A stretch of 64,000 nucleotides of DNA from Phenylobacterium sp. J426 (GTDB lineage: Bacteria; Pseudomonadota; Alphaproteobacteria; Caulobacterales; Caulobacteraceae): assembly GCF_024699945.1 (NCBI RefSeq), contig NZ_JAJOMY010000001.1, positions 2,859,001 through 2,923,000 on the forward strand, written 5' to 3'. Shown here piece after piece: positions 1 to 64,000 of this stretch. Each line of letters begins with the position of its first letter. Within the stretch, counting starts at the first letter, position 1. The position numbers were made by a program, and so were the translations under genes. Below the pieces are notes generated by a model that was not told the origin of the DNA, searched no databases, and saw nothing but the letters and a program-made list of their open reading frames with translations.

Positions 1-1
1 G

Positions 2-124
2 CGCAACCTGCAACGCATCGCCGCCAAGCGCGACGAGGCGCTCACCCAGAGCCGCGAAGAAGCGATGGAGCCGCTGCCGGCGGAAATCGCCGAAGCCGCG
101 GTGGGCGAGCAGGTCGAGTCGTAA
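2..124 (+). CDS. rpoC: Probable RNA polymerase beta' subunit, C-terminal fragment
   Basis: Forty complete codons in frame from base 2 end at a TAA at 122-124. The visible peptide is charged (RNLQRIAAKRDEALTQ, then an acidic Ala/Glu tail). It resembles the basic helix that follows the LIPAGTG motif at the end of RpoC, and rpoBC commonly lies just upstream of rpsL in alphaproteobacteria. The identity rests on this short tail plus context, because the catalytic part lies outside the window. A strong terminator follows 25 bases later, consistent with the end of an operon. Confidence 0.55.
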   Translation, partial: RNLQRIAAKRDEALTQSREEAMEPLPAEIAEAAVGEQVES

Positions 125-149
125 GGCTCTCCAGCAGCTCAAGCTAACG

Positions 150-175
150 ACGGCCCGGGAGCGATCCCGGGCCGT
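150..175 (+). terminator. Rho-independent terminator after rpoC
   Basis: An 11-bp perfect GC-rich stem (150-160 with 165-175) closes a GCGA tetraloop and is followed by TTCGCTTT. It sits 25 bases past the stop of the upstream fragment and before the zinc-ribbon gene, so it probably ends the rpoBC transcript. Confidence 0.8.
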
Positions 176-249
176 TTCGCTTTCCACCCTTGGGCTTGGC
201 CGTGTCAGTCCCTAGATCGTAGGGGTAACGACAACGAGGAGCTCGCCCG

Positions 250-579
250 GTGCCGCTGCTGCTTTGCCCCAACGACAATACGTCCATGCAGAACGTGAAC
301 CGCGGAGGCGTGGAGATCGACATCTGCCCCACCTGCCGGGGCGTCTGGTTGGACCGCGGCGAGCTCGAGAAGCTGCTGGAAGGCACGCGGCAGGAGCAGA
401 CTCACCAGAGCCAGGACCGCCAGCGGTTCGAGCGCGAGGTGCAGGACTTCCACCGCAATCCGGACGACTGGAAGAAGAAGCACCCCTACGACAGCCAGCA
501 CGGCAGGTACCGCTACGACGACGACTACCACTACAGGAAGAAAAAGAAGCGGTTCGACATCTTCGACATCTTCGACTGA
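250..579 (+). CDS. zf-TFIIB domain zinc-ribbon protein
   Basis: A 109-residue protein starting at GTG 250 after a GAGGA Shine-Dalgarno. The N-terminal 45 residues carry CPND and CPTCRGVWLDRGELEKL, the Cys pairs and WLDRGEL signature of the zf-TFIIB (PF13453) zinc ribbon. The rest is highly charged and aromatic, with a Lys run and a C-terminal FDIFDIFD repeat. Members are small soluble proteins of unknown function; the fold implies zinc binding. It stands alone between a terminator and a convergent gene. The domain call is firm; the role is unknown. Confidence 0.8.
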   Translation: MPLLLCPNDNTSMQNVNRGGVEIDICPTCRGVWLDRGELEKLLEGTRQEQTHQSQDRQRFEREVQDFHRNPDDWKKKHPYDSQHGRYRYDDDYHYRKKKKRFDIFDIFD

Positions 580-590
580 GGCTGATCCGG

Positions 591-1283
591 TCAGCGTGGT
601 CGGCCGGCGGAGCCGCTGATGTCGTGGGGCGAGCTCCCCATGCCCTTCATGTTCGAGACGCCGCCCGGCGGGCTGCGGCGGACGTCCCAGTCAAGTTGCG
701 AGCCCGCCTCCCGAGCTCGCGATTCCTCGCCGCGACTGTAACGATAGTCCGCCTCACGTCGGGCGGCCGCCCGCCCGAATTCCGAACTGTCGTCGCGATC
801 GAGGCCAAGGCCGTTAAACGGAGCGTCGCGGGCGCCGCGCGCGAGACGCTGCTCGCATTTCTCCCGTTCCTCGCGGCTCAGGTTCGCCGGATTTGCGCAG
901 CCGACCAGGCCGCGCAGCGTCTGGCGCGCGTTGTCGGCCGCAGGGTCCGGAGCCAGAGCCCGCGCGGCAGCGCTGGGCGCCTCTCGCCGTGTGTCCGCCT
1001 TGGCCTCCGGCGCAATCAACGGAGGCATCGGCAAGTCGCTCGGTGCATGACGCAGGGCGCGGCGGTGCAGGCGGATGGGGGTGGGCGGGCCGCCGGCGTG
1101 CGGCGGCGGCACGCGGGGCAGGATCAGCACCGGGATGATGGGCTCCGGCGGCCCCGACTGCATCGGCGGCGTCATCAGCTTGGGCACATGCAGCGCCAGC
1201 GCCGCCAGCACGACGACGTGTGCGGCGAGGGAGACCGCCACAGCGAACGTTCGGCGTCTCGATGGGCCCCGGCCAGCCGCCAA
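591..1283 (-). CDS. TonB/TolA-like single-pass membrane protein, hypothetical
   Basis: About 230 residues. The proposed start is TTG at 1283, preceded by GGGGAG at good spacing. The N-terminus is basic (SRRRTFA), followed by a hydrophobic helix at about residues 12-32 and a Pro-rich stretch (PPMQSGPPEPIIP, PRVPPPH). This is the layout of energy transducers such as TonB/TolA: anchor, then a periplasmic Pro-rich spacer. No C-terminal TonB beta domain is recognisable; instead there is a Cys-containing NPANLSREEREKCEQRL segment and a charged tail. It is convergent with the zinc-ribbon gene and divergent from the peptidase. The function is not established. Confidence 0.65.
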   Translation of the reverse strand: MAAGRGPSRRRTFAVAVSLAAHVVVLAALALHVPKLMTPPMQSGPPEPIIPVLILPRVPPPHAGGPPTPIRLHRRALRHAPSDLPMPPLIAPEAKADTRREAPSAAARALAPDPAADNARQTLRGLVGCANPANLSREEREKCEQRLARGARDAPFNGLGLDRDDSSEFGRAAARREADYRYSRGEESRAREAGSQLDWDVRRSPPGGVSNMKGMGSSPHDISGSAGRPR

Positions 1284-1417
1284 TGGCGCTCCCCGCTAAG
1301 GTCAAGCTTCGCCGTACAGCGTATCGCAGTGGGCGAGGCGATTTCATGGCGGCGGCTTGCAGCGACCTGAGGCTCTGCCTTAAGTTGCAAGCGGGGCGTC
1401 CGCTCGCTGGGGGTAGT

Positions 1418-3397
1418 ATGTATCGTAAGCTTCTCGGCGTCGCTCTCGCGGCGGGCGTAAACACGGCTGCCCAGGCGCAGGCGCCCTCGGCGCCGCCCCT
1501 GGAGGCTTTCGCCCGGCTGCCGGCCGTGACCGAGGCGAAGATCGCACCGGGCGGTCAGAGGATCGCAATCCTCGGCGGCGCACCAACCGACAGAACGATC
1601 GCCTTCACCGCCATTGACCAGCCGGGGATGAACATCCTGAAGCTGGGCGCCGTCGAAACGCTGGGCGTCTCATGGGCCGGCGACGACTACGCGCTCGCCA
1701 GGGTGGCTTTCTGGGAGAAGGTCGGGGCACGGGCCGACTACCGGCTGGTGCGGACGGCGTCCGTGACGCCGCAGGCGAAGTTCATGGGCTACCTCCTGGG
1801 CGGCGATGCGCTGTCTTCTCAGCTGACCAACCAGGGCGTGGTGGGGATCGTGAAGGGCCCGCCTCCGCGAGTTATGGTGCGCGGTCTCGCGCTAGCCGCG
1901 GGTCCCGACCGTGACATGAACACGCGGCTCGGCCGGAAGGGGGAAAACGGCGACCTGCGCGTCCCGGCGCTCTTCTCCGTCGATCCCGCGACCGGTCGCG
2001 GCACGCAGGTCGAACGGGGCGACTTCGATATCGAAGGTTGGGAGGTCGATCTCTCGGGGCAGGCCCGCGTGATGTACAAGGTCGACGAGAATACCCGAAA
2101 GCGAACCCTGTACGCCCGCCCGAAAGGGCAGGGGACCTGGAGGATGATCCAGGATGGCGACGATGGGCGCACTTTCCTGGGCTATTCGGACGCCGACCAG
2201 TCCTTCTACTTCGCCAGCACGGGTCCCGGCGGGACGCAGGTCACCCGGCAGCGGCTCCCCGACGGGCCGGTCGAGACGGTCGGGAAGCCGGTACAAGGCG
2301 CAGGCGTCCATCTCGTCTGGGACGGTCACCGGAATGCCGTGGTTGGGGTTGCGGCGTCCGGGGCGGAGCGTGGGATCGAATGGCTGGATCCGGTCTTTGC
2401 TGGCGCGCAGGCTACGGTCAGCCGCGCTTTCAAAGGTCGATCCGCGCGGCTCACGTCCTGGTCGGAGGATCTCACCCGCTTCATCGTCGTCGCCGAAGGT
2501 CCCGACAATCCGGCCCAGTGGTTCCTCTATGACCGCGCCCGGAAGGAAGTCTCGCCTATCGGCGACGGGTATCCGGAGCTTGCTGAGGTCACCCTTGGGA
2601 CCACCTCTTTCATGCGCTACCGGGCGCGGGATGGCCTGGAGATTCCGGCCTACCTGACCTTGCCGCCGGGGCTGAAGGCGGGCGAGAAGCCGCCGCTGAT
2701 CGTTCTGCCGCATGGCGGCCCGTCGGCCCATGACGACCCCGGCTTCGACTACCTGACCCACTTCCTCGCCAGCCGCGGCTACGCGGTGCTGCGGCCGCAG
2801 TATCGCGGCTCGACGGGCTTCGGGCCGGAGTTCCAGAAGGCAGGGAAGGGGGAGTGGGGCGGCAAGATGCAGACCGACCTGCTCGATGGCGTGGCCGCGG
2901 TCGCCGATCGCGCGGACCCGGCCCGGGCCTGCATCGTCGGCGCAAGCTTCGGCGGCTACGCGGCCCTGTACGGCGCGGTCTTCCAGCCAGGCGCCTATCG
3001 CTGCGCGGCGTCCATCAACGGCGTCTCGGACCTCGGCGCCCTGATCGGCGACTACGCCACCGACTTTGGGCGCGATAACAAGGGCTTCGAGTTGCTCCGG
3101 GAGGAAGTTCGTCAAGCTTCGCCCCAGGGTCTCGACGGTGTCTCGCCGCTGAAGAACGCCGCGCGGGCCAGCATGCCCGTTCTGCTGGTGCATGGCGACA
3201 AGGACACCACGGTCGCCCCCAACCATTCGCAGCGCATGGCCGTCGCCCTGAAGAACGCGGGCAAGCCTGTCGAGCACGTGGTGCTCGCCGGCGAGAACCA
3301 CTATCTGGGAACGACGGCGGCGCGCACCCAGATGCTTTCCGCCCTCGACGCCTTCCTGGCAAAGAACCTGCCTGTCAACGCGCCGCAGCGTCCCTGA
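1418..3397 (+). CDS. S9 family prolyl oligopeptidase-type serine peptidase, secreted
   Basis: 659 residues from ATG 1418. A longer open frame exists upstream, but this start gives a clear signal peptide (MYRKLLGVALAAG, cleavage near AQAQA). The N-terminal ~380 residues are a divergent beta-propeller. The C-terminal alpha/beta-hydrolase domain has the nucleophile in GASFGGY (Ser510), the acid in HGDKDTT (Asp596) and the base in GENHY (His628). The family cleaves peptides after specific residues in the periplasm or outside the cell. All three catalytic residues are present, so it should be active. It is a monocistronic gene upstream of the str operon. Confidence 0.88.
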   Translation: MYRKLLGVALAAGVNTAAQAQAPSAPPLEAFARLPAVTEAKIAPGGQRIAILGGAPTDRTIAFTAIDQPGMNILKLGAVETLGVSWAGDDYALARVAFWEKVGARADYRLVRTASVTPQAKFMGYLLGGDALSSQLTNQGVVGIVKGPPPRVMVRGLALAAGPDRDMNTRLGRKGENGDLRVPALFSVDPATGRGTQVERGDFDIEGWEVDLSGQARVMYKVDENTRKRTLYARPKGQGTWRMIQDGDDGRTFLGYSDADQSFYFASTGPGGTQVTRQRLPDGPVETVGKPVQGAGVHLVWDGHRNAVVGVAASGAERGIEWLDPVFAGAQATVSRAFKGRSARLTSWSEDLTRFIVVAEGPDNPAQWFLYDRARKEVSPIGDGYPELAEVTLGTTSFMRYRARDGLEIPAYLTLPPGLKAGEKPPLIVLPHGGPSAHDDPGFDYLTHFLASRGYAVLRPQYRGSTGFGPEFQKAGKGEWGGKMQTDLLDGVAAVADRADPARACIVGASFGGYAALYGAVFQPGAYRCAASINGVSDLGALIGDYATDFGRDNKGFELLREEVRQASPQGLDGVSPLKNAARASMPVLLVHGDKDTTVAPNHSQRMAVALKNAGKPVEHVVLAGENHYLGTTAARTQMLSALDAFLAKNLPVNAPQRP

Positions 3398-3420
3398 GGC
3401 CGCGCCCTCTCGGACTCGCG

Positions 3421-3449
3421 TTGACGGGACAGCCGCTTACGACTATGTA
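3421..3449 (+). promoter_or_regulatory. Sigma-70 type promoter of the str operon
   Basis: TTGACG at 3421-3426 and TATGTA at 3444-3449 are separated by exactly 17 bases, a near-consensus housekeeping promoter. It lies 24 bases past the peptidase stop and leaves a leader of about 170 nt before rpsL. It is the only good promoter I see between these genes. Confidence 0.75.
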
Positions 3450-3626
3450 GCGCGCTCTTTCGAGACCGGGATCCTCTCCCAGTCCGATGAGCGCACCCCG
3501 CCGGAACGCACGACACGGGCGTCCCGGCGAGTTTTTGCGTTCAGCGGGCGGGCCTCGAACACACGAAAACACGACCCCAACCGAGGCGCCCCGGCCAAAC
3601 GGCACACGCCTCCCAAGCGAGATTAG

Positions 3627-3998
3627 ATGCCGACAGTCAACCAGCTCATCCGCAAGCCTCGCCAGTCGAAGCCCGCGCGGAACAAGGTCCCCGCCCTGAA
3701 GGGCTGCCCGCAGCGCCGCGGCGTTTGCACCCGGGTGTACACCACGACCCCGAAGAAGCCGAACTCGGCTCTGCGTAAGGTCGCCAAGGTGCGCCTGACC
3801 ACCGGCATCGAAGCGGTGTGCTACATCCCCGGCGAAGGCCACAACCTGCAGGAGCACTCGGTGGTCCTGATCCGTGGCGGCCGCGTGAAGGACCTTCCGG
3901 GCGTGCGCTACCACATCCTGCGCGGCGTGCTCGACACCCAAGGGGTCAAGGACCGCAAGCAGCGCCGTTCGCTCTACGGCGCCAAGCGTCCGAAGTAA
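3627..3998 (+). CDS. rpsL: 30S ribosomal protein S12
   Basis: 123 residues starting [12 protein letters not shown], the standard S12 opening, and of normal length. S12 lies at the decoding centre and helps control tRNA selection. The two Lys positions usually altered in streptomycin-resistant strains are wild type (TPKKPNSA and RVKDLPGV). The Asp of KDLPGV, which is methylthiolated in many bacteria, is present. It is the first gene of str; rpsG follows after 11 bases. Confidence 0.98.
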
Positions 3999-4009
3999 GG
4001 ATTTAAGAG

Positions 4010-4483
4010 ATGTCCCGTCGCCGTCGCGCAGACAAACGTGAAGTGCTCCCGGATCCGAAGTTCGGGGACCTCGTCGTCACCAAGTTCATGAACTACGTGA
4101 TGTATGAAGGTAAGAAGGCCGTGGCCGAGAACATCGTCTACGGCGCCTTCGACATCCTGGAGGCCCGCCGCAAGGACCAGGGTCCGCTGGAAACCTTCCA
4201 TGCCGCCCTGGACAACGTGGCTCCCGCCATCGAAGTCCGCTCCCGCCGGGTCGGCGGCGCCACCTACCAGGTGCCCGTCGAAGTCCGCCCTGAGCGTCGT
4301 CGCGCCCTGGCCATCCGCTGGCTGGTGAACGCCGCCCGCTCGCGTGGCGAGAACACCATGACGGAAAAGCTGGCCGGCGAGCTGCTGGACGCCTCTTCGA
4401 ACCGCGGTTCGGCGGTGAAGAAGCGCGAAGACACCCACAAGATGGCGGAAGCCAACCGGGCGTTCTCGCACTACCGCTGGTAA
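4010..4483 (+). CDS. rpsG: 30S ribosomal protein S7
   Basis: 157 residues beginning [10 protein letters not shown], with the S7 core [18 protein letters not shown] and the C-terminal arm ending AFSHYRW. S7 nucleates assembly of the 30S head and contacts E-site tRNA; in E. coli it also represses translation of its own operon. It is tightly coupled to rpsL. An unusually stable hairpin lies between it and fusA. Confidence 0.98.
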
Positions 4484-4506
4484 GCGCCCTTCATAGTGAG
4501 CTTTCC

Positions 4507-4539
4507 GGCGCGGGCGGTTTGAGATAAACCGCCCGCGCC
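4507..4539 (+). terminator. Stable hairpin between rpsG and fusA (partial terminator or attenuator)
   Basis: A 14-bp uninterrupted stem (4507-4520 with 4526-4539, GGCGCGGGCGGTTT and its complement) has a GAGAT loop and is followed by GTTCGTT. The downstream T tract is weak, so it may attenuate rather than stop transcription into fusA, or protect the rpsLG message. The stem is seen; the role is inferred. Confidence 0.6.
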
Positions 4540-4584
4540 GTTCGTTCAGCCTCCCCCGAAATACCTTTTTGCAGAGCTTCCGCT

Positions 4585-6663
<2,079 letters not shown>

Positions 6664-6711
6664 TTCCAACCCTAGCTGAGAGGACAAGCCCGGACAGGGC
6701 TGGAGCTTGAA

Positions 6712-7902
<1,191 letters not shown>

Positions 7903-7929
7903 GATCGGCCACAGCCAAGCACTCTGAAG

Positions 7930-7959
7930 AGGCCGCCGGGGAAACCCGGCGGCCTTTTC
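7930..7959 (+). terminator. Rho-independent terminator of the str operon
   Basis: An 11-bp stem (7930-7940 with 7945-7955) closes a GAAA loop and is followed by TTTTCT. It lies 28 bases after the tuf stop and separates str from the DUF2807 gene, so S10 transcription is independent. Confidence 0.85.
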
Positions 7960-8046
7960 TCTTACTTCGACGTCATGACCTCGATTTAAGCTGATCCTGC
8001 GGCGCCGCCGGACTAGCTTCCCGTCACAAGGTTACGGGAGACGGCA

Positions 8047-8877
8047 ATGCGCTTTTCGATTGCTCTGCTGACGGCGGCGGCCGCGATCTCGCTGGCCAGC
8101 GCGGCGAGCGCGGCTTCGGTCGAGGTCAAGGACGCGGTGGCCCGGGTGACGGTGATCCCGGAGAACCGCAGCGACATCAAGGTCGAGATCATCCAGCCCA
8201 ACGCTCGAGCGCCCCTGCAGGTGCGCTCGCGAGGCGACCGCGTCATCGTGGACGGCGACCTTGACCGGAAGATCCGCAACTGCCGCGGCTCGGGCGAGAA
8301 CCGCAGCGTCGAGGTGCGGGGCGTCGGGGTTATCGCCTGGCGGGAGATGCCGCAGGTGGTGATCCGCACGCCGCGCGACGTGCGCCTGGAGGCCGGTGGG
8401 GCGGTCTACGGATCCGTAGGCCGCTCGGCCAGCCTCACCCTTTCCAACGCCGGATGCGGCGACTGGACCGTCGCCAATGTGGATGGCCCGATGAGGCTGC
8501 GCCAGGCCGGCTCGGGCGACACCCGCACCGGTCAGGCCGGATCGGCGGAGATCAAGATCGCCGGCTCGGGAGACGTGGCCACCGCCGAGATCCGCGGTGG
8601 CGTGGACATCGACATCGCAGGCTCGGGCGGAGTAGCGGTCCGCAGCGTGCAGGGGCCGCTCAGCGTCAGCATCGCGGGCTCTGGCGACGTGACGGTGGCG
8701 GGCGGCCGCGCCACGACCATGACCGCCTCCATCGCCGGCTCGGGCGATGTCGACTTCCGGGGCGTCGCCGACAGCCTGAAGGCCCGCGTCGCCGGCTCGG
8801 GCGATGTCCGCGCCCGCGAGGTGAAGGGCGAGGTGTCGAAGTCCATCATGGGCTCGGGGGCCGTCACGATCGGCTAA
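8047..8877 (+). CDS. Secreted DUF2807 (head GIN domain-like) repeat protein
   Basis: 276 residues. A clear signal peptide (MRFSIALLTAAAAISLASAASA) follows a GGGAG Shine-Dalgarno. The mature part is a repeat protein with AGSGD or close variants every 18-22 residues (IAGSGDV, VAGSGDV, MGSGAV), typical of the DUF2807 beta-helix. It is presumably periplasmic or surface-attached, and its function is unknown for the family. It sits alone between the tuf terminator and the S10 promoter, an unusual place, since tuf and rpsJ are usually neighbours. Confidence 0.8.
   Translation: MRFSIALLTAAAAISLASAASAASVEVKDAVARVTVIPENRSDIKVEIIQPNARAPLQVRSRGDRVIVDGDLDRKIRNCRGSGENRSVEVRGVGVIAWREMPQVVIRTPRDVRLEAGGAVYGSVGRSASLTLSNAGCGDWTVANVDGPMRLRQAGSGDTRTGQAGSAEIKIAGSGDVATAEIRGGVDIDIAGSGGVAVRSVQGPLSVSIAGSGDVTVAGGRATTMTASIAGSGDVDFRGVADSLKARVAGSGDVRAREVKGEVSKSIMGSGAVTIG
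8506..8872 (+). repeat. Degenerate in-frame repeats coding (I/V)AGSGD units
   Basis: The repeat core GCCGGCTCGGGCGA and close variants recur about every 55-66 bases through the 3' half of the DUF2807 gene, each coding AGSGD. The periodicity is protein-level (beta-helix turns) and not a DNA array. Confidence 0.6.
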
Positions 8878-8919
8878 CCCGTCGCACCGGAAAGGGCGCG
8901 CCGGGACGCCCGGCGGCCC

Positions 8920-8948
8920 TTGACGGGGGCGAGTCGCATAGGTATTAC
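8920..8948 (+). promoter_or_regulatory. Sigma-70 type promoter of the S10 operon
   Basis: TTGACG (8920-8925), 17 bases, then TATTAC (8943-8948). The 316-base gap between the DUF2807 gene and rpsJ holds this promoter and then a leader of about 240 nt with no ORF I can support. The spacing and the matching -35 at rpsL and rpsM make it convincing. Confidence 0.75.
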
Positions 8949-9193
8949 CGCGCCTCCTGTTGGACCGGCTGTGTGCTTCGAAGGGATTTGAAGCGCAGAC
9001 GCGGTTCGCGGAACGACCTGGGACAGTGCTTTTTCGAGCTTGCGTTTCGGGATGGGGCCCTCGCTTCCGCGTGGGCTCAAATCGTTTGTGCGGACTTTCG
9101 CGTACGGGCTCTCATCTGAGGGTTCGGGCTGGTCTTTGAAATGGTCGAGATCACGCGGGCGGGCCGCCGTCTGTAGGGAATGATAAGAGCGAT

Positions 9194-9502
9194 ATGGATC
9201 GTCAGAACATCCGCATTCGGCTCAAAGCCTTCGATCACCGCGTGCTGGATCATTCCACCCGCGAGATCGTGAACACCGCGAAGCGGACCGGCGCCACCGT
9301 GCGCGGCCCGATTCCGCTGCCGACGCGCATTGAGAAATTCACCGTCAACCGCTCGCCGCACATCGACAAGAAGTCGCGCGAGCAGTTCGAAATCCGCACG
9401 CACAAGCGCGTGCTCGACATCGTCGACCCCACCCCGCAGACCGTGGACGCGCTGATGAAGCTCGACCTGTCCGCCGGCGTGGACGTCGAGATCAAGCTCT
9501 AA
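9194..9502 (+). CDS. rpsJ: 30S ribosomal protein S10 (NusE)
   Basis: 102 residues. [15 protein letters not shown] opens the domain and the conserved loop [29 protein letters not shown] (split by convention) is complete. S10 assembles the 30S head and, as NusE, also links NusG and NusB in antitermination. It is first in the S10 operon behind a long leader; rplC follows after 13 bases. Confidence 0.97.
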
Positions 9503-9515
9503 GGGGATCGGTCCG

Positions 9516-10295
9516 ATGCGTACCGGCGTGATCGCCAAGAAGCTGGGCATGGCGCGCTTCTTCGATGAAGCGGGCGTCCATGTGCCCGTCACCGTCCTGA
9601 GCCTCGAGGGCTGCCAGGTCGTCGGTCAGCGCACCGCTGACAAGGACGGCTATGTCGCCCTGCAGCTCGGCGCGGGCTCCAAGAAGCCGAAGAACACCTC
9701 CAAGGCGCTGCGCGGCCACTTCGCGAAGGGCCAGGTGGAGCCGAAGGCCAAGGTCGTCGAGTTCCGGGTGTCGGAAGACAACCTGATCGACGTGGGCGCG
9801 GAGCTGACCGCCGACCACTTCGTTCCGGGTCAGAAGATCGACATCACCGGCACCACGGTCGGTAAGGGCTTCGCCGGCGCGATGAAGCGCTGGAACTTCG
9901 GTGGCCTGCGCGCCACCCACGGCGTGTCCGTGTCGCACCGTTCGCACGGTTCGACCGGTAACCGCCAGGATCCGGGTCGTACGTTCCCGGGCAAGAAGAT
10001 GGCCGGTCACTATGGCCAGGAAACCGTCACCACCCTCAACCTCACCGTCTGGCGCGTCGACGCCGAGCGCGGCCTCATCCTGGTCAAGGGCGCCGTCCCG
10101 GGCTCGGAAGGCTCGTTCGTGAAGATCCGCGACGCGGTGAAGAGCCCGCTGCCGGCCGACGCGCCGAAGCCGGGCGCGTTCCGCAGCGCGGGCGCTCCGA
10201 CCCCGGTCGAAGCCGCCGCCGAGGAAGCGCCGGCCGAGGACGTCGCGACCGAAGCGCCGGCCGCCGAGGCGACTGAAGCTGGGGATCAAGCGTAA
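9516..10295 (+). CDS. rplC: 50S ribosomal protein L3
   Basis: 259 residues. [20 protein letters not shown] is the L3 start, and [20 protein letters not shown] is the loop reaching the peptidyl-transferase centre with the Gln that PrmB methylates. After about residue 215 an Ala/Glu-rich tail of about 40 residues extends beyond the bacterial core, as in many alphaproteobacteria. Its TAA overlaps the rplD ATG by one base. Confidence 0.97.
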
Positions 10296-10933
10296 TGAAA
10301 CTCGACGTCATCAAGCTGGACGGCGGGAAGGGCGGCTCGATCGAGCTGGCCGACGATATCTTCGGCATCGAAGAGATCCGCGGCGACATCCTGCAGCGCG
10401 TCGTCACCTGGCAACTCGCCAAGCGTCGCGCCGGGACCCACAAGATCCAGGTCCGCAACGAGGTCTCCCGCACCTCGAAGAAGATGTACAAGCAGAAGGG
10501 CACCGGCGGCGCCCGTCACGGTTCGCGCCGTGCGGCCCAGTTCGTCGGCGGCGCCAAGGCCCACGGTCCCGTGGTCCGCAGCCACGCCTTCGACCTGCCC
10601 AAAAAGGTCCGCGCCCTGGCCCTGCGCCATGCGCTGTCCTCGAAGGCGAAGGAAGGTTCGCTGATCGTCCTGGACTCGGCTGTGCTGCCGGAAGCCAAGA
10701 CCGCCGCGCTGCGCGAGCAGCTTGGCAAGATCGGCGTGACCAATGCGCTGGTGATCGCCGGCGCCGAGGTCGACAACAACCTGAAGCTCGCCGCCCGGAA
10801 CATCCCGAACGTGGACGTGCTGCCGAATGCCGGCCTCAACGTCTACGACGTGCTGCGTCGCCGTACCCTGGTCCTGACCAAGGACGCGGTCGAAGCGATC
10901 CAGGCGCGTTTCCAGCCTGAGGAGGCCGCGTGA
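10295..10933 (+). CDS. rplD: 50S ribosomal protein L4
   Basis: 212 residues. The loop [20 protein letters not shown] lines the peptide exit tunnel. L4 nucleates 50S assembly; in E. coli it also represses its own S10 operon at the leader, though whether that applies here is unknown. The start overlaps rplC (TAATG) and the stop overlaps rplW. Confidence 0.97.
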
Positions 10934-11235
10934 TGGCCGTCGAGCCCACCGCCCGCCACTACGACACGATCCTGTCGCCGATCATCACGGAAAAGGCCAC
11001 GCTGCTCTCGGAGCAGAACAAGGTGGTCTTCCGGGTCGCCGGCGATGCGTCGAAGGACGAGATCGCCGCTGCGGTCGAAGCGCTGTTCAAGGTCAACGTG
11101 ACCAAGGTCAACACCCTCAACGTGAAGGGCAAGACCAAGCGGTTCCGCGGCATCGTCGGGCGTCGTACCGACGTCAAGAAAGCGATCGTGACCCTGGCCG
11201 AAGGCCAGTCGATCGACATCACCACGGGGCTTTGA
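10933..11235 (+). CDS. rplW: 50S ribosomal protein L23
   Basis: 100 residues from ATG 10933, which overlaps the rplD TGA; a GTG three bases upstream is a possible alternative. Core motifs are [15 protein letters not shown] and [16 protein letters not shown]23 sits at the tunnel exit and is the docking site for trigger factor and SRP. Confidence 0.96.
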
Positions 11236-11239
11236 TCCG

Positions 11240-12076
11240 ATGGCTCTGAAGCAATTCAATCCGACCTCGCCGGGTCGTCGCCAGCTGGTGCTGGTCGACA
11301 AGTCCGAGCTCCACAAGGGCCGGCCGGAAAAGTCGCTCGTGGAAGGCCTGACGAAGTCGGGCGGCCGCGGCGGCAACGGCCGTGTCGCCGTCCGCTTCCG
11401 CGGCGGCGGCGCCAAGCGCCTGTACCGCATCATCGACTTCAAGCGCCGCAAGTTCGACGTGCCCGCCACGGTCGAGCGTCTCGAGTACGACCCGAACCGT
11501 TCGGCCTTCATCGCTCTGGTGAAGTACGAGGACGGCGAGCTGGCGTACATCCTGGCTCCGCAGCGCCTGAAGGTCGGCGACCAGGTCGTGGCCTCGGAAA
11601 AGGCGGATGTGAAGCCCGGCAACGCCATGCCGCTGCGCGGCATGCCGATCGGCACCATCATCCACAACGTCGAGCTGAAGCCGATGAAGGGCGGGCAGGT
11701 CGCCCGTTCGGCCGGCGCCTACGCCCAGCTGGTCGGCCGTGACGCCGGCTACGCCCAGATCCGCCTGAACTCGGGCGAGCTGCGCATGGTGCAGGACAGC
11801 TGCATGGCCACCGTCGGCGCCGTGTCGAACCCGGACCATATGAACGAGAGCCTCGGCAAGGCCGGCCGCTCGCGTCACAAGGGCCGTCGTCCGCACGTCC
11901 GCGGCGTCGCCATGAACCCGATCGACCACCCGCACGGCGGCGGCGAAGGCCGCACCTCGGGCGGCCGTCACCCGGTCACCCCGTGGGGCCAGCCCACCAA
12001 GGGCCGGAAGACCCGCAAGAACAAGGCGACGGACAAGTTCATCATCCGCTCGCGCCACGCTCGGAAGGCTCGCTAA
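11240..12076 (+). CDS. rplB: 50S ribosomal protein L2
   Basis: 278 residues. The conserved C-terminal part [18 protein letters not shown], with the His essential near the peptidyl-transferase centre, is intact, followed by the basic tail [15 protein letters not shown]2 is needed for subunit joining. It starts four bases after rplW. Confidence 0.98.
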
Positions 12077-12079
12077 CCG

Positions 12080-12358
12080 ATGACCCGCTCCGTCTGGAAA
12101 GGCCCGTTCGTCGACGGGTACCTGCTCAAGAAGGCCGAGGCCGCGCAGTCCTCGGGCCGCAAGGACGTGATCAAGACCTGGTCGCGCCGCTCGACCATCA
12201 TGCCCCAGTTCGTGGGTCTGACGTTCGGCGTGCACAACGGTCAGAAGCACGTTCCGGTGCTGGTTTCGGAAGACATGGTCGGGATGAAGTTCGGCGAGTT
12301 CGCGCCGACCCGCTTCTTCCCCGGCCACGCCGCCGACAAGAAGGCCAAGAGGAAGTAA
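12080..12358 (+). CDS. rpsS: 30S ribosomal protein S19
   Basis: 92 residues: [16 protein letters not shown] at the start, and [21 protein letters not shown] as the core with the conserved R-S/T-I-x-P. S19 pairs with S13 in the 30S head. It lies three bases after rplB, with rplV two bases downstream. Confidence 0.97.
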
Positions 12359-12359
12359 G

Positions 12360-12740
12360 ATGGCCAAGCAAGCAAAAGCCCGCCGTCTTACCGGCGCAGA
12401 GGCGATGGCCAAGGTGCGGACCCTCCGCACCAGCCCGCGCAAGCTCAACCTGGTGGCCCAGTCGATCCGCGGCCTCAAGGTTCAGCGCGCCCTCAACGAG
12501 CTGGAGTTCAGCCCCAAGCGCATCGCCAACGATGTGCGCAAGGCGCTCTACTCGGCCATCTCGAACGCCGAGAACAACCACAACCTCGACATCGACAACC
12601 TGGTCGTGGCCGAGGCCTTCGTGGGCAAGAACCTGATCATGAAGCGCTTCCACGCCCGTGCGCGGGGTCGCGCCTCGCGTATCGAGAAGCCGTTCAGCGA
12701 GATCACCATCGTGGTCCGCGAGCAAGGTGAGGCCGCCTAA
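12360..12740 (+). CDS. rplV: 50S ribosomal protein L22
   Basis: 126 residues. [19 protein letters not shown] and the hairpin loop [20 protein letters not shown] are the L22 signatures; the loop lines the exit tunnel near the macrolide site. The stop overlaps the rpsC start by one base. Confidence 0.97.
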
Positions 12741-13498
12741 TGGGTCAGAAGATCAATCCCGTCGGGCTGCGCCTCGGCATCAACCGCACCTGGGACAGCC
12801 GCTGGTTCGCGGATGGCCCGGAGTACGGCCGGCTGCTGCACGAAGACATCAAGGTCCGTCGCGCGCTGAAGAAGCGCCTGTATCAGGCTGGCGTGTCGCG
12901 GATCATCATCGAGCGTCCGCACAAGAAGTGCCGCATCACCATCTATGCCGCGCGCCCCGGCGTGATCATCGGCAAGAAGGGCGCGGACATCGAGAAGCTG
13001 CGCAAGGACGTGGCGGCGATGACGGACGGCGAGGTTCACCTGAACATCGTCGAGATCCGCAAGCCGGAAACCGACGCCCAGCTGGTGGCCGAGAACATCG
13101 CCCAGCAGCTCGAACGCCGCGTGGCCTTCCGCCGCGCGATGAAGCGCTCGATGCAGTCGGCGATGCGCCTGGGCGCCAAGGGCGTCCGGATCAACGTCTC
13201 GGGCCGCCTCGGCGGCGCCGAAATCGCCCGCATGGAGTGGTATCGCGAAGGCCGCGTGCCGCTGCACACCCTGCGCGCCGACGTGGACTACGGCTTCACC
13301 GAGGCCAAGACCACCTACGGCGTGATCGGCGTGAAGGTGTGGGTGTTCAAGGGCGAGGTGCTCGAGCACGACCCGATGGCTCTCGACAAGCGCCTGGCTG
13401 GCGAAAGCGGCCCGGCCGGCGAGGGTGGCGGCCGTGAACGTGGCGACCGTCCGGATCGTGGCCCCCGTCGCGATCGCCGTGAATCGGCGAACGCCTAA
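12740..13498 (+). CDS. rpsC: 30S ribosomal protein S3
   Basis: 252 residues. N-terminal [14 protein letters not shown], a KH type II domain with [16 protein letters not shown], and a C-terminal domain with [16 protein letters not shown]3 forms part of the mRNA entry tunnel and its helicase activity. A Gly/Arg/Asp-rich tail of about 30 residues ends the protein, longer than in E. coli. Confidence 0.98.
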
Positions 13499-13509
13499 GG
13501 ACCTGAACC

Positions 13510-13938
13510 ATGCTGTCTCCGAAGAAGACCAAGTATCGTAAGCAGTTCAAGGGCCGCATCCACGGCACGGCCAAGGGCGGGTTCACGCTGAACTTCGGCT
13601 CCTACGGCCTGAAGTCGATGGAGCCCGAGCGCATCACGGCGCGTCAGATCGAAGCGGCCCGCCGCGCGATCACCCGCCAGATGAAGCGCCAAGGCCGAGT
13701 GTGGATCCGGGTGTTCCCCGACGTGCCGGTGACCGGCAAGCCGGCGGAAGTCCGGATGGGCTCGGGCAAGGGTTCGGTCGAGTACTGGGCCGCCCGCGTC
13801 CACCCTGGCCGGATCATGTTCGAAATCGACGGCGTGCCGGATGACGTCGCCCGCGAAGCTCTGCGCCTCGGCGCGGCCAAGCTTCCGGTCAAGACGCGCA
13901 TCGTCACCCGCATCGACGCCGCCGTGGAGCACGCGTGA
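13510..13938 (+). CDS. rplP: 50S ribosomal protein L16
   Basis: 142 residues: [16 protein letters not shown] at the start, and [24 protein letters not shown] as the signature containing the arginine that YcfD-type oxygenases hydroxylate in other bacteria. L16 organises the A-site finger of the 50S. The TGA overlaps the rpmC ATG. Confidence 0.97.
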
Positions 13939-14132
13939 TGAAGATCGACGAAGTTCGCGGCCTGACGGCCGACCAGCTGAACGAGCAGCTCGTGTCCCTG
14001 AAGAAGGAGCAGTTCAACCTGCGCTTCCAGAAGGCGACGGGTCAGCTCGAGAAGACCCACCGCGTGAACGAGCTGCGCAAGGACATTGCGCGGATCCAGA
14101 CCGTTCTGCGCGCCAAGCAGGCTCAGGCCTGA
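13938..14132 (+). CDS. rpmC: 50S ribosomal protein L29
   Basis: 64 residues from ATG 13938 (ATGA overlap with rplP; the GTG just upstream is less likely). [17 protein letters not shown] and [19 protein letters not shown] are typical two-helix L29. It lies next to L23 at the tunnel exit. Confidence 0.95.
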
Positions 14133-14146
14133 GGAGACTGACGTAA

Positions 14147-14395
14147 ATGCCGAAACGAATTCTCGAAGGCGTCGTCGTCTCGGACAAGGGCGACAAGACG
14201 GTCGTGGTGAAGGTCGAGCGGACCTTCCTGCACCCGGTGCTGAAGAAGACCGTTCGCCGGTCGAAGAAGTACCACGCCCACGACGAGGCGAACACCTACA
14301 AGGTCGGCGAGGTCGCCCGCATCATCGAATGCGCGCCCAAGTCGAAGCTCAAAACCTGGGAAGTGCTGCCTAAGGGCGGCGCGGCCCAAGCGTAA
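14147..14395 (+). CDS. rpsQ: 30S ribosomal protein S17
   Basis: 82 residues: [20 protein letters not shown], then [20 protein letters not shown]. An OB-fold primary 16S binder. It follows rpmC by 14 bases and closes the S10 group. Confidence 0.96.
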
Positions 14396-14407
14396 GGATC
14401 GAGACCT

Positions 14408-14776
14408 ATGATCCAGATGCAAACTAACCTGGACGTCGCCGACAATTCCGGCGCCCGCCGGGTCATGTGCATCAAGGTGCTGGGCGGCGCGAAGCGCCGT
14501 TATGCCGGCGTCGGTGACAAGATCGTCGTCTCCGTGAAGGAGGCGATTCCGCGCGGCCGCGTGAAGAAGGGCGATGTGCTGCAGGCCATCGTCGTGCGCA
14601 CCAGCCAGGGCATCAAGCGTAAAGACGGCTCGATGATCCGCTTCGACAAGAACGCGGCCGTGATCGTCAACAAGCAATCCGAGCCGATCGGCACGCGGAT
14701 CTTTGGCCCGGTTCCCCGTGAACTGCGCGCGAAGAACCACATGAAGATCATCTCGCTCGCGCCTGAGGTGCTGTAA
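14408..14776 (+). CDS. rplN: 50S ribosomal protein L14
   Basis: 122 residues: [20 protein letters not shown] and [21 protein letters not shown]14 forms an intersubunit bridge and is the docking site of the silencing factor RsfS. First of the spc group, 12 bases after rpsQ with no visible promoter; it shares one base with rplX (TAATG). Confidence 0.97.
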
Positions 14777-15090
14777 TGGCCGCGAAGATCAAGAAGGGGG
14801 ACCGGGTCGTGGTCCTCGCCGGCAAGGACAAGGGCCGCCAGGGTGCGGTCACCAAGGTGTTCCCGCAGGAGCAACGCGTCCTGGTCGAGGGTATCAACAT
14901 CGTCCAGCGGCACACGCGCCCCTCGCAGACGGATCCCCAGGGCGGGATCAAGAACAAGGAAGCGCCGATCCACCTGTCGAACGTGGCTCTGGTCGACTCC
15001 AAGGGCAAGCCGACCCGCGTCGGCTTCCGCGTGGACGGCGACAAGAAGGTGCGTATCGCCAAGACGACCGGCGAGGTGATCAATGGCTGA
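14776..15090 (+). CDS. rplX: 50S ribosomal protein L24
   Basis: 104 residues with an N-terminal KOW motif ([19 protein letters not shown]). L24 initiates 50S assembly at the 5' end of 23S rRNA. Its 3' end overlaps rplE by eight bases, implying translational coupling. Confidence 0.96.
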
Positions 15091-15652
15091 TCAAGCTTAC
15101 GAACCGCGGCTCAAGACCGAGTACCGCGAGCGCATCCGCAAGTCGCTGAAGGAACGCTTCGGCTACACGAACGAGATGCAGATCCCGAAGCTCGAGAAGA
15201 TCGTGATCAACATGGGTGTGGGCGAAGCTGTCGCCGACTCCAAGAAGATCAACTCGGCCATGGCGGACCTGGCGAAGATCGCCGGTCAGAAGCCGGTGCC
15301 GACCAAGGCCCGGACTTCGATCGCCGGCTTCAAGCTGCGCGAAGGCATGACGGTCGGCTGCAAGGTCACGCTGCGCAAGGACCAGATGTACGAGTTCCTC
15401 GACCGTCTGATCACCATCGCGCTGCCGCGCGTGAAGGACTTCCGGGGCCTGAAGCCCACGTCGTTCGACGGTCGCGGCAACTACGCCATGGGTCTGAAGG
15501 AGCACATCGTGTTCCCGGAGATCAACTACGACCAGATCGACCAGATCTGGGGCATGGACATCATCGTCACCACCACCGCGAAGACCGACGACGAGGCTCG
15601 CGAGCTTCTCCGGGAATTCCAGTTCCCGTTCGTTCAAGCGGGGCAGGGGTAA
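15083..15652 (+). CDS. rplE: 50S ribosomal protein L5
   Basis: 189 residues. [19 protein letters not shown] is the L5 signature, with [17 protein letters not shown] in the core. L5 binds 5S rRNA and contacts P-site tRNA and S13. The start lies inside rplX. Confidence 0.97.
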
Positions 15653-15656
15653 TCAC

Positions 15657-15962
15657 ATGGCCAAGAAAAGCGCCGTCAACCGCAACGAACGGGTCAAGAA
15701 GCTCGTCAAGCAATACTCCGCCAAGCGCCAGGCGCTGAAGGAGATCGCGAACAACGAGAGCCTCCCGCTCGAAGAACGTTTCGAAGCCCGCCTGAAGCTT
15801 GCCGAACTGCCGCGCAACTCGGCGAAAGTCCGCATCCGCAACCGCTGCGAAGTGACGGGCCGCCCGCGCGCCTATTACCGCAAGCTGAAGATGAGCCGGA
15901 TCTCGCTGCGGGAGCTCGGCTCCCACGGTCTGATCCCCGGCCTCGTCAAGTCGAGCTGGTAG
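15657..15962 (+). CDS. rpsN: 30S ribosomal protein S14 (zinc-independent form)
   Basis: 101 residues. [20 protein letters not shown] is the conserved core and it ends LVKSSW. Only one Cys is present, so this is the long zinc-free S14 type rather than the 61-residue CxxC form. It starts four bases after rplE. Confidence 0.97.
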
Positions 15963-15974
15963 GAGGGTCCTCAG

Positions 15975-16370
15975 ATGGTCAACGACCCCATCGGCGATCT
16001 GATCGCCCGCATCAAGAACGCCGCCTCGCGCGGCCGGTCCAAGCTCTCGACGCCGGCGTCGAAGATGCGCGCGCGCGTCCTCGATGTCCTGACCGAGGAA
16101 GGCTACATCCGCGGCTACCACCTGGTGGAAAAGCCCGGCGCCTTCCCGGAGTTCGAGATCGAGCTGAAGTACTTCGACGGCCAGCCGGTCATCGTGGAGA
16201 TCAGCCGCGTCTCGAAGCCCGGCCGTCGCGTCTATTCGTCGATCAAGGACCTGAAGCCCGTGAAGAACGGCCTCGGGATCTCGATCCTGTCGACGCCGAA
16301 GGGCGTCATGTCGGACAACGCGGCCCGCGAGGCCAACGTTGGCGGCGAAGTCCTCTGCCGGGTCTACTAA
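15975..16370 (+). CDS. rpsH: 30S ribosomal protein S8
   Basis: 131 residues: [19 protein letters not shown] at the start and [21 protein letters not shown] at the 16S-binding C-terminus. In E. coli S8 represses spc translation at the rplE region; no mimic is evident here. rplF follows after one base. Confidence 0.97.
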
Positions 16371-16371
16371 G

Positions 16372-16905
16372 ATGTCTCGTATCGGTAAGAAGGCGGTCGC
16401 GGTCCCCAGCGGGGTGACAGTGACCATCGACGGCCAGACGGTGACGGTGAAGGGGCCCAAGGGCCAACTCGCCTGGACCGTGGCCGAAGAGATCGAAGTC
16501 CGCCAGGAAGGCTCCGAGCTCCTGCTGACAAAGCGTCAGGACACCACGCGCGCGCAAGCGATGTGGGGCCTTTCGCGCACGCTGGTGAGCAACATGGTCA
16601 CGGGTGTCACCCAAGGCTATGAGGAGACCCTCGAGCTCGTGGGCGTGGGCTACCGCGCTGCGATGAAGGGCCAGGCCCTTTCGATGCAGCTCGGCTTCTC
16701 CCACGACGTGGACATTCCGGCTCCGCAAGGCATCAGCTTCGCGACCCCGAAGCAGACCGAGATCAAGATCTCGGGCATCGACAAGCAGCTGGTCGGCGAA
16801 ACCGCCGCCCGGATCCGCCGCATCCGTCCGCCGGAACCCTACAAGGGCAAGGGCGTGCGGTATGCGGGCGAGAAGGTCCGGCGCAAGGAAGGCAAGAAGA
16901 AGTAA
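16372..16905 (+). CDS. rplF: 50S ribosomal protein L6
   Basis: 177 residues from ATG 16372 ([15 protein letters not shown]); a longer in-frame start inside rpsH is rejected because this is the universal L6 opening. The second domain has [22 protein letters not shown]. It lies near the sarcin-ricin loop. Confidence 0.97.
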
Positions 16906-16908
16906 GCC

Positions 16909-17265
16909 ATGGCGCTCTCTCCCCGCGATTCCACCAAGCGCCGCGCCCAGCGCGTCCGCACGCACCTCAAGAAGGTGGCGAACGGCCGTCCGCGCCTGTC
17001 CGTCTTCCGGTCGTCCAAGAACATCTACGCCCAGGTCATCGATGATGAGAACGGCGTGACGCTCGCGGCCGCCTCCTCGCTGGAAGGCGAGAAGAAGGAA
17101 AAGGGCGCCGACAAGGACGCCGCAGCCCGCGTAGGCGCCCTCGTGGCGCAGCGCGCCATCGAGAAGGGCGTCAAGGACGTCGTTTTCGACCGTGGCGGCT
17201 ATCTGTACCACGGCCGGGTGAAGGCCCTGGCCGACGCCGCGCGCGAAGCCGGCCTGAATTTCTAA
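16909..17265 (+). CDS. rplR: 50S ribosomal protein L18
   Basis: 118 residues: [18 protein letters not shown] and [27 protein letters not shown], the 5S rRNA-binding L18 signatures. It starts three bases after rplF and ends nine before rpsE. Confidence 0.97.
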
Positions 17266-17274
17266 GGAACGATC

Positions 17275-17865
17275 ATGGCTCGCAGAGACGAACAGCGCGG
17301 CGATCGTCGCAATCGGAACGAGGAAGAGCGCGACAGCGAACTCGTCGAGAAGCTGGTCCACATCAACCGCGTCGCCGCCACCGTGAAAGGTGGTCGTCGC
17401 TTCTCGTTCGCCGCCCTGATGGTGGTCGGTGATCAGAAGGGCCGCGTGGGCTTCGGTCACGGCAAGGCGCGCGAAGTGCCGGAAGCCATCCGTAAGGCGA
17501 CCGAAGAGGCCAAGAAGTCGATGATCCGCGTGCCGCTCCGCGAGAGCCGCACCCTGCACCACGACGGCGACGGCCGTTGGGGCGCGGGCAAGGTGATGGT
17601 CCGCGCGGCGCCTCCCGGCACCGGCGTCATCGCCGGCGGTCCGATGCGTGCGGTGCTCGAAACCCTTGGCGTCCAGGACGTCGTGGGCAAGTCGACCGGC
17701 TCGTCGAACCCCTACAACATGGTGCGCGCGACCTTCGAGGCGCTGAAGGCCCAGTCCTCGCCCCGCCAGGTCGCCGCCAAGCGCGGCAAGAAGGTCTCCG
17801 ACGTGATCGGCCGCCGCGCCGATGGCGCGTCGGCGGCTCAACCCGCCGCGGATGCGGAAGGTTAA
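17275..17865 (+). CDS. rpsE: 30S ribosomal protein S5
   Basis: 196 residues. The double-stranded RNA-binding domain has [25 protein letters not shown], and the S5 fold has [16 protein letters not shown] and [16 protein letters not shown]5 guards fidelity at the mRNA entry. It has an Ala-rich C-terminal tail typical of the group. Confidence 0.97.
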
Positions 17866-17868
17866 GTC

Positions 17869-18045
17869 ATGGCCCAGATCAAAGTTCGTCAGACCGGCAG
17901 CCCGATCCGCCGGACCAAGGACCAGCGCGCCACGCTCATCGGCCTCGGCCTGAACCGCGTGGGCCGCGTTTCCACCCTGGAAGACACCCCGGCCGTCCGC
18001 GGCATGGTCGCCAAGGTGGCCCACCTCGTCGAGGTGGTGGAATAG
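17869..18045 (+). CDS. rpmD: 50S ribosomal protein L30
   Basis: 58 residues ([20 protein letters not shown], later [13 protein letters not shown]), starting three bases after rpsE. The length and the [11 protein letters not shown] core are those of bacterial L30. It is followed by an unusually long, structured gap before rplO. Confidence 0.95.
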
Positions 18046-18078
18046 CCATCGGTTTCGTGCCATAGGCACGGACCTCAA

Positions 18079-18119
18079 GGGCGAGGCGAGAGCCTCGCCC
18101 GTCGGCGTTTTGGCCGACC
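18079..18119 (+). promoter_or_regulatory. Tandem hairpins in the rpmD-rplO gap
   Basis: A 9-bp stem GGGCGAGGC/GCCTCGCCC (18079-18087, 18092-18100, GAGA loop) is followed directly by GTCGGC-GTTTT-G-GCCGAC (about 18101-18118). A third small stem (GGGGC-ACG-GCCCC) precedes the rplO Shine-Dalgarno AAGGAG. The 132-base gap has no ORF. It may attenuate, process or uncouple rplO-secY from the upstream genes. Confidence 0.5.
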
Positions 18120-18177
18120 TGTTTTCATCAGCCGAGTCGGGGCACGGCCCCGGCGTCAGATCTCCAAGGAGAGGCAT

Positions 18178-18673
18178 ATGACCAAGCTCAACGAACTCGC
18201 CCCGCGTGAAGGCTCCACCAAGAACCGCATGCGCGTCGGCCGTGGCCCGGGCTCGGGCAAGGGGCAAGACCGCCGGTCGCGGCGTGAAGGGTCAGAAGGC
18301 GCGCACCGGTGTGTCGATCGCGGGCTTCGAAGGCGGTCAGATGCCGCTGCACATGCGCATGCCCAAGCGCGGCTTCAACAGCCTCAACCGCAAGGACTTC
18401 GCCGAGGTGAACCTGTGGCGGATCGAGCAGGCGATCGCCGCCGGCAAGCTCGACGCCAAGGGCGCGATCGACGCCGAGGCGCTCGTGAAGGCCGGCGTGA
18501 TCCGCCGCGCGAAGGACGGCGTGAAGCTGCTTGGCAAGGGCGAGCTGAAGTCGAAGCTCGACCTGACCGTCTATTCGGCCACGGCCTCGGCCCGCGCGGC
18601 CGTCGAGAAGGCCGGCGGCAAGCTCACCACCACCAAGGTGGAAGCCCCCGCTGACGCTTCGGCGGAAGCCTAA
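18178..18673 (+). CDS. rplO: 50S ribosomal protein L15 (apparent frameshift)
   Basis: The gene starts at ATG 18178 ([29 protein letters not shown]) behind AAGGAG and continues one frame over ([15 protein letters not shown] to the end). Removing one G from the GGGG at 18261-18264 restores a normal L15 of about 164 residues, so the span is 3n+1. L15 is a late 50S assembly protein and seldom dispensable, and both halves are perfectly conserved, so a sequencing error is far more likely than a real mutation. secY follows. Confidence 0.9.
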
Positions 18674-18755
18674 GACTCATCGTGACGTCGCCGGCCTCGC
18701 TATCGCGGCCGGCGCGTCCTATGTGAGCGTGACTACGAGTCAGGGGATACGCTGA

Positions 18756-20105
18756 ATGGCTTCGGCCGCCGAACAGCTCGCCGCCAACATGAACTTCGGG
18801 GCCTTCGCGAAGGCCACCGAACTTCACAAGCGCATCTGGTTCACTCTTCTGGCGATGATCGTCTACAGGGCGGGCTGTTACATCCCGATCCCCGGGATCG
18901 ACGCCGCCGCCCTGCAGCAGGCGTTCCAGGGCCAGGCCCAGGGCATCCTGGGCATGTTCAACATGTTCTCGGGCGGCGCCGTGGAGCGGATGGCGCTCTT
19001 CGCCCTGAACGTGATGCCGTACATCTCGGCCTCGATCATCGTTCAGCTCCTGGGCTCAGTTTACCCGCCGTGGGAGAAGCTGCGGAAGGAAGGCGGCGAG
19101 GCGGGCCGAAAGCAGCTCAACCAGTACACGCGCTACCTGACGGTCGTGCTGGCGCTGTTCCAGTCGTTCGGGATCGCCATGGGCCTGTCCCAGAGCCCGG
19201 GTCTGGTCGAGAATCCGGGTCTGTTCTTCGTGGTCTCAACGGTCGTGACCCTGACCGGCGGCACCATGTTCCTGATGTGGCTGGGCGAGCAGATCACCAG
19301 CCGCGGCGTAGGCAACGGCATCAGCCTGATCATTTTCGCGGGCATCGTCGCGGTCCTGCCGCGCTATATCGCCCAGGCGTTCGAGATGGCGCGCACCGGC
19401 GCCATGAGCGGCGGCGCGCTCCTTATGATCGCCGTCCTGGTGATCGGCGTGACCGTGGCGATCGTCTTCATGGAGCGCTCGCAGCGCCGCCTGCTGGTGC
19501 AGTATCCCAAGCGCCAGATGGGTAACCGCATGTTCGGCGGCGACACCTCGTTCCTGCCGCTGAAGATCAACACCGCCGGCGTCATCCCGCCCATCTTCGC
19601 CTCGTCGCTGCTGCTGCTGCCCACGACGGTGATGGGCTTCGCGGCCCAGGCCAACCTGCCGGACTACATGCAGTGGCTGCCTGGCCTTACGGGCCAGCTC
19701 CAGCACGGCCGTCCGCTGTTCATGGTGCTCTATGGCGCCCTGATCATCTTCTTCTGCTTCTTCTACACGTCGATCGTCTTCAATCCCGAGGACACCGCGG
19801 AGAACCTGCGGAAGTATGGCGGCTTCCTGCCGGGCATCCGTCCCGGCAAGCGTACAGCCGAGTACCTCGACTTCGTGTTGACCCGACTGACGGTGATCGG
19901 CGCCGCCTACATCACTCTCGTCTGCCTGCTGCCGGAGGCCATGATCGGCTTCTACAACGTGCAGTTCTACATGGGCGGCACGAGCCTGCTGATCGTGGTC
20001 AGCGTCACCATGGACACGGTGGCTCAGATCCAGTCGCACCTGCTGGCGCACCAGTATGAGGGGCTGATCAAGAAGTCGAAGCTGCGCGGCGGCCGGCAGC
20101 GCTAG
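18756..20105 (+). CDS. secY: Protein translocase subunit SecY
   Basis: 449 residues with ten hydrophobic segments. GCYIPIPGIDAAALQ opens the first membrane/plug region, PYISASIIVQLLGSVYPPWEKL is the TM2 region, and GNGISLIIFAGIV and FNPEDTAENLRKYGGFLPGIRPG (split by convention) are the cytosolic loop motifs. SecY forms the membrane channel with SecE and SecG. It ends the spc group, and adk follows after 64 bases. Confidence 0.97.
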   Translation: MASAAEQLAANMNFGAFAKATELHKRIWFTLLAMIVYRAGCYIPIPGIDAAALQQAFQGQAQGILGMFNMFSGGAVERMALFALNVMPYISASIIVQLLGSVYPPWEKLRKEGGEAGRKQLNQYTRYLTVVLALFQSFGIAMGLSQSPGLVENPGLFFVVSTVVTLTGGTMFLMWLGEQITSRGVGNGISLIIFAGIVAVLPRYIAQAFEMARTGAMSGGALLMIAVLVIGVTVAIVFMERSQRRLLVQYPKRQMGNRMFGGDTSFLPLKINTAGVIPPIFASSLLLLPTTVMGFAAQANLPDYMQWLPGLTGQLQHGRPLFMVLYGALIIFFCFFYTSIVFNPEDTAENLRKYGGFLPGIRPGKRTAEYLDFVLTRLTVIGAAYITLVCLLPEAMIGFYNVQFYMGGTSLLIVVSVTMDTVAQIQSHLLAHQYEGLIKKSKLRGGRQR

Positions 20106-20169
20106 ATCTAGAGTTCGGGGAGAGCCGTCGGCGCCGCCAAGAGCGCCGGCGAGGGGAGGGCAGCAGCCG

Positions 20170-20736
20170 ATGAACCTGATCCTGTTCGGACCGCCGGCGG
20201 CGGGCAAGGGCACCCAGGCCAAGCGCCTGGTCGAAGAGCGGAACATGGTCCAGCTCTCGACGGGCGACATGCTGCGCGCCGCGATCGCGTCGGGCTCGGA
20301 CCTCGGCAAGCGCGTCGAGGGCATCATGCAGCGCGGCGAGCTGGTGTCGGACGAGATCGTCATCGAGCTGATCGAAAGCCGGCTGCCCGAGGCCGAGGCC
20401 GCTGGCGGCGCGATCTTCGACGGCTTCCCGCGCACGCTGGCGCAGGCCCAGGCGCTCGACGTGATGCTTGAGGGGCGAGGCCGTCAGATCGACCTCGTCG
20501 TGCGCCTGAAGGTCGACGACGAAGTGCTGACCCAGCGCATCGCCGGCCGCTACGCCGAATCGGGCCGGCCGGACGACAATCCCGAGAGCTTCAAGGTGCG
20601 CCTCGGCGCATATAACGCCCAGACCGCGCCGCTGCTGCCGTACTACGAGGGCCAGGGCAAGCTGGTGGAAGTGGACGGGATGGGCTCGATCGCGAGCGTC
20701 GCCGCGGCCATCGACGCAGCGCTGGCGCGGGCGTGA
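20170..20736 (+). CDS. adk: Adenylate kinase
   Basis: 188 residues. P-loop GPPAAGKGTQAKRL, NMP-binding STGDMLRAAI, FDGFPRTLAQAQALD, and GRYAESGRPDDN in place of the long LID domain. This is the short, zinc-free form usual in alphaproteobacteria. It interconverts ATP plus AMP and two ADP. The secY-adk-rpsM order is conserved. Confidence 0.96.
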   Translation: MNLILFGPPAAGKGTQAKRLVEERNMVQLSTGDMLRAAIASGSDLGKRVEGIMQRGELVSDEIVIELIESRLPEAEAAGGAIFDGFPRTLAQAQALDVMLEGRGRQIDLVVRLKVDDEVLTQRIAGRYAESGRPDDNPESFKVRLGAYNAQTAPLLPYYEGQGKLVEVDGMGSIASVAAAIDAALARA

Positions 20737-20919
20737 TTTTGCGCCGTCGCCTCCCGGCGGCCGTTTACGCCGCAGGCATGGCCAAGTTGCCAGCCTGCGC
20801 GACGCATGCTTTCCTTAACCATCCCGGGGTTAATTCCTCGGGGACGACGCTATCCAGCGCGGGAAGGGGCGAACCCCTTGCGTGCGCAGGAAATCGTTCA
20901 CTTTTGGGCGTTTCCGCCA

Positions 20920-20947
20920 TTGACGGAGACGCGCCGATCCCTATAAC
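20920..20947 (+). promoter_or_regulatory. Sigma-70 type promoter of the alpha operon (rpsM)
   Basis: TTGACG (20920-20925), 16 bases, TATAAC (20942-20947), in the 319-base gap between adk and rpsM. The rest of the gap has no convincing gene. This promoter would drive rpsM-rpsK-rpoA and probably rplQ with a leader of about 100 nt. Confidence 0.75.
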
Positions 20948-21055
20948 GAAGCGCTTCCGCGAAAGAGCGCGAAGGACGCGCCGGCCTATGCCTATGGCAG
21001 CAAGGGGCCGGGGCGCCGTTCGCGCTTCTCTTGCGTGATCAGGAGATCTTCCCAC

Positions 21056-21424
21056 GTGGCCCGTATCGCTGGCGTCAACATTCCCACCAACAAGCGCGTC
21101 ATCATCGCGCTGCAGTACATCCATGGCATCGGCGCGGCGAAGGCCCGCGAGATCGTCAGCAAGGTCGGCATCGAAGACGCCCGGCGCGTCAATCAGCTGA
21201 CCGACCAGGAGGTGCTGCAGATCCGCGAGACGATCGACCGCGACTACATGGTCGAAGGCGACCTGCGTCGCGAGACTGCGGTCAACATCAAGCGCCTGAT
21301 GGACCTGGCCTGCTACCGCGGCCTGCGTCACCGCAAGGGCCTGCCGGTCCGCGGTCAGCGCACGCACACCAACGCCCGGACCCGCAAGGGCCCGGCCAAG
21401 CCGATCGCCGGCAAGAAGAAGTAA
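21056..21424 (+). CDS. rpsM: 30S ribosomal protein S13
   Basis: 122 residues from GTG 21056, with AGGAG 11 bases upstream. [15 protein letters not shown] is the exact S13 opening, so a longer frame start at 21035 is rejected. The C-terminus has [21 protein letters not shown]13 contacts P-site tRNA and bridges to L5. Confidence 0.97.
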
Positions 21425-21439
21425 GAGAGTCTAGCTCCG

Positions 21440-21829
21440 ATGGCCAAGGAACCGGCGCGCGTCAAACGCCGCGAGCGCAAGAACATCACGTCGGGCGTCG
21501 CCCACGTGAATGCTTCGTTCAACAACACGATGGTGACGATCACCGACGCCCAGGGGAACACCATCTCCTGGTCGAGCGCCGGGCTGATGGGCTTCAAAGG
21601 CTCGCGGAAGTCGACGCCCTACGCCGCCCAGATGGCGGCCGAGGACGCGGGCCGCAAGGCCGCCGAACACGGCGTGCGCACCCTGGAAGTGAACGTCTCG
21701 GGTCCGGGTTCGGGCCGCGAGTCGGCGCTGCGGGCCCTGCAGGCGGTCGGCATGACGATCACCACCATCCGCGATGTGACCCCGATTCCGCACAACGGCT
21801 GCCGTCCGCCGAAGCGCCGTCGGGTCTGA
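21440..21829 (+). CDS. rpsK: 30S ribosomal protein S11
   Basis: 129 residues: [21 protein letters not shown] and [17 protein letters not shown]. It is part of the 30S platform beside the mRNA exit. It starts 15 bases after rpsM. Confidence 0.97.
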
Positions 21830-21902
21830 GTAACATCGTACTGCAATTCAAGGCGCCGGACCGCGTTTGCGGCCGGCGATCCTGCGTTCCGAGGGACACC
21901 CT

Positions 21903-22919
21903 GTGATCGAAAGAAACTGGAACGAGCTTATCCGTCCCGAGAAGCCGCAGATCGAGACCGGCGCCGACGCGAGCCGCAAGGCGCGTCTGGTGGCCGAGCC
22001 CCTCGAGCGCGGCTTTGGGGTGACGCTCGGCAACAGCCTGCGCCGAGTCCTGCTGTCGTCTTTGCAAGGCGCGGCCGTGACCGCCGTCCAGATTGACGGC
22101 GTGGTCCACGAGTTCTCCTCGCTGGAAGGCGTGCGTGAGGACGTCGTCGACATCGTCCTGAACATCAAGCAACTGGCGCTGCGGATGCATGCCGAGGGGC
22201 CGAAGCGCATGACGCTCCGCGCCACCGGCCCCGGCGCCGTGACCGCCAGCCAGATCGAGGCTCCGGCCGACATCGAGATCCTGAACGGCGACCATGTGCT
22301 CTGCACGCTGGACGACGGCGCCCAGGTCCGTATGGAATTCACTGTCCAGACCGGTAAGGGCTACGTCCCGGCCGAAATGAATCGTCCGGAAGATGCTCCC
22401 ATCGGCCTGATCGCCGTCGACAGCCTGTTCTCGCCGGTGAAGCGCGTCGCCTATCGCGTCGAGCCGACCCGCCAGGGCCAGAGCCTCGACTACGACAAGC
22501 TGATCATGGAAGTGGAGACCAACGGCGCGGTCAGCCCCGTCGACGCCGTGGCGTACGCCGCGCGCATCCTCCAGGACCAGCTGCAGATCTTCATCACCTT
22601 CGAAGAGCCGAAGAAGAAGGTCGAGGGCGAGGCCAAGCCGGAACTGCCGTTCAACCCGGCGCTCCTGAAGAAGGTCGACGAGCTCGAACTGTCGGTCCGT
22701 TCGGCCAACTGCCTGAAGAACGACAACATCGTCTACATCGGCGATCTGATCCAGAAGACGGAAGCCGAGATGCTCCGGACGCCGAACTTCGGCCGGAAGT
22801 CTCTGAACGAGATCAAGGAAGTGCTGGCGGGCATGGGGCTGCACCTCGGCATGGACGTGCCGAACTGGCCGCCGGAGAACATCGAAGAGCTGGCGAAGAA
22901 GTTCGAAGACCAGATGTAA
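21903..22919 (+). CDS. rpoA: RNA polymerase subunit alpha
   Basis: 338 residues from GTG 21903 ([18 protein letters not shown]), behind GAGGGACACC. The alpha-NTD has [18 protein letters not shown]-type residues ([20 protein letters not shown]), and the alpha-CTD has [16 protein letters not shown] and [16 protein letters not shown], the UP-element and activator surface. The upstream in-frame start at 21867 is unlikely. Confidence 0.97.
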
Positions 22920-22939
22920 TCGACTACCGCGCTCGCTCG

Positions 22940-22972
22940 GGACCGCCCAGCTCCCTTCTGGGAGGGCGGTCC
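22940..22972 (+). promoter_or_regulatory. Long hairpin in the rpoA-rplQ gap
   Basis: An 8-bp outer stem (22940-22947 with 22965-22972), a CAG bulge and a 5-bp inner stem (22951-22955 with 22960-22964, TTCT loop). No T tract follows, so it is not a classical terminator. It may be an RNA-processing or translational-control element for rplQ. Confidence 0.5.
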
Positions 22973-23086
22973 GGGCCCCGCGAAGCCGCAACAGCGGTGG
23001 AGGGCCCCGGCGCTTCGTGATGACCCAGGCGGGAGCCAGGCTGGGATTGGTCAGGTAAGCGGGCAGGGAAGCCCAGGAGATACGAA

Positions 23087-23500
23087 ATGCGTCACGGTAA
23101 AGCCCACCGCAAACTGGGTCGTACGACCGCCCACCGCACCGCCATGTTCGCGAACATGTCGGCCAGCCTGATCAAGCACGAGCAGATCGTGACCACCCTG
23201 CCGAAGGCGAAGGAACTGCGTCCCTTCGTCGAGAAGCTTGTGACGCTCGCCAAGCGCGGCGACCTGCACGCCCGCCGTCAGGCCATCAGCCACGTCCGCG
23301 ACGTCGAGCAGGTCGGCAAGCTGTTCTCGGTCCTCGGCCCGCGCTACGCGGAACGCAATGGCGGCTACATCCGCGTCCTGAAGGCCGGTTACCGTCATGG
23401 CGACAACGCCCCGATGGCGGTCATCGAGTTCGTGGACCGTGATCCTGCCGAGAAGGGCAAGGATTCTGGCCCGGTGGCCGAGGCCGGCTTCGAGGCCTAA
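23087..23500 (+). CDS. rplQ: 50S ribosomal protein L17
   Basis: 137 residues: [20 protein letters not shown] and [22 protein letters not shown]17 lies on the 50S solvent face near the tunnel exit. It is the last gene of the ribosomal cluster, followed by a strong terminator. Confidence 0.97.
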
Positions 23501-23523
23501 GCCACAGCGACGCATTTATCAGC

Positions 23524-23553
23524 AGGGCCCCGGACAGCGATGTCCGGGGCCCT
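23524..23553 (+). terminator. Rho-independent terminator ending the ribosomal cluster
   Basis: A 13-bp perfect stem (23524-23536 with 23541-23553) with a GCGA loop, followed by TTGCTAT. It lies 23 bases after rplQ. Confidence 0.85.
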
Positions 23554-23559
23554 TTGCTA

Positions 23560-23589
23560 TTGGCAGATAATTGCATAATCTGATAACTA
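23560..23589 (+). promoter_or_regulatory. Candidate promoter in an AT-rich island before the VOC operon
   Basis: TTGGCA (23560-23565) and TAACTA (23584-23589), spacer 18, within about 40 bases of distinctly AT-rich sequence in otherwise GC-rich DNA. The encoded ArsR regulator may bind here, but no perfect palindrome is visible. Confidence 0.4.
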
Positions 23590-23616
23590 TTACAAAAATG
23601 CGGAAGGAGATGGCCG

Positions 23617-24069
23617 ATGGCCGATCGCAGCACCCTGACATCCGCCCTCTGCTATCGCGATCCCAAGGCGGCGCTGGAGTTCCTGGAAGCAGCCTTCGGC
23701 TTCGAGCTCGTGATGCTCATCGAGGATGGCGAAGGCAACCTGGCGCACTCCGAGATGCGCAGCGGGGACAGCCTGATCATGATCGGGACTGAATGGACCG
23801 ACGACCATAAGAGCCCCGCGTCCCTAGGCGGCAAGAACACCCAGACCGTCCATATCCATGTGGCCGAAGACATCGACGCCCACTGTGAGCGCGCCAGGGC
23901 CGCAGGGTTCGAGATCCTGATGGAGCCCGCCGACCAGTTCTATGGCGACCGCACCTACCGCTGCCGCGATCCGGAAGGCCACTTCTGGACCGTGGGCCAG
24001 ACGGTTCGGCCCGTCAGCCGCGAGGAGGCGGAGGCCGCCAGCGGGCTGAAGATCGACGGATGGCTGTGA
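23617..24069 (+). CDS. VOC family (glyoxalase/bleomycin-resistance fold) protein
   Basis: 150 residues from ATG 23617, behind AAGGAG. It has paired beta-alpha-beta-beta-beta modules: LCYRDPKAALEFLEAAFGFE in the first and DAHCERARAAGFEILMEPADQFYGDRTYRCRDPEGHFWTVGQ-type motifs in the second (DPEGHFWTVGQ). This is the PhnB/YCII-like VOC type. The substrate is unknown. The 3' end overlaps the ArsR gene by ten bases; such VOC-ArsR-SRPBCC operons are common. Confidence 0.82.
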   Translation: MADRSTLTSALCYRDPKAALEFLEAAFGFELVMLIEDGEGNLAHSEMRSGDSLIMIGTEWTDDHKSPASLGGKNTQTVHIHVAEDIDAHCERARAAGFEILMEPADQFYGDRTYRCRDPEGHFWTVGQTVRPVSREEAEAASGLKIDGWL

Positions 24070-24392
24070 GCGCCGGCGTGGATCGGACGCTCGCGGCGCT
24101 GGCCGATCCGCATCGTCGGCGCGTCATCGATCTGCTGACGGAGCGGCCGCGGGCGGCGGGTGAACTGGCGCGTGAGCTCGGCGTCACCGCGCCCGCCATG
24201 AGCCGGCACCTGAAGGCGCTACGCGCGGGCGGATTGGTGGAGGAATCCCACCCGGACTTCGACGCCCGGGTCCGGATCTATGCGTTGAGGCCCGAGCCCA
24301 TGGTCCATCTGCTGCGCTGGCTGGAAGAGAGCGAGCGGCTCTGGAGCAGCCAACTGGCGGCGTTCAAGGCCCACGTGGAGAAGGAGGCATGA
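24060..24392 (+). CDS. ArsR family winged-helix repressor
   Basis: 110 residues. TLAALADPHRRRVIDLLTERP and ELARELGVTAPAMSRHLKALRAGGLV form the wHTH. There are no metal-binding Cys, so this is the metal-independent SRPBCC-linked ArsR type. It overlaps both neighbours and probably autoregulates the operon from the AT-rich site upstream of the VOC gene. Confidence 0.85.
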   Translation: MAVSAGVDRTLAALADPHRRRVIDLLTERPRAAGELARELGVTAPAMSRHLKALRAGGLVEESHPDFDARVRIYALRPEPMVHLLRWLEESERLWSSQLAAFKAHVEKEA

Positions 24393-24856
24393 GCTCGCGG
24401 GTCTTCGTCGCGCTGCGCGTGAAGGCGACGCCCGAACGCGCCTTCGCGGCCTTCGTGGAGGAGATCGGCGAGTGGTGGCGGCCGAACGGCCTCTTCCAGA
24501 CGACGCCCAGAGCCCCGGGACGCCTGGCCTTCGAGCCGGGGGAGGGCGGTCGGCTTATCGAGACCTTGGAGACCGGAAAGGTCTTCGAGGTCGGGCGCAT
24601 TCGACTTTGGGAGCCGCCGCGCCGGTTGGTCTTCTCCTGGCGCCAGGCCAGCTTCCCACCTGACCTCGTAACCGAGGTGGAGGTCAGCTTCGAGGCGGCG
24701 GGAGCCGAGACCCGGGTCAGTATCGAGCATCGTGGCTTCACGCAGGTGCCGGCCGGGCATGTGGCCCGTCACGGCTTCCCGGATCAGGCCCTGCAGATGC
24801 GGCTGGCCGAGTGGTGGCGCGATCAGTTGCAGGCGGTCGTGGATCGGCTGTCGTAA
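24389..24856 (+). CDS. SRPBCC/AHSA1 domain protein
   Basis: 155 residues: VFVALRVKATPERAFAAFVEEIGEWWR, then PRRLVFSWRQASFPPDLVTEVEVSFE, a START-like helix-grip fold of the AHSA1 (ATPase-activator homologue) type. It starts with ATGA overlap with the ArsR gene. The likely role is binding a hydrophobic ligand; the true substrate is unknown. Confidence 0.82.
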   Translation: MSSRVFVALRVKATPERAFAAFVEEIGEWWRPNGLFQTTPRAPGRLAFEPGEGGRLIETLETGKVFEVGRIRLWEPPRRLVFSWRQASFPPDLVTEVEVSFEAAGAETRVSIEHRGFTQVPAGHVARHGFPDQALQMRLAEWWRDQLQAVVDRLS

Positions 24857-24908
24857 CGCCGTTGCGCGGCCGCGTGGCGCATTTCATCCTGGGGGGCTGG
24901 GGAGAACT

Positions 24909-26150
24909 ATGATCACAGCGTCGGCGAGCGGCCGCAGAGCCAGCTTCGGCTTCATCTTCGCGCTGGCGCTGATGAACTCGGTCTCGTTCGGGATCATGAT
25001 CCCCATCCTGCCCAACCTGATCAAGGAGTTCACCGGCGGCGACACCGCCGCGGCGTCGGAGTGGAACCTCGTGTTCGGCGCCACCTGGGGTCTGTTGCAG
25101 TTCGTCTGCGGTCCGATCCTGGGGTTGATGGCGGATCGGTGGGGGCGCCGCCCGGTGCTGCTGATCTCGCTGTTCGGCTTGGCGGTGGATTTCCTTTTCA
25201 TGGCCTTCGCGCCCAGTCTCTGGTGGCTGTTCCTGGGGCGCATCCTGAACGGGATGACGGCGGCAAGCTTCTCGACCGCCAACGCCTACCTGGCCGACGT
25301 CACACCACCCACAGAGCGGGCCAAGGTCTTCGGGTGGATGAGTTCTGCCTTCAGCTTCGGCTTCATCTTCGGCCCCTTCATCGGCGGATGGCTGGGCGAG
25401 GTGGACCTGCGCCTGCCGTTCATCGCCGCGGCCGCCCTGACCTTCGTGAACTGGCTATATGGCTTCCTCATCCTGCCGGAGAGCCTGCCTGTGGAGCGGC
25501 GTGCAACGCGATCTGAGTGGCGAAAGGCCAATCCACTCGGCTCGCTCGCCCTGTTGCGGTCCCAGCGGGGGCTGTTGCCGCTGGCCGGCGTGGGTTTCCT
25601 ATTCCAGCTCGCCCACGTGGTCCTGCCCACGATCTTCGTCCTCTACCTCGGCTATCGTTACGGCTGGACGCCCAAGGTCCTGGGCTCGATCTTCCTGGCG
25701 ACGGGCGTTTCCGGGGTCATTGTACAGACCTTCCTGGTCGGCCCCGTCGTGAAAGCCGTGGGTGAGCGCAACGCCGTGCTGATCGGCACCCTCGCCGGGG
25801 CCGTCGCCTTCGCGTGGTATGGCGGCGCGCCGACCGGCAGCCTCTATCTCGTCGGCATTCCGGTCTTCGCCTTCACCGGTTTGATCATGCCTGGCCTGCA
25901 AGGGCTCATGACGCAGCGGGTTGCGCCACAGCAGCAGGGTCAGCTCCAGGGCGCCAATCAGAGCCTGATGGGCTTGGCGTCGATCTTTGGACCAGTAATT
26001 TTCGGCGAAACCTTCGCGTGGTCGCTGCGGCACCAGGGCTTCCACGTTCCGGGCCTGGCGATCTACGTCGCTTCCGCGCTCATGGCGGCGGCGTTCCTGC
26101 TGGCGCTGGCCACCGCCCGGAGGCGCGAGCCCGCCGTCCAGGCGGCTTGA
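24909..26150 (+). CDS. MFS transporter, TetA/TCR-like
   Basis: 413 residues from ATG 24909 (a longer frame inside the SRPBCC gene is rejected), with GGGGAGAAC upstream. Twelve hydrophobic segments. Motif A between TM2 and TM3 reads GLMADRWGRRPVLL, and the TM5 region has FGFIFGPFIGGWLG. This subfamily exports drugs or metabolites by proton antiport. The substrate cannot be told from sequence. No TetR gene is adjacent. Confidence 0.85.
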   Translation: MITASASGRRASFGFIFALALMNSVSFGIMIPILPNLIKEFTGGDTAAASEWNLVFGATWGLLQFVCGPILGLMADRWGRRPVLLISLFGLAVDFLFMAFAPSLWWLFLGRILNGMTAASFSTANAYLADVTPPTERAKVFGWMSSAFSFGFIFGPFIGGWLGEVDLRLPFIAAAALTFVNWLYGFLILPESLPVERRATRSEWRKANPLGSLALLRSQRGLLPLAGVGFLFQLAHVVLPTIFVLYLGYRYGWTPKVLGSIFLATGVSGVIVQTFLVGPVVKAVGERNAVLIGTLAGAVAFAWYGGAPTGSLYLVGIPVFAFTGLIMPGLQGLMTQRVAPQQQGQLQGANQSLMGLASIFGPVIFGETFAWSLRHQGFHVPGLAIYVASALMAAAFLLALATARRREPAVQAA

Positions 26151-26218
26151 GCCTTCGCCATTTTTGCGCCTGAAATCTCGGGCGATTTCCGCTGGTTGAC
26201 CGTCTTTCCGGAGACCCT

Positions 26219-27613
26219 ATGCGCGCTGTCCGCGTTCTTGCCTCTTCGGCCGTCCTGGCGGCCTTTCTTGCTCAATCCGCCGCCGCTCAAGGGCTGGCCC
26301 CGCCGAACCGAGCGCCGCCCGCCAATGTCGTGGCGATGAAGAGCTCGTTCGCGCCGGTCGTCAGCCGCGCCGCGCCGGCGGTCGTCAACATCTCCGCAAA
26401 ACGGCTGGTGCGTCAGCAGACCGATCCCTTCTGGCAGCTCTTTGGCCTTGGCGCGCCTCGCGCCCGCATTCAAGGCTCCCTGGGCTCCGGCGTCATCGTC
26501 CGCGCCGATGGGGTGATCGTAACCAACAACCACGTGGTCGAAGGCGGGCAGGAGATCACGGTGGCGCTCGCCGATCGTCGGGAGTTCCCCGCCCGCATCC
26601 TGCTTGCCGACCCGCGTACCGACCTCGCCGTGCTGAAGATCGAGGTTCCGGCCGGCGAGCGGCTGCCAGTCTTGCCGATCGACGACTCCGGGGACATCCA
26701 GGTCGGCGATCTGGTGTTGGCGATCGGGGACCCCTTCGGCGTCGGCCAGACCGTGACCAACGGCATCGTCTCGGCGCTGAACCGCACCACGGATTCCGGC
26801 GAGGGCGCGGGGGCCTATATTCAGACCGATGCGGCCATCAATCCCGGTAATTCCGGCGGGGCGCTCGTGGACATGGATGGCGACTTGATCGGCGTGAACA
26901 GCTTCATCCTGTCGCGCTCCGGCACGTCGTCGGGCGTTGGCTTTGCCGTGCCCGCCGCCGTGGTGCGGCGAGTGGTCGACACAGCCGTGGGCGGGGGCCG
27001 CGCTGTGGTCCGCCCCTGGCTCGGCGCGCGGACCCAGAGCGTCACCTCCGAGATCGCGCGATCCCTGGGCCTGCCGCTGCCACAAGGCGCCTTGGTGGCC
27101 GACATCTGGCCGAACAGTCCCGCCGCGCGTGCAGGCCTGCGCCAGGGCGACGTGATCAGCGCCGCCGACGGGCCCGGTCGTGGACGCCGCCAGCCTGAAC
27201 TATGTGTTCGCCACCAAGCGGCCAGGCGAAACCGTCCAGCTTGCAGTCCGGCGTGAGGCTGGCCGGGAGCAGACACTGAACGTCCGCGCCGAGGCGCCCC
27301 CGCCACTCCGGCCCGCGACCAGCGGACCATCGAGGGGCAGAACCCGCTGAACGGCGCGACCGTGATCAATCTTTCGCCGGCCGTCGCCGACGAGCTGGGC
27401 CTGGACCCGTTCCTCGGGCCGGGCGCGCTGATCTCGGCCGTCGGCCGGGGCTTCGCGGTCAGCGCGGGCTTTCGGCCAGGTGATCTGATCCGCTCGGTGA
27501 ACGGCCGCCGCATCGAAAGCGTCCGTGATCTGAATGCGGCGCTGGAGACGCCGGGCCGGGGTTGGCAGATCGTGCTCGAGCGCAACGGCCAGACGATCAC
27601 CGCCAACTTCTGA
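26219..27613 (+). CDS. DegP/HtrA-like serine protease (two compensating frameshifts)
   Basis: A signal peptide (MRAVRVLASSAVLAAFLAQS) is followed by a trypsin-like domain with His105 (NNHVVEGG), Asp135 (RTDLAVLK) and Ser212 (NPGNSGGAL). Two PDZ domains follow, but PDZ1 is read partly in another frame. An extra base in GGGCCC at 27170-27175 and a missing C in the run at 27297-27301 shift and then restore the frame; correcting both gives about 464 residues of periplasmic quality-control protease. The uncorrected frame stops at 27256. Both indels sit in homopolymers, so error is likely. Confidence 0.82.
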
Positions 27614-27637
27614 GCCCGCTGTGCTAAGCCGGTCGTC

Positions 27638-28951
27638 ATGGCTGATCTCTTCGAAGCCGCGGGCCTGACGCCTCAGCAGCCGTCGCCGCTGGCCGACCGA
27701 CTGCGCCCCCAACGGCTGGACGAGGTGGTTGGCCAGGACCACCTCCTCGGTCGGGAGGGGCCGATCGGGCGCATGGCCGATGCCCGGCGGCTGTCGTCGA
27801 TGATCCTTTGGGGGCCGCCGGGCACCGGCAAGACGACGATCGCCCGCCTGCTGGCCAAGGAAGCGGGCTACGAGTTCATGCAGTTGTCGGCCGTCTTCTC
27901 GGGCGTCGCTGACCTGAAGAAGGCGTTCGAACAGGCGCGGCAGCGGCGCCTCGCTGGCCAGGCGACCTTGCTGTTCGTGGACGAGATTCACCGTTTCAAC
28001 CGGGCCCAGCAGGACGGCTTCCTCCCGTTCGTTGAGGAGGGGATCGTCACCCTCGTCGGGGCCACTACAGAGAACCCTTCGTTCGAACTGAACGGCGCGC
28101 TCCTGTCCCGTTGTCAGGTCTACGTCCTGAAGCGTCTGGACGAGGAGGCGCTGGAAGCCCTCCTGGCCAAGGCGGAGGAGCATGAAAAGCGGCCGCTACC
28201 GCTAGAGCCCGAAGCCCGCTTGGCGCTCGTCGCCCTGGCTGACGGCGACGGCCGTTATCTGCTGACGCTGTCGGAGACGCTGTTCAACATCGCGTCAGCC
28301 AAGCCCCTGTCGACCAAGGAACTCGGCCAGATCCTGCAGAAGCGCAGCCCGGCCTACGACAAGGATCGCGAGGAGCACTACAACCTCATATCGGCGCTGC
28401 ATAAGTCGATCCGGGGCTCCGACCCCGACGCGGCGCTCTATTGGCTGGCGCGGATGATCCAGGGGGGCGAAGACCCGCTGTTCATCGCCCGCCGCCTCGT
28501 CCGCGCCGCCGCAGAGGATATCGGCGAGGCCGATCCCATGTCGTTGGTCCTGGCGAACGCCGCCAAGGACACTTACGACTTCCTCGGGTCGCCGGAGGGC
28601 GAACTCGCACTGGCCCAGCTGGTGGTGCACCTGGCGGCCGCACCGAAGTCGAACGCGGTCTATGTCGCCTACAAGGAAGCGATGCGGGCGGCCAAGGAGA
28701 CTGGCTCGTTGACGCCGCCCAGTCATATCCTCAACGCGCCCACGCGGTTGATGAAGGATCTCGGCTACGGCAAGGGGTATGCCTACGACCACGACACGGC
28801 CGAAGGCTTCTCAGGTCAGGACTACTTCCCGGAGGGCATGGAACGACGACAGTTCTATCGGCCGCGCGGGGAGGGCTCCGAGGCGCGCGTCAAGGAGCGA
28901 CTGGAACGTTGGGCCACGCTTCGACGCGGCCGGGACCAGCGCGGCGGGTAA
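27638..28951 (+). CDS. rarA: Replication-associated recombination protein A (RarA/MgsA)
   Basis: 437 residues. AAA+ domain with Walker [10 protein letters not shown] (about 59-67), Walker [12 protein letters not shown] and sensor [12 protein letters not shown]. The C-terminal MgsA part has [23 protein letters not shown]-type motifs and [20 protein letters not shown]. It acts at stalled replication forks and loads helicase/SSB-linked factors. It follows the protease gene by 24 bases and may be co-transcribed. Confidence 0.93.
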
Positions 28952-29018
28952 TCGCCGATCATTGTTATTCCGAATGGCCGGGCATAGGCTTCCTGCACAC
29001 TCTTGGGAGGGAGCGACA

Positions 29019-29471
29019 ATGACGGCCACTATGGATACCCCTGCAACTCGGACGCCCTGGCACCTTTGGCTGGTGGGTCTCGTCGGCCTGCTCTGGAATG
29101 GGTTCGCGGCCTTCGACTATCTCAGCACCAACATCCAGGGCGAGGCCTACATGCGCCAGATGGGCATGACGGACGCTCAGATCTCCCACTTCAACGCCAT
29201 GCCGAGCTGGATGATGGCGGTATGGGCGATCGGCGTCTGGGGCGGGGTGCTCGGCGCGATCCTGCTGCTTCTGCGGCGCAAATGGGCGCTGCATGTGTTC
29301 GTGGCCTCGTTGGCCGCATTCCTCGTCAGCCTCGTCTACACCTACGTCCTGACCGACGGCGTCCAGATCATGGGGCAGACCGTGATGATCATGAACGGGG
29401 TGATCCTCGTCGGCTGTCTGTTCTTCGCCTGGTACGCGTGGACGATGACGAAGCGGGGCGTCCTCCGCTAG
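29019..29471 (+). CDS. Four-helix inner-membrane protein, hypothetical
   Basis: 150 residues from ATG 29019, with GGAGGGAG upstream. Four hydrophobic segments (about 15-32, 66-85, 92-112, 118-138). A conserved-looking YMRQMGMTDAQISHFNAMPSWM loop sits between the first two, and the protein ends TKRGVLR. I do not recognise a named family with certainty; it resembles small membrane proteins annotated only as hypothetical in Caulobacterales. Confidence 0.7.
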   Translation: MTATMDTPATRTPWHLWLVGLVGLLWNGFAAFDYLSTNIQGEAYMRQMGMTDAQISHFNAMPSWMMAVWAIGVWGGVLGAILLLLRRKWALHVFVASLAAFLVSLVYTYVLTDGVQIMGQTVMIMNGVILVGCLFFAWYAWTMTKRGVLR

Positions 29472-29479
29472 ATGGCGGG

Positions 29480-30211
29480 GTGAAGCCGCAGAAGCCTGTA
29501 AATCTGACCCCGGGCGAGGTCGCCCTCGTCCGGAGTCTCATCCTCTACGAAGACGCCGAAATCCTGGCGCTGAACAAGCCGCCAGGCCTGTCCAGCCAGG
29601 GCGGGCGCGGCCAGGTGAACACCCTGGACGAGCTCTTGTGGGCCTTCGCCAAGCCGGGCAAGGCGCGGCCGCGGCTCATCCACCGGCTGGACCGCGACAC
29701 TTCCGGCGTGATCCTCACCGCCAAGACAAAGCCGGCCGCAGGTTTCCTCGGCAAGGCCTTGATGAAACGCTCGTTCTCGAAGGCCTACCAGGCCATTGTC
29801 ACGCCCGGAGCTCCGGAACCCCCGAAAGGCGTGATCGACCTGCCTCTCCGCCGCGACGAGCAAGGCCGAGAGGCCTTCATGCGGGTCTGCGCGCCCGACC
29901 ATCCGGACGCGGAGCCGGCGACGTCGCGCTATCGGACGCTGAAGGCGGCGGACGGCGCCGCGCTGCTGGAGCTTCAGCCTGAAACCGGTCGCATGCATCA
30001 GCTCCGCGTACACCTGGCCGCCATCGCCCGGCCGATCGCTGGTGACGCCCGCTATGGCGGCGCCCTCATGGTGCAAGGCCAGGCCGTCCCGCGCCTGATG
30101 CTGCATGCCCGGGCGTTGGTGTTCCCGCATCCCGGAGGCGGGATGAAGCGGCTCGAGGCCGAGCCGCCCGCAGACATGATCGCCCTGATCCGCGCGCTGG
30201 AGCTCGGCTGA
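29480..30211 (+). CDS. RluA family pseudouridine synthase
   Basis: 243 residues from GTG 29480, nine bases after the previous stop, so probably coupled. No S4 domain. Catalytic motif RLIHRLDRDTSGVILTAKT with the Asp nucleophile, and ETGRMHQLRVHLA plus GDARYGG follow. It converts uridines in rRNA or tRNA to pseudouridine; the target is unknown. A second, S4-bearing paralogue lies 1 kb downstream. Confidence 0.88.
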   Translation: MKPQKPVNLTPGEVALVRSLILYEDAEILALNKPPGLSSQGGRGQVNTLDELLWAFAKPGKARPRLIHRLDRDTSGVILTAKTKPAAGFLGKALMKRSFSKAYQAIVTPGAPEPPKGVIDLPLRRDEQGREAFMRVCAPDHPDAEPATSRYRTLKAADGAALLELQPETGRMHQLRVHLAAIARPIAGDARYGGALMVQGQAVPRLMLHARALVFPHPGGGMKRLEAEPPADMIALIRALELG

Positions 30212-30297
30212 GCCGGTACGGAACGTCGGCCGCCGTTCATCTGTTTGGCCTTACAAGCAGCTGAACCGCCAAGCTTTTCGCCCCTAGAGGCCCGAAG

Positions 30298-30822
30298 ATG
30301 AAACGCCTGATCCTTCCCGCGCTGGCCAGCCTCTCGCTCGCCGCCTGCGCCACTCAACCGACCCTCTATCAGCCGGCTGCGACGCCGAGCGCCGTCGGCT
30401 ACTCCGACTACAGGATCGAGAACGACCGGTTCCGGGTCACCTTCCAGGGAGGGCCTGGCGCCTCGCCGCAGTACGTTAGCGATCTGGCCCTGCTGCGGGC
30501 GGCGGACCTTGCCCTTGCGAACGGCTATGACTGGTTCCGGGTCACCGCCCGCTTCATGCAGGGCCGCGGCGACAGCGGGCCCCGGCTTGGGGTCGGCGTC
30601 GGCGGCGCGGACTTCGGCCGACGCTCCAGTGTCGGCGTCGGCCTCGGCACCAGTTTCAATCTCGGCGGTGGCCCTTCGGCGCAGGTCACGCTGGAGGTGA
30701 TGATGGGCCGCGGCGAGCGACCGCGAGACCGAGACACCTACGACGCGCGGTCGCTGCGCCAGAACCTCGGCGCCGCGGGCTTAGGAGCAGAGTCTTCCGT
30801 CGCGCCCGCGCCCGTCGCATAA
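30298..30822 (+). CDS. CC0125/CC1285-like lipoprotein
   Basis: 174 residues. A lipoprotein signal peptide with lipobox LAAC (MKRLILPALASLSLAAC). The mature part has DYRIENDRFRVTFQGG, then VSDLALLRAADLALANGYDWF and a Gly-rich beta segment. This matches my recollection of the Caulobacter lipoprotein family named after CC0125/CC1285, of unknown function in the envelope. Confidence 0.75.
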   Translation: MKRLILPALASLSLAACATQPTLYQPAATPSAVGYSDYRIENDRFRVTFQGGPGASPQYVSDLALLRAADLALANGYDWFRVTARFMQGRGDSGPRLGVGVGGADFGRRSSVGVGLGTSFNLGGGPSAQVTLEVMMGRGERPRDRDTYDARSLRQNLGAAGLGAESSVAPAPVA

Positions 30823-30828
30823 GGGCGC

Positions 30829-31209
30829 ATGCAAGCTCTCCTGCTCGTCGGGGCCGGCGGCGCGGCCGGCGCCGTGGCGCGCTATCTTCTGGGCGCCCAG
30901 ACCCTCCGATTGTTCGGGTCGGCGTGGCCTGCCGGCACCCTCGCGGCAAATGTCCTCGGCGGTTTCCTGATGGGCATGCTGGCAGGCGTCCTGGCTTATC
31001 GGGGGCCGGGTGGCGAGACCTGGCGGCTGCTACTCGGCGTGGGCGTCCTCGGCGGATTCACGACCTTCTCCGCCTACTCGCTTGAGGTCGCGCTGATGAT
31101 TGAACGCCGGGCCTTCGGCCAGGCCTTCGCTTACGGCCTGGGATCGTGCGTGCTCTCGGTCGCGGCGCTCTTCGCCGGCCTGATGCTCGCCCGCCGGGTG
31201 TTCGCATGA
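30829..31209 (+). CDS. crcB: Fluoride channel/exporter CrcB (Fluc)
   Basis: 126 residues, four TM helices: GAGGAAGAVARYLLG, PAGTLAANVLGGFLMG (conserved Asn) and GVLGGFTTFSAYSLEV (Na+ and F- lining Phe/Thr/Ser residues). Fluc dimers let fluoride leak out of the cell. No fluoride riboswitch is seen, because only six bases separate it from the lipoprotein gene. Its TGA overlaps the start of the next gene. Confidence 0.92.
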   Translation: MQALLLVGAGGAAGAVARYLLGAQTLRLFGSAWPAGTLAANVLGGFLMGMLAGVLAYRGPGGETWRLLLGVGVLGGFTTFSAYSLEVALMIERRAFGQAFAYGLGSCVLSVAALFAGLMLARRVFA

Positions 31210-32183
31210 AGGAGGTGAAGACGCTCTGGGTGGACAAGGCCGAGGACGGGGTGCGACTGGATCGCTGGTTCAAGCGGCGCTGGCCGCATTTGAACCACAT
31301 CCAGCTCCAGAAGCTGACGCGATCAGGTCAGATCCGCGTTGACGGCGCCCGCGCCAAGCCCGACACCCGTCTCACCGCCGGATCGCAGGTGCGTGTGCCG
31401 CCGCTGCCCGACGCGCCCGCACCCCGCGCCAAGGGTGAGCTCGACCCGCGGGACATCGCCTACGCCAAGAGCCTGGTGATCTACGAGGATGAAGACGTGC
31501 TCGCCCTCAACAAGCCCTCGGGGCTGGCCGTGCAGGGCGGCACCAAGACCACCCGCCACATCGACGGCCTGCTCTCGGCCTGGGGCGAGGGGATGGAGCG
31601 GCCGCGGCTGGTCCACCGTCTCGACCGCGACACCTCGGGTGTCCTGGTGCTGGGGAAGTCGCCGGCGGCCGCCGCGAAGCTTGCGGGCGCCTTCGCCAAG
31701 CGGAAGACGCAGAAGATCTACTGGGCCCTGGTCGCCGGCCTGCCGAAGCCGGGCGACGGCGTTCTGGATCTGCCGCTGGCCAAGAAAGGCGTCGGCGATC
31801 GCGAGATGATGGCGCCGGCCGATCCCAAGGATCCGCGCGCTGAGAGCGCCGAGACCGAGTTCGTCACGCTCGCCCGCGCCGCCGACAAGGTGGCCTGGAT
31901 GGCGCTGTGGCCGCACACCGGCCGCACGCACCAGCTGCGGGCCCACATGCTGGCCATGGGGCACCCGATCCTGGGCGACCCGAAGTACAAGACCGAGGCG
32001 TCCGGCGAACTCTCGGGCGAGCTGAAGCTGCAGCTCCACGCGCGGCGGCTCGTGCTGCCGCATCCCTCGCGCGGGATGCTGCTGCTGGAGGCTCCTCTCG
32101 GCAAGGAGATGAAGGCCGGCTTCGAGCGTTTCGGCTTCGACGAGCATGAGGCCGACCCCGAGCCGTTTGGCCGGCGGCGTTAG
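31206..32183 (+). CDS. RluA/RluC-type pseudouridine synthase with S4 domain
   Basis: 325 residues from ATG 31206 (ATGA overlap with crcB; the longer upstream frame is rejected). S4 RNA-binding domain at about 10-65 (VRLDRWFKRRWPHLNHIQLQKLTRSGQIRVDG-like motifs). Catalytic RLVHRLDRDTSGVLVLGKS, then HTGRTHQLRAHML and GDPKYK. Probably the RluC-like 23S rRNA enzyme, by architecture and its position beside the ATP12 gene. Confidence 0.9.
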   Translation: MKEVKTLWVDKAEDGVRLDRWFKRRWPHLNHIQLQKLTRSGQIRVDGARAKPDTRLTAGSQVRVPPLPDAPAPRAKGELDPRDIAYAKSLVIYEDEDVLALNKPSGLAVQGGTKTTRHIDGLLSAWGEGMERPRLVHRLDRDTSGVLVLGKSPAAAAKLAGAFAKRKTQKIYWALVAGLPKPGDGVLDLPLAKKGVGDREMMAPADPKDPRAESAETEFVTLARAADKVAWMALWPHTGRTHQLRAHMLAMGHPILGDPKYKTEASGELSGELKLQLHARRLVLPHPSRGMLLLEAPLGKEMKAGFERFGFDEHEADPEPFGRRR

Positions 32184-32203
32184 GCGAGATCCAGGAGCGC
32201 AAC

Positions 32204-32935
32204 GTGGTGGTGAAGGGTTTCGTTGAGCCGGGCGAGAAGCCCAGGCGGTTCTACAAGGATGTCGCCGTGGCGCCGACGGAGGGCGGCTTCGGCATCCAGT
32301 TGGACAGCCGCAACCTGCGCACGCCGAAGGGGCGGGTGTTCCTCGCTCCCGCCCGGGCGATCGCGGAGCAGGTGGCGGAGGAATGGGCGGCTCAGGGCGA
32401 GCACCTGGAGTTGGCCAAGATGCACGCGAACCGGCTGGCCAACACGGCTCTGGAAGCGATTCCGGGCAACCGGGACGCCGTCGCCGACCAGATGGCCCAG
32501 TACGCGGGCGCGGACCTGGTCTGCTATTTCGCCGAAGCACCCGCGGCGCTCGTCGACCGACAGACCGCGGCGTGGGGCCCGCTGCTGGAGCGGGCTGAGG
32601 CGGAGGAGGGGCTCATCTTCGTCCGAGCCGAAGGGATCGTGCACCGCGATCAGCCGCCGGAAACGCTTGCCCGCATGCGGGCGCTGGCGCTGGAGCTCGA
32701 TGATTTCACGTTGGCGGGGTTCGCATTCGGCGCCGCTCTCTTCGGTTCCACGGTCCTAGCGACGGCCCTCCTCCGCGGCTGGGTCAGCGGGGCGGAAGCG
32801 TTCGAGTTGTCCCGAGTCGACGAGGCCTTCCAGGAGGAGAAGTGGGGCATCGACGCCGAGGCCGCGGAGCGCGCCGACCGGCTCCGCGGGGAGGCGACCG
32901 TCCTGGATCGCTGGTTTCGCGGTCTGAGGGCGTAA
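32204..32935 (+). CDS. ATP12 family F1-ATPase assembly chaperone
   Basis: 243 residues starting GTG 32204 after AGGAG. KPRRFYKDVAVAPTEGGFGIQLD, EWAAQGEHLELAKMHANRLANTA and FGAALFGSTVLATAL are ATP12 (PF07542) motifs. In mitochondria ATP12 escorts the F1 alpha subunit; homologues are confined to alphaproteobacteria, supporting the taxonomic call. Confidence 0.88.
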   Translation: MVVKGFVEPGEKPRRFYKDVAVAPTEGGFGIQLDSRNLRTPKGRVFLAPARAIAEQVAEEWAAQGEHLELAKMHANRLANTALEAIPGNRDAVADQMAQYAGADLVCYFAEAPAALVDRQTAAWGPLLERAEAEEGLIFVRAEGIVHRDQPPETLARMRALALELDDFTLAGFAFGAALFGSTVLATALLRGWVSGAEAFELSRVDEAFQEEKWGIDAEAAERADRLRGEATVLDRWFRGLRA

Positions 32936-33019
32936 CCTTAACCGCTCCGCGCTGGCGCCTGGCTTGCGCCGAAACGCTCGTCCGGATGGCGATTGTGCCG
33001 CTCCGGCACGGAGTTTGGC

Positions 33020-33754
33020 GTGGTGTCCAGCGTCACGAGCCCGAAGCATCTCTCCGCCGGCCGGTGGCTGGTCGCTTCCGTGCGCCCAACGCCCGCGTCC
33101 AACTCCGAGACGACCCAGAAGAAGGCGGAAGGGGCGCGGGAAGGCCGGGGGACCGAGAACCGCGTCGAGAACGCCTCCGGGCGTGTCGTGGGCGACAAGG
33201 CCGAACTCTCGTCGGCCGCCATGGCGGCTCTGCTCCGCGTTCAGGAGCGGCGCGCGACCAGCGACATCATCGACCGGCTGGAGGACGTTCTGGGGGGCGT
33301 TCTCGAACGGCTGGCCGAGCGCTGGGAGAGCAGGAAGCCCAAGCCGCCGGAGCCCCACGACCCGCCCCCTTCGCCGCCGGTCGTTCAGCCGCCCGTCGTC
33401 CAGCCGCCGCCCGTCGTGCAGCCGCCCCCTGTCGTGCAGCCGTCGCCCGTGGCGGTGGTCGATGATCCGGCGCCCGTGCGCTATCTCGAGGGCGTGCTCG
33501 AGCGCCTGCGCGCGCCGTCGCCGAGCGAACGGTCGGAGCTGCCGTTCTCGCAGCGCGCGGAGAACCGGCGGAAGCCCGCGGCGCCGGTCGCGCCGGTCGG
33601 CTTTGGGGCGTTCTACACTCCGGGCGTCTTCACCCTGGCTCAAGCCGGCGCCATGCGCACCGTGAGCCAGGGCCAGGCTGGGCTCGCCCTGCTGCAGGCC
33701 GCCGCCTACGCGCGCGCTCCAGCGAACCTCTTCCGCATCAACACCTTCGCCTGA
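33020..33754 (+). CDS. Hypothetical protein with Pro/Val repeats
   Basis: About 244 residues from GTG 33020 (GTG 33023 and TTG 32993 are alternatives). A charged N-terminal half with a predicted helix LEDVLGGVLERLAERW, then four VVQPP(P) repeats at about residues 118-142, then a second helix VRYLEGVLERLRAPS resembling the first. The C-terminus has alternating hydrophobic segments without a TM. No family recognised; the two similar LE-VL-GVLERL helices flanking the Pro linker suggest an oligomerising scaffold. Confidence 0.55.
   Translation: MVSSVTSPKHLSAGRWLVASVRPTPASNSETTQKKAEGAREGRGTENRVENASGRVVGDKAELSSAAMAALLRVQERRATSDIIDRLEDVLGGVLERLAERWESRKPKPPEPHDPPPSPPVVQPPVVQPPPVVQPPPVVQPSPVAVVDDPAPVRYLEGVLERLRAPSPSERSELPFSQRAENRRKPAAPVAPVGFGAFYTPGVFTLAQAGAMRTVSQGQAGLALLQAAAYARAPANLFRINTFA
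33376..33443 (+). repeat. Short tandem repeat coding VVQPP(P)
   Basis: Four imperfect 15-18-base units of the form GTCGT(T/C/G)CAGCCGCC(C/G) code the VVQPP(P) linker of the surrounding gene. Being in-frame and low complexity, it is probably unstable in length between strains. Confidence 0.7.
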
Positions 33755-33840
33755 CCAGCTTCCGCGCGGCTCACCCCGCGTGAGCTTGCGTGGGCGGATG
33801 GTCCCGACTACGCCTTGGCCGGCGTAGATAGGGGTCGTTC

Positions 33841-35373
33841 GTGAAGCACATCCTGGAAGAGCTCGAGAAGCGCCGCGAGGAAGCCCGCCAGGGCGGCGGC
33901 GAGAAGCGAATCGCCGCCCAGCACGCCAAGGGCAAGCTGACGGCCCGCGAACGCATCGATCTCCTGCTCGACGAGGGCTCGTTCGAAGAGTTCGACATGT
34001 TCGTCGAGCACCGCGTGACCGAGTTCGGGATGGACAAGAACCGCATACCTGGCGATGGCGTCGTCACTGGCTGGGGCACGATCAACGGCCGCGTGGTCTA
34101 CGTCTTCTCGAAGGATTTCACAGTCTTCGGCGGGTCGCTGTCGAGCGCGCACGCCGAGAAGATCCTCAAGGTCCAACGTCAGGCGCTTAAGGTCGGCGCG
34201 CCGATCATCGGCCTGTTCGACGCCGGCGGCGCCCGCATCCAGGAGGGCGTCGCGGCGCTGGGCGGCTACGCCGACATCTTCCTCGAGAACACCCTGGCTT
34301 CGGGCGTCATCCCGCAGATCAGCGTAATCATGGGCCCGTGCGCCGGCGGCGACGTCTATTCCCCCGCGATCACCGACTTCATCTTCATGGTGAAGGACAC
34401 GTCCTACATGTACGTGACGGGACCCGACGTGGTGAAGACCGTCACCCACGAGGAGGTCAGCCACGAGGAGCTGGGCGGCTACCGCGTCCACGCGCTGAAG
34501 TCTGGAGTCGCCGACGGAGCGTTCGAGAATGATCTCGAGGCCCTGACCCAGGTCCGCCGGCTGATTGACTTCCTGCCGCTGTCCAACCGTGAGAAGCCGC
34601 CGGTGCGGCAGAGCTTCGACGATCCGGAGCGGGCAGAGGCTTCGCTGGACACCCTGGTGCCCGCAAACCCGAACAAGCCCTACGACATGAAGGAGCTGAT
34701 CCTGAAGGTCGTGGACGAGGCCGACTTCTTCGAAATCTCGCCCGACTTCGCGAAGAACATCGTGGTGGGATTCGGCCGCATGGACGGCCAGACCGTGGGC
34801 ATCGTGGCCAACCAGCCGCAGACGCTCGCGGGCGTTCTGGACATCGACAGCTCACGCAAGGGCGCTCGCTTCGTCCGCTTTTGCGACGCCTTCGAGATCC
34901 CGATCGTCACCTTCGTCGACGTGCCGGGCTTCATGCCGGGCACCAAGCAGGAGCAGGGCGGGCTGATCCGCCACGGCGCGAAGCTGCTGTTCGCCTACGC
35001 CGAGGCCACCGTCCCGAAGATCACCGTCATCACCCGCAAGGCCTATGGCGGCGCCTATGACGTGATGAGCTCCAAGCACATCCGCGGCGACGTGAACTAC
35101 GCCTGGCCGACGGCCGAGATCGCGGTGATGGGCTCGAAGGGCGCCGTGGAGATCATCTTCCGCGCCGAAATCGGCGATCCCGACGCCATCGCGGCGCGGG
35201 AGGCGGAGTACAAGGCGCGCTTCGCCAACCCATTCGTCGCCGCCTCACGCGGCTATATCGACGACGTGATCATGCCGCACGGCACGCGCCGCCGGATCGT
35301 GCGGGCGCTGAAGAGCCTGAAGGGCAAGCAGCTCCAGAACCCCTGGAAGAAGCACGACAACATCCCGCTGTAG
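33841..35373 (+). CDS. pccB: Propionyl-CoA carboxylase beta subunit (carboxyltransferase)
   Basis: 510 residues from GTG 33841 behind [66 protein letters not shown] and the oxyanion-hole regions are those of PccB. It transfers CO2 from carboxybiotin to propionyl-CoA, feeding methylmalonyl-CoA to the TCA cycle. The alpha partner lies 3.8 kb downstream. An acetyl-CoA role is less likely given the conserved PccB length and motifs. Confidence 0.92.
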
Positions 35374-35470
35374 GCCGTTCCGTCGGGTCCCCGCGTCGTT
35401 TCCCGGAACAACCCTCGCTGTCCCTTGTTCTGCCAGGAAGCCCAATGCCTGCAGAACAGGAGGATTCCCC

Positions 35471-36821
35471 ATGCCCGACCGGTGGAACGAGGATCGCGAA
35501 CGGCGTGAGCGCAACTGGCGCAACGAGGCCTATGGCCGGGGCGGCGACGAGCAGCGGTCCGACCCGCGCCAGGGCCGCCTATGGCAGGAAGACCGCAGCT
35601 TCGGCGACGAGCGCGGCGGCCCGACGGGCGGCTATGGCGCGGAGGCTGGCTTCAGCGGCCGCGACGGGTACGAAAGCAGCTACCGCTCGAGCCGCGACCG
35701 TTATGCCGCGCGATTCGAGGGCCGCGACCGAGATCGAGTGTTCGGCGAGCGGGACACCGGCGCGGAGTACAACCGGTCGAACGTGCGGTCCGGCGGTGGA
35801 GCCTACGGGGCCGGCGGGTCCTATCGCGGCGGCCAGAGCTACGGCCGCGGCGCCGGCGGTGGCCGAGACCACCGCGGCGGCGAGGGGGCGGCCCGAGTGG
35901 CAGGACCGCGACTACCAGGGCGTGAGCCCCGCCTACGAGAACGGTGAGTACGACCTCGAGCGCCGCCGCGGCATGCGCTTCGAAAGCCAGGACTACACGC
36001 ACGGCGGCCGGTTCTACGGCGACGATCAACGACAGCCGATCTATCGTCACGAGTACGGCCAGGGCGGTCGCGAATACGGCGACGTTCCGCACGGCTACGA
36101 CGCAGACCGCGACTTGGAGCGTCGCTACGCGCGCGAGATGCAGCGGCCGGCTTCCGGCGGAACCGGCGGCTACGACTTCGAGCGCGGCTATGGCGACGGC
36201 GGCCGTGGCGACGAGCGGCAGGGTGTCCGTGACTGGCAGCGGGGCGACGACCGTAGCGACCGTGGCCGCGGGACGGGCGGCGGGTTCCTGCAGCGGGCCA
36301 AGAGTTGGCTCGGGGAGGCGGTCGACGAGGTCCGTCGCGACCTATCCGGCGAGCGCGGCCAAGACGATCGCGGCGGCCAGCGCTACAGCTCGGACTACAG
36401 TCGCGAGGCGCGATGGAGCGACGACCGCGGCCACCGCGGGCGGGGCCCGAAGGATTACAAGCGGTCGGACGAGCGGATCAGCGATGATGCCCACCAGCGT
36501 CTGACGGACGATTCCTGGCTCGACGCCTCCAACATCAACGTCTCGGTCTCGGGCGGTGAGGTGACGCTTTCCGGGACCGTGGAGAACCGCGAGGCCAAGC
36601 ACCGCGCGGAACGCTGCGTCGAGGACATCCCGGGTGTGCGCCACGTGCAGAACAACTTGCGCATCGACCAGGGCTCTTTCTTCACCAGCCCGGCCAGCGG
36701 CTACGGCGACAGCGTGCTCGAGGCCCAGATGCGCAAGGACGCCGGGGACGCGAACGCCAACGGCGGGACCAAGCCGGCTGACGATGCCGCGGCGACCCGG
36801 TCGACCACGCGCCGAACCTAA
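35471..36821 (+). CDS. BON-domain protein with Arg/Gly/Tyr-rich N-terminus (frameshift)
   Basis: Starts MPDRWNEDRERRERNW at 35471 behind AGGAGG. Removing one G from the GGGGG at 35884-35888 joins it to the long frame ending at 36821, giving about 449 residues. The first ~330 are low-complexity Arg/Gly/Tyr/Asp with RGY/GYG motifs. A BON domain follows (ISDDAHQRLTDDSWLDASNINVSVSGGEVTLSGTVENREAKHRAE region), a fold that binds membranes or ligands. Usually envelope-stress associated. The frameshift is probably technical. Confidence 0.78.
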
Positions 36822-36826
36822 GCCGC

Positions 36827-37624
36827 CTAGTAGGCGAAGGCCCGATAGGTCTCTTCCGGCTGCGCCGCCTCGGCCTTCGTCTCGAAGACCGGGTTGTGGC
36901 GCAGCCACCGCCGGGCGCGCTCCGGCAGCGCCACCAACACCTCGGCCGGGACGCGGATGCTGACCTCCGGCCGGTGGAGCCAACGGCGGGAATAGCCGAT
37001 CACCACCATCGGCCGCGGCGCGCCCGTGCGGTTGGGCGTGCCGCGGTGGATGTGGCGCACGTCGCGGATCATGACATCGCCCCGGTCCATGTAGGCCTTT
37101 ACCAACGGGGTTTCGCCGCTGGCGACCTTGGCCATGCCCTCCTCCTTCGAGAGCATGTGGGTGCCCGGTGCGTATTCCATCGGCCCGTTGGCGTCGGTGA
37201 CGTCCACCAGCGGGAAGTTCACCGCCAGCTGGTAAGGCGGGGTCTCGGCGCCGCTCTCCGGGAACAGCAGCTGGGTGTCGCGGTGCAGGTCCTGGTGCTC
37301 GGAGCCAAGCAGCGGCGTGTCGCTGGCCAGCTGGCACATGACGCCGTCGGCGCCGACCAGCGCCTCGACCACGGCCATGATCGCGTCGTTGTCGACGATG
37401 GCTGGATCAGCCCACAGATCCTGGAACGGCAGGGTGACGTAGTAGCGGTGCGCGCCGCGGTTGGGATTGTCGCCCTCACGGCGCACAGCAGCTGCCAGCA
37501 ACGGCCCGAAGGCGGCGTTCCAGGCGTCGATGGTCTCAACGGGGATCAGCCCTTTGAGGATGGTGGCGCTCGTCTCGCGCACCTCGTCGGCATGGGCGCG
37601 GGCTTGGTCGACGGTGAGCTTCAT
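36827..37624 (-). CDS. Phytanoyl-CoA dioxygenase (PhyH) family protein
   Basis: 265 residues. Fe(II)/2-oxoglutarate oxygenase fold with the HxD pair in SEHQDLHRDTQLLF, and MIRDVRHIHRGTPNRTG supplying the distal His and the Arg that would hold 2-oxoglutarate. The substrate is unknown. It ends six bases from the convergent BON gene and follows the kinase gene leftward. Confidence 0.85.
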   Translation of the reverse strand: MKLTVDQARAHADEVRETSATILKGLIPVETIDAWNAAFGPLLAAAVRREGDNPNRGAHRYYVTLPFQDLWADPAIVDNDAIMAVVEALVGADGVMCQLASDTPLLGSEHQDLHRDTQLLFPESGAETPPYQLAVNFPLVDVTDANGPMEYAPGTHMLSKEEGMAKVASGETPLVKAYMDRGDVMIRDVRHIHRGTPNRTGAPRPMVVIGYSRRWLHRPEVSIRVPAEVLVALPERARRWLRHNPVFETKAEAAQPEETYRAFAY

Positions 37625-37715
37625 GGCGGTGTCCGGCTGCAGTTCCGGAACGATAACGCCACGCGAACTGCCAAGCTTGCAGCGCGGATCGTCGCAGGCG
37701 CAGCACCATCCACAG

Positions 37716-38588
37716 CTACCGATCGGCCAGAGCCTCTCTCAGCGTTCGCCGCGACAGCTGGGCGATTTCGGGATGACTGGCGCGATAGAACGGGATCTGC
37801 ACCAGACTGATCGAGAGCGCCCAGGCGCGTGCGCGGGTCCAGACGGCGTCGTCCGCGCACGCTGCGCGCCGGAAGCGCTCGCGCGTGCGCGCGTCGAAGA
37901 TCATCCAGGCGACAGCTAGGTCGCAGGCGGGATCCCCGAGGCCAAGCCCGCCGAAGTCGATGACGGCGGAGAGCCGCCCGTCGAGAGCCAGGATGTTGCC
38001 TTCGTGCAGATCGCCGTGCAGCCACACCGGCGGCCCTTCATGCTCCGGCGCGCTCGCCAGTTCGGCCCAAGCCGCCGTGACGATCTCGACGTCGAGTTCA
38101 TCCGCCGCCTCGGCGATGGATTCGCGCGTGACCCTGTCCCGCTGCCGAAGCGGGACACCGCGATAGAAGTTGTGCGGACCGGGCTCCGGGCCACCGGCCG
38201 TATCGATCCCCTGCAGGGCAGCGATGAACGCCGCCAAGTCGTTGGCGACGACCGCGTCGTCCAGCAGCACGGGCGGCAAGGGCTCGCCGTCGATCCAGCG
38301 AGAGACCGTCCACCGCCACGGATAGCCCTCGGCCGGCTGACCGAGCCCCAGCGGTGTGGGGACCGGGAGGGGCAGGTGGGGCGCGAGCCGCGGCAGCCAG
38401 GCGTGCTCCTTCTCGGCCTGCCCGGCCGCCCACCCGACGCGCGGGAGGCGCGCGGCCAAGTGATCCCCAAGCCGGAAGATCGCGTTGTCCGTTCCGCCGT
38501 GGCGGATCGGCGTCAACGGCAGGTCGGCCCAGGCGGGGAACTGCGCTTGCAGCAGTTGGCGGACCAGGCCGACGTCGACCCTGCGCAC
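37716..38588 (-). CDS. Aminoglycoside phosphotransferase-like kinase
   Basis: 290 residues from GTG 38588. The APH fold has WLHGDLHEGNILALDG (catalytic loop HGDxxxxN) and AVIDFGGLGLGDPACDLA (DFG-like Mg site). Such genomic APH homologues phosphorylate small alcohols or antibiotics; the substrate cannot be inferred, and I do not claim resistance. It starts 25 bases after msrB ends, on the same strand. Confidence 0.85.
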   Translation of the reverse strand: MRRVDVGLVRQLLQAQFPAWADLPLTPIRHGGTDNAIFRLGDHLAARLPRVGWAAGQAEKEHAWLPRLAPHLPLPVPTPLGLGQPAEGYPWRWTVSRWIDGEPLPPVLLDDAVVANDLAAFIAALQGIDTAGGPEPGPHNFYRGVPLRQRDRVTRESIAEAADELDVEIVTAAWAELASAPEHEGPPVWLHGDLHEGNILALDGRLSAVIDFGGLGLGDPACDLAVAWMIFDARTRERFRRAACADDAVWTRARAWALSISLVQIPFYRASHPEIAQLSRRTLREALADR

Positions 38589-38612
38589 TTGGCGGTCCAG
38601 CCTCCGCTCCGG

Positions 38613-39111
38613 CTAGTCGCCGAGCGTGGCCAGCAGGGCGGCATTGTCGCCGCGATGCATCGGGTCGCGCAGCGGCTGACCGGTGGCCACGAACTCGAGC
38701 GAGACGGAGTTGATGCAGTAGCGCAGGCTGGTCGGGGGGCGGGCCGTCGGGGAAGACGTGGCCCTGGTGGCTGCCGCAGCGGGCGCACAGGGTCTCGATG
38801 CGGACCATGCCGTAGGAGGTGTCGCGGACGCCCCGCACGTGGGTCTCGTCGAACGGCGCCCAGAACGAGGGCCAACCGGTGCCGCTCTCGAACTTGGTCT
38901 GGTGCCGGAACAGCGGCAGGGCGCACAGGCGGCAGCAATAGACGCCGTCGTCCTTCTGATCGAGCAGGCCGCCGCAGAATGGGGCCTCCGTGCCGTGGTG
39001 CAGGAGGACCTCAGCCTCTTCCCGGGTGAGCCCGGCTTCGAGTCGCTTGCGTTCCTCTGCGTCAGGCGGCGAGAGGTCGAAACCGGAAGGGGAGACCGCT
39101 GGCGTGCTCAT
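38613..39111 (-). CDS. msrB: Peptide-methionine (R)-S-oxide reductase MsrB (frameshift)
   Basis: Starts at ATG 39111 (MSTPAVSPSGFDLSPP) and ends at 38613; length 3n+1. Zinc Cys pairs YCCRLCALPLF and CARCGSHQGHVF are in the first frame. The catalytic motif LRYCINSVSLEF is in the next frame after removing one G from GGGGGG at 38734-38739. Corrected length 165 residues. MsrB reduces Met-R-sulfoxide. The frame break is probably a base error. Confidence 0.88.
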
Positions 39112-39209
39112 GGACGCCAATCTAAGGTCGCCGCTTCGCAAGTGAAAGACGCGAAGGCGGGAATGCGCCGCGCGGGTCGCCTTTAAGGACTGTGGGCGTA
39201 AGGGACGGA

Positions 39210-41184
39210 ATGTTTTCGAAGATCCTGATCGCGAACCGGGGCGAGATCGCCGTCCGGATCATCAAGACCTGCCGCCGACTCGGCATCAAGACGGTGGTCG
39301 TCTACTCCGAGGCCGACGCCGACTCGATGGCCGTGGAAATGGCGGACGAGGCGGTCTTCATCGGTCCCCCGCCGGCAGCCCAGAGCTATCTCCTGCAGGA
39401 CAAGATCGTCGAGGCCGTGCGCCGGACCGGCGCCGAGGCGGTGCACCCCGGCTTTGGCTTCCTGTCCGAGAACGCCAGTTTCGCCCGCCGGCTCGCCTCC
39501 GAGAGCATCGTCTTCATCGGCCCGAACCCCAAGGCGATCGAGGCCATGGGCGACAAGATCGAGTCGAAGAAGTTCGCCGCCAAGGCCGGCGTCTCGACCG
39601 TCCCTGGTCATGTCGGCGAGATCGACGACACCGCCCATGCCATCAAGATCTCGGAGGAGATCGGCTACCCGGTGATGATCAAGGCCTCCGCCGGCGGCGG
39701 GGGCAAGGGCATCCGCGTCGCCTGGAACCGCAAGGACGTCGAGGAGGGCTTCCCGGCTGTCCGTGCAGAGGCCAAGGCCAGCTTCGGCGACGACCGGATC
39801 TTCATCGAGAAGTTCATCGAGAGCCCGCGCCACGTTGAGATCCAGGTGCTGGGCGACAAGCATGGCAATGTCGTCCACCTGTTCGAGCGCGAGTGCTCGA
39901 TCCAGCGCCGCAACCAGAAGGTCATCGAGGAAGCGCCCAGCCCGCTGCTCGACGAAAAAGACCCGCAGGGCCATGGGCGACCAAGCCGTCGCGCTCGCCA
40001 GGGCCGTTGATTACGACAGCGCGGGCACGGTCGAGTTCGTCGCCGGCCAGGACCGCAGCTTCTTCTTCCTGGAGATGAACACCCGCCTTCAGGTGGAGCA
40101 TCCGGTGACGGAGATGATCACCGGGGTCGACCTGGTCGAACAGATGATCCGCTCGGCGGCCGGCGAGAAGCTGGCCTTCGCGCAGAAGGACCTGAAGATC
40201 GACGGCTGGGCCATCGAGAGTCGCATCTACGCCGAGGACCCGTACCGCGGCTTCCTGCCGTCCATCGGCCGCCTCGTGCGCTACGAGCCGCCTGTGGAAG
40301 GCGACGCTGGCCAAGCCAGGGTCCGCAACGACGCCGGCGTCCGTGAGGGCGACGAGATCTCGATGTTCTACGACCCGATGATCTCCAAGCTGTCGACCTG
40401 GGCGAAGACGCGCGAGGCGGCAATCGACGCCATGGGCCGGGCGCTGGAGGACTTCCATATCGAGGGGCTGGGCCAGAACATACCGTTCCTGGCCGCCGTC
40501 ATGGACCAGCCCCGGTTCCAGTCCGGCAAGCTCAGCACCAACTACATCAAGGACGAGTTCCCCGACGGCTTCCAAGGCCTGCCGCCGACCGACCTGCAGC
40601 GAGACATCATGGGCGCCGTGGCGCTCTCCATGCACCGCACCCTGCTGGCGCGCTCAGCGCCCGACCAACTGCGCAACGAGTGGATCGAGGTCATCGGCCA
40701 CGAGAAGCGCGCGGTTCGCGTGTCCGTCGAGGGTGAGGTTCTGGTGGTCGAAGGCGAGGGACGTTCGCACAAGCTCACCGACGTCCAGTGGCGCCCGGGC
40801 CAGGCGCTCTTCCGGGCCAGACTGGACGGCAAGCCTTTCACCGTGACGGTCAGGCCGGCGGCGGAGGGCTTCGTCATCCGACACCGGGCCGCGCAGGCCC
40901 ACGTTCTGGTGCTGACCCCGCGCTCGGCCGAGCTGCACGAGAAGCTGCCGCCCAAGAAGGCCGCCGATACCTCCAAGATGGTGCTGTCCCCGATGCCGGG
41001 CTTGGTCGTCTCGATCGACGTTGCTGCTGGACAGGAGGTCAAGACCGGCGAGGTCGTGGCCGTGCTCGAGGCGATGAAGATGCAGAACATCATCCGCGCC
41101 GAGCGCGATGGCACGGTCAAAGCCGTGAACGCCAAATCCGGGGACAGCGTCGCGGCCGACGAGGTTCTGGTAGAGTTCGCCTGA
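39210..41184 (+). CDS. pccA: Propionyl/acetyl-CoA carboxylase alpha subunit, biotin carboxylase-BCCP (frameshift)
   Basis: Starts at ATG 39210 ([18 protein letters not shown]); length 3n+1. Dropping one A from AAAAA at 39955-39959 joins the halves into 657 residues. ATP-grasp biotin carboxylase ([32 protein letters not shown]) and a C-terminal biotinyl domain with LEAMKMQN (biotinylated Lys). It pairs with PccB upstream. The product is ATP-dependent carboxybiotin for propionyl-CoA carboxylation. Confidence 0.92.
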
Positions 41185-41207
41185 TCTCAGAATCGGGCGG
41201 GGGCGCC

Positions 41208-41618
41208 ATGGACGGCCAGCTGGGCTTTTCGGAGCTCTTCCTTTCGGCGAACGGCCGGGCCTCGCGGCTGCCTTCGGTGGTCGCGGCCGTGGTCCTCCTC
41301 GGTCTCGCCGCGCTCTACGAGGCGCTGGTCGAGGACATGCTGCCCCGGCTGCTGACGGGCTGGCTGATCTATCCGGCGCTGATCTATTGCGGCGCCTGTG
41401 TGCTGTCGAAGCGGCTGCATGACCGTGGACGCTCCGGTTGGTGGGCGGCGCTGATCCTGCTGTCCATCGCGGCGTGCTGGCCGCACCCAGCGAACTTCCT
41501 CGACTTCGCGTTCTTCCTGGTCCTGCTTTGGGCGGTGGTCGAGCTGGCGGTGATGCCAGGGGAGCCAGGCGCCAACCGGTACGGCGCCAATCCGCTCCGC
41601 CCGCTTGCGCCGGTCTAG
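41208..41618 (+). CDS. DUF805 membrane protein
   Basis: 136 residues from ATG 41208. Opens with [15 protein letters not shown], has about four TM segments, and the DUF805 hallmark [16 protein letters not shown]. Family function unknown. Its stop overlaps the stop of lipB on the other strand (CTAG). Confidence 0.85.
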
Positions 41619-42332
41619 ATCGGAGCCGCCCCGTCGACGACCTCGCCGAAGATGGCGCGGAAGCTCGCCTTCAGCGCCGCATCGGCCTCATCCATCGTGA
41701 CCGGAAGCCCCAGGTCGACGAGACTGGTCACGCCGTAAGCCGTCTGACCGCATGGGACGATGCCCGAGAAGTGGTCGAGGTCCGGCTCGACGTTCAGCGA
41801 TACGCCGTGGAAGGACACCCAGCGGCGCAGCTTCACGCCGATCGCTGCGATCTTGTCCTCCCTGGTCGGCCCCTGGCTGCTTGCGCTCCACCCAGACGCC
41901 CACGCGCCCCTCGCGCACCGCGCCGGCGACGTTAAAGGCGTCCAGGGCCCCGATTATCCAGCTCTCAAGGGCTGCGACGAAGGCGCGCACGTCACGGCCG
42001 CGCTTGGTCAGATCCAGCATCACGTAAGCCACCCGTTGACCGGGGCCATGATAGGTGAACTGGCCTCCACGCCCGCTTTCGAACACGGGGAACCGGTCGG
42101 GGTGCAGGAGGTCGGCGGCCCTGGCGGAGACGCCGGCGGTGTAGAGGGGCGGATGCTCGAGGAGCCAGACCAGCTCGGCGGCGGAGCCGTCGGCGATCGC
42201 CGCCGCACGTGACTCCATCGCCGCTACGGCCAGCGGATAATCCACGTAGCCCCTGGACACCGCCCAGTCCGCAGGCAAGCCGTCGGTTCGGTCAAAGCGC
42301 GGCGCAGTCGTGTTTAACGCGTGGTCAAGCAT
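41615..42332 (-). CDS. lipB: Octanoyltransferase LipB (frameshift)
   Basis: Starts at ATG 42332; length 3n+1. The first frame holds [50 protein letters not shown]. The second frame holds [17 protein letters not shown] and [18 protein letters not shown] with the catalytic Cys. Removing one C from CCCC at 41870-41873 restores 238 residues. LipB moves octanoate from ACP to apo-lipoyl domains such as PDH E2. Confidence 0.9.
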
Positions 42333-42400
42333 GTTCCCGCAATGTGGGGGGCCGGCCCGCCTCTCGCAAAGCCTCAGTTCGTTTTCGGAGAGTCCCTCTC

Positions 42401-42652
42401 GTGTCTCAGGTCAACGCCGTCAACGTCGAGATCCAGGTCGTACTGGGACGGGCCACGCTGCCGATGGCCCAATTGCTGCGCATGGGCCGTGGTGCGGTGA
42501 TTCCCCTCGACGCGACGGTGAACGAGGAAGTCTGGATCCTCGCCAACAACCATCCGGTCGCGCGCGGCGAGATCCAGATCGCGGAGGACAAGATCGCGAT
42601 CGCCGTCACGCGCGAGGCCAACGTCTACGACTACATGGCGGGCGGCGTCTAA
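42401..42652 (+). CDS. Short FliN/FliM-type flagellar motor switch protein
   Basis: 83 residues from GTG 42401. [34 protein letters not shown] and [14 protein letters not shown] are a SpoA (FliN C-terminal) domain. It lacks the N-terminal extension of canonical FliN (about 110 residues) and lies outside any flagellar cluster, so it may be the FliN of this genome or a shorter paralogue. Divergent from lipB. Confidence 0.8.
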
Positions 42653-42716
42653 GCGGCGCACAAGGCAGGCCTTCACAAAGCATCCAGCGTTTGCTACCTG
42701 CCGCGCCTCACCACGA

Positions 42717-42801
42717 GCGGTCGTGGCGGAATTGGTAGACGCGCAGCGTTGAGGTCGCTGTGGGGCAACCCGTGGAAGTTCGAGTCTTCTCGACCGCACC
42801 A
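42717..42801 (+). tRNA. tRNA-Leu (anticodon GAG)
   Basis: Acceptor stem GCGGTCG/CGACCGC closes an 85-base cloverleaf with a long variable arm (GGGGCAACCCGT region), a T arm with GTTCGAGTC and an encoded ACCA 3' end. The anticodon stem CAGCG/CGCTG has loop TTGAGGT, giving GAG, which reads CUC/CUU Leu. No flanking direct repeat suggests an integrated element. Confidence 0.95.
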
Positions 42802-42967
42802 TCCTGCTTCGCCTTTCGGGGCTCCGCAGGACTAGACGTGATGTTTGACTGCTAAGAAGGATGTCCTGCGAAGCCTTGGCCTAGCGGGGCCCTCGACCGC
42901 ACCCCCTGAATCAGGGTTTTCAACGAGGCACGAGCCAGTCCGTCCGCATCACAGCCAGGAGGTCCGC

Positions 42968-44398
42968 ATGAGCCGTGAAACGGACGACCTCACCGAGCTG
43001 GACCGGAAGCTGCCGATCGAGGCTGAGGAAGATCTCGAAGACCTGGCCCTAGGCGAGGACTACGCCCTCAATCCCGAGTTCGTCTCAGACGTGGTGGACG
43101 CACTGGACCGCGGCGACGCGGAGCGCCTGCGCGAGTTGCTGGGCGCGCTGCATCCGGCGGACGTCGCCGATCTGATGGGGTTCCTGTCCGCGGACGCCCG
43201 GGAGGAACTGGTCCCGCACCTCGATCCCGAAACGCTGGCCGAGATCCTCTCCGAGCTGGACACGGAGATCCGGGAGGAGGTGCTGGAGCACGTTCCTTCG
43301 GCGACCCTCGCCAAGGCGATCGGCGAGATGGAGTCGGACGATGCCGCCGACGTCGTCGACGACCTGGAGGCGGATAAGCGCGCCCAGGTGCTGGCCGCGA
43401 TGCCGGAGATCGAGCGGGCGACCATCGAGGCGACGCTCGCGTACGAGGATGAGACGGCCGGCCGCCTGATGCAGCGGGAGGTGGTGGCGGCGCCGCAGTT
43501 CTGGACCGTCGGCCAGGCGATCGACCATTTCCGCAAAGAGGTCGACGATCTGCCCGAGCTGTTCTTCGACGTTTATGTGGTCGACCCGAGCTACAAGCCC
43601 GTAGGCGCCGTCCCCGTGAGCCAGCTTCTGCGCTCGGCGCGCGGCGTCCCTCTGGCGCAGATCATGGAGCCCGTGACGGAAATCCCGGTCGACATGGACC
43701 AGGAGGAGGTCGCCTACATCTTCGACAAGTACCACCTCATCTCTGCGCCGGTGGTCGAGCCAGGCGGGCGTCTGGTGGGCCAGATCACCGTCGACGACAT
43801 CGTAGGGGTCATCCAGGAGGAGGGCGAAGAGGATATCCTGGCCCTCGCGGGCGTGTCCGACGCCGGCCGGGACGCCGGCGTCTGGGGCATCGTCCGCTCA
43901 CGCTTGCCGTGGCTGCTGGTGAACACCGTGACCGCCGCTCTGGCGGCCAGTGTGATCGGGGCCTTCGAAGCACAGATCCAGAAGCTGGCGATATTGGCTG
44001 CCCTGACGCCCATCGTATCAGCCCTGGGCGGGAACGCCGGCACCCAGACCCTTGCCGTCGCCGTCCGGGCGCTCGCCAGCCGCGAGCTGTCGGCATTCAA
44101 CGCGATCCGGACCGTCGGGCGGGAAATGGCCGTCGGACTTGCGAACGGGACGGTTCTCGCCGTGCTCACGGGCGCGGCCACCTACCTGATGTTCCACGAC
44201 CTGCGGCTCAGCGTAGCGTTCGGGCTTTCGATGATCATCACGCTCTTCGTCGCCGGATTGGCCGGGGCCGTCGTGCCTCTCGCCCTGGAGCGCATGGGCC
44301 GGGACCCGGCCGTTTCTTCTTCGGTCTTCGTCACCTTCGTAACGGATTTCACAGGCTTCTTCGCCTTCCTGGGACTCGCCGCCCTCATTTTGCTGTAA
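42968..44398 (+). CDS. mgtE: Magnesium transporter MgtE
   Basis: 476 residues from ATG 42968 behind CCAGGAGGT; a longer upstream frame overlapping the tRNA tail is rejected. MgtE_N repeats (LLGALHPADVADLMGFL, LETEIREEVLEHV-like), paired CBS domains (about 150-270) and five C-terminal TM helices with ALGGNAGTQTLAV. The CBS/N domains close the channel when Mg2+ is ample. No M-box seen upstream. Confidence 0.92.
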   Translation: MSRETDDLTELDRKLPIEAEEDLEDLALGEDYALNPEFVSDVVDALDRGDAERLRELLGALHPADVADLMGFLSADAREELVPHLDPETLAEILSELDTEIREEVLEHVPSATLAKAIGEMESDDAADVVDDLEADKRAQVLAAMPEIERATIEATLAYEDETAGRLMQREVVAAPQFWTVGQAIDHFRKEVDDLPELFFDVYVVDPSYKPVGAVPVSQLLRSARGVPLAQIMEPVTEIPVDMDQEEVAYIFDKYHLISAPVVEPGGRLVGQITVDDIVGVIQEEGEEDILALAGVSDAGRDAGVWGIVRSRLPWLLVNTVTAALAASVIGAFEAQIQKLAILAALTPIVSALGGNAGTQTLAVAVRALASRELSAFNAIRTVGREMAVGLANGTVLAVLTGAATYLMFHDLRLSVAFGLSMIITLFVAGLAGAVVPLALERMGRDPAVSSSVFVTFVTDFTGFFAFLGLAALILL

Positions 44399-44471
44399 CT
44401 GGCGTGACAGTTGCGGCGGGTGGCCACGGGCTCCCTCTGTCCGTGCTATTTTGGGTCAATTTCGCCAGGTC

Positions 44472-45731
44472 ATGCGCCCGCGCTACCGCGTTTCCCGGAA
44501 CGCCATCGAACTGATCAAGCGGTTCGAAGGCTGTCGCCGCAAGGCCGCCCGGCTGCCCGACGGGCGCTGGACGATCGGCTATGGCCACACCCTGACGGCC
44601 CGTGAGGGCGCCGAGGTGTCGGTGGACGACGCTGAGGCCCTGCTGATCTACGACCTGATCGCGGTCGCCCACCTGGTGAACGAGAACGTCTTCGCGCCGC
44701 TCACCCAGAACCAGTTCGATGCCCTGGTCAGCTTCGCCTTCAATCTGGGGACGGATGCCTTCCGTACCTCGCAGGTCCTGGCGCGCCTCAACGCCGGCGA
44801 AACCCTGCAGGCGGCTTGCGCCATGGAACTATGGCGCAAGGTGGAGTTCGAGGGCCGCCGCATCGTGCTGGATGCGCTCGTTCGCCGGCGCGCGGCCGAG
44901 AAGGCTCTCTTTCTGACGCCGGAAGGCGATCTTTGGGTTCCCGCGCCGTCGCCACTGCTCCACCCGCTCGTAGACCTCGACGTTCGCGAGATCGTCCCGG
45001 CCGAACGTCCGACCGAGCTCGTCACCTCGCTGAAGGGCGACACGATTGAGGTCAGCCGCGACGGTGACCCTCAACCCGTGCCCCCGCCGGTCGAAGACGA
45101 GGCGCCGGGCGAAACGCTGCGCGCGGCGGCCGAAGCGGTCGCCAACCGTCTGCAGGCCATCTTCCCGGAAGGCGATCCCGAGCCCGCGACGCCTCGCGAG
45201 CCGACGTCGCAACAGCAGGTCCAACCTGAGCCCTCGGCCGAGGTCCCGCTCTCGCCGGAAGCTGAGCCCGAAACGGAGCCGGCGGCTGAACTTCGCCCCC
45301 AGGCCGACTTTGCGCCACCGATCACCCCGGAAAGCGCGCTGGAGCCGCCGGAAGAGCCGTCCGAGGCGTTCGAGGCCCCGGAACCCGCCAATGACGCCCA
45401 GCTCGTCGTCGAGCCGGTCGAAGCGGCGCAGCCGCGCATCCTCATCGACGACACCGCGGTTCATGAGTTCATCCCGGCCCGGGTGACGCCCCTGCCGCGC
45501 CGCAAAGCCGATGGCGGTCTTACCACCGACCTGGTGCTGGCGTTGCTGGGCTTGGCATTCTTTGGCTTCGGCCTGTTCTGGGGGCTGAACGCTCGCGCCG
45601 GCGCGGCTGTGGGCGGCGTGGCGGCCCCGTTGCTGGTCGCCTGGGCCGCAGGCGTGGCCGGCGTCGGCTTCTTCGTGGTCGCAGTCTTCCGACTCCTCGA
45701 GCGGCTCGGCCGCATGTCCGAGCGCGACTAG
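44472..45731 (+). CDS. GH24-type muramidase fused to a membrane-anchored C-terminus
   Basis: 419 residues from ATG 44472. The N-terminal 145 residues are a lysozyme: IKRFEG (Glu19), LPDGRWTIGYGHT (Asp30, Thr34), TQNQFDALVSFAFNLG. A long Pro/Glu-rich acidic linker (about 190-340) follows, then two TM helices (DLVLALLGLAFFGFGLFWGL, AGVAGVGFFVVAVFRL). Unlike phage endolysins the enzyme is tethered, presumably with the lysozyme on the periplasmic side. No signal peptide precedes it, so the topology is unclear. Confidence 0.85.
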   Translation: MRPRYRVSRNAIELIKRFEGCRRKAARLPDGRWTIGYGHTLTAREGAEVSVDDAEALLIYDLIAVAHLVNENVFAPLTQNQFDALVSFAFNLGTDAFRTSQVLARLNAGETLQAACAMELWRKVEFEGRRIVLDALVRRRAAEKALFLTPEGDLWVPAPSPLLHPLVDLDVREIVPAERPTELVTSLKGDTIEVSRDGDPQPVPPPVEDEAPGETLRAAAEAVANRLQAIFPEGDPEPATPREPTSQQQVQPEPSAEVPLSPEAEPETEPAAELRPQADFAPPITPESALEPPEEPSEAFEAPEPANDAQLVVEPVEAAQPRILIDDTAVHEFIPARVTPLPRRKADGGLTTDLVLALLGLAFFGFGLFWGLNARAGAAVGGVAAPLLVAWAAGVAGVGFFVVAVFRLLERLGRMSERD

Positions 45732-45770
45732 ACGCTGACGCGCCTCGGCGACGCGTGCTAACGCATCGCC

Positions 45771-46938
45771 ATGATCCCGAACCACGGACCCAACCTCGAA
45801 TTCGGCCTCGGCGAGTCCGCGGACATGATCCGCGAGACTACGGCCCGGTTCTCCGCCGATAAGATCGCGCCGCTCGCCGCCGAGATCGACCAGACCAATG
45901 AATTCCCCCGCCAGCTGTGGCCCCAGATGGGCGAGCTCGGCCTGCATGGCATCACCGTCGAGGAGGAGTTCGGCGGCCTCGGCCTCGGCTACCTCGAGCA
46001 CGTGGTGGCTATGGAGGAAGTCTCCCGCGCCTCAGCCTCGGTCGGTCTGAGCTACGGCGCCCACTCCAACCTCTGCGTGAACCAGCTCCGCCGCTGGGGC
46101 TCGGACGAGCAGAAGCGCCGGTACCTGCCAAGGCTGATCTCAGGCGAACATGTGGGCTCACTGGCCATGAGCGAGGCGGGCTCGGGGTCGGATGTGGTCT
46201 CCATGAAGCTGAAGGCCGAGAAGAAGGGCGACCGATACGTCCTGAACGGCACGAAATTCTGGATTACCAATGCGCCGCACGCCGACACACTGATCGTCTA
46301 CGCCAAGACCGATCCGGGCGCCGACAGCCGCGGCATCACCGCCTTCATCATCGAGAAGGGCTTCAAGGGATTCCGCGTCTCCCAGAAGCTCGACAAGATG
46401 GGCATGCGTGGCTCCGACACCGGCGAACTGGTGTTCGAGGACTGCGAGGTGCCGGAAGAGAACGTCATGGGACCGCTGAACGGCGGCGTCGGCGTACTGA
46501 TGAGCGGCCTCGACTACGAACGCGCGGTGCTCTCGGCCGGTCCGCTGGGCATCATGCAAGCGTGCATGGACGTCGTCCTGCCCTACGTCCGGGAGCGCAA
46601 GCAGTTCGGCAAGCCGATCGGTTCGTTCCAGCTGATGCAGGGGGAAAATCGCCGACATGTATGTCGCTCTGAACTCGGCGCGGGCTTACGTCTATGCGGT
46701 GGCGAGGGCCTGCGACGCGGGGATGACGACACGCTTCGACGCCGCCGGCGCCATCCTGATGGCCAGCGAGAACGCCGTTAAGGTCTCGCTGGAGGCGATC
46801 CAGGCCCTGGGCGGCGCAGGCTATACGAAGGAGTATCCGGTCGAGCGATTCCTTCGGGACGCGAAGCTGTACGACATTGGCGCCGGCACGAACGAGATCC
46901 GGCGCTTCCTGATCGGACGGGAGCTGCTGGGCGGATGA
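45771..46938 (+). CDS. ivd: Isovaleryl-CoA dehydrogenase (frameshift)
   Basis: Start ATG 45771; length 3n+1. Typical IVD motifs: [50 protein letters not shown] and [19 protein letters not shown], whose Glu is the IVD-specific base. The second frame has [17 protein letters not shown] and the C-terminal [19 protein letters not shown]. Removing one G from GGGGG at 46640-46644 gives 388 residues. It acts in leucine catabolism, passing electrons to ETF. Confidence 0.92.
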
Positions 46939-47333
46939 GGGGCCTCGGGGGCATGATCGCGGTGCTGGCGGTGGCGGGTTGCGCCACGGTCGAGGCCCCG
47001 TCGTGCCCCGCCGGTCAGGAGCACATGCGAACGGCGCAGCTGTTCCTGGGCGGACCGTTTGGCGCGGCGGCGGTGGGCGAGGCCGACATCCGCAGGTTCG
47101 TGGACCAGGAGGTGACCCCGCGCTTCCCGGACGGCGTCACCATCCTTGAGGGCGGGGGACAGTGGCGCGGCGCGGAGAACCGGCTGATCCGAGAAGCGCG
47201 AAAGGTGGTGCTGATTGTGCTCCCGGCGAAACGCGACGGACAGGAACGGCTCGCAGCTGTTCGCGCGGCCCACAGGGCCCGGTTCCACCAGGAGGCCGTC
47301 GTGGTCACGCAAGAAGCCTGCGTCGCACTCTAG
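46935..47333 (+). CDS. DUF3574-like lipoprotein
   Basis: 132 residues with ATGA overlap of ivd. Lipoprotein signal peptide ending VAGCAT. The mature domain has HMRTAQLFLGGPFG, DEVTPRFPDGVTILEGGGQW-like motifs and HRARFHQEAVVVTQEA. It matches DUF3574, small secreted proteins of unknown function. Confidence 0.75.
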   Translation: MRGLGGMIAVLAVAGCATVEAPSCPAGQEHMRTAQLFLGGPFGAAAVGEADIRRFVDQEVTPRFPDGVTILEGGGQWRGAENRLIREARKVVLIVLPAKRDGQERLAAVRAAHRARFHQEAVVVTQEACVAL

Positions 47334-48125
47334 CTACCGCCGCTCCACCACCAGGCTCTGCTGGGCGATGCCGAAATAGCCGTGAACGTCGGCCAGCCTA
47401 GTCATCGCCAGACCCGCGCCATCCGGCGACAACCAACTCTCAGCCTTCGACAGGATCCACTCGCCGCGCGGCAGGCGGGCGAAGCTGACGGTCAGGTCGC
47501 CGTTGATAAAGGTCCAGTCATCGAAGGGCACGACCGACGAGATGCCGTTCGAGAAGTCGGCCACCGAGGCCGCCCGCATGGCCGGCGAGATGGTCTGGCC
47601 CAGGATGGTCGGCCGGTGCTGACGGAACCAGCAGGCGGCGGGGCCGTGCCGGCCGAAGCCGCCGTGGACGGTGGCGATGTGGAAGTTGCCGCCGAAGTTG
47701 TTCTCACGGTCGGTGAGCCGACCCTCCGCCAGCGGCGCGGCCTCGGGCAGCGGCTCGTCCAACGGGGGAAGGTGGACGCCGCCAAGGCCCAGGGGCTGCG
47801 TGCGGATCTTCAAGACCGTGCCGCGCGTGACCTCAACGCCGCCGGCGCTCAGCCGGACCTCCACCAACTGGATCTTGCGACCCTGACGCAGCACCTGGGT
47901 CTCCACCGCAAGCTCCGCCACCGGAACCGGCCGCAGCAGGTCGATGGTAAGGCGCGAGACCTGCATCGGGACCGGCGTCTCCACCTGTTCCGCGGCCCAG
48001 GCGATCAGCGCCGACGGCGCCCCACCATGCTGCAGCTGCGGATGCCAGGGCCCGGCGGACCATTTGGTGGCGCGCGCGATCGCCTTCGGCGGCGCGCCGG
48101 TGACTTCGAAGACGGCGTCGGTCAT
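47334..48125 (-). CDS. Acyl-CoA thioesterase family protein (hot-dog, TesB-like)
   Basis: 263 residues. KWSAGPWHPQLQHGGAPSALIAW and VSRLTIDLLRPVPVAELAVETQVLRQGRKIQLVEVRL-type motifs mark an N-terminal hot-dog of the YciA/TesB-like thioesterase family, and GHTFxNGDLTVSFARLPRGEWILSKAESWL gives a second. Last gene of a leftward operon, with ATGA overlap of the regulator gene, so an acyl-CoA hydrolase controlled with it is plausible. Confidence 0.8.
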   Translation of the reverse strand: MTDAVFEVTGAPPKAIARATKWSAGPWHPQLQHGGAPSALIAWAAEQVETPVPMQVSRLTIDLLRPVPVAELAVETQVLRQGRKIQLVEVRLSAGGVEVTRGTVLKIRTQPLGLGGVHLPPLDEPLPEAAPLAEGRLTDRENNFGGNFHIATVHGGFGRHGPAACWFRQHRPTILGQTISPAMRAASVADFSNGISSVVPFDDWTFINGDLTVSFARLPRGEWILSKAESWLSPDGAGLAMTRLADVHGYFGIAQQSLVVERR

Positions 48126-48933
48126 GCGGCGGCTGCGCGCGACCGGGCGGCATGCGCCTGGGCCAGGATCTCGGCGGTCGCCGAATCGGCTGGGAAGAAG
48201 GTCTCGAGGGTCAACTCGGAAAGGGTGATGTCCACGGCCGTGCCGAATACCGTGGTGGTGGCGTAGAAGGAAAGCCAGCTTTCGCCCTGCAGCAACTGGT
48301 AGGGGACTGCGACCTGGCCGTAGTCCTCCGGACGGCGGTCGGCGGCGGGCGGGACCGGATAGCCCTTAACCTCCTCTATGAGAGCAATGAGGCCGGGATC
48401 GGCCGTGAGGTCGGCCTGTCGCCGCAAGCGCTCCAGCATGTGGTCGCGCCACTCGGCCAAGTTCGCGGTGCGAGCGGCCAAACCTCTCGGGTGCAGCGCC
48501 AGCCGCACGACGTTCACCGGTCCGGACAGCAACTCGGGATCCACGCCCTCCAATAGGGCGCCACCGCGGCATTCGCCGCCACCAGGTTCCAGCGCAGATC
48601 CACCACCAGGGCCGGATATGGCTCGTGACCCTTCAGGATCAGGTCCACCGCCTTTCTGGCGGCGGCGAATTCGGGATCATCCAGGCCGCGCTCTGCGAAC
48701 ACCGGGGCAAAGCCCGCCGCCACCAGAATGACGTTGCGCTCGCGCAGTGGGATCTCCAAGTGGTCGGCGAGGTGCAACACCATCTCCCGGCTTGGCATCG
48801 CGCGGCCAGTCTCCATGAAGCTGAGGTGTCGGGTCGAGATGTCGGCTTCGAGCGCCAGGTCGAGCTGGCTCATACGCCGGCGCTGCCGCCAGTCGCGGAT
48901 GTGCTCGCCCACCGGCTTTGTCGCCCTCGTCAT
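48122..48933 (-). CDS. XRE regulator with MmyB-like ligand-binding domain (frameshift)
   Basis: Start ATG 48933; length 3n+2. HTH: GEHIRDWRQRRRMSQLDLALEADISTRHLSFMETGRAMPS. The C-terminal domain has RNVILVAAGFAPVF, PALVVDLRWNLVAAN and, in the next frame, LEGVDPELLSGPVNVVRLALHPRGLA. Restoring one missing base at GGG 48556-48558 gives about 270 residues. MmyB-like domains are thought to bind hydrophobic ligands. It overlaps both neighbours by four bases. Confidence 0.82.
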
Positions 48934-49196
48934 GATGCAACCTTATCCAGCGCTTCGGCGGCCGGTCCATGACCCGGGAGGTAATGGAGCCCGTTCACAC
49001 AGGGCAGGGCGCGCAGCCGCTCGGCCAGGAGGTCGGCGAACTCGGGCGTGAGCCCGCACATTTCTAGCCGGGTGGAGGCCGCTACATGCGCGAGACTGAG
49101 CACCCCGCCGGGCAGCCGCGCCACCACTGTCAGGGCCCGCACAAGGGCGTCGGGCTCAGGCGCGAGCTGCAGGACGTAGATGTCGACCCTACGCAT
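48930..49196 (-). CDS. Small protein, possibly ACT-like
   Basis: 88 residues starting MRRVDIYVLQLAPEPDALVRALTVVARLPGGV. Size and layout (beta strand, helix ALVRALTVVARL, beta SLAHVAASTRLEMCGL, helix AERLRAL) recall single-ACT regulatory subunits such as IlvM, but identity is too low to claim. The start lies inside the upstream gene and the stop overlaps the XRE start. No catalytic partner is adjacent. Confidence 0.6.
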   Translation of the reverse strand: MRRVDIYVLQLAPEPDALVRALTVVARLPGGVLSLAHVAASTRLEMCGLTPEFADLLAERLRALPCVNGLHYLPGHGPAAEALDKVAS

Positions 49197-49482
49197 CGCC
49201 GGCCGCCATCTCGAAGACCTCCTCGGCAAGGAGAGCGTTGTCATCGCCATAGGCGCGAAGCTGGAGGCGGTCGCCGCGGGCCTCCGGCGTGCGGGTCAGC
49301 CAGACCAACTCCTTGGCGGTGCCGGCCGGCAGCAGGCGGGCGAAGACGCCTTCGACGGCGCAGAGGGCAGGCATGCCGTGGCGGCTGTCCAGGCGCGCCT
49401 CGATGCGGTTGGCTGCGGCGCCGGGCAGGCGAGCGGCGAAGCGTTCGGCGGCTTCGGCGAGGCGCTGGAGCGGTTCGGTCAC
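49189..49482 (-). CDS. Hypothetical 97-residue protein, first gene of attenuated operon
   Basis: 97 residues from GTG 49482, with AAGGAC about nine bases upstream. VTEPLQRLAEAAERFAARLPGAAANRIEARLDSR, then LCAVEGVFARLLPAGTAKELVWLTRTPEARGD. I do not recognise a family. Followed by coupled genes; the upstream gap carries the attenuator-like hairpin and leader peptide. Confidence 0.55.
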   Translation of the reverse strand: MTEPLQRLAEAAERFAARLPGAAANRIEARLDSRHGMPALCAVEGVFARLLPAGTAKELVWLTRTPEARGDRLQLRAYGDDNALLAEEVFEMAAGDA

Positions 49483-49532
49483 GGGTCGGGTCCTTCTTAC
49501 TGGAAGACCCCGGCCGGGCGCGAAAGCCATTG

Positions 49533-49563
49533 AAAAACCCCGCGTCCTGGCCGGAGCGGGGTT
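49533..49563 (-). terminator. Leftward terminator-like hairpin in the leader (attenuator candidate)
   Basis: An 8-bp stem (49536-49543 with 49556-49563, AACCCCGC and complement) extended by TCC/GGA; five T follow on the minus strand (49537-49533). It lies in a divergent gap, 28 bases after the leader stop and 50 before the operon's first start codon, so it cannot simply end an upstream gene. Confidence 0.65.
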
Positions 49564-49590
49564 GCTGAAACTGCGATCTTGGGCGGTTCG

Positions 49591-49668
49591 TCAGGCCGCG
49601 CGGGATCGCCCCCGTCCGTTATGGGCGGTGGTAATCATCATCGTCGCGGTCAGGCGCAGGCTGCGCAT
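49591..49668 (-). CDS. Putative leader peptide rich in Thr/Met/Ile
   Basis: 25 codons (ATG 49668 to TGA 49591), starting MRSLRL and containing TATMMITTA, four Thr plus Met-Met-Ile, then a basic tail. It is followed by a terminator. The arrangement is the same as amino-acid biosynthetic attenuators such as enteric thrL. An upstream ATG at 49706 would extend it in frame by 13 residues. Expression is not demonstrable here. Confidence 0.4.
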   Translation of the reverse strand: MRSLRLTATMMITTAHNGRGRSRAA

Positions 49669-49809
49669 GGCGTGGGTGAGTCCTACGAACAGGGCGGCGT
49701 CAGCCATAGCGCATCGAAGCGCGGCTGGAAACCGGCGCCATTCGAAGCTCCGTTCCTGACGCTGGGGAAGCGCAACTAAGTTGACGGTTCGAGAGATCGA
49801 GGAGCCTCC

Positions 49810-50533
49810 ATGATCGACCTCCACTTCGTGGCGACCCCCAACGGCCAGAAGATCAGCATCGCGCTGGAAGAGGTCGGACTCCCGTACCGGATCATCAGCT
49901 ACGACATCTTCGAGGGCGACCAGCACACGCCCGAGTTCGGACGGATCAACCCCAACCATAAGCTGCCGGCGATCGTGGACCACGATCCGCCCTTTGGCGG
50001 CGGGCCGCACGCGGTCTTCGAGTCCGGCGCCATCCTCCAGTACCTCGCCGAGAAGACCGGCCAACTGCTGCCGAAGGATCCGCGCCAGCGCAGCGTCGCC
50101 ATCCAGTGGCTGACCTGGCAGGTGGCGGGTCTGGGTCCAATGGGGGGGACAGGCGGCGCACTTCGTCCGCTACGCGCCCGAGAAGATCCCCTACGCCATC
50201 GAGCGCTACACAAAGGAGCTCGACCGGCTGATGCAGGTGCTGGAGCGCCGGCTCGGTGAGGTGGAGTACCTGGCGGGTGACGAATACTCGATCGCCGACA
50301 TCGCTGTGTGGCCGGGCCGTTCGGCCGCCGGCACGCTCAGCATCGACATCCAGCAGCAGTATCCGAACGTCCATCGTTGGTTCGCCAAGATCGCCGAACG
50401 GCCGGCGGTGATCCGCGGCCGCGACGCGGAGAAAGCTGTCCCTGAAAAGTACCTGCAGAAGTCCGCAAAGCTGACGCCCGAACAATGGTCCAACATGTTC
50501 GGCGAACGGATGCATCAGGCCGTACGTCTCTAG
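49810..50533 (+). CDS. Glutathione S-transferase family, YfcG/YghU-like (frameshift)
   Basis: Starts ATG 49810 behind GAGGAG; length 3n+1. Thioredoxin-like N domain: [47 protein letters not shown] domain in the next frame: [40 protein letters not shown]. One G removed from the seven at 50142-50148 gives about 240 residues. YfcG/YghU-type proteins have disulfide reductase activity using glutathione. Confidence 0.88.
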
Positions 50534-51502
50534 CTTCGCAGGCCGTTCCAGATCGCGAGAACGCCCAATTGGGAGAGGGCGGCGAACATGCGGCGGAGGT
50601 GCATTCCGTTCCCATGGGTGAACCGGATCACGCGCGGCGCGCGAAGCTGCTCGGCCTTCGCCACGACGCCCCAGCCAACGCGCTCGACCCAGCCGTGGTC
50701 CCGCAGCGCCTGAAGGTGTCGGCGGACGGTCTCGCGCGGCAGGCCCACACGGTCAGCTAGGTGGCTGACCCGGACGGGCTGGCGGTGCGCGTCGAGGACG
50801 AAGCCGTGCTCATCCTGCATCTCGGGTGGCTCAACGCCGTCGCCGAGATGCTCGGTGTTGCTGCGGACGACCTCCAGGAGCAGCAGGGCCGAGATCAGGT
50901 CGCCGAACTCGGCCTCGGCCACGTCCATGGCGCGCAGCACGTAGTCCGTTGCAAGCCGCGCCACGGCGCGCAGCGGCACGAAGTCGACGCGGTGCTCCGC
51001 AGTAGGCGCTGGCAGGTCGTTCAGGGGCGCCGAGGGCGTCGAGCGTGGCGTGGAAGGCGCGGAGTCGCTCATAGGCAAGGAAGGCCTGCCGCAGGTAGCG
51101 TTCGGAGACAAAGATCTCAGTGGGCACGGTCACGCCCGCCGCCACGATGCGGCACAGTCCCTCGCGTTTCAGACCGTGGATGCGCCGGCGAAGAGTCTCG
51201 AAGGGTAGGCGCAGTGAGGTCGCCAGCGCATTGATGCTCACGGGCCGGCGCATCTCGTCCGTCGGAGCGGCGTCCGCGGTCGCGAGTTCGACCTGCAGGT
51301 CGGCGCGCGCACTGATCTGGGCGACATTGGCCTGAGTGATCGTGCTGACCAGCAGGGCGTCCAGAGGGTGGCGCCCATCGCGGGCGATTATCACGACGTC
51401 GAGCAGGTAGGCGACGCTGGCCCGGTTGATCAGCCGACGCCGCGTCGCCTCGTCCACCGCCGGCGGTGGGCTGGCGAGCGGACGTGGGTCGCGCGCAATC
51501 AT
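50530..51502 (-). CDS. Transcriptional regulator made of two tandem related halves (frameshift)
   Basis: Start ATG 51502, stop overlapping the GST stop; length 3n+1. Removing one G from GGGG at 51024-51027 gives 323 residues. Each half has a helical segment and a winged helix: RRPVSINALATSLRLPFETLRRRI in the first and RQPVRVSHLADRVGLPRETVRRHL in the second, both followed by a beta hairpin (GLCRIV, GWVERVG). It looks like a fused internal duplication. It is third in a leftward operon with CaiB and SDR genes. Confidence 0.75.
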
Positions 51503-51582
51503 GGCTTGGCCGTAACAGGAGTCGACCCGCCATGCGCCGCGGCGAACTACCCGCTCTGGGGTCGCCGCCGCAGGCGGAGGCC

Positions 51583-52491
51583 TCAGACAGGGTCGTAGGG
51601 AAAGACCGATGCGGTGGCGCCAAGGTCGGTGAAGCTCGCCTGCATCGCCGGGAAGCCCTGGGCGATCAGGTCGGCCGGCGACCAGCCCTCGACCTTGGTG
51701 ACCGATTTCACCGGACGCGGCTGGTTGAACAGCACCACCTCGTTGCCGCGGGCGGCGAAGATCTGGCCGTTCACGTTCGAAGCCGCCAGGGCGACCGCCA
51801 GCTGGGCGACCTGGTCCGCGCGCATGAAGTTCTTCATCCGCTCGACCCGTTGGGCCGAGGCCTCGTCCTTCACCGGAATGGTGGCGATCATCCGCGTCCA
51901 AGCGAACGGCGCGATGATGTTGGACCGCACGTTCTTGGCCGCCCCTTCCATGGCGACGATGCGCGAGAGGCCCATCACGCCCAGCTTGGCGGCGGCGTAG
52001 TTGGCCTGGCCGATGTTGCCGATCAGGCCCGAAGTCGAGGTGAAGTGGACGTACGAGCCGTCCTCCTGGTTGCGGAAGTGCTCCACGGTTGCCCGGGTGA
52101 CGTTGAACGCGCCGCGCAGGTGGACCTGGATCACCGCGTCCCAGTCGGCCTCGTCCATCTTGTGGAACATCTTGTCCCGCAGGATGCCGGCCGGGTTCAC
52201 CACGGCATGCAGGCCGCCGAAGCTGTCCATCGCCTGTTCGAACATGCGCCGCGCGCCGGCCATGTCCGCCACGCTGTCCGAGTTGGAGACGGCCTCGCCG
52301 CCCGCGGCGCGGATCTCCTGGGCCGTCTGCTCGGCCGGGCCCGCGTCGCCCAGGTCGCCACCCGAGACGCCGCCGCCGAGGTCGTTGACCACGACCTTCG
52401 CGCCCTCCTTGGCGGCGAGCAGGGCGCACTCCTTGCCGATGCCGCCCGCGCCGCCGGTGACCAGCACCACCTTTCCGCTCAGAACGCCCAC
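51583..52491 (-). CDS. Short-chain dehydrogenase/reductase (SDR)
   Basis: 302 residues from GTG 52491. The NAD(P) motif is TGGAGGIG; the dinucleotide-stabilising motif is VVNPAGIL (usually NNAG, here N-P); catalytic STSGLIG (Ser), then NYAAAKLG (Tyr-x3-Lys). The extra N-terminal length and C-terminal FPYDPV resemble (3R)-hydroxyacyl-CoA dehydrogenases of the MFE-2 type. Probably acts on a hydroxyacyl-CoA in this catabolic locus. Confidence 0.88.
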   Translation of the reverse strand: MGVLSGKVVLVTGGAGGIGKECALLAAKEGAKVVVNDLGGGVSGGDLGDAGPAEQTAQEIRAAGGEAVSNSDSVADMAGARRMFEQAMDSFGGLHAVVNPAGILRDKMFHKMDEADWDAVIQVHLRGAFNVTRATVEHFRNQEDGSYVHFTSTSGLIGNIGQANYAAAKLGVMGLSRIVAMEGAAKNVRSNIIAPFAWTRMIATIPVKDEASAQRVERMKNFMRADQVAQLAVALAASNVNGQIFAARGNEVVLFNQPRPVKSVTKVEGWSPADLIAQGFPAMQASFTDLGATASVFPYDPV

Positions 52492-52529
52492 GTCTCGTCT
52501 CCCGATCTCTGTCTGCGACCGCCCGGCGG

Positions 52530-53705
52530 TCAGGTTAGGGCTTCGACCTGCTGCGGGGAGAGCCCCGCGGCAAGCAGGATTTCTCGCGTGTGCTCGCCCA
52601 GCCGGGGCGGCATCCGCACAGGCGGTCGCTCGCCGTCGATCAGCACGGGCACCCCAGTCATCCTCAGCGTCGTGCCGTCCGGCTGCTCGCGCGTGTCGAA
52701 CAACCCCACGGCCTGCAGGTGCGGGTCTACGATGAGGTCGTCGAGGCTCTTCACCGGCGCGTTCGGCACCTCCAGCCGCTCCAGGATGTCGGTCCATTCG
52801 GCGGTGGTCCTGGTGACGAGGATCTCGCCGACGATGGCGTACAGCGCGCCGATGTTGTCGGTGCGCGCCGCGATGCCGTCGAACCGCGGATCGGCCGCCA
52901 GTTCGGGCCGGCCGCCCGCCTCGAAGAAGCTCTTCCAGTGCTGGTCGGTGTAGGGCAGGGCGCAGATGTAGCCATCCGCCGTGGCGAACGGACGCCGCTC
53001 GGGCGTCATCACGCGCGGATAGCTGGCCGGGCCCTTCGGCGGATCGAAGTGGCGCCCGTAGAGGTGCTCGACGGCGGTGTAGGCCACCAGGCTCTCGAAC
53101 ATCGGCACTTCGAGGTAGCAGCCTTCGCCGGTCCGCTGCTGCTTCACCACGGCCGAGAGGATGGCGATCGCGCCGACCATGCCCGCCGTCTTGTCGGCCG
53201 CGGCGGTGGGCAGGTAGGCCGGCGCGCCCGTCCGCTGGCCCTGCAGGTCGGCCAGGCCCGACATGCCCTGGATGATGTCGTCATAGGCGGGCCGCCCCCC
53301 GTAGGGGCCGCTTTCGCCGAAGCCGTGCAGGGTGGCGTAGATCAGGCGTGGATTGCGCACCCGTAGCGTCTCAGGATCGAGACCCAACGCCCGCATCTTC
53401 TGCGGACGGTTGTTGTGCATCAGCACGTCGACGGTGTTGGCCAGGGCCAGCAACGCCTCGCGGCCAGCCTGCGTCTTGAGGTCGAGGACGACGCTCTTCT
53501 TGTTGCGGTTGGCGGCGAGGAACACCGAGGCCATGTTGGGCTCGGCGCGCGGGCCTATGCGGCGCGTCGTGTCACCGGCGGGCGGCTCCACCTTGATCAC
53601 CTCGGCCCCGAAGTCGGCGAGCCACTGGGCGGCGTAGGGCGCCATCAGCACGGCGCCCAGGTCCAGCACTCTCACGCCGTCGAGCGGCAGCGTCGGAAGA
53701 CTCAT
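52530..53705 (-). CDS. CaiB/BaiF family (type III) CoA-transferase
   Basis: 391 residues. MSLPTLPLDGVRVLDLGAVLMAPYAAQWLADFGAEVIKVEPP, RNKKSVVLDLKTQAGR and the catalytic Asp in PAYDDIIQGMSGL, with an intact C domain. It transfers CoA between an acyl-CoA and a free acid, likely activating the substrate of this locus. Divergent from the dehydrogenase gene with a 53-base gap. Confidence 0.9.
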   Translation of the reverse strand: MSLPTLPLDGVRVLDLGAVLMAPYAAQWLADFGAEVIKVEPPAGDTTRRIGPRAEPNMASVFLAANRNKKSVVLDLKTQAGREALLALANTVDVLMHNNRPQKMRALGLDPETLRVRNPRLIYATLHGFGESGPYGGRPAYDDIIQGMSGLADLQGQRTGAPAYLPTAAADKTAGMVGAIAILSAVVKQQRTGEGCYLEVPMFESLVAYTAVEHLYGRHFDPPKGPASYPRVMTPERRPFATADGYICALPYTDQHWKSFFEAGGRPELAADPRFDGIAARTDNIGALYAIVGEILVTRTTAEWTDILERLEVPNAPVKSLDDLIVDPHLQAVGLFDTREQPDGTTLRMTGVPVLIDGERPPVRMPPRLGEHTREILLAAGLSPQQVEALT

Positions 53706-53716
53706 GCCCGAGACCT

Positions 53717-53746
53717 TAGTTGGTTGACGCAGCGGCGGCCCAACTA
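53717..53746. promoter_or_regulatory. Inverted repeat in the divergent CoA-transferase/dehydrogenase promoter
   Basis: TAGTTGG (53717-53723) and CCAACTA (53740-53746) are exact reverse complements 16 bases apart; flanking bases extend the match (CCT before, AGG after, with one missing base). It fills the 53-base gap between divergent genes, fitting an operator for one or both arms. Confidence 0.5.
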
Positions 53747-53758
53747 GGATCGCTCGGC

Positions 53759-54910
53759 ATGCTCGAGACTCTCAACTTGGCCGCCATACCGCCCGAGGAC
53801 GAGGCCCTGCGGGAGCCCGTGCGCGCATTTCTGGCCGAGCGGCTGGCCGCCGTGTCAGCCGCGAGGCGCGCCCGCACCTGGATGGGCTACGACGCCGACT
53901 TCACCAAGGCCTTGGCCGAGAAGGGCTGGGTCGGCCTGACTCTGCCGCAGGACTACGGCGGCCAGGCGCGCAGCCCCTTCGCGCGCTTCGTGCTGATCGA
54001 GGAACTGCTGGCGGCCGGAGCTCCGGTGGCCGCGCACTGGATCGCCGAGCGCCAGAGCGCGCCGCTGATCCTGCGCTACGGCACGGAGGAGCAGAAGCGG
54101 CGGATCGTTCCCGCGGTTTGCCGGGGCGAGGCGTTCTTCTGCATCGGCATGAGCGAGCCGAATTCAGGCTCGGACCTCGCCAGCGTGCGGAGTCGCGCTG
54201 ACAGGGTCGATGGCGGCTGGAAGCTGTCGGGCACGAAGATCTGGACGACCTACGGCCACAAGGCCCACTTCATGATCGCCCTGGTGCGCACAAGCGGCGC
54301 GCCCGAGGATCGCAACAACGGCCTGTCGCAGTTCCTGATCGACCTGAAGGCGCCGGGCGTCACGGCGCGGCCGATCCGCGACCTCGCCGGCGATGAGCAC
54401 TTCTCGGAGGTCCACTTCGACGACGCGATCCTGCCGGAGGATGCGCTGCTGGGTCAGGAAGGCGCGGGCTGGGAGCAGGTGAACGCCGAACTGGCCTTCG
54501 AGCGCTCGGGGCCGGAGCGGATCTATTCCTCGACCGTGCTGGTCGACGCTTGGCTCGACTATCTCCGCGGCCGCGGGAACCTCACCGACGCGGAGCGCGT
54601 GCTGGCCGGCCGGCTGTTGGCAGAGCTCTCGGCGCTCAGGAACATGTCGCTGTCGGTCACCGCCATGCTGGCGGCCGGCAAGAGTCCGGTGGTGGAGGCC
54701 TCGGTCGTTAAGGACCTGGGCACCGGCTTCGAACAATCAATCCCGACGCTGATCGCCGATCATCTGGCTGGCGAGGCCGACGGGGTGGTCCCAGCCGAGC
54801 TTCTGGCGACCGTCGAGTACCTCGGCGGCATGTGCCCGACCTTCTCCTTGCGCGGCGGCACCCGCGAGATCTTGCGCGGCATCATCGCCCGCGGCTTGGG
54901 CCTGAGGTGA
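53759..54910 (+). CDS. Acyl-CoA dehydrogenase, full-length
   Basis: 383 residues from ATG 53759. Motifs: GWVGLTLPQDYGGQ, CIGMSEPNSGSDLASVRSRAD (FAD/acyl site), LSGTKIWTTYG, and the C-terminal GGMCPTFSLRGGTREILRGIIARGLG. It oxidises an acyl-CoA to the 2-enoyl form. Three bases before the next, half-size dehydrogenase, with which it may form a heteromer. Confidence 0.9.
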   Translation: MLETLNLAAIPPEDEALREPVRAFLAERLAAVSAARRARTWMGYDADFTKALAEKGWVGLTLPQDYGGQARSPFARFVLIEELLAAGAPVAAHWIAERQSAPLILRYGTEEQKRRIVPAVCRGEAFFCIGMSEPNSGSDLASVRSRADRVDGGWKLSGTKIWTTYGHKAHFMIALVRTSGAPEDRNNGLSQFLIDLKAPGVTARPIRDLAGDEHFSEVHFDDAILPEDALLGQEGAGWEQVNAELAFERSGPERIYSSTVLVDAWLDYLRGRGNLTDAERVLAGRLLAELSALRNMSLSVTAMLAAGKSPVVEASVVKDLGTGFEQSIPTLIADHLAGEADGVVPAELLATVEYLGGMCPTFSLRGGTREILRGIIARGLGLR

Positions 54911-54914
54911 GGCG

Positions 54915-55589
54915 ATGAGCGATGACCTGATCTCCGAACAGTTCGCCCGCCTGCTGGACGGTCTGCCGCCCGACGATCCTTGGCCGACGCTCCAGGAATC
55001 CGGCTTCCTCGACCTGCTGGCGGAGGCGTCGCTGGAGGAGGTCTTTCCGCTGGCGCTGGTCGTCGGTGCGAGGGCCCGGGCGCCCAACGTGCTGGACGCC
55101 ATGGCAAAGCGCCTGGCCGATCCCGTCCCGCGCGCGCTGGCCGCGACCCTGGCGGCCGGCGAGATGGCCGGGGCGCTGGAGGCCGTTCAGGCGCTCACCG
55201 TAGATTATGCGTTGACCCGAAGGCAGTTCGGCCGCGAGATCGGCAAGTTCCAGGCGATCCAGCACCAGATCGCGGTGCTGGCCCAGGAGGTCATCGCCGC
55301 TCGCATCGCCGCCCAGGCCGCCTTCGTCGGTGCGCCCGCCGAGGTGTCCGAACACCGCGCCGCCGCCGCCAAGATCCGCTGTAATCAGGCGGCCGTCAGG
55401 GGCTCGGCCATTGCACACGCCGTACACGGCGCGATCGGCGTGTCGGACGAGTTCGTGCTGCACCACTACACGCGACGCCTGCGGGCGCTGTCCCTCAGCC
55501 ACGGCGGCGAAGCCTGGTGGGCGGCGAAGCTGGGTGACTGGGCGCTGAGCGAAGCGCAGGATTTCACCTCTCTGGCGCGCGCACTTTAA
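54915..55589 (+). CDS. Acyl-CoA dehydrogenase C-terminal-domain protein (truncated family member)
   Basis: 224 residues, about 55% of a normal ACAD. It begins MSDDLISEQFARLLDGLPPDDPW and goes straight into the C-terminal helical domain: ALTVDYALTRRQFGREIGKFQAIQHQIAVL and AVHGAIGVSDEFVLHHYTRRL. The beta domain with the flavin-stacking motif is missing. The ORF is intact with its own Shine-Dalgarno context, so this is not a visible frameshift. It could be the non-catalytic subunit of a heteromeric dehydrogenase. Confidence 0.8.
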   Translation: MSDDLISEQFARLLDGLPPDDPWPTLQESGFLDLLAEASLEEVFPLALVVGARARAPNVLDAMAKRLADPVPRALAATLAAGEMAGALEAVQALTVDYALTRRQFGREIGKFQAIQHQIAVLAQEVIAARIAAQAAFVGAPAEVSEHRAAAAKIRCNQAAVRGSAIAHAVHGAIGVSDEFVLHHYTRRLRALSLSHGGEAWWAAKLGDWALSEAQDFTSLARAL

Positions 55590-55604
55590 GGAGGAGACGA
55601 AAGC

Positions 55605-57077
55605 ATGGTCGGCATCATCGCGGCGGGCGCCTACGTCCCCCGTCTTCGCCTCCAGCGGCAGGCGATCGCCGACGCCCACGCCTGGTTCGCGCCGGGCCTC
55701 AAGGGGCTGGCCAAGGGCGAGCGGGCGATCGCCAGCTGGGACGAGGACGCGATCACCATGTCCGTGGAGGCGGCTCGTGACTGTCTGACCGGCGTCGATC
55801 GGGCGCGCGTGGCGAGGGTCGTTTTGGCCTCGACCAGCCATCCCAATGCCGACCGCCAGAACGCAGGCATCGCCAAGGAAGCCCTCAACCTCGCCGACGA
55901 GGTCGCGGCCATGGACGTTGGCGGCAGCCAGCGCGCTGCGACCTCGGCCCTGCTGGATGCGCTCTACGCCGCGAGGGGCGGGGCGGGCGACGTGCTGTGC
56001 CTGGCGGCCGAGAAGCGTCCTGCGCAGCCGGCTTCGGAGCTCGAACTCACTACGGGCGATGCGGCAGCCGCGTTCCTAGTGGGCGAGGGCGCGGTCGCCG
56101 CCGAGTTCCTGGGCGGTCACAGCATTTCCATCGACTTCGTGGACCACTTCAGGGCCTCCGACAGCGCGTTCGACTACAACTGGGAAGCCCGCTGGGTCCG
56201 CGAGGAGGGCTACGCGAAGATCGCGCCCAAGGCCGTGAACGGCGCGCTCGCGAAGACGGGTCTGAGCGCCGCCGACGTCGACCGGTTCCTGATGGGAGCG
56301 CCCATGAAGGGCGTGAACGAGGCGGTGGCGAAGGCCTCTGGGATCGCGCCGGAGAAGGTGGCCGATCCGTTGCAGGCCCAGCTGGGCGACGCCGGCACGG
56401 CTGCGCCGCTGGTGCTGCTGGCCCACGCGCTGGAGACGGCCAAGGCGGGGGAAATTCTGGTGGTGGCCGGCTTCGGCCAAGGCTGCGACGTGCTGGTGTT
56501 CCGCGCCACAGGTGAGCCGGCCGTCCGCGGCCTCGGCGTCTTGGGGTGGCTGGCCCGCAGGAAGTCGGACGCCAACTATGTGAAGTACCTAACGCTGGCC
56601 GGCCACCTGAACGTCGAGCGCGGCATGCGCGCCGAGTTCGACCAGAAGACGGCGCTCACTGCGCTGAACCGCAGCCGCAAGGCGGTGATGGCTTTGGTCG
56701 GCGGCCGCTGCACCAGGACCGGGACCATCCAGTTCCCGAGGAGTCCCATCAGCGTGGCCCAGAACGACCGGGCGCAGAACACCCAGGAAGACTATCCCTT
56801 GGCCGAGCGGCGGGCGCGGATCGTGACCTACACCGCAGACAGCCTGACCTATTCGCCCGATCCGCCGTGCTGGTACGGCGCCATCGAGTTTGAGGAGGGC
56901 GGCCGGATGACGGTCGAGTTCGTGGACGTCGAGGCGGGCTACGTGGAGGTTGGCGCGCCAATGCGGATGATGTTCCGCATCAAGGCGCAGGACGAACGGC
57001 GGGGCTTCACCAAGTACTTCTGGAAGGCGGTGCCCGACTATCTGGCGGGCGAGAACGCCAAGCTGGCGGCGGAATAG
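55605..57077 (+). CDS. HMG-CoA synthase-like domain fused to DUF35 OB-fold
   Basis: 490 residues. Residues 1-340 are HMG-CoA synthase-like thiolase fold: MVGIIAAGAYVPRLRL, Glu47 in WDEDAITMSVEAA conserved. The expected catalytic Cys is absent (MDVGGSQRAATSAL, about 104-116) and the usual His region reads FLMGAPMKGVNEAV. Residues 355-490 are a DUF35 protein: degenerate zinc ribbon (GGRCTRTGTIQFPRSP, one Cys) and OB fold. Probably a structural or CoA-binding partner of the adjacent thiolase rather than a condensing enzyme. Confidence 0.82.
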   Translation: MVGIIAAGAYVPRLRLQRQAIADAHAWFAPGLKGLAKGERAIASWDEDAITMSVEAARDCLTGVDRARVARVVLASTSHPNADRQNAGIAKEALNLADEVAAMDVGGSQRAATSALLDALYAARGGAGDVLCLAAEKRPAQPASELELTTGDAAAAFLVGEGAVAAEFLGGHSISIDFVDHFRASDSAFDYNWEARWVREEGYAKIAPKAVNGALAKTGLSAADVDRFLMGAPMKGVNEAVAKASGIAPEKVADPLQAQLGDAGTAAPLVLLAHALETAKAGEILVVAGFGQGCDVLVFRATGEPAVRGLGVLGWLARRKSDANYVKYLTLAGHLNVERGMRAEFDQKTALTALNRSRKAVMALVGGRCTRTGTIQFPRSPISVAQNDRAQNTQEDYPLAERRARIVTYTADSLTYSPDPPCWYGAIEFEEGGRMTVEFVDVEAGYVEVGAPMRMMFRIKAQDERRGFTKYFWKAVPDYLAGENAKLAAE

Positions 57078-57088
57078 GAGCGGGGACG

Positions 57089-58294
57089 ATGGCGAGCGGT
57101 ATCAAGGACCGGGTGGCGATCCTCGGCATGGGCTGCGCCCGCTTCGGCGAGCGCTGGAGTGACGACGCCGAGACGCTGATGGTGGAGGCGTTCGACGAGG
57201 CGCTTGCCGACGCCGGCATCGACGTCAGCCAGATCGATGCAGCCTGGCTGTCGGTCGGCTTTGACGCCCAGAACATCGGCCCCAGCGGGATCCCACTGGC
57301 CATGGCGCTCAGGCTGCCCAACATCGGCGTGACCAAGGTCGAGAACTACTGCGCTTCCGGCACCGACGGCTTTCGCGGGGCCGTCTACGCTGTGGCCTCC
57401 GGCGCCTGCGACATCGCGCTCGCCATGGGCGTCGAGAAGCTGAAGGATACCGGCTACGGCGGGTTGCCGGTGCGCACGCGCGGCACGACCTACGACATGG
57501 TCAATGTCACAGGCTCTGCCCCGGGCTTCTTCGCCCAGTTGGCCGGCGCCTACCGCGCCAAGCACGGCGTCGGCTACGACGACCTGAAGCGGGCCATGGC
57601 GCACGTCTCCGTCAAGAGCCACCAGAACGGCGCCAAGAACCCCAAGGCGCACCTGCGGAAGCAGATCACCGAGGAGCAGGCGCTGAACGCGCCGATGATC
57701 GCGGCGCCGCTGGGGCTATTTGATTGCTGTGGCGTCTCGGACGGCGCGGCGTGCGCAATCGTGACGACGCCCGAGATCGCGAGGGCCTTAGGAAAAACCA
57801 ACCTTGTGCTGGTCAAGGCGCTGCAAATCTCCACCTCCAACGGGTGGGAGCTGCAGGGCGGCGGCTGGGATGGCAGCTACTTCCACACCACCCGCATCGC
57901 GGCCCAGAAGGCGTATGCCGAGGCCGGCATCTCCGACCCGCGGCGACAGCTCAGCCTCACCGAGGTCCACGACTGCTTCTCGGTGACCGAGCTGGTGACG
58001 ATGGAGGACCTGGGGCTCTCGGCCGAGGGCCAGGCCTGGAAGGACGTACTGGACGGCACGTTCGACGCCGAGGGCGAGATTCCCTGTCAGATCGACGGCG
58101 GGCTGAAGTGCTTCGGCCACCCGATCGGCGCTTCCGGGCTGCGGATGATCTACGAGAACTACCTGCAGCTGCTGGGCCGCGCGGGCGAGCGCCAGCGTCA
58201 GGATCCGCCGTCGCTGGCGCTGTCGCACAACCTCGGCGGCATGCCGAACCAGAACGTCAGCGCCGTCGCCATCGTAGGCTTGGAGAAGGCCTAA
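57089..58294 (+). CDS. SCP2-type thiolase (acetyl-CoA acetyltransferase family)
   Basis: 401 residues. Nucleophile in VENYCASGTDGFRGAV; HDCFSVTE and CFGHPIGASGLRM give the catalytic His residues; LSHNLGGMPNQNVSAV closes the domain. These are the SCPx/lipid-transfer-protein thiolase motifs. It follows the HMGCS-DUF35 fusion by 11 bases, so the pair is likely translated together. All thiolase residues are present. Confidence 0.88.
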   Translation: MASGIKDRVAILGMGCARFGERWSDDAETLMVEAFDEALADAGIDVSQIDAAWLSVGFDAQNIGPSGIPLAMALRLPNIGVTKVENYCASGTDGFRGAVYAVASGACDIALAMGVEKLKDTGYGGLPVRTRGTTYDMVNVTGSAPGFFAQLAGAYRAKHGVGYDDLKRAMAHVSVKSHQNGAKNPKAHLRKQITEEQALNAPMIAAPLGLFDCCGVSDGAACAIVTTPEIARALGKTNLVLVKALQISTSNGWELQGGGWDGSYFHTTRIAAQKAYAEAGISDPRRQLSLTEVHDCFSVTELVTMEDLGLSAEGQAWKDVLDGTFDAEGEIPCQIDGGLKCFGHPIGASGLRMIYENYLQLLGRAGERQRQDPPSLALSHNLGGMPNQNVSAVAIVGLEKA

Positions 58295-58298
58295 GTCC

Positions 58299-61200
58299 CT
58301 AGGCGAGCGTTTCCAGCAGCTCGATGATGGCCTGAGCGCGATCGCGCCCGTCGGGGACCTCGCCCCGCCACAGCAGTCGATCGCCGGAGGTCTCAAGCTC
58401 GGCCTTCGCAAAGTCCTTGGCGGCGACGCCGGGCGCGGGGGTGAGCGCGATGGCCTTCGGACCAGCGTCGACCTTGGCGACGCGCGCCGCGACCGCCAGG
58501 GCCTGGATACGGGCAAGGTCGAGGAAGGCTTGGGTCTCGTCCGGCAGGGCGCCGAACCGGTCCTCCAACTCCTCGGCGAAAGCGTCCACCTCTTCGGTGG
58601 AGGTCAGCCGCGCCAGCCGGGCATAGAGGTTGATGCGCACCGTCGGATCCGGAACGTAGGTTTCCGATATCGCGCCCGAGACGCCGACGTTCAGCTGCGG
58701 CGTCCACTCCGGCCCCTCGATCTCGCCCTTGGCGACGCGGACGGCGCGGGACAGCAGCCGTTGATAGAGCGCCGTACCGATCAGCTTCACGTGGCCGGCC
58801 TGTTCATCGCCCAGCAGGTCGCCCGCGCCGCGCAGCTCCAGGTCGCGGGCGCTGATCGCCAGACCGGACCCCAGACGGTCGAAGGCTTCCAAGGTGGATA
58901 GGCGGGCGCGGGTCACGTCCGGCAGCTCTGCGTCGGCGTCGTGGAACAGGTAGGCGACGCCTTGGGCCCGGCCACGGCCGACACGGCCCCGCAGCTGGTG
59001 CAGCTGCGCCAGGCCGAACAGGTCGGCGCGAGCGACGAGCATGGTGTTGGCCCGCGGAACGTCCAGCCCGCTCTCGATGATGTTCGTCGCCAGCAGGACG
59101 TCGCCGTCGCCGGCGGCGAAGCGCACCATCACGTCGTCCGCCTCCTCGGGCGGCAACTCTCCATGCACCACATGGGTCTTCAGCTCAGGGACGAGGCGCT
59201 GCAGTTCGTCGGCCAGCGGTCCCAGGTCGTCGATGCGGGGAGCAACCACGAAGCTCTGGCCGCCCCGGCGCCGCTCGCGGAGCAGGGCGGTGCGGACGGT
59301 GGCGGCGTCAAAGGGGGCCAGGAAGGTGCGGATCGGCCGTCGCCGGGCCGGCGGGGTGGCGATGACGCTGACGTCCTCGATGCCGACCATGGCCAGCTGC
59401 AGGGTGCGGGGGATCGGCGTCGCCGTCATGGTCAGCAGGTGCGCCTCGGGCGCGAGGTCGCGGAGCCGCTGCTTCAGGGCCGCACCGAACCGCTGTTCTT
59501 CATCGATGATCAGCAGGCCGAGGTTCTGGAAGGCGACATCCTTGCCTGCGATGGCGTGGGTGCCGACCACAATTTGGATCGAACCATCCGCCAGGCGGGC
59601 CTTCACCTCGGCGGCCTCTTTGGTCGAGGCCAGCCGCGAGAGGCGGGCCACCTTGATGTCCGTCCCGGCGAAACGGCGTCGGACGCTGTCGTAGTGCTGG
59701 CGGGCGAGCACGGTGGTGGGCGCGACCAGGGCGACTTGGAAGCCGCACAAGGCCGCGGCCGTCGCGGCGCGCAGGGCGACTTCGGTCTTTCCGAAGCCGA
59801 CGTCGCCGCAGACGAGGCGGTTCATCATTCGCCCGGACGCCAGATCCTCCAGCACGGCCTCGATGGCCGCGGCCTGGTCGCGCGTTTCGGGATAAGGGAA
59901 GCGAGCTGCGAGGCGGGCGTAGGCAGGCTTGGGTGGCCGGATCACGACGCCCGGCGTTTCTCGCCGACGGCGCGCCAGCTCGACGAGGTGTTCGGCTGTT
60001 CGGTCGATGTCGGCGCTGAGTTCGGCGCGGCGTTTCGTCCACGCGTCCGTGTGCAGCCGGTCCAGCGTGACGGCCTCGCGCTCTGCGCCGTAGCGCCATA
60101 TCCGCCCGAACTCCTCCACCGGAGCCAGGATGCTGGCGCCGCCGTGGTACTCCAGGCGCAGCGCGTCGCGCTCGACTCCGTCGACCTCGACGCGCTCCAG
60201 CGCGGTCATCACCCCCACGCCATGGTCTTCGTGGATAACGACGTCCTCGACTCGAAGATCGGGATCGGCCAGCAGGTCGGCGCCGGGCGCCGCGTCGCCG
60301 CGCATCGCGACACGTCCGCCCAGCACGTCGGGCGCAGAGATCACGACGAGACGCTGTCTCGGGTCCCGGAAACCGGCGTCAATGTCCGCCGGCATCGTGA
60401 GAAGGGCGCCGTCAGGCGCCGCGTTCACGCCGGCCCAGTCGGGCGCCGGCTCAGGCGAGCGGTCCAGGCCGCGCTTCATGGCGCGACCGAGCGGCCGCAA
60501 CTCATGCGGCAGGCCCGTAAGGAGGACCTTGGCGCCGGCGTCCAGCGCCGCCTTGACATAGTCCGAGAACGCGCGGCCCGGATTGCGCTCGACGGCAAAG
60601 CGCGGGATCGACTCGAGGCCCTCGGGGGGACGCCTCCACCATGGCGTGCTTGGCGATGGCAGTCCGATAGGCTTTGAGCGTCAGGTACAGGCTGTCCGGG
60701 GCGAGGATCTCTCCGGGTTCGTCTTTGGCCAGTTGCCGGCGCGCCTCCTGGGCCTCGGCCACCTGATCCAGGAAGTCGGCGGCGCGCTGGTCGGCCCGGC
60801 CGTCGAAGACGAGGCGGGCGGCGGGCAGGGCCTCCAGAACCGTGGCCATCTTGCCGTAGGTCAACGGCGCACGATGCTCAGCGCCGGATGGCCGCTCTTC
60901 CGAAGGCGCCTCCAGGACCAGCTCAGAAGCGGGCCCCAGCAGGGCGCAGTCGATCGGCTCCTCGGTGCGCTGGCTGAGCGGATCGAAGCGCTTGATCTCC
61001 TGGATGCCATCGTCCTCGTCGAGGGTCAGCCGGATCGGAGCCTCGGCCGCGGCGGGGTAAACGTCCACCACGGCGCCCAGGATCGCGATCTCGCCCGGCT
61101 CGTCGACGCGGTCGTCGAAGACGTAGCCGGTGCGGGCGGCGTAGGCCTGCAGCGCTTCCCGGTCGAGGCGCTCTCCCTGCCGGAGTCGCAGGAAGGCCGA

Positions 61201-61638
61201 CTTCAGAACCCTGGTCGGCGGTACGCGCTGGAGCAGTGCCTCCACTGGAGTCACCAGCACACGCGGGGCTTCGGCCGGGTCGAGGAGGCGCGCCAGGACG
61301 GCCATCCGGCGGCCCATTACGTCGCGCGACGGTGAGGCCCGGTCGTAGGGCAGGCAGTCCCAAGCCGGCAGGACAAGGACCTCGAGCTCAGGGGCGAAGC
61401 GCCGAAGCGCCCGGCCGATCTCTTCAGCGCGTCGGTCGCTGGACGCGACGTAGACCAGGCCGTCCGGTCCTGCCTCACGGGCCGGCGCGATGAGCGCCTG
61501 AGCACACCAAGCAGCGGGCGGCTGCCGGGGTACAGGCGACGGGTCCAATGTCTCCGGCGCCGCGGCAGGCGCTGGCGTTAGCGCCGCATCCACGTGGGCC
61601 GCTTCTACGCGCTCCTCGTAATCCGGATTCCTGTCCAT
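58299..61638 (-). CDS. mfd: Mfd-like transcription-repair coupling translocase (frameshift)
   Basis: Start ATG 61638; length 3n+1. Dropping one G from GGGGGG at 60624-60629 joins the UvrB-like N part (SSDRRAEEIGRALRRFAPELEV) to the CarD-like RNAP-interaction part (VEDVVIHEDHGVGVMTAL), motor (CGDVGFGKTEVALRAA, IIDEEQRFG, LRGRVGRG) and TRCF C domain (EELEDRFGALPDET); 1112 residues. Mfd removes stalled RNAP and recruits UvrA. The RID loop is divergent, so this could be an Mfd paralogue rather than canonical Mfd. Confidence 0.85.
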
Positions 61639-61709
61639 CACCCGCCTCCGTGGGCGGTTGAACCCCTCGCGACGAGGGCTGTTCCCCAGGTCCCTGCAGG
61701 CGGGAATCG

Positions 61710-61738
61710 AAAGGGCGGCCCAGTCGCCTGAGCCGCCC
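61710..61738 (-). terminator. Hairpin between the small ORF and mfd
   Basis: A 7-bp stem GGGCGGC/GCCGCCC (61713-61719 with 61732-61738) continues after a mismatch into CAG/CTG with a TCGC loop; on the minus strand only TTTCG follows. A weak terminator or attenuator reading leftward between the 20-codon ORF and the mfd start. Confidence 0.5.
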
Positions 61739-61786
61739 CCACCGATCTCGGAAAACACTGTCCGTGAAACGGCGTAGATACGAATG

Positions 61787-61849
61787 CTACCGCGCGAAGG
61801 CGGAGGTCATCGATCCAGCAGTGGTTTCCGTTTGATAGCGGTGAGACAC
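61787..61849 (-). CDS. 20-residue small ORF with a 16S-complementary Shine-Dalgarno
   Basis: GTG at 61849 to TAG at 61787; begins MSHRYQTETTAGS. GAAAGGAGGTGATCCA (61865-61850, minus strand) precedes it with seven bases between AGGAGG and the start; that sequence pairs with about 16 bases of the 16S 3' tail (GGATCACCTCCTTTC). Such a long perfect match points to a highly translated mini-gene. Not known as a family; a leader-ORF role is possible. Confidence 0.55.
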   Translation of the reverse strand: MSHRYQTETTAGSMTSAFAR

Positions 61850-61917
61850 TGGATCACCTCCTTTCAGCTGTTGAACAGGACCCTCCGAATATGGGTGCGG
61901 TTGAGCCAATGCGCAAA

Positions 61918-61942
61918 CGGCGCCGTGGGGTTCATGGCGCCG
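61918..61942 (-). terminator. Hairpin overlapping the patatin stop
   Basis: CGGCGCC (61918-61924) and GGCGCCG (61936-61942) form a 7-bp stem; read leftward it is followed by TTTGCG. A weak terminator of the patatin gene. Coordinates fixed by the palindrome, role inferred. Confidence 0.4.
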
Positions 61943-63731
61943 CAGTCGACGAGGTTTCGGCGAAGGGGGCCGCACTGCTCCGCATGGCGGCCCGCTCGGC
62001 GCGGCTGGCGCGACGTCTCAGGTCGGTGACCGGGCGCGACAGCCTGTCCAGCGCCTCCAGGGTGGCCCGGTAACCGGCCTCTACCGCAACCTCGTAGGCG
62101 CCCCAGTCGCGGATTTCGATCCTGGCCACGTCCGGCAGCACCAGCACGTCCGTCGCCTCACGCGCGGCGGCGAGGTCACGTCCTGTGGACACCGTGGCGG
62201 CGCGCATCAGCAACGACACGATCGGCGGGCCGTTGCGCCATTGTCCGGAGCGCAGCCATCGCCACACCGATTCCGGCCGCGCGACATCGTCGGCCGTGAT
62301 GCTCCGGGCGGCCGTGACGTCGACCCCAACGATAGGACCTAGCTGCTGAGCGCGCATGATGTCGGCGGGATAGTTCTTCATCACGGCGCCATCGACGAGC
62401 ACGTTGGCCCCGTCCGTCGCGGGCGGCAGGACGCCTGGCAAGGAGATGCTCGCTCTGAGGGCCTTTCGCAGCATTCCGCGACGATGGAGCTGATATGCGC
62501 CGGTGGTGAGGTTCGACGAGACGCAGAAGAACGGCAGCCAGAGGTCGGCGATCTGGGCTTCGCCGAAATGCTGGGCCAGCCGCTCGCCCACCTTTACGCC
62601 CTGGGTCATGGCCAGCAGAGGCAGGGCGATGTCGTCAAGCGGGCTGGTGCGCACGAAGGCGTCGCAGATCCGACGCTCCATCTCGGCGTCGTCCCAGCCC
62701 ATCGCGCAGCCAGCCGCGACGATGGCGCCCATCGAGACCCCGCCCACGAAGTCGATCGGCACGCCGCGCTCGCGCAGCGCCTTGATCGCGCCGACATGGG
62801 CGTAGGCCCGCGCCCCGCCGCCTGATAGCACGAGGCCCACCGACTGCCCGGTGAGCACGCGGGCGAGGCGGCGCACATCCTCGTCCTCGGTTCGCCGCAA
62901 GTGGAAGAGCCGCGCCGCGTCCGTTGCGTCCAGCCAAGCCTCCGAGCCGGACGGTCGCGCGATGCCGGCGGGCTGCAGCAGGATAAGGTCGACCAGCTGC
63001 TGGGCCTGTAGCGGCGAGAGGGTCCGAAGCGGCGCGCGTGGCGGCCCCCGGTCGCCGCGGCCGACCCGGAACAGCCTGTCCACCTGACGCGCGACGACCT
63101 GACGCCAGCCGCCGTCGTCAGCCTCGGCGACGTACAGGACGAAGTCGTGCGTCCGCTCGACGTCGGAGAACCACTCGGTCGGAGCGCCCGCCGCCTCGCT
63201 GCCCACAGTCGTGACGAGGTAGCCCAGGAAGGCGATCTCGCGCTCGAGCCGCTCGACGGTCGGCCGGATTAGCCCGGGCTGCCCTACGGTCATGAAGCCG
63301 AAGACCGAAGGCTCGCCCATCGGGCCGCGAGTGGCGGCCTGGCGCGTCCGCAGGATCATCAGCCGGGCCAGCTCGGTCATCACCGAGGCATCGGCCTGAC
63401 AGGCTTCCAGGAAGGCTTCACGCGAGAGGGCGATCACTTCGGAGTCGCGGAGGGCGACAACGTCTGCGGAGTGCGGCAGACCGGCGACCAGGGCCATCTC
63501 GCCGGCTGGCTCTCCCGGTCGGATGACTCCCAGGAACAGTGGCTCCTGGCCTTCCTCGTGGCGGAAGGCGCCCAGCCGGCCGGTCCGCAGGATGAATAGC
63601 TCGTCGGCGGCATCTCCCGCGGCATAGAGCTTTTGGCCGCCGGGCAGGGAGAACCACCTCGCGGCGTCCCGCGCCTTGGCTTGGCGGAACAGTCGCGCCA
63701 GCGTCGAATCGACGGGAAGCTCGGGCAGCAT
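61932..63731 (-). CDS. Patatin-like phospholipase with N-terminal cNMP-binding domain
   Basis: 599 residues from ATG 63731 (MLPELPVDSTLARLFRQAK). Residues ~18-135 are a cyclic-nucleotide-binding fold (GQKLYAAGDAADELFILRTGRLGAF, GEPAGEMALVAGLPHSADV). Residues ~320-500 are patatin: LVLSGGGARAYAHVGAI (oxyanion), GGVSMGAIVA (Ser, GxSxG), VDGAVMKNYP (Asp). NTE/RssA-like lipid acyl hydrolase. A longer in-frame start at 63860 is less likely. Confidence 0.88.
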   Translation of the reverse strand: MLPELPVDSTLARLFRQAKARDAARWFSLPGGQKLYAAGDAADELFILRTGRLGAFRHEEGQEPLFLGVIRPGEPAGEMALVAGLPHSADVVALRDSEVIALSREAFLEACQADASVMTELARLMILRTRQAATRGPMGEPSVFGFMTVGQPGLIRPTVERLEREIAFLGYLVTTVGSEAAGAPTEWFSDVERTHDFVLYVAEADDGGWRQVVARQVDRLFRVGRGDRGPPRAPLRTLSPLQAQQLVDLILLQPAGIARPSGSEAWLDATDAARLFHLRRTEDEDVRRLARVLTGQSVGLVLSGGGARAYAHVGAIKALRERGVPIDFVGGVSMGAIVAAGCAMGWDDAEMERRICDAFVRTSPLDDIALPLLAMTQGVKVGERLAQHFGEAQIADLWLPFFCVSSNLTTGAYQLHRRGMLRKALRASISLPGVLPPATDGANVLVDGAVMKNYPADIMRAQQLGPIVGVDVTAARSITADDVARPESVWRWLRSGQWRNGPPIVSLLMRAATVSTGRDLAAAREATDVLVLPDVARIEIRDWGAYEVAVEAGYRATLEALDRLSRPVTDLRRRASRAERAAMRSSAAPFAETSSTAAP

Positions 63732-63848
63732 GGCGAAGCCTAGCGCCACCGCGCGGCGGCGGCCATCTGCGTCGCCGCCCGAAGGGCTGCGACCTGAGGT
63801 CCCGCGCCGCACTTTGCAACAGCCGAGCGGCGGCCTATCCGAAGGATC

Positions 63849-64000
63849 ATGGCGCTCCACATGATCAAGCTGGTGGTTGGCTGCGACACCATCGAGGACC
63901 TGCTCGACTGGCGGAGGGCGTCCGCCACGCCGGGCGAGCCTTGGCTCCTGCGGACGCGGCAGACGCCGAAACGCGCGGCCGAGATGCTGGATGGCGGCTC
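63849..64000 (+). CDS. DUF1489 family protein, 5' part
   Basis: Starts ATG 63849 (MALHMIKLVVGCDTIEDLLDWR) and runs off the window still open (PKRAAEMLDGGS). The opening and the RQTPKRAAEMLDGGS motif match DUF1489, a small alphaproteobacterial family of unknown function. Divergent from the patatin gene. Confidence 0.75.
   Translation, partial: MALHMIKLVVGCDTIEDLLDWRRASATPGEPWLLRTRQTPKRAAEMLDGG

Follow-up and report, generated by a model that had tools for sequence, protein, structure and literature searches.

The gene at 55605 to 57077 of the window (the whole stretch of 64,000 nucleotides) encodes a domain related to HMG-CoA synthase (HMGCS), an enzyme known from sterol biosynthesis, fused to a DUF35 domain, and it is followed by a thiolase gene. 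We consider it likely, with a probability of roughly 70%, that this fusion, whose HMGCS-like part has lost its catalytic residues, is an obligatory structural subunit of the adjacent thiolase and that the thiolase carries out all of the chemistry. Comparative genomics gives good support to a scaffold-type counterpart of the thiolase/DUF35/HMGCS complex in bacteria. From the sequence, the loss of three catalytic residues, the gene pairing and neighborhood, and the predicted fold, we infer the complex itself, its geometry, the direction of the reaction and the class of substrate.

Composition and catalytic columns of the fusion

The features of the fusion gene, all on the plus strand, are the following.

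55588..55594, plus: AAGGAGG, probable Shine-Dalgarno motif of the fusion gene (read directly)
55605..57077, plus: HMGCS-like/DUF35 fusion gene, 490 aa (ORF, family profiles, predicted structure)
55605..56513, plus: HMGCS-like domain, residues about 1-303 (profile, alignment, predicted structure)
55833..55835, plus: Thr77, aligned with the catalytic Glu of true HMGCS (alignment, controls)
55929..55931, plus: Gln109, aligned with the catalytic Cys (alignment, controls)
56295..56297, plus: Gly231, aligned with the catalytic His; most relatives have Pro here (alignment, controls)
56514..56681, plus: linker, residues about 304-359 (alignment, predicted structure)
56682..57038, plus: DUF35 domain, consisting of the former zinc ribbon and the OB fold (profile, alignment)

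The HMG-CoA synthase model NF003274 matched residues 1-300 with 163 bits, which is below its cut-off of 244, and the OB fold model (PF01796, OB_ChsH2_C/DUF35) matched residues 401-458 with 32.8 bits, above its cut-off of 27.1. This is in agreement with the initial annotation, which had described an HMGCS-like domain fused to DUF35. The zinc ribbon model matched residues 364-381 below its cut-off. The protein has the fold and the sequence similarity of an HMG-CoA synthase but not the catalytic Cys, Glu and His, and it has the OB fold of DUF35 proteins but not their four zinc-binding cysteines. A frameshift artefact as the origin of the fusion was rejected, since the reading frame is open over its full length.

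A scan of one genome per species yielded 316 relatives of the fusion. The best 80 were kept, and the resulting 80 loci are therefore biased towards close relatives. In 79 of these 80 the alignment with the window protein begins at residue 3 or earlier and extends to residue 473 or beyond; L072 aligns from residue 36.

In the HMMER alignment with the archaeal HMGCS chain 6esq_I, Cys114 corresponds to Gln109, Glu82 to Thr77 and the His of the FHQP motif, which we take to be catalytic, to Gly231. Cys114 and Glu82 are named as catalytic residues of the archaeal enzyme in the accessible text of PMC6392133. The counts for conserved columns rest on MAFFT alignments, as the structural alignment confirms the fold and printed no residue pairs. 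Among 81 sequences (the window protein and the best 80 of 316 relatives) position 77 was T in 79, A in one and V in one, position 109 was Q in 65 including the window, L in nine, R in three, M in three and K in one, and position 231 was P in 68, A in eight, G in four and S in one. Consequently, none of the 81 had E at column 77, C at 109 or H at 231, nor did any of ten further fusion loci of the same alignment. As controls, four stand-alone HMGCS-like loci from Pseudomonadota (here labelled MvaS type, a name of our own) carried E, C and H exactly at these three columns, and 15 FabH-like loci had the C at 109 with their His shifted by one column, to 232. Glu or Cys was also absent from the two respective columns in all 11 aligned plasmid relatives. 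One of these 11, the fusion of a Sphingopyxis macrogoltabida plasmid (L154, 7980-9410), is a distant relative with His at column 231 and neither Cys nor Glu.

The window protein thus lacks all three catalytic residues, not just two. The initial annotation had stated that Cys and His are missing, which the alignment with HMGCS families confirmed in all 81 sequences, with a single plasmid relative carrying the His and with all four controls positive. Its proposal that Glu47 is the retained catalytic Glu was not upheld: Glu47 sits in a DED motif that is shared with true HMGCS, and the column of the catalytic Glu is occupied by Thr77. An active HMG-CoA synthase was rejected on the basis of the empty columns.

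The DUF35 part is altered as well. The zinc-ligand positions of the window protein read C, T, S and D, so that only Cys369 is left of the four cysteines. All four were present in 48 of the 81 sequences (window and best 80 of 316); in the other 33, including the window, three or four were gone together, and 31 of them kept the first only. On a tree obtained by a quick search and built without the ribbon columns, two changes of the zinc state were needed. The zinc-less sequences formed one clade of 27, which holds the window (support 100), and a minor clade of six (support 89). Further losses are possible, since additional zinc-less sequences were found outside the tree (for example L117, L118, L121, L124, L128, L150 and L154). 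The four-Cys ribbons of related DUF35 proteins point to loss as the direction of change. The zinc cysteines were thus apparently lost jointly and at least twice, which appears to be new.

Pairing with the thiolase and gene neighborhood

The genes surrounding the fusion are the following.

51583..52797, minus: SDR dehydrogenase ORF, divergent (profiles)
52530..53705, minus: CoA-transferase family III, divergent (profiles)
53720..54910, plus: acyl-CoA dehydrogenase, 396 aa (profiles)
54915..55589, plus: acyl-CoA dehydrogenase-like subunit, 224 aa, C-terminal domain only (profiles)
57089..58294, plus: SCP2-type thiolase, 401 aa, NF004810 (PRK06157), with Cys88, HDCF (294-297) and GHP (His344)

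An intact thiolase 11 bases after the fusion had been noted before, and the ORF of 401 aa starting at 57089 corresponds to it. It belongs to family NF004810 (687.9 bits, cut-off 403) and the thiolase residues are present. Cys88 was kept in 78 of 79 aligned thiolases and H294, C296 and H344 in 76 of 79, the rest being gaps, and all 11 thiolases next to the aligned plasmid relatives carried the Cys, HDCF and GHP motifs. Two extra cysteines around GHP, C333 and C341, were likewise invariant in 76 of 79 sequences (the rest gaps) and were absent in five more distant thiolases (three actinobacterial ones and those of Haloferax and Novosphingobium sp. ES2-1).

The fusion is a well delimited family: with the family HMM 11 fusion loci, the window's own among them, scored 623-802 bits and the best non-fusion protein 68 bits. 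It was matched in 54 of 289 alphaproteobacterial genomes, three of these being of about 1.4 million bases. An NF004810 thiolase above cut-off was found in 53 of the 289 genomes, all of which also had the fusion, and none of the 289 had this thiolase without it. The sole genome with a fusion and no such thiolase (G178) showed a partial match of 32% that stops before DUF35. Caulobacter vibrioides, included as a control genome, likewise carried an NF004810 thiolase above cut-off. Altogether there were 59 fusion matches, seven with one stop inside the matched span and one (G191) in two pieces on different contigs. The thiolase lay downstream on the same strand and contig in 57 of the 59, 49 times within 200 bases and eight times at 844-1945 bases; the other two were a contig-edge fragment and the match in G178. 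A P value computed for this pairing takes no account of kinship and was set aside. Among the best 80 of 316 relatives the thiolase followed directly in 76 loci. In L026 and L081 one or two ORFs separate it from the fusion, the sequence of L076 stops 24 bases past the fusion, and L054 showed no thiolase in the 767 bases left. The pairing was also present in Actinomycetota and, with reversed gene order, in Haloferax.

A plasmid collection contained 51 records with a match, from Sphingobium, Novosphingobium, Variovorax, Azoarcus, Rhodococcus, Mycobacterium avium, Streptomyces and haloarchaea. The relatives are named there 'OB-fold domain-containing protein', '3-oxoacyl-ACP synthase III C-terminal domain-containing protein', 'hypothetical protein' or 'zinc ribbon domain-containing protein', and in one Streptomyces record 'hydroxymethylglutaryl-CoA synthase'.

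The pairwise distances of fusion and thiolase were correlated with 0.81 (74 loci). In 31 loci with an SDR gene the correlation was 0.85 for fusion and thiolase, compared to 0.66 for fusion and SDR and 0.64 for thiolase and SDR.

A second NF004810 thiolase located away from any fusion was found in the genomes G067, G165 and G245 (three of 60 listed thiolases). These may work alone, which counts against an obligatory subunit.

Neighbors were identified by Pfam and NCBIfam in flanks with a mean span of 11-12.5 kb. The neighbor categories were derived from families found in the same 80 loci and the window (without the window itself in the counts) and contig ends truncate some of the flanks, so that only the contrast with arbitrary stretches is informative. 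Within 6 kb of the fusion, the 26 loci of the window's clade contained an acyl-CoA dehydrogenase in 22 and an SDR dehydrogenase in 20 cases, and MaoC hydratases and family III CoA-transferases in 17 and 11 cases, respectively. For the 48 zinc-keeping loci the numbers were 16, 21, 8 and 8, respectively, and none of the four was found within 6 kb in the six loci of the minor zinc-less clade. The low number of acyl-CoA dehydrogenases in the former group and the lack of all four in the latter count against the favored reading. In the first 13.5 kb of 20 arbitrary stretches, taken from nine fusion-bearing alphaproteobacterial genomes other than those of the 80 loci, the acyl-CoA dehydrogenase occurred twice and the other three not at all. 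The setting of the window's clade is therefore one of beta-oxidation. In some zinc-keeping loci, for example L042 and L065, the neighbors are unrelated to beta-oxidation. Aromatic ring dioxygenases were present in some of the plasmid clusters with the fusion.

The genes identified at 49.8-64 kb of the window include no hydratase, which also counts against that reading. With hydratase-2, SDR and an SCP2-type thiolase, the gene set of the window's clade is reminiscent of how peroxisomes degrade branched and steroid side chains. In a search of this genome (94% complete) for a steroid-ring pathway, a query with an IpdA-like CoA-transferase subunit (our own label) from the ES2-1 plasmid, run without a positive control and therefore uninformative, had no match. 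A FadD3-family query had 25 matches at 26-49% identity, which were taken as general acyl-CoA ligases.

Several further features of the window were observed. The SDR domain starts near residue 105 of its ORF, and the true start is therefore probably located inside. The dehydrogenase-like protein of 224 aa follows a full-size one and could belong to a heteromeric dehydrogenase as its small subunit. The gene for the transcription-repair coupling factor is split on the minus strand into 58302-60500 and 60505-61758 (a UvrB_inter part and a CarD/DEAD/TRCF part), which suggests a frameshift, either real or assembly-derived. Furthermore, an ORF for the N-terminal part of a glutathione S-transferase (49810-50256, plus) is overlapped by an ORF in another frame (50231-50533, plus), which may be the other half of that gene and a second hint of assembly frameshifts.

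Solved relatives and alternative explanations

The AlphaFold2 model of the fusion, based on an alignment of 54 sequences, had a pLDDT of 89.5 and a pTM of 0.92. Its closest solved structures were the archaeal HMGCS chains of 6esq and 6et9 (Z 45.7, rmsd 1.8, 331 residues aligned), followed by the PhlA-type chains of two three-component acyltransferases and by MucA of MucABC. The top seven matches were all subunits of multi-part complexes and ranked ahead of stand-alone HMGCS and FabH. When the family profile was compared to the PDB, the PhlA-type chains scored 163.5 and 167.6 bits, 6esq_I 142.8, MucA 106.1 and the next match 62.0; the DUF35 chains of 6esq and 5m3k were matched as well. For the thiolase the best matches were 7yvy (175 bits), the archaeal thiolase 6esq_A (169) and BbsB (147), while the PhlC-type chains scored 54-58.

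The archaeal chains belong to the acetoacetyl-CoA thiolase/DUF35/HMGCS complex of Methanothermococcus, which accordingly provides the best structural match of the HMGCS part, a sequence match of DUF35 and the second-best PDB match of the thiolase. In this complex DUF35 holds thiolase and HMGCS together (work cited in the accessible text of PMC12329534). In the window, too, thiolase, DUF35 and HMGCS-like parts are encoded together. However, the HMGCS of Methanothermococcus is described as active (Cys114, Glu82) and as receiving the intermediate (work cited in PMC6392133 and PMC12329534), whereas here the catalytic residues are gone, the second active site is thus missing, and HMGCS-like part and DUF35 form one chain. 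The initial annotation had proposed a bacterial scaffold or channeling version of the complex. The scaffold is favored by co-occurrence, gene order, co-variation and the solved relatives. Channeling to a second active site is unlikely, since the absence of the three HMGCS catalytic residues leaves no site.

PhlABC of Pseudomonas protegens (5m3k, 5mg5) also combines an HMGCS-like subunit devoid of catalytic Cys and Glu with DUF35 and a catalytic thiolase-fold subunit, and the parts found here fit this arrangement. Only residues of PhlC catalyze there, with PhlA and PhlB lining the cavity, as far as described in the accessible text of PMC6392133. In PhlABC the three parts are separate genes and the zinc is kept, whereas here the HMGCS-like and DUF35 parts are fused. 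The same text also describes the tail at the N-terminus of PhlB as buried between PhlA and PhlC. Residues 353-461 of the family profile align with PhlB 17-128, and by extrapolation of this match the linker would be located at the place of the tail. It is nearly invariant (G340 in 81 of 81, R342 in 81 of 81 and D346 in 80 of 81 sequences, window and best 80 of 316) despite a low model confidence (pLDDT below 50 at 341-346). We therefore regard the linker as a putative partner-binding segment.

Further systems for the degradation of CoA esters with rings, the benzoylsuccinyl-CoA thiolase BbsAB (7pxp) and Shy-Sal/ChsH2-Ltp2 (accessible parts of PMC12329534 and PMC11321319), likewise consist of a thiolase-fold enzyme and a DUF35 partner or domain. 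In the same parts no HMGCS-like subunit is named for Shy-Sal/ChsH2-Ltp2, and Sal and Ltp2 are aldolases. For the ibuprofen genes ipfDE the accessible text of PMC11347016 speaks of a thiolase, while its table has a hypothetical protein for IpfD and an OB-fold protein for IpfE.

Adjacency and co-occurrence would also be expected from successive steps without contact, which counts against a complex. Fusion and thiolase could act consecutively within one pathway, the fusion being an acyl-CoA binding or regulatory protein, and all of the genomic evidence fits such a functional link. We nevertheless consider this unlikely: the closest solved relatives come from thiolase/DUF35 complexes, Shy binds to the thiolase-fold Sal through its DUF35 domain (accessible text of PMC11321319), and the fusion co-varies more with the thiolase than with the SDR dehydrogenase.

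The same solved relatives raise the question of an acyltransferase of the PhlABC type, which would move the acyl group onto an acceptor carbon without cleavage of a 3-ketoacyl-CoA and in which the HMGCS-like domain would be structural only. PhlA-type chains are the top profile matches in the PDB, PhlA is likewise without Cys and Glu, and the three parts are the same. However, PhlABC performs C-acylation of phenols according to the available description, whereas beta-oxidation enzymes and CoA-transferases are the frequent neighbors here, and the thiolase is much nearer to 7yvy, 6esq_A and BbsB than to the only distantly similar PhlC. Such an activity is therefore rather improbable.

KSQ domains are decarboxylases in which the Cys is replaced by Gln, and they use a His. 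A chemistry of its own for the HMGCS-like domain, for example a decarboxylation before or after the thiolase step, would agree with the Gln at the Cys column of 65 of the 81 sequences (window and best 80 of 316), including the window, and with the strongly conserved polar residues R84, W193, E194 and R196, but is very improbable given L, R, M or K at that column in the other 16 with at least 12 changes on the tree, and the absence of His from the catalytic column in all 81 (one plasmid relative has it).

Proposed function and possible link to estrogen degradation

For the structural subunit favored here, we propose the following arrangement by analogy with the archaeal complex and PhlABC. The fusion would dock through its DUF35 part on the thiolase dimer, the dimer of the HMGCS-like domains would hold two thiolase/DUF35 units together, and both parts of the fusion would close and shape the CoA and acyl pocket of the thiolase. 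An acyl-CoA dehydrogenase, a hydratase and an SDR dehydrogenase, often encoded nearby, would supply a 3-ketoacyl-CoA. This would be cleaved by the thiolase (Cys88, His294/Cys296, His344) in a CoA-dependent reaction. The substrate is probably bulky or branched, as suggested by the company of the gene in plasmid clusters with ring dioxygenases and in a cluster of the estrogen type.

The latter was found on plasmid p3 of Novosphingobium sp. ES2-1. The gene order is acyl-CoA dehydrogenase, SDR, fusion, thiolase and two enoyl-CoA hydratase-type genes, after which come a short hypothetical gene, a lipid-transfer protein, an OB-fold protein and a P450; VOC proteins and an indolepyruvate ferredoxin oxidoreductase are encoded divergently. 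The fusion has the same build and is 33% identical to the window protein, and the SDR proteins of both clusters share only 31% identity, which counts against the favored reading. Near the fused pair, a second thiolase-like lipid-transfer protein with a separate small OB-fold protein was observed at 22104-23695.

This order matches operon OpA of the edc genes of Novosphingobium (now Caenibius) tardaugens, which is described in the accessible text of PMC7793797 as reaching from a P450 to an acyl-CoA dehydrogenase and including a thiolase, an HMG-CoA synthase and a hydroxyacyl-CoA dehydrogenase. The 'HMG-CoA synthase' EGO55_13555 is one of two edc genes left there without a pathway step, since a condensing enzyme made no sense, and a different activity, for example that of a thiolase, was proposed. 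By gene order, EGO55_13555 is a possible partner subunit of the adjacent thiolase.

A Cys-less HMGCS-like subunit next to DUF35 and a thiolase-fold enzyme is already known from PhlABC (accessible text of PMC6392133). Within the literature searched, several points are apparently new: the fused form as a thiolase partner, its occurrence across many genomes almost exclusively together with one thiolase family, the loss of zinc on more than one occasion, and the connection to the orphan estrogen gene. That literature, which left most subscription papers outside, contained no HMGCS-DUF35 fusion with a thiolase in its accessible parts, and the nearest case was the HMG-CoA synthase beside a thiolase in PMC7793797.

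As a tentative generalization, for which the odds are clearly below even, the pair might represent a widespread and unrecognized heteromeric thiolase class of bacteria and haloarchaea. The dead HMGCS would be the substrate-holding half of the pocket for 3-ketoacyl-CoAs with rings or branches, the zinc ribbon would be dispensable and lost at least twice, and the class would carry out the cleavage in which the orphan 'HMG-CoA synthase' of estrogen degradation takes part.

If the fusion is a fixed non-catalytic subunit of the thiolase, the existing labels of its relatives are misleading and the thiolase may fail when it is tested by itself in a heterologous host. Furthermore, an enzyme of a channeling complex would then have a dead relative that serves as a structural part of a catabolic complex, with the A and B subunits fused and the zinc given up.
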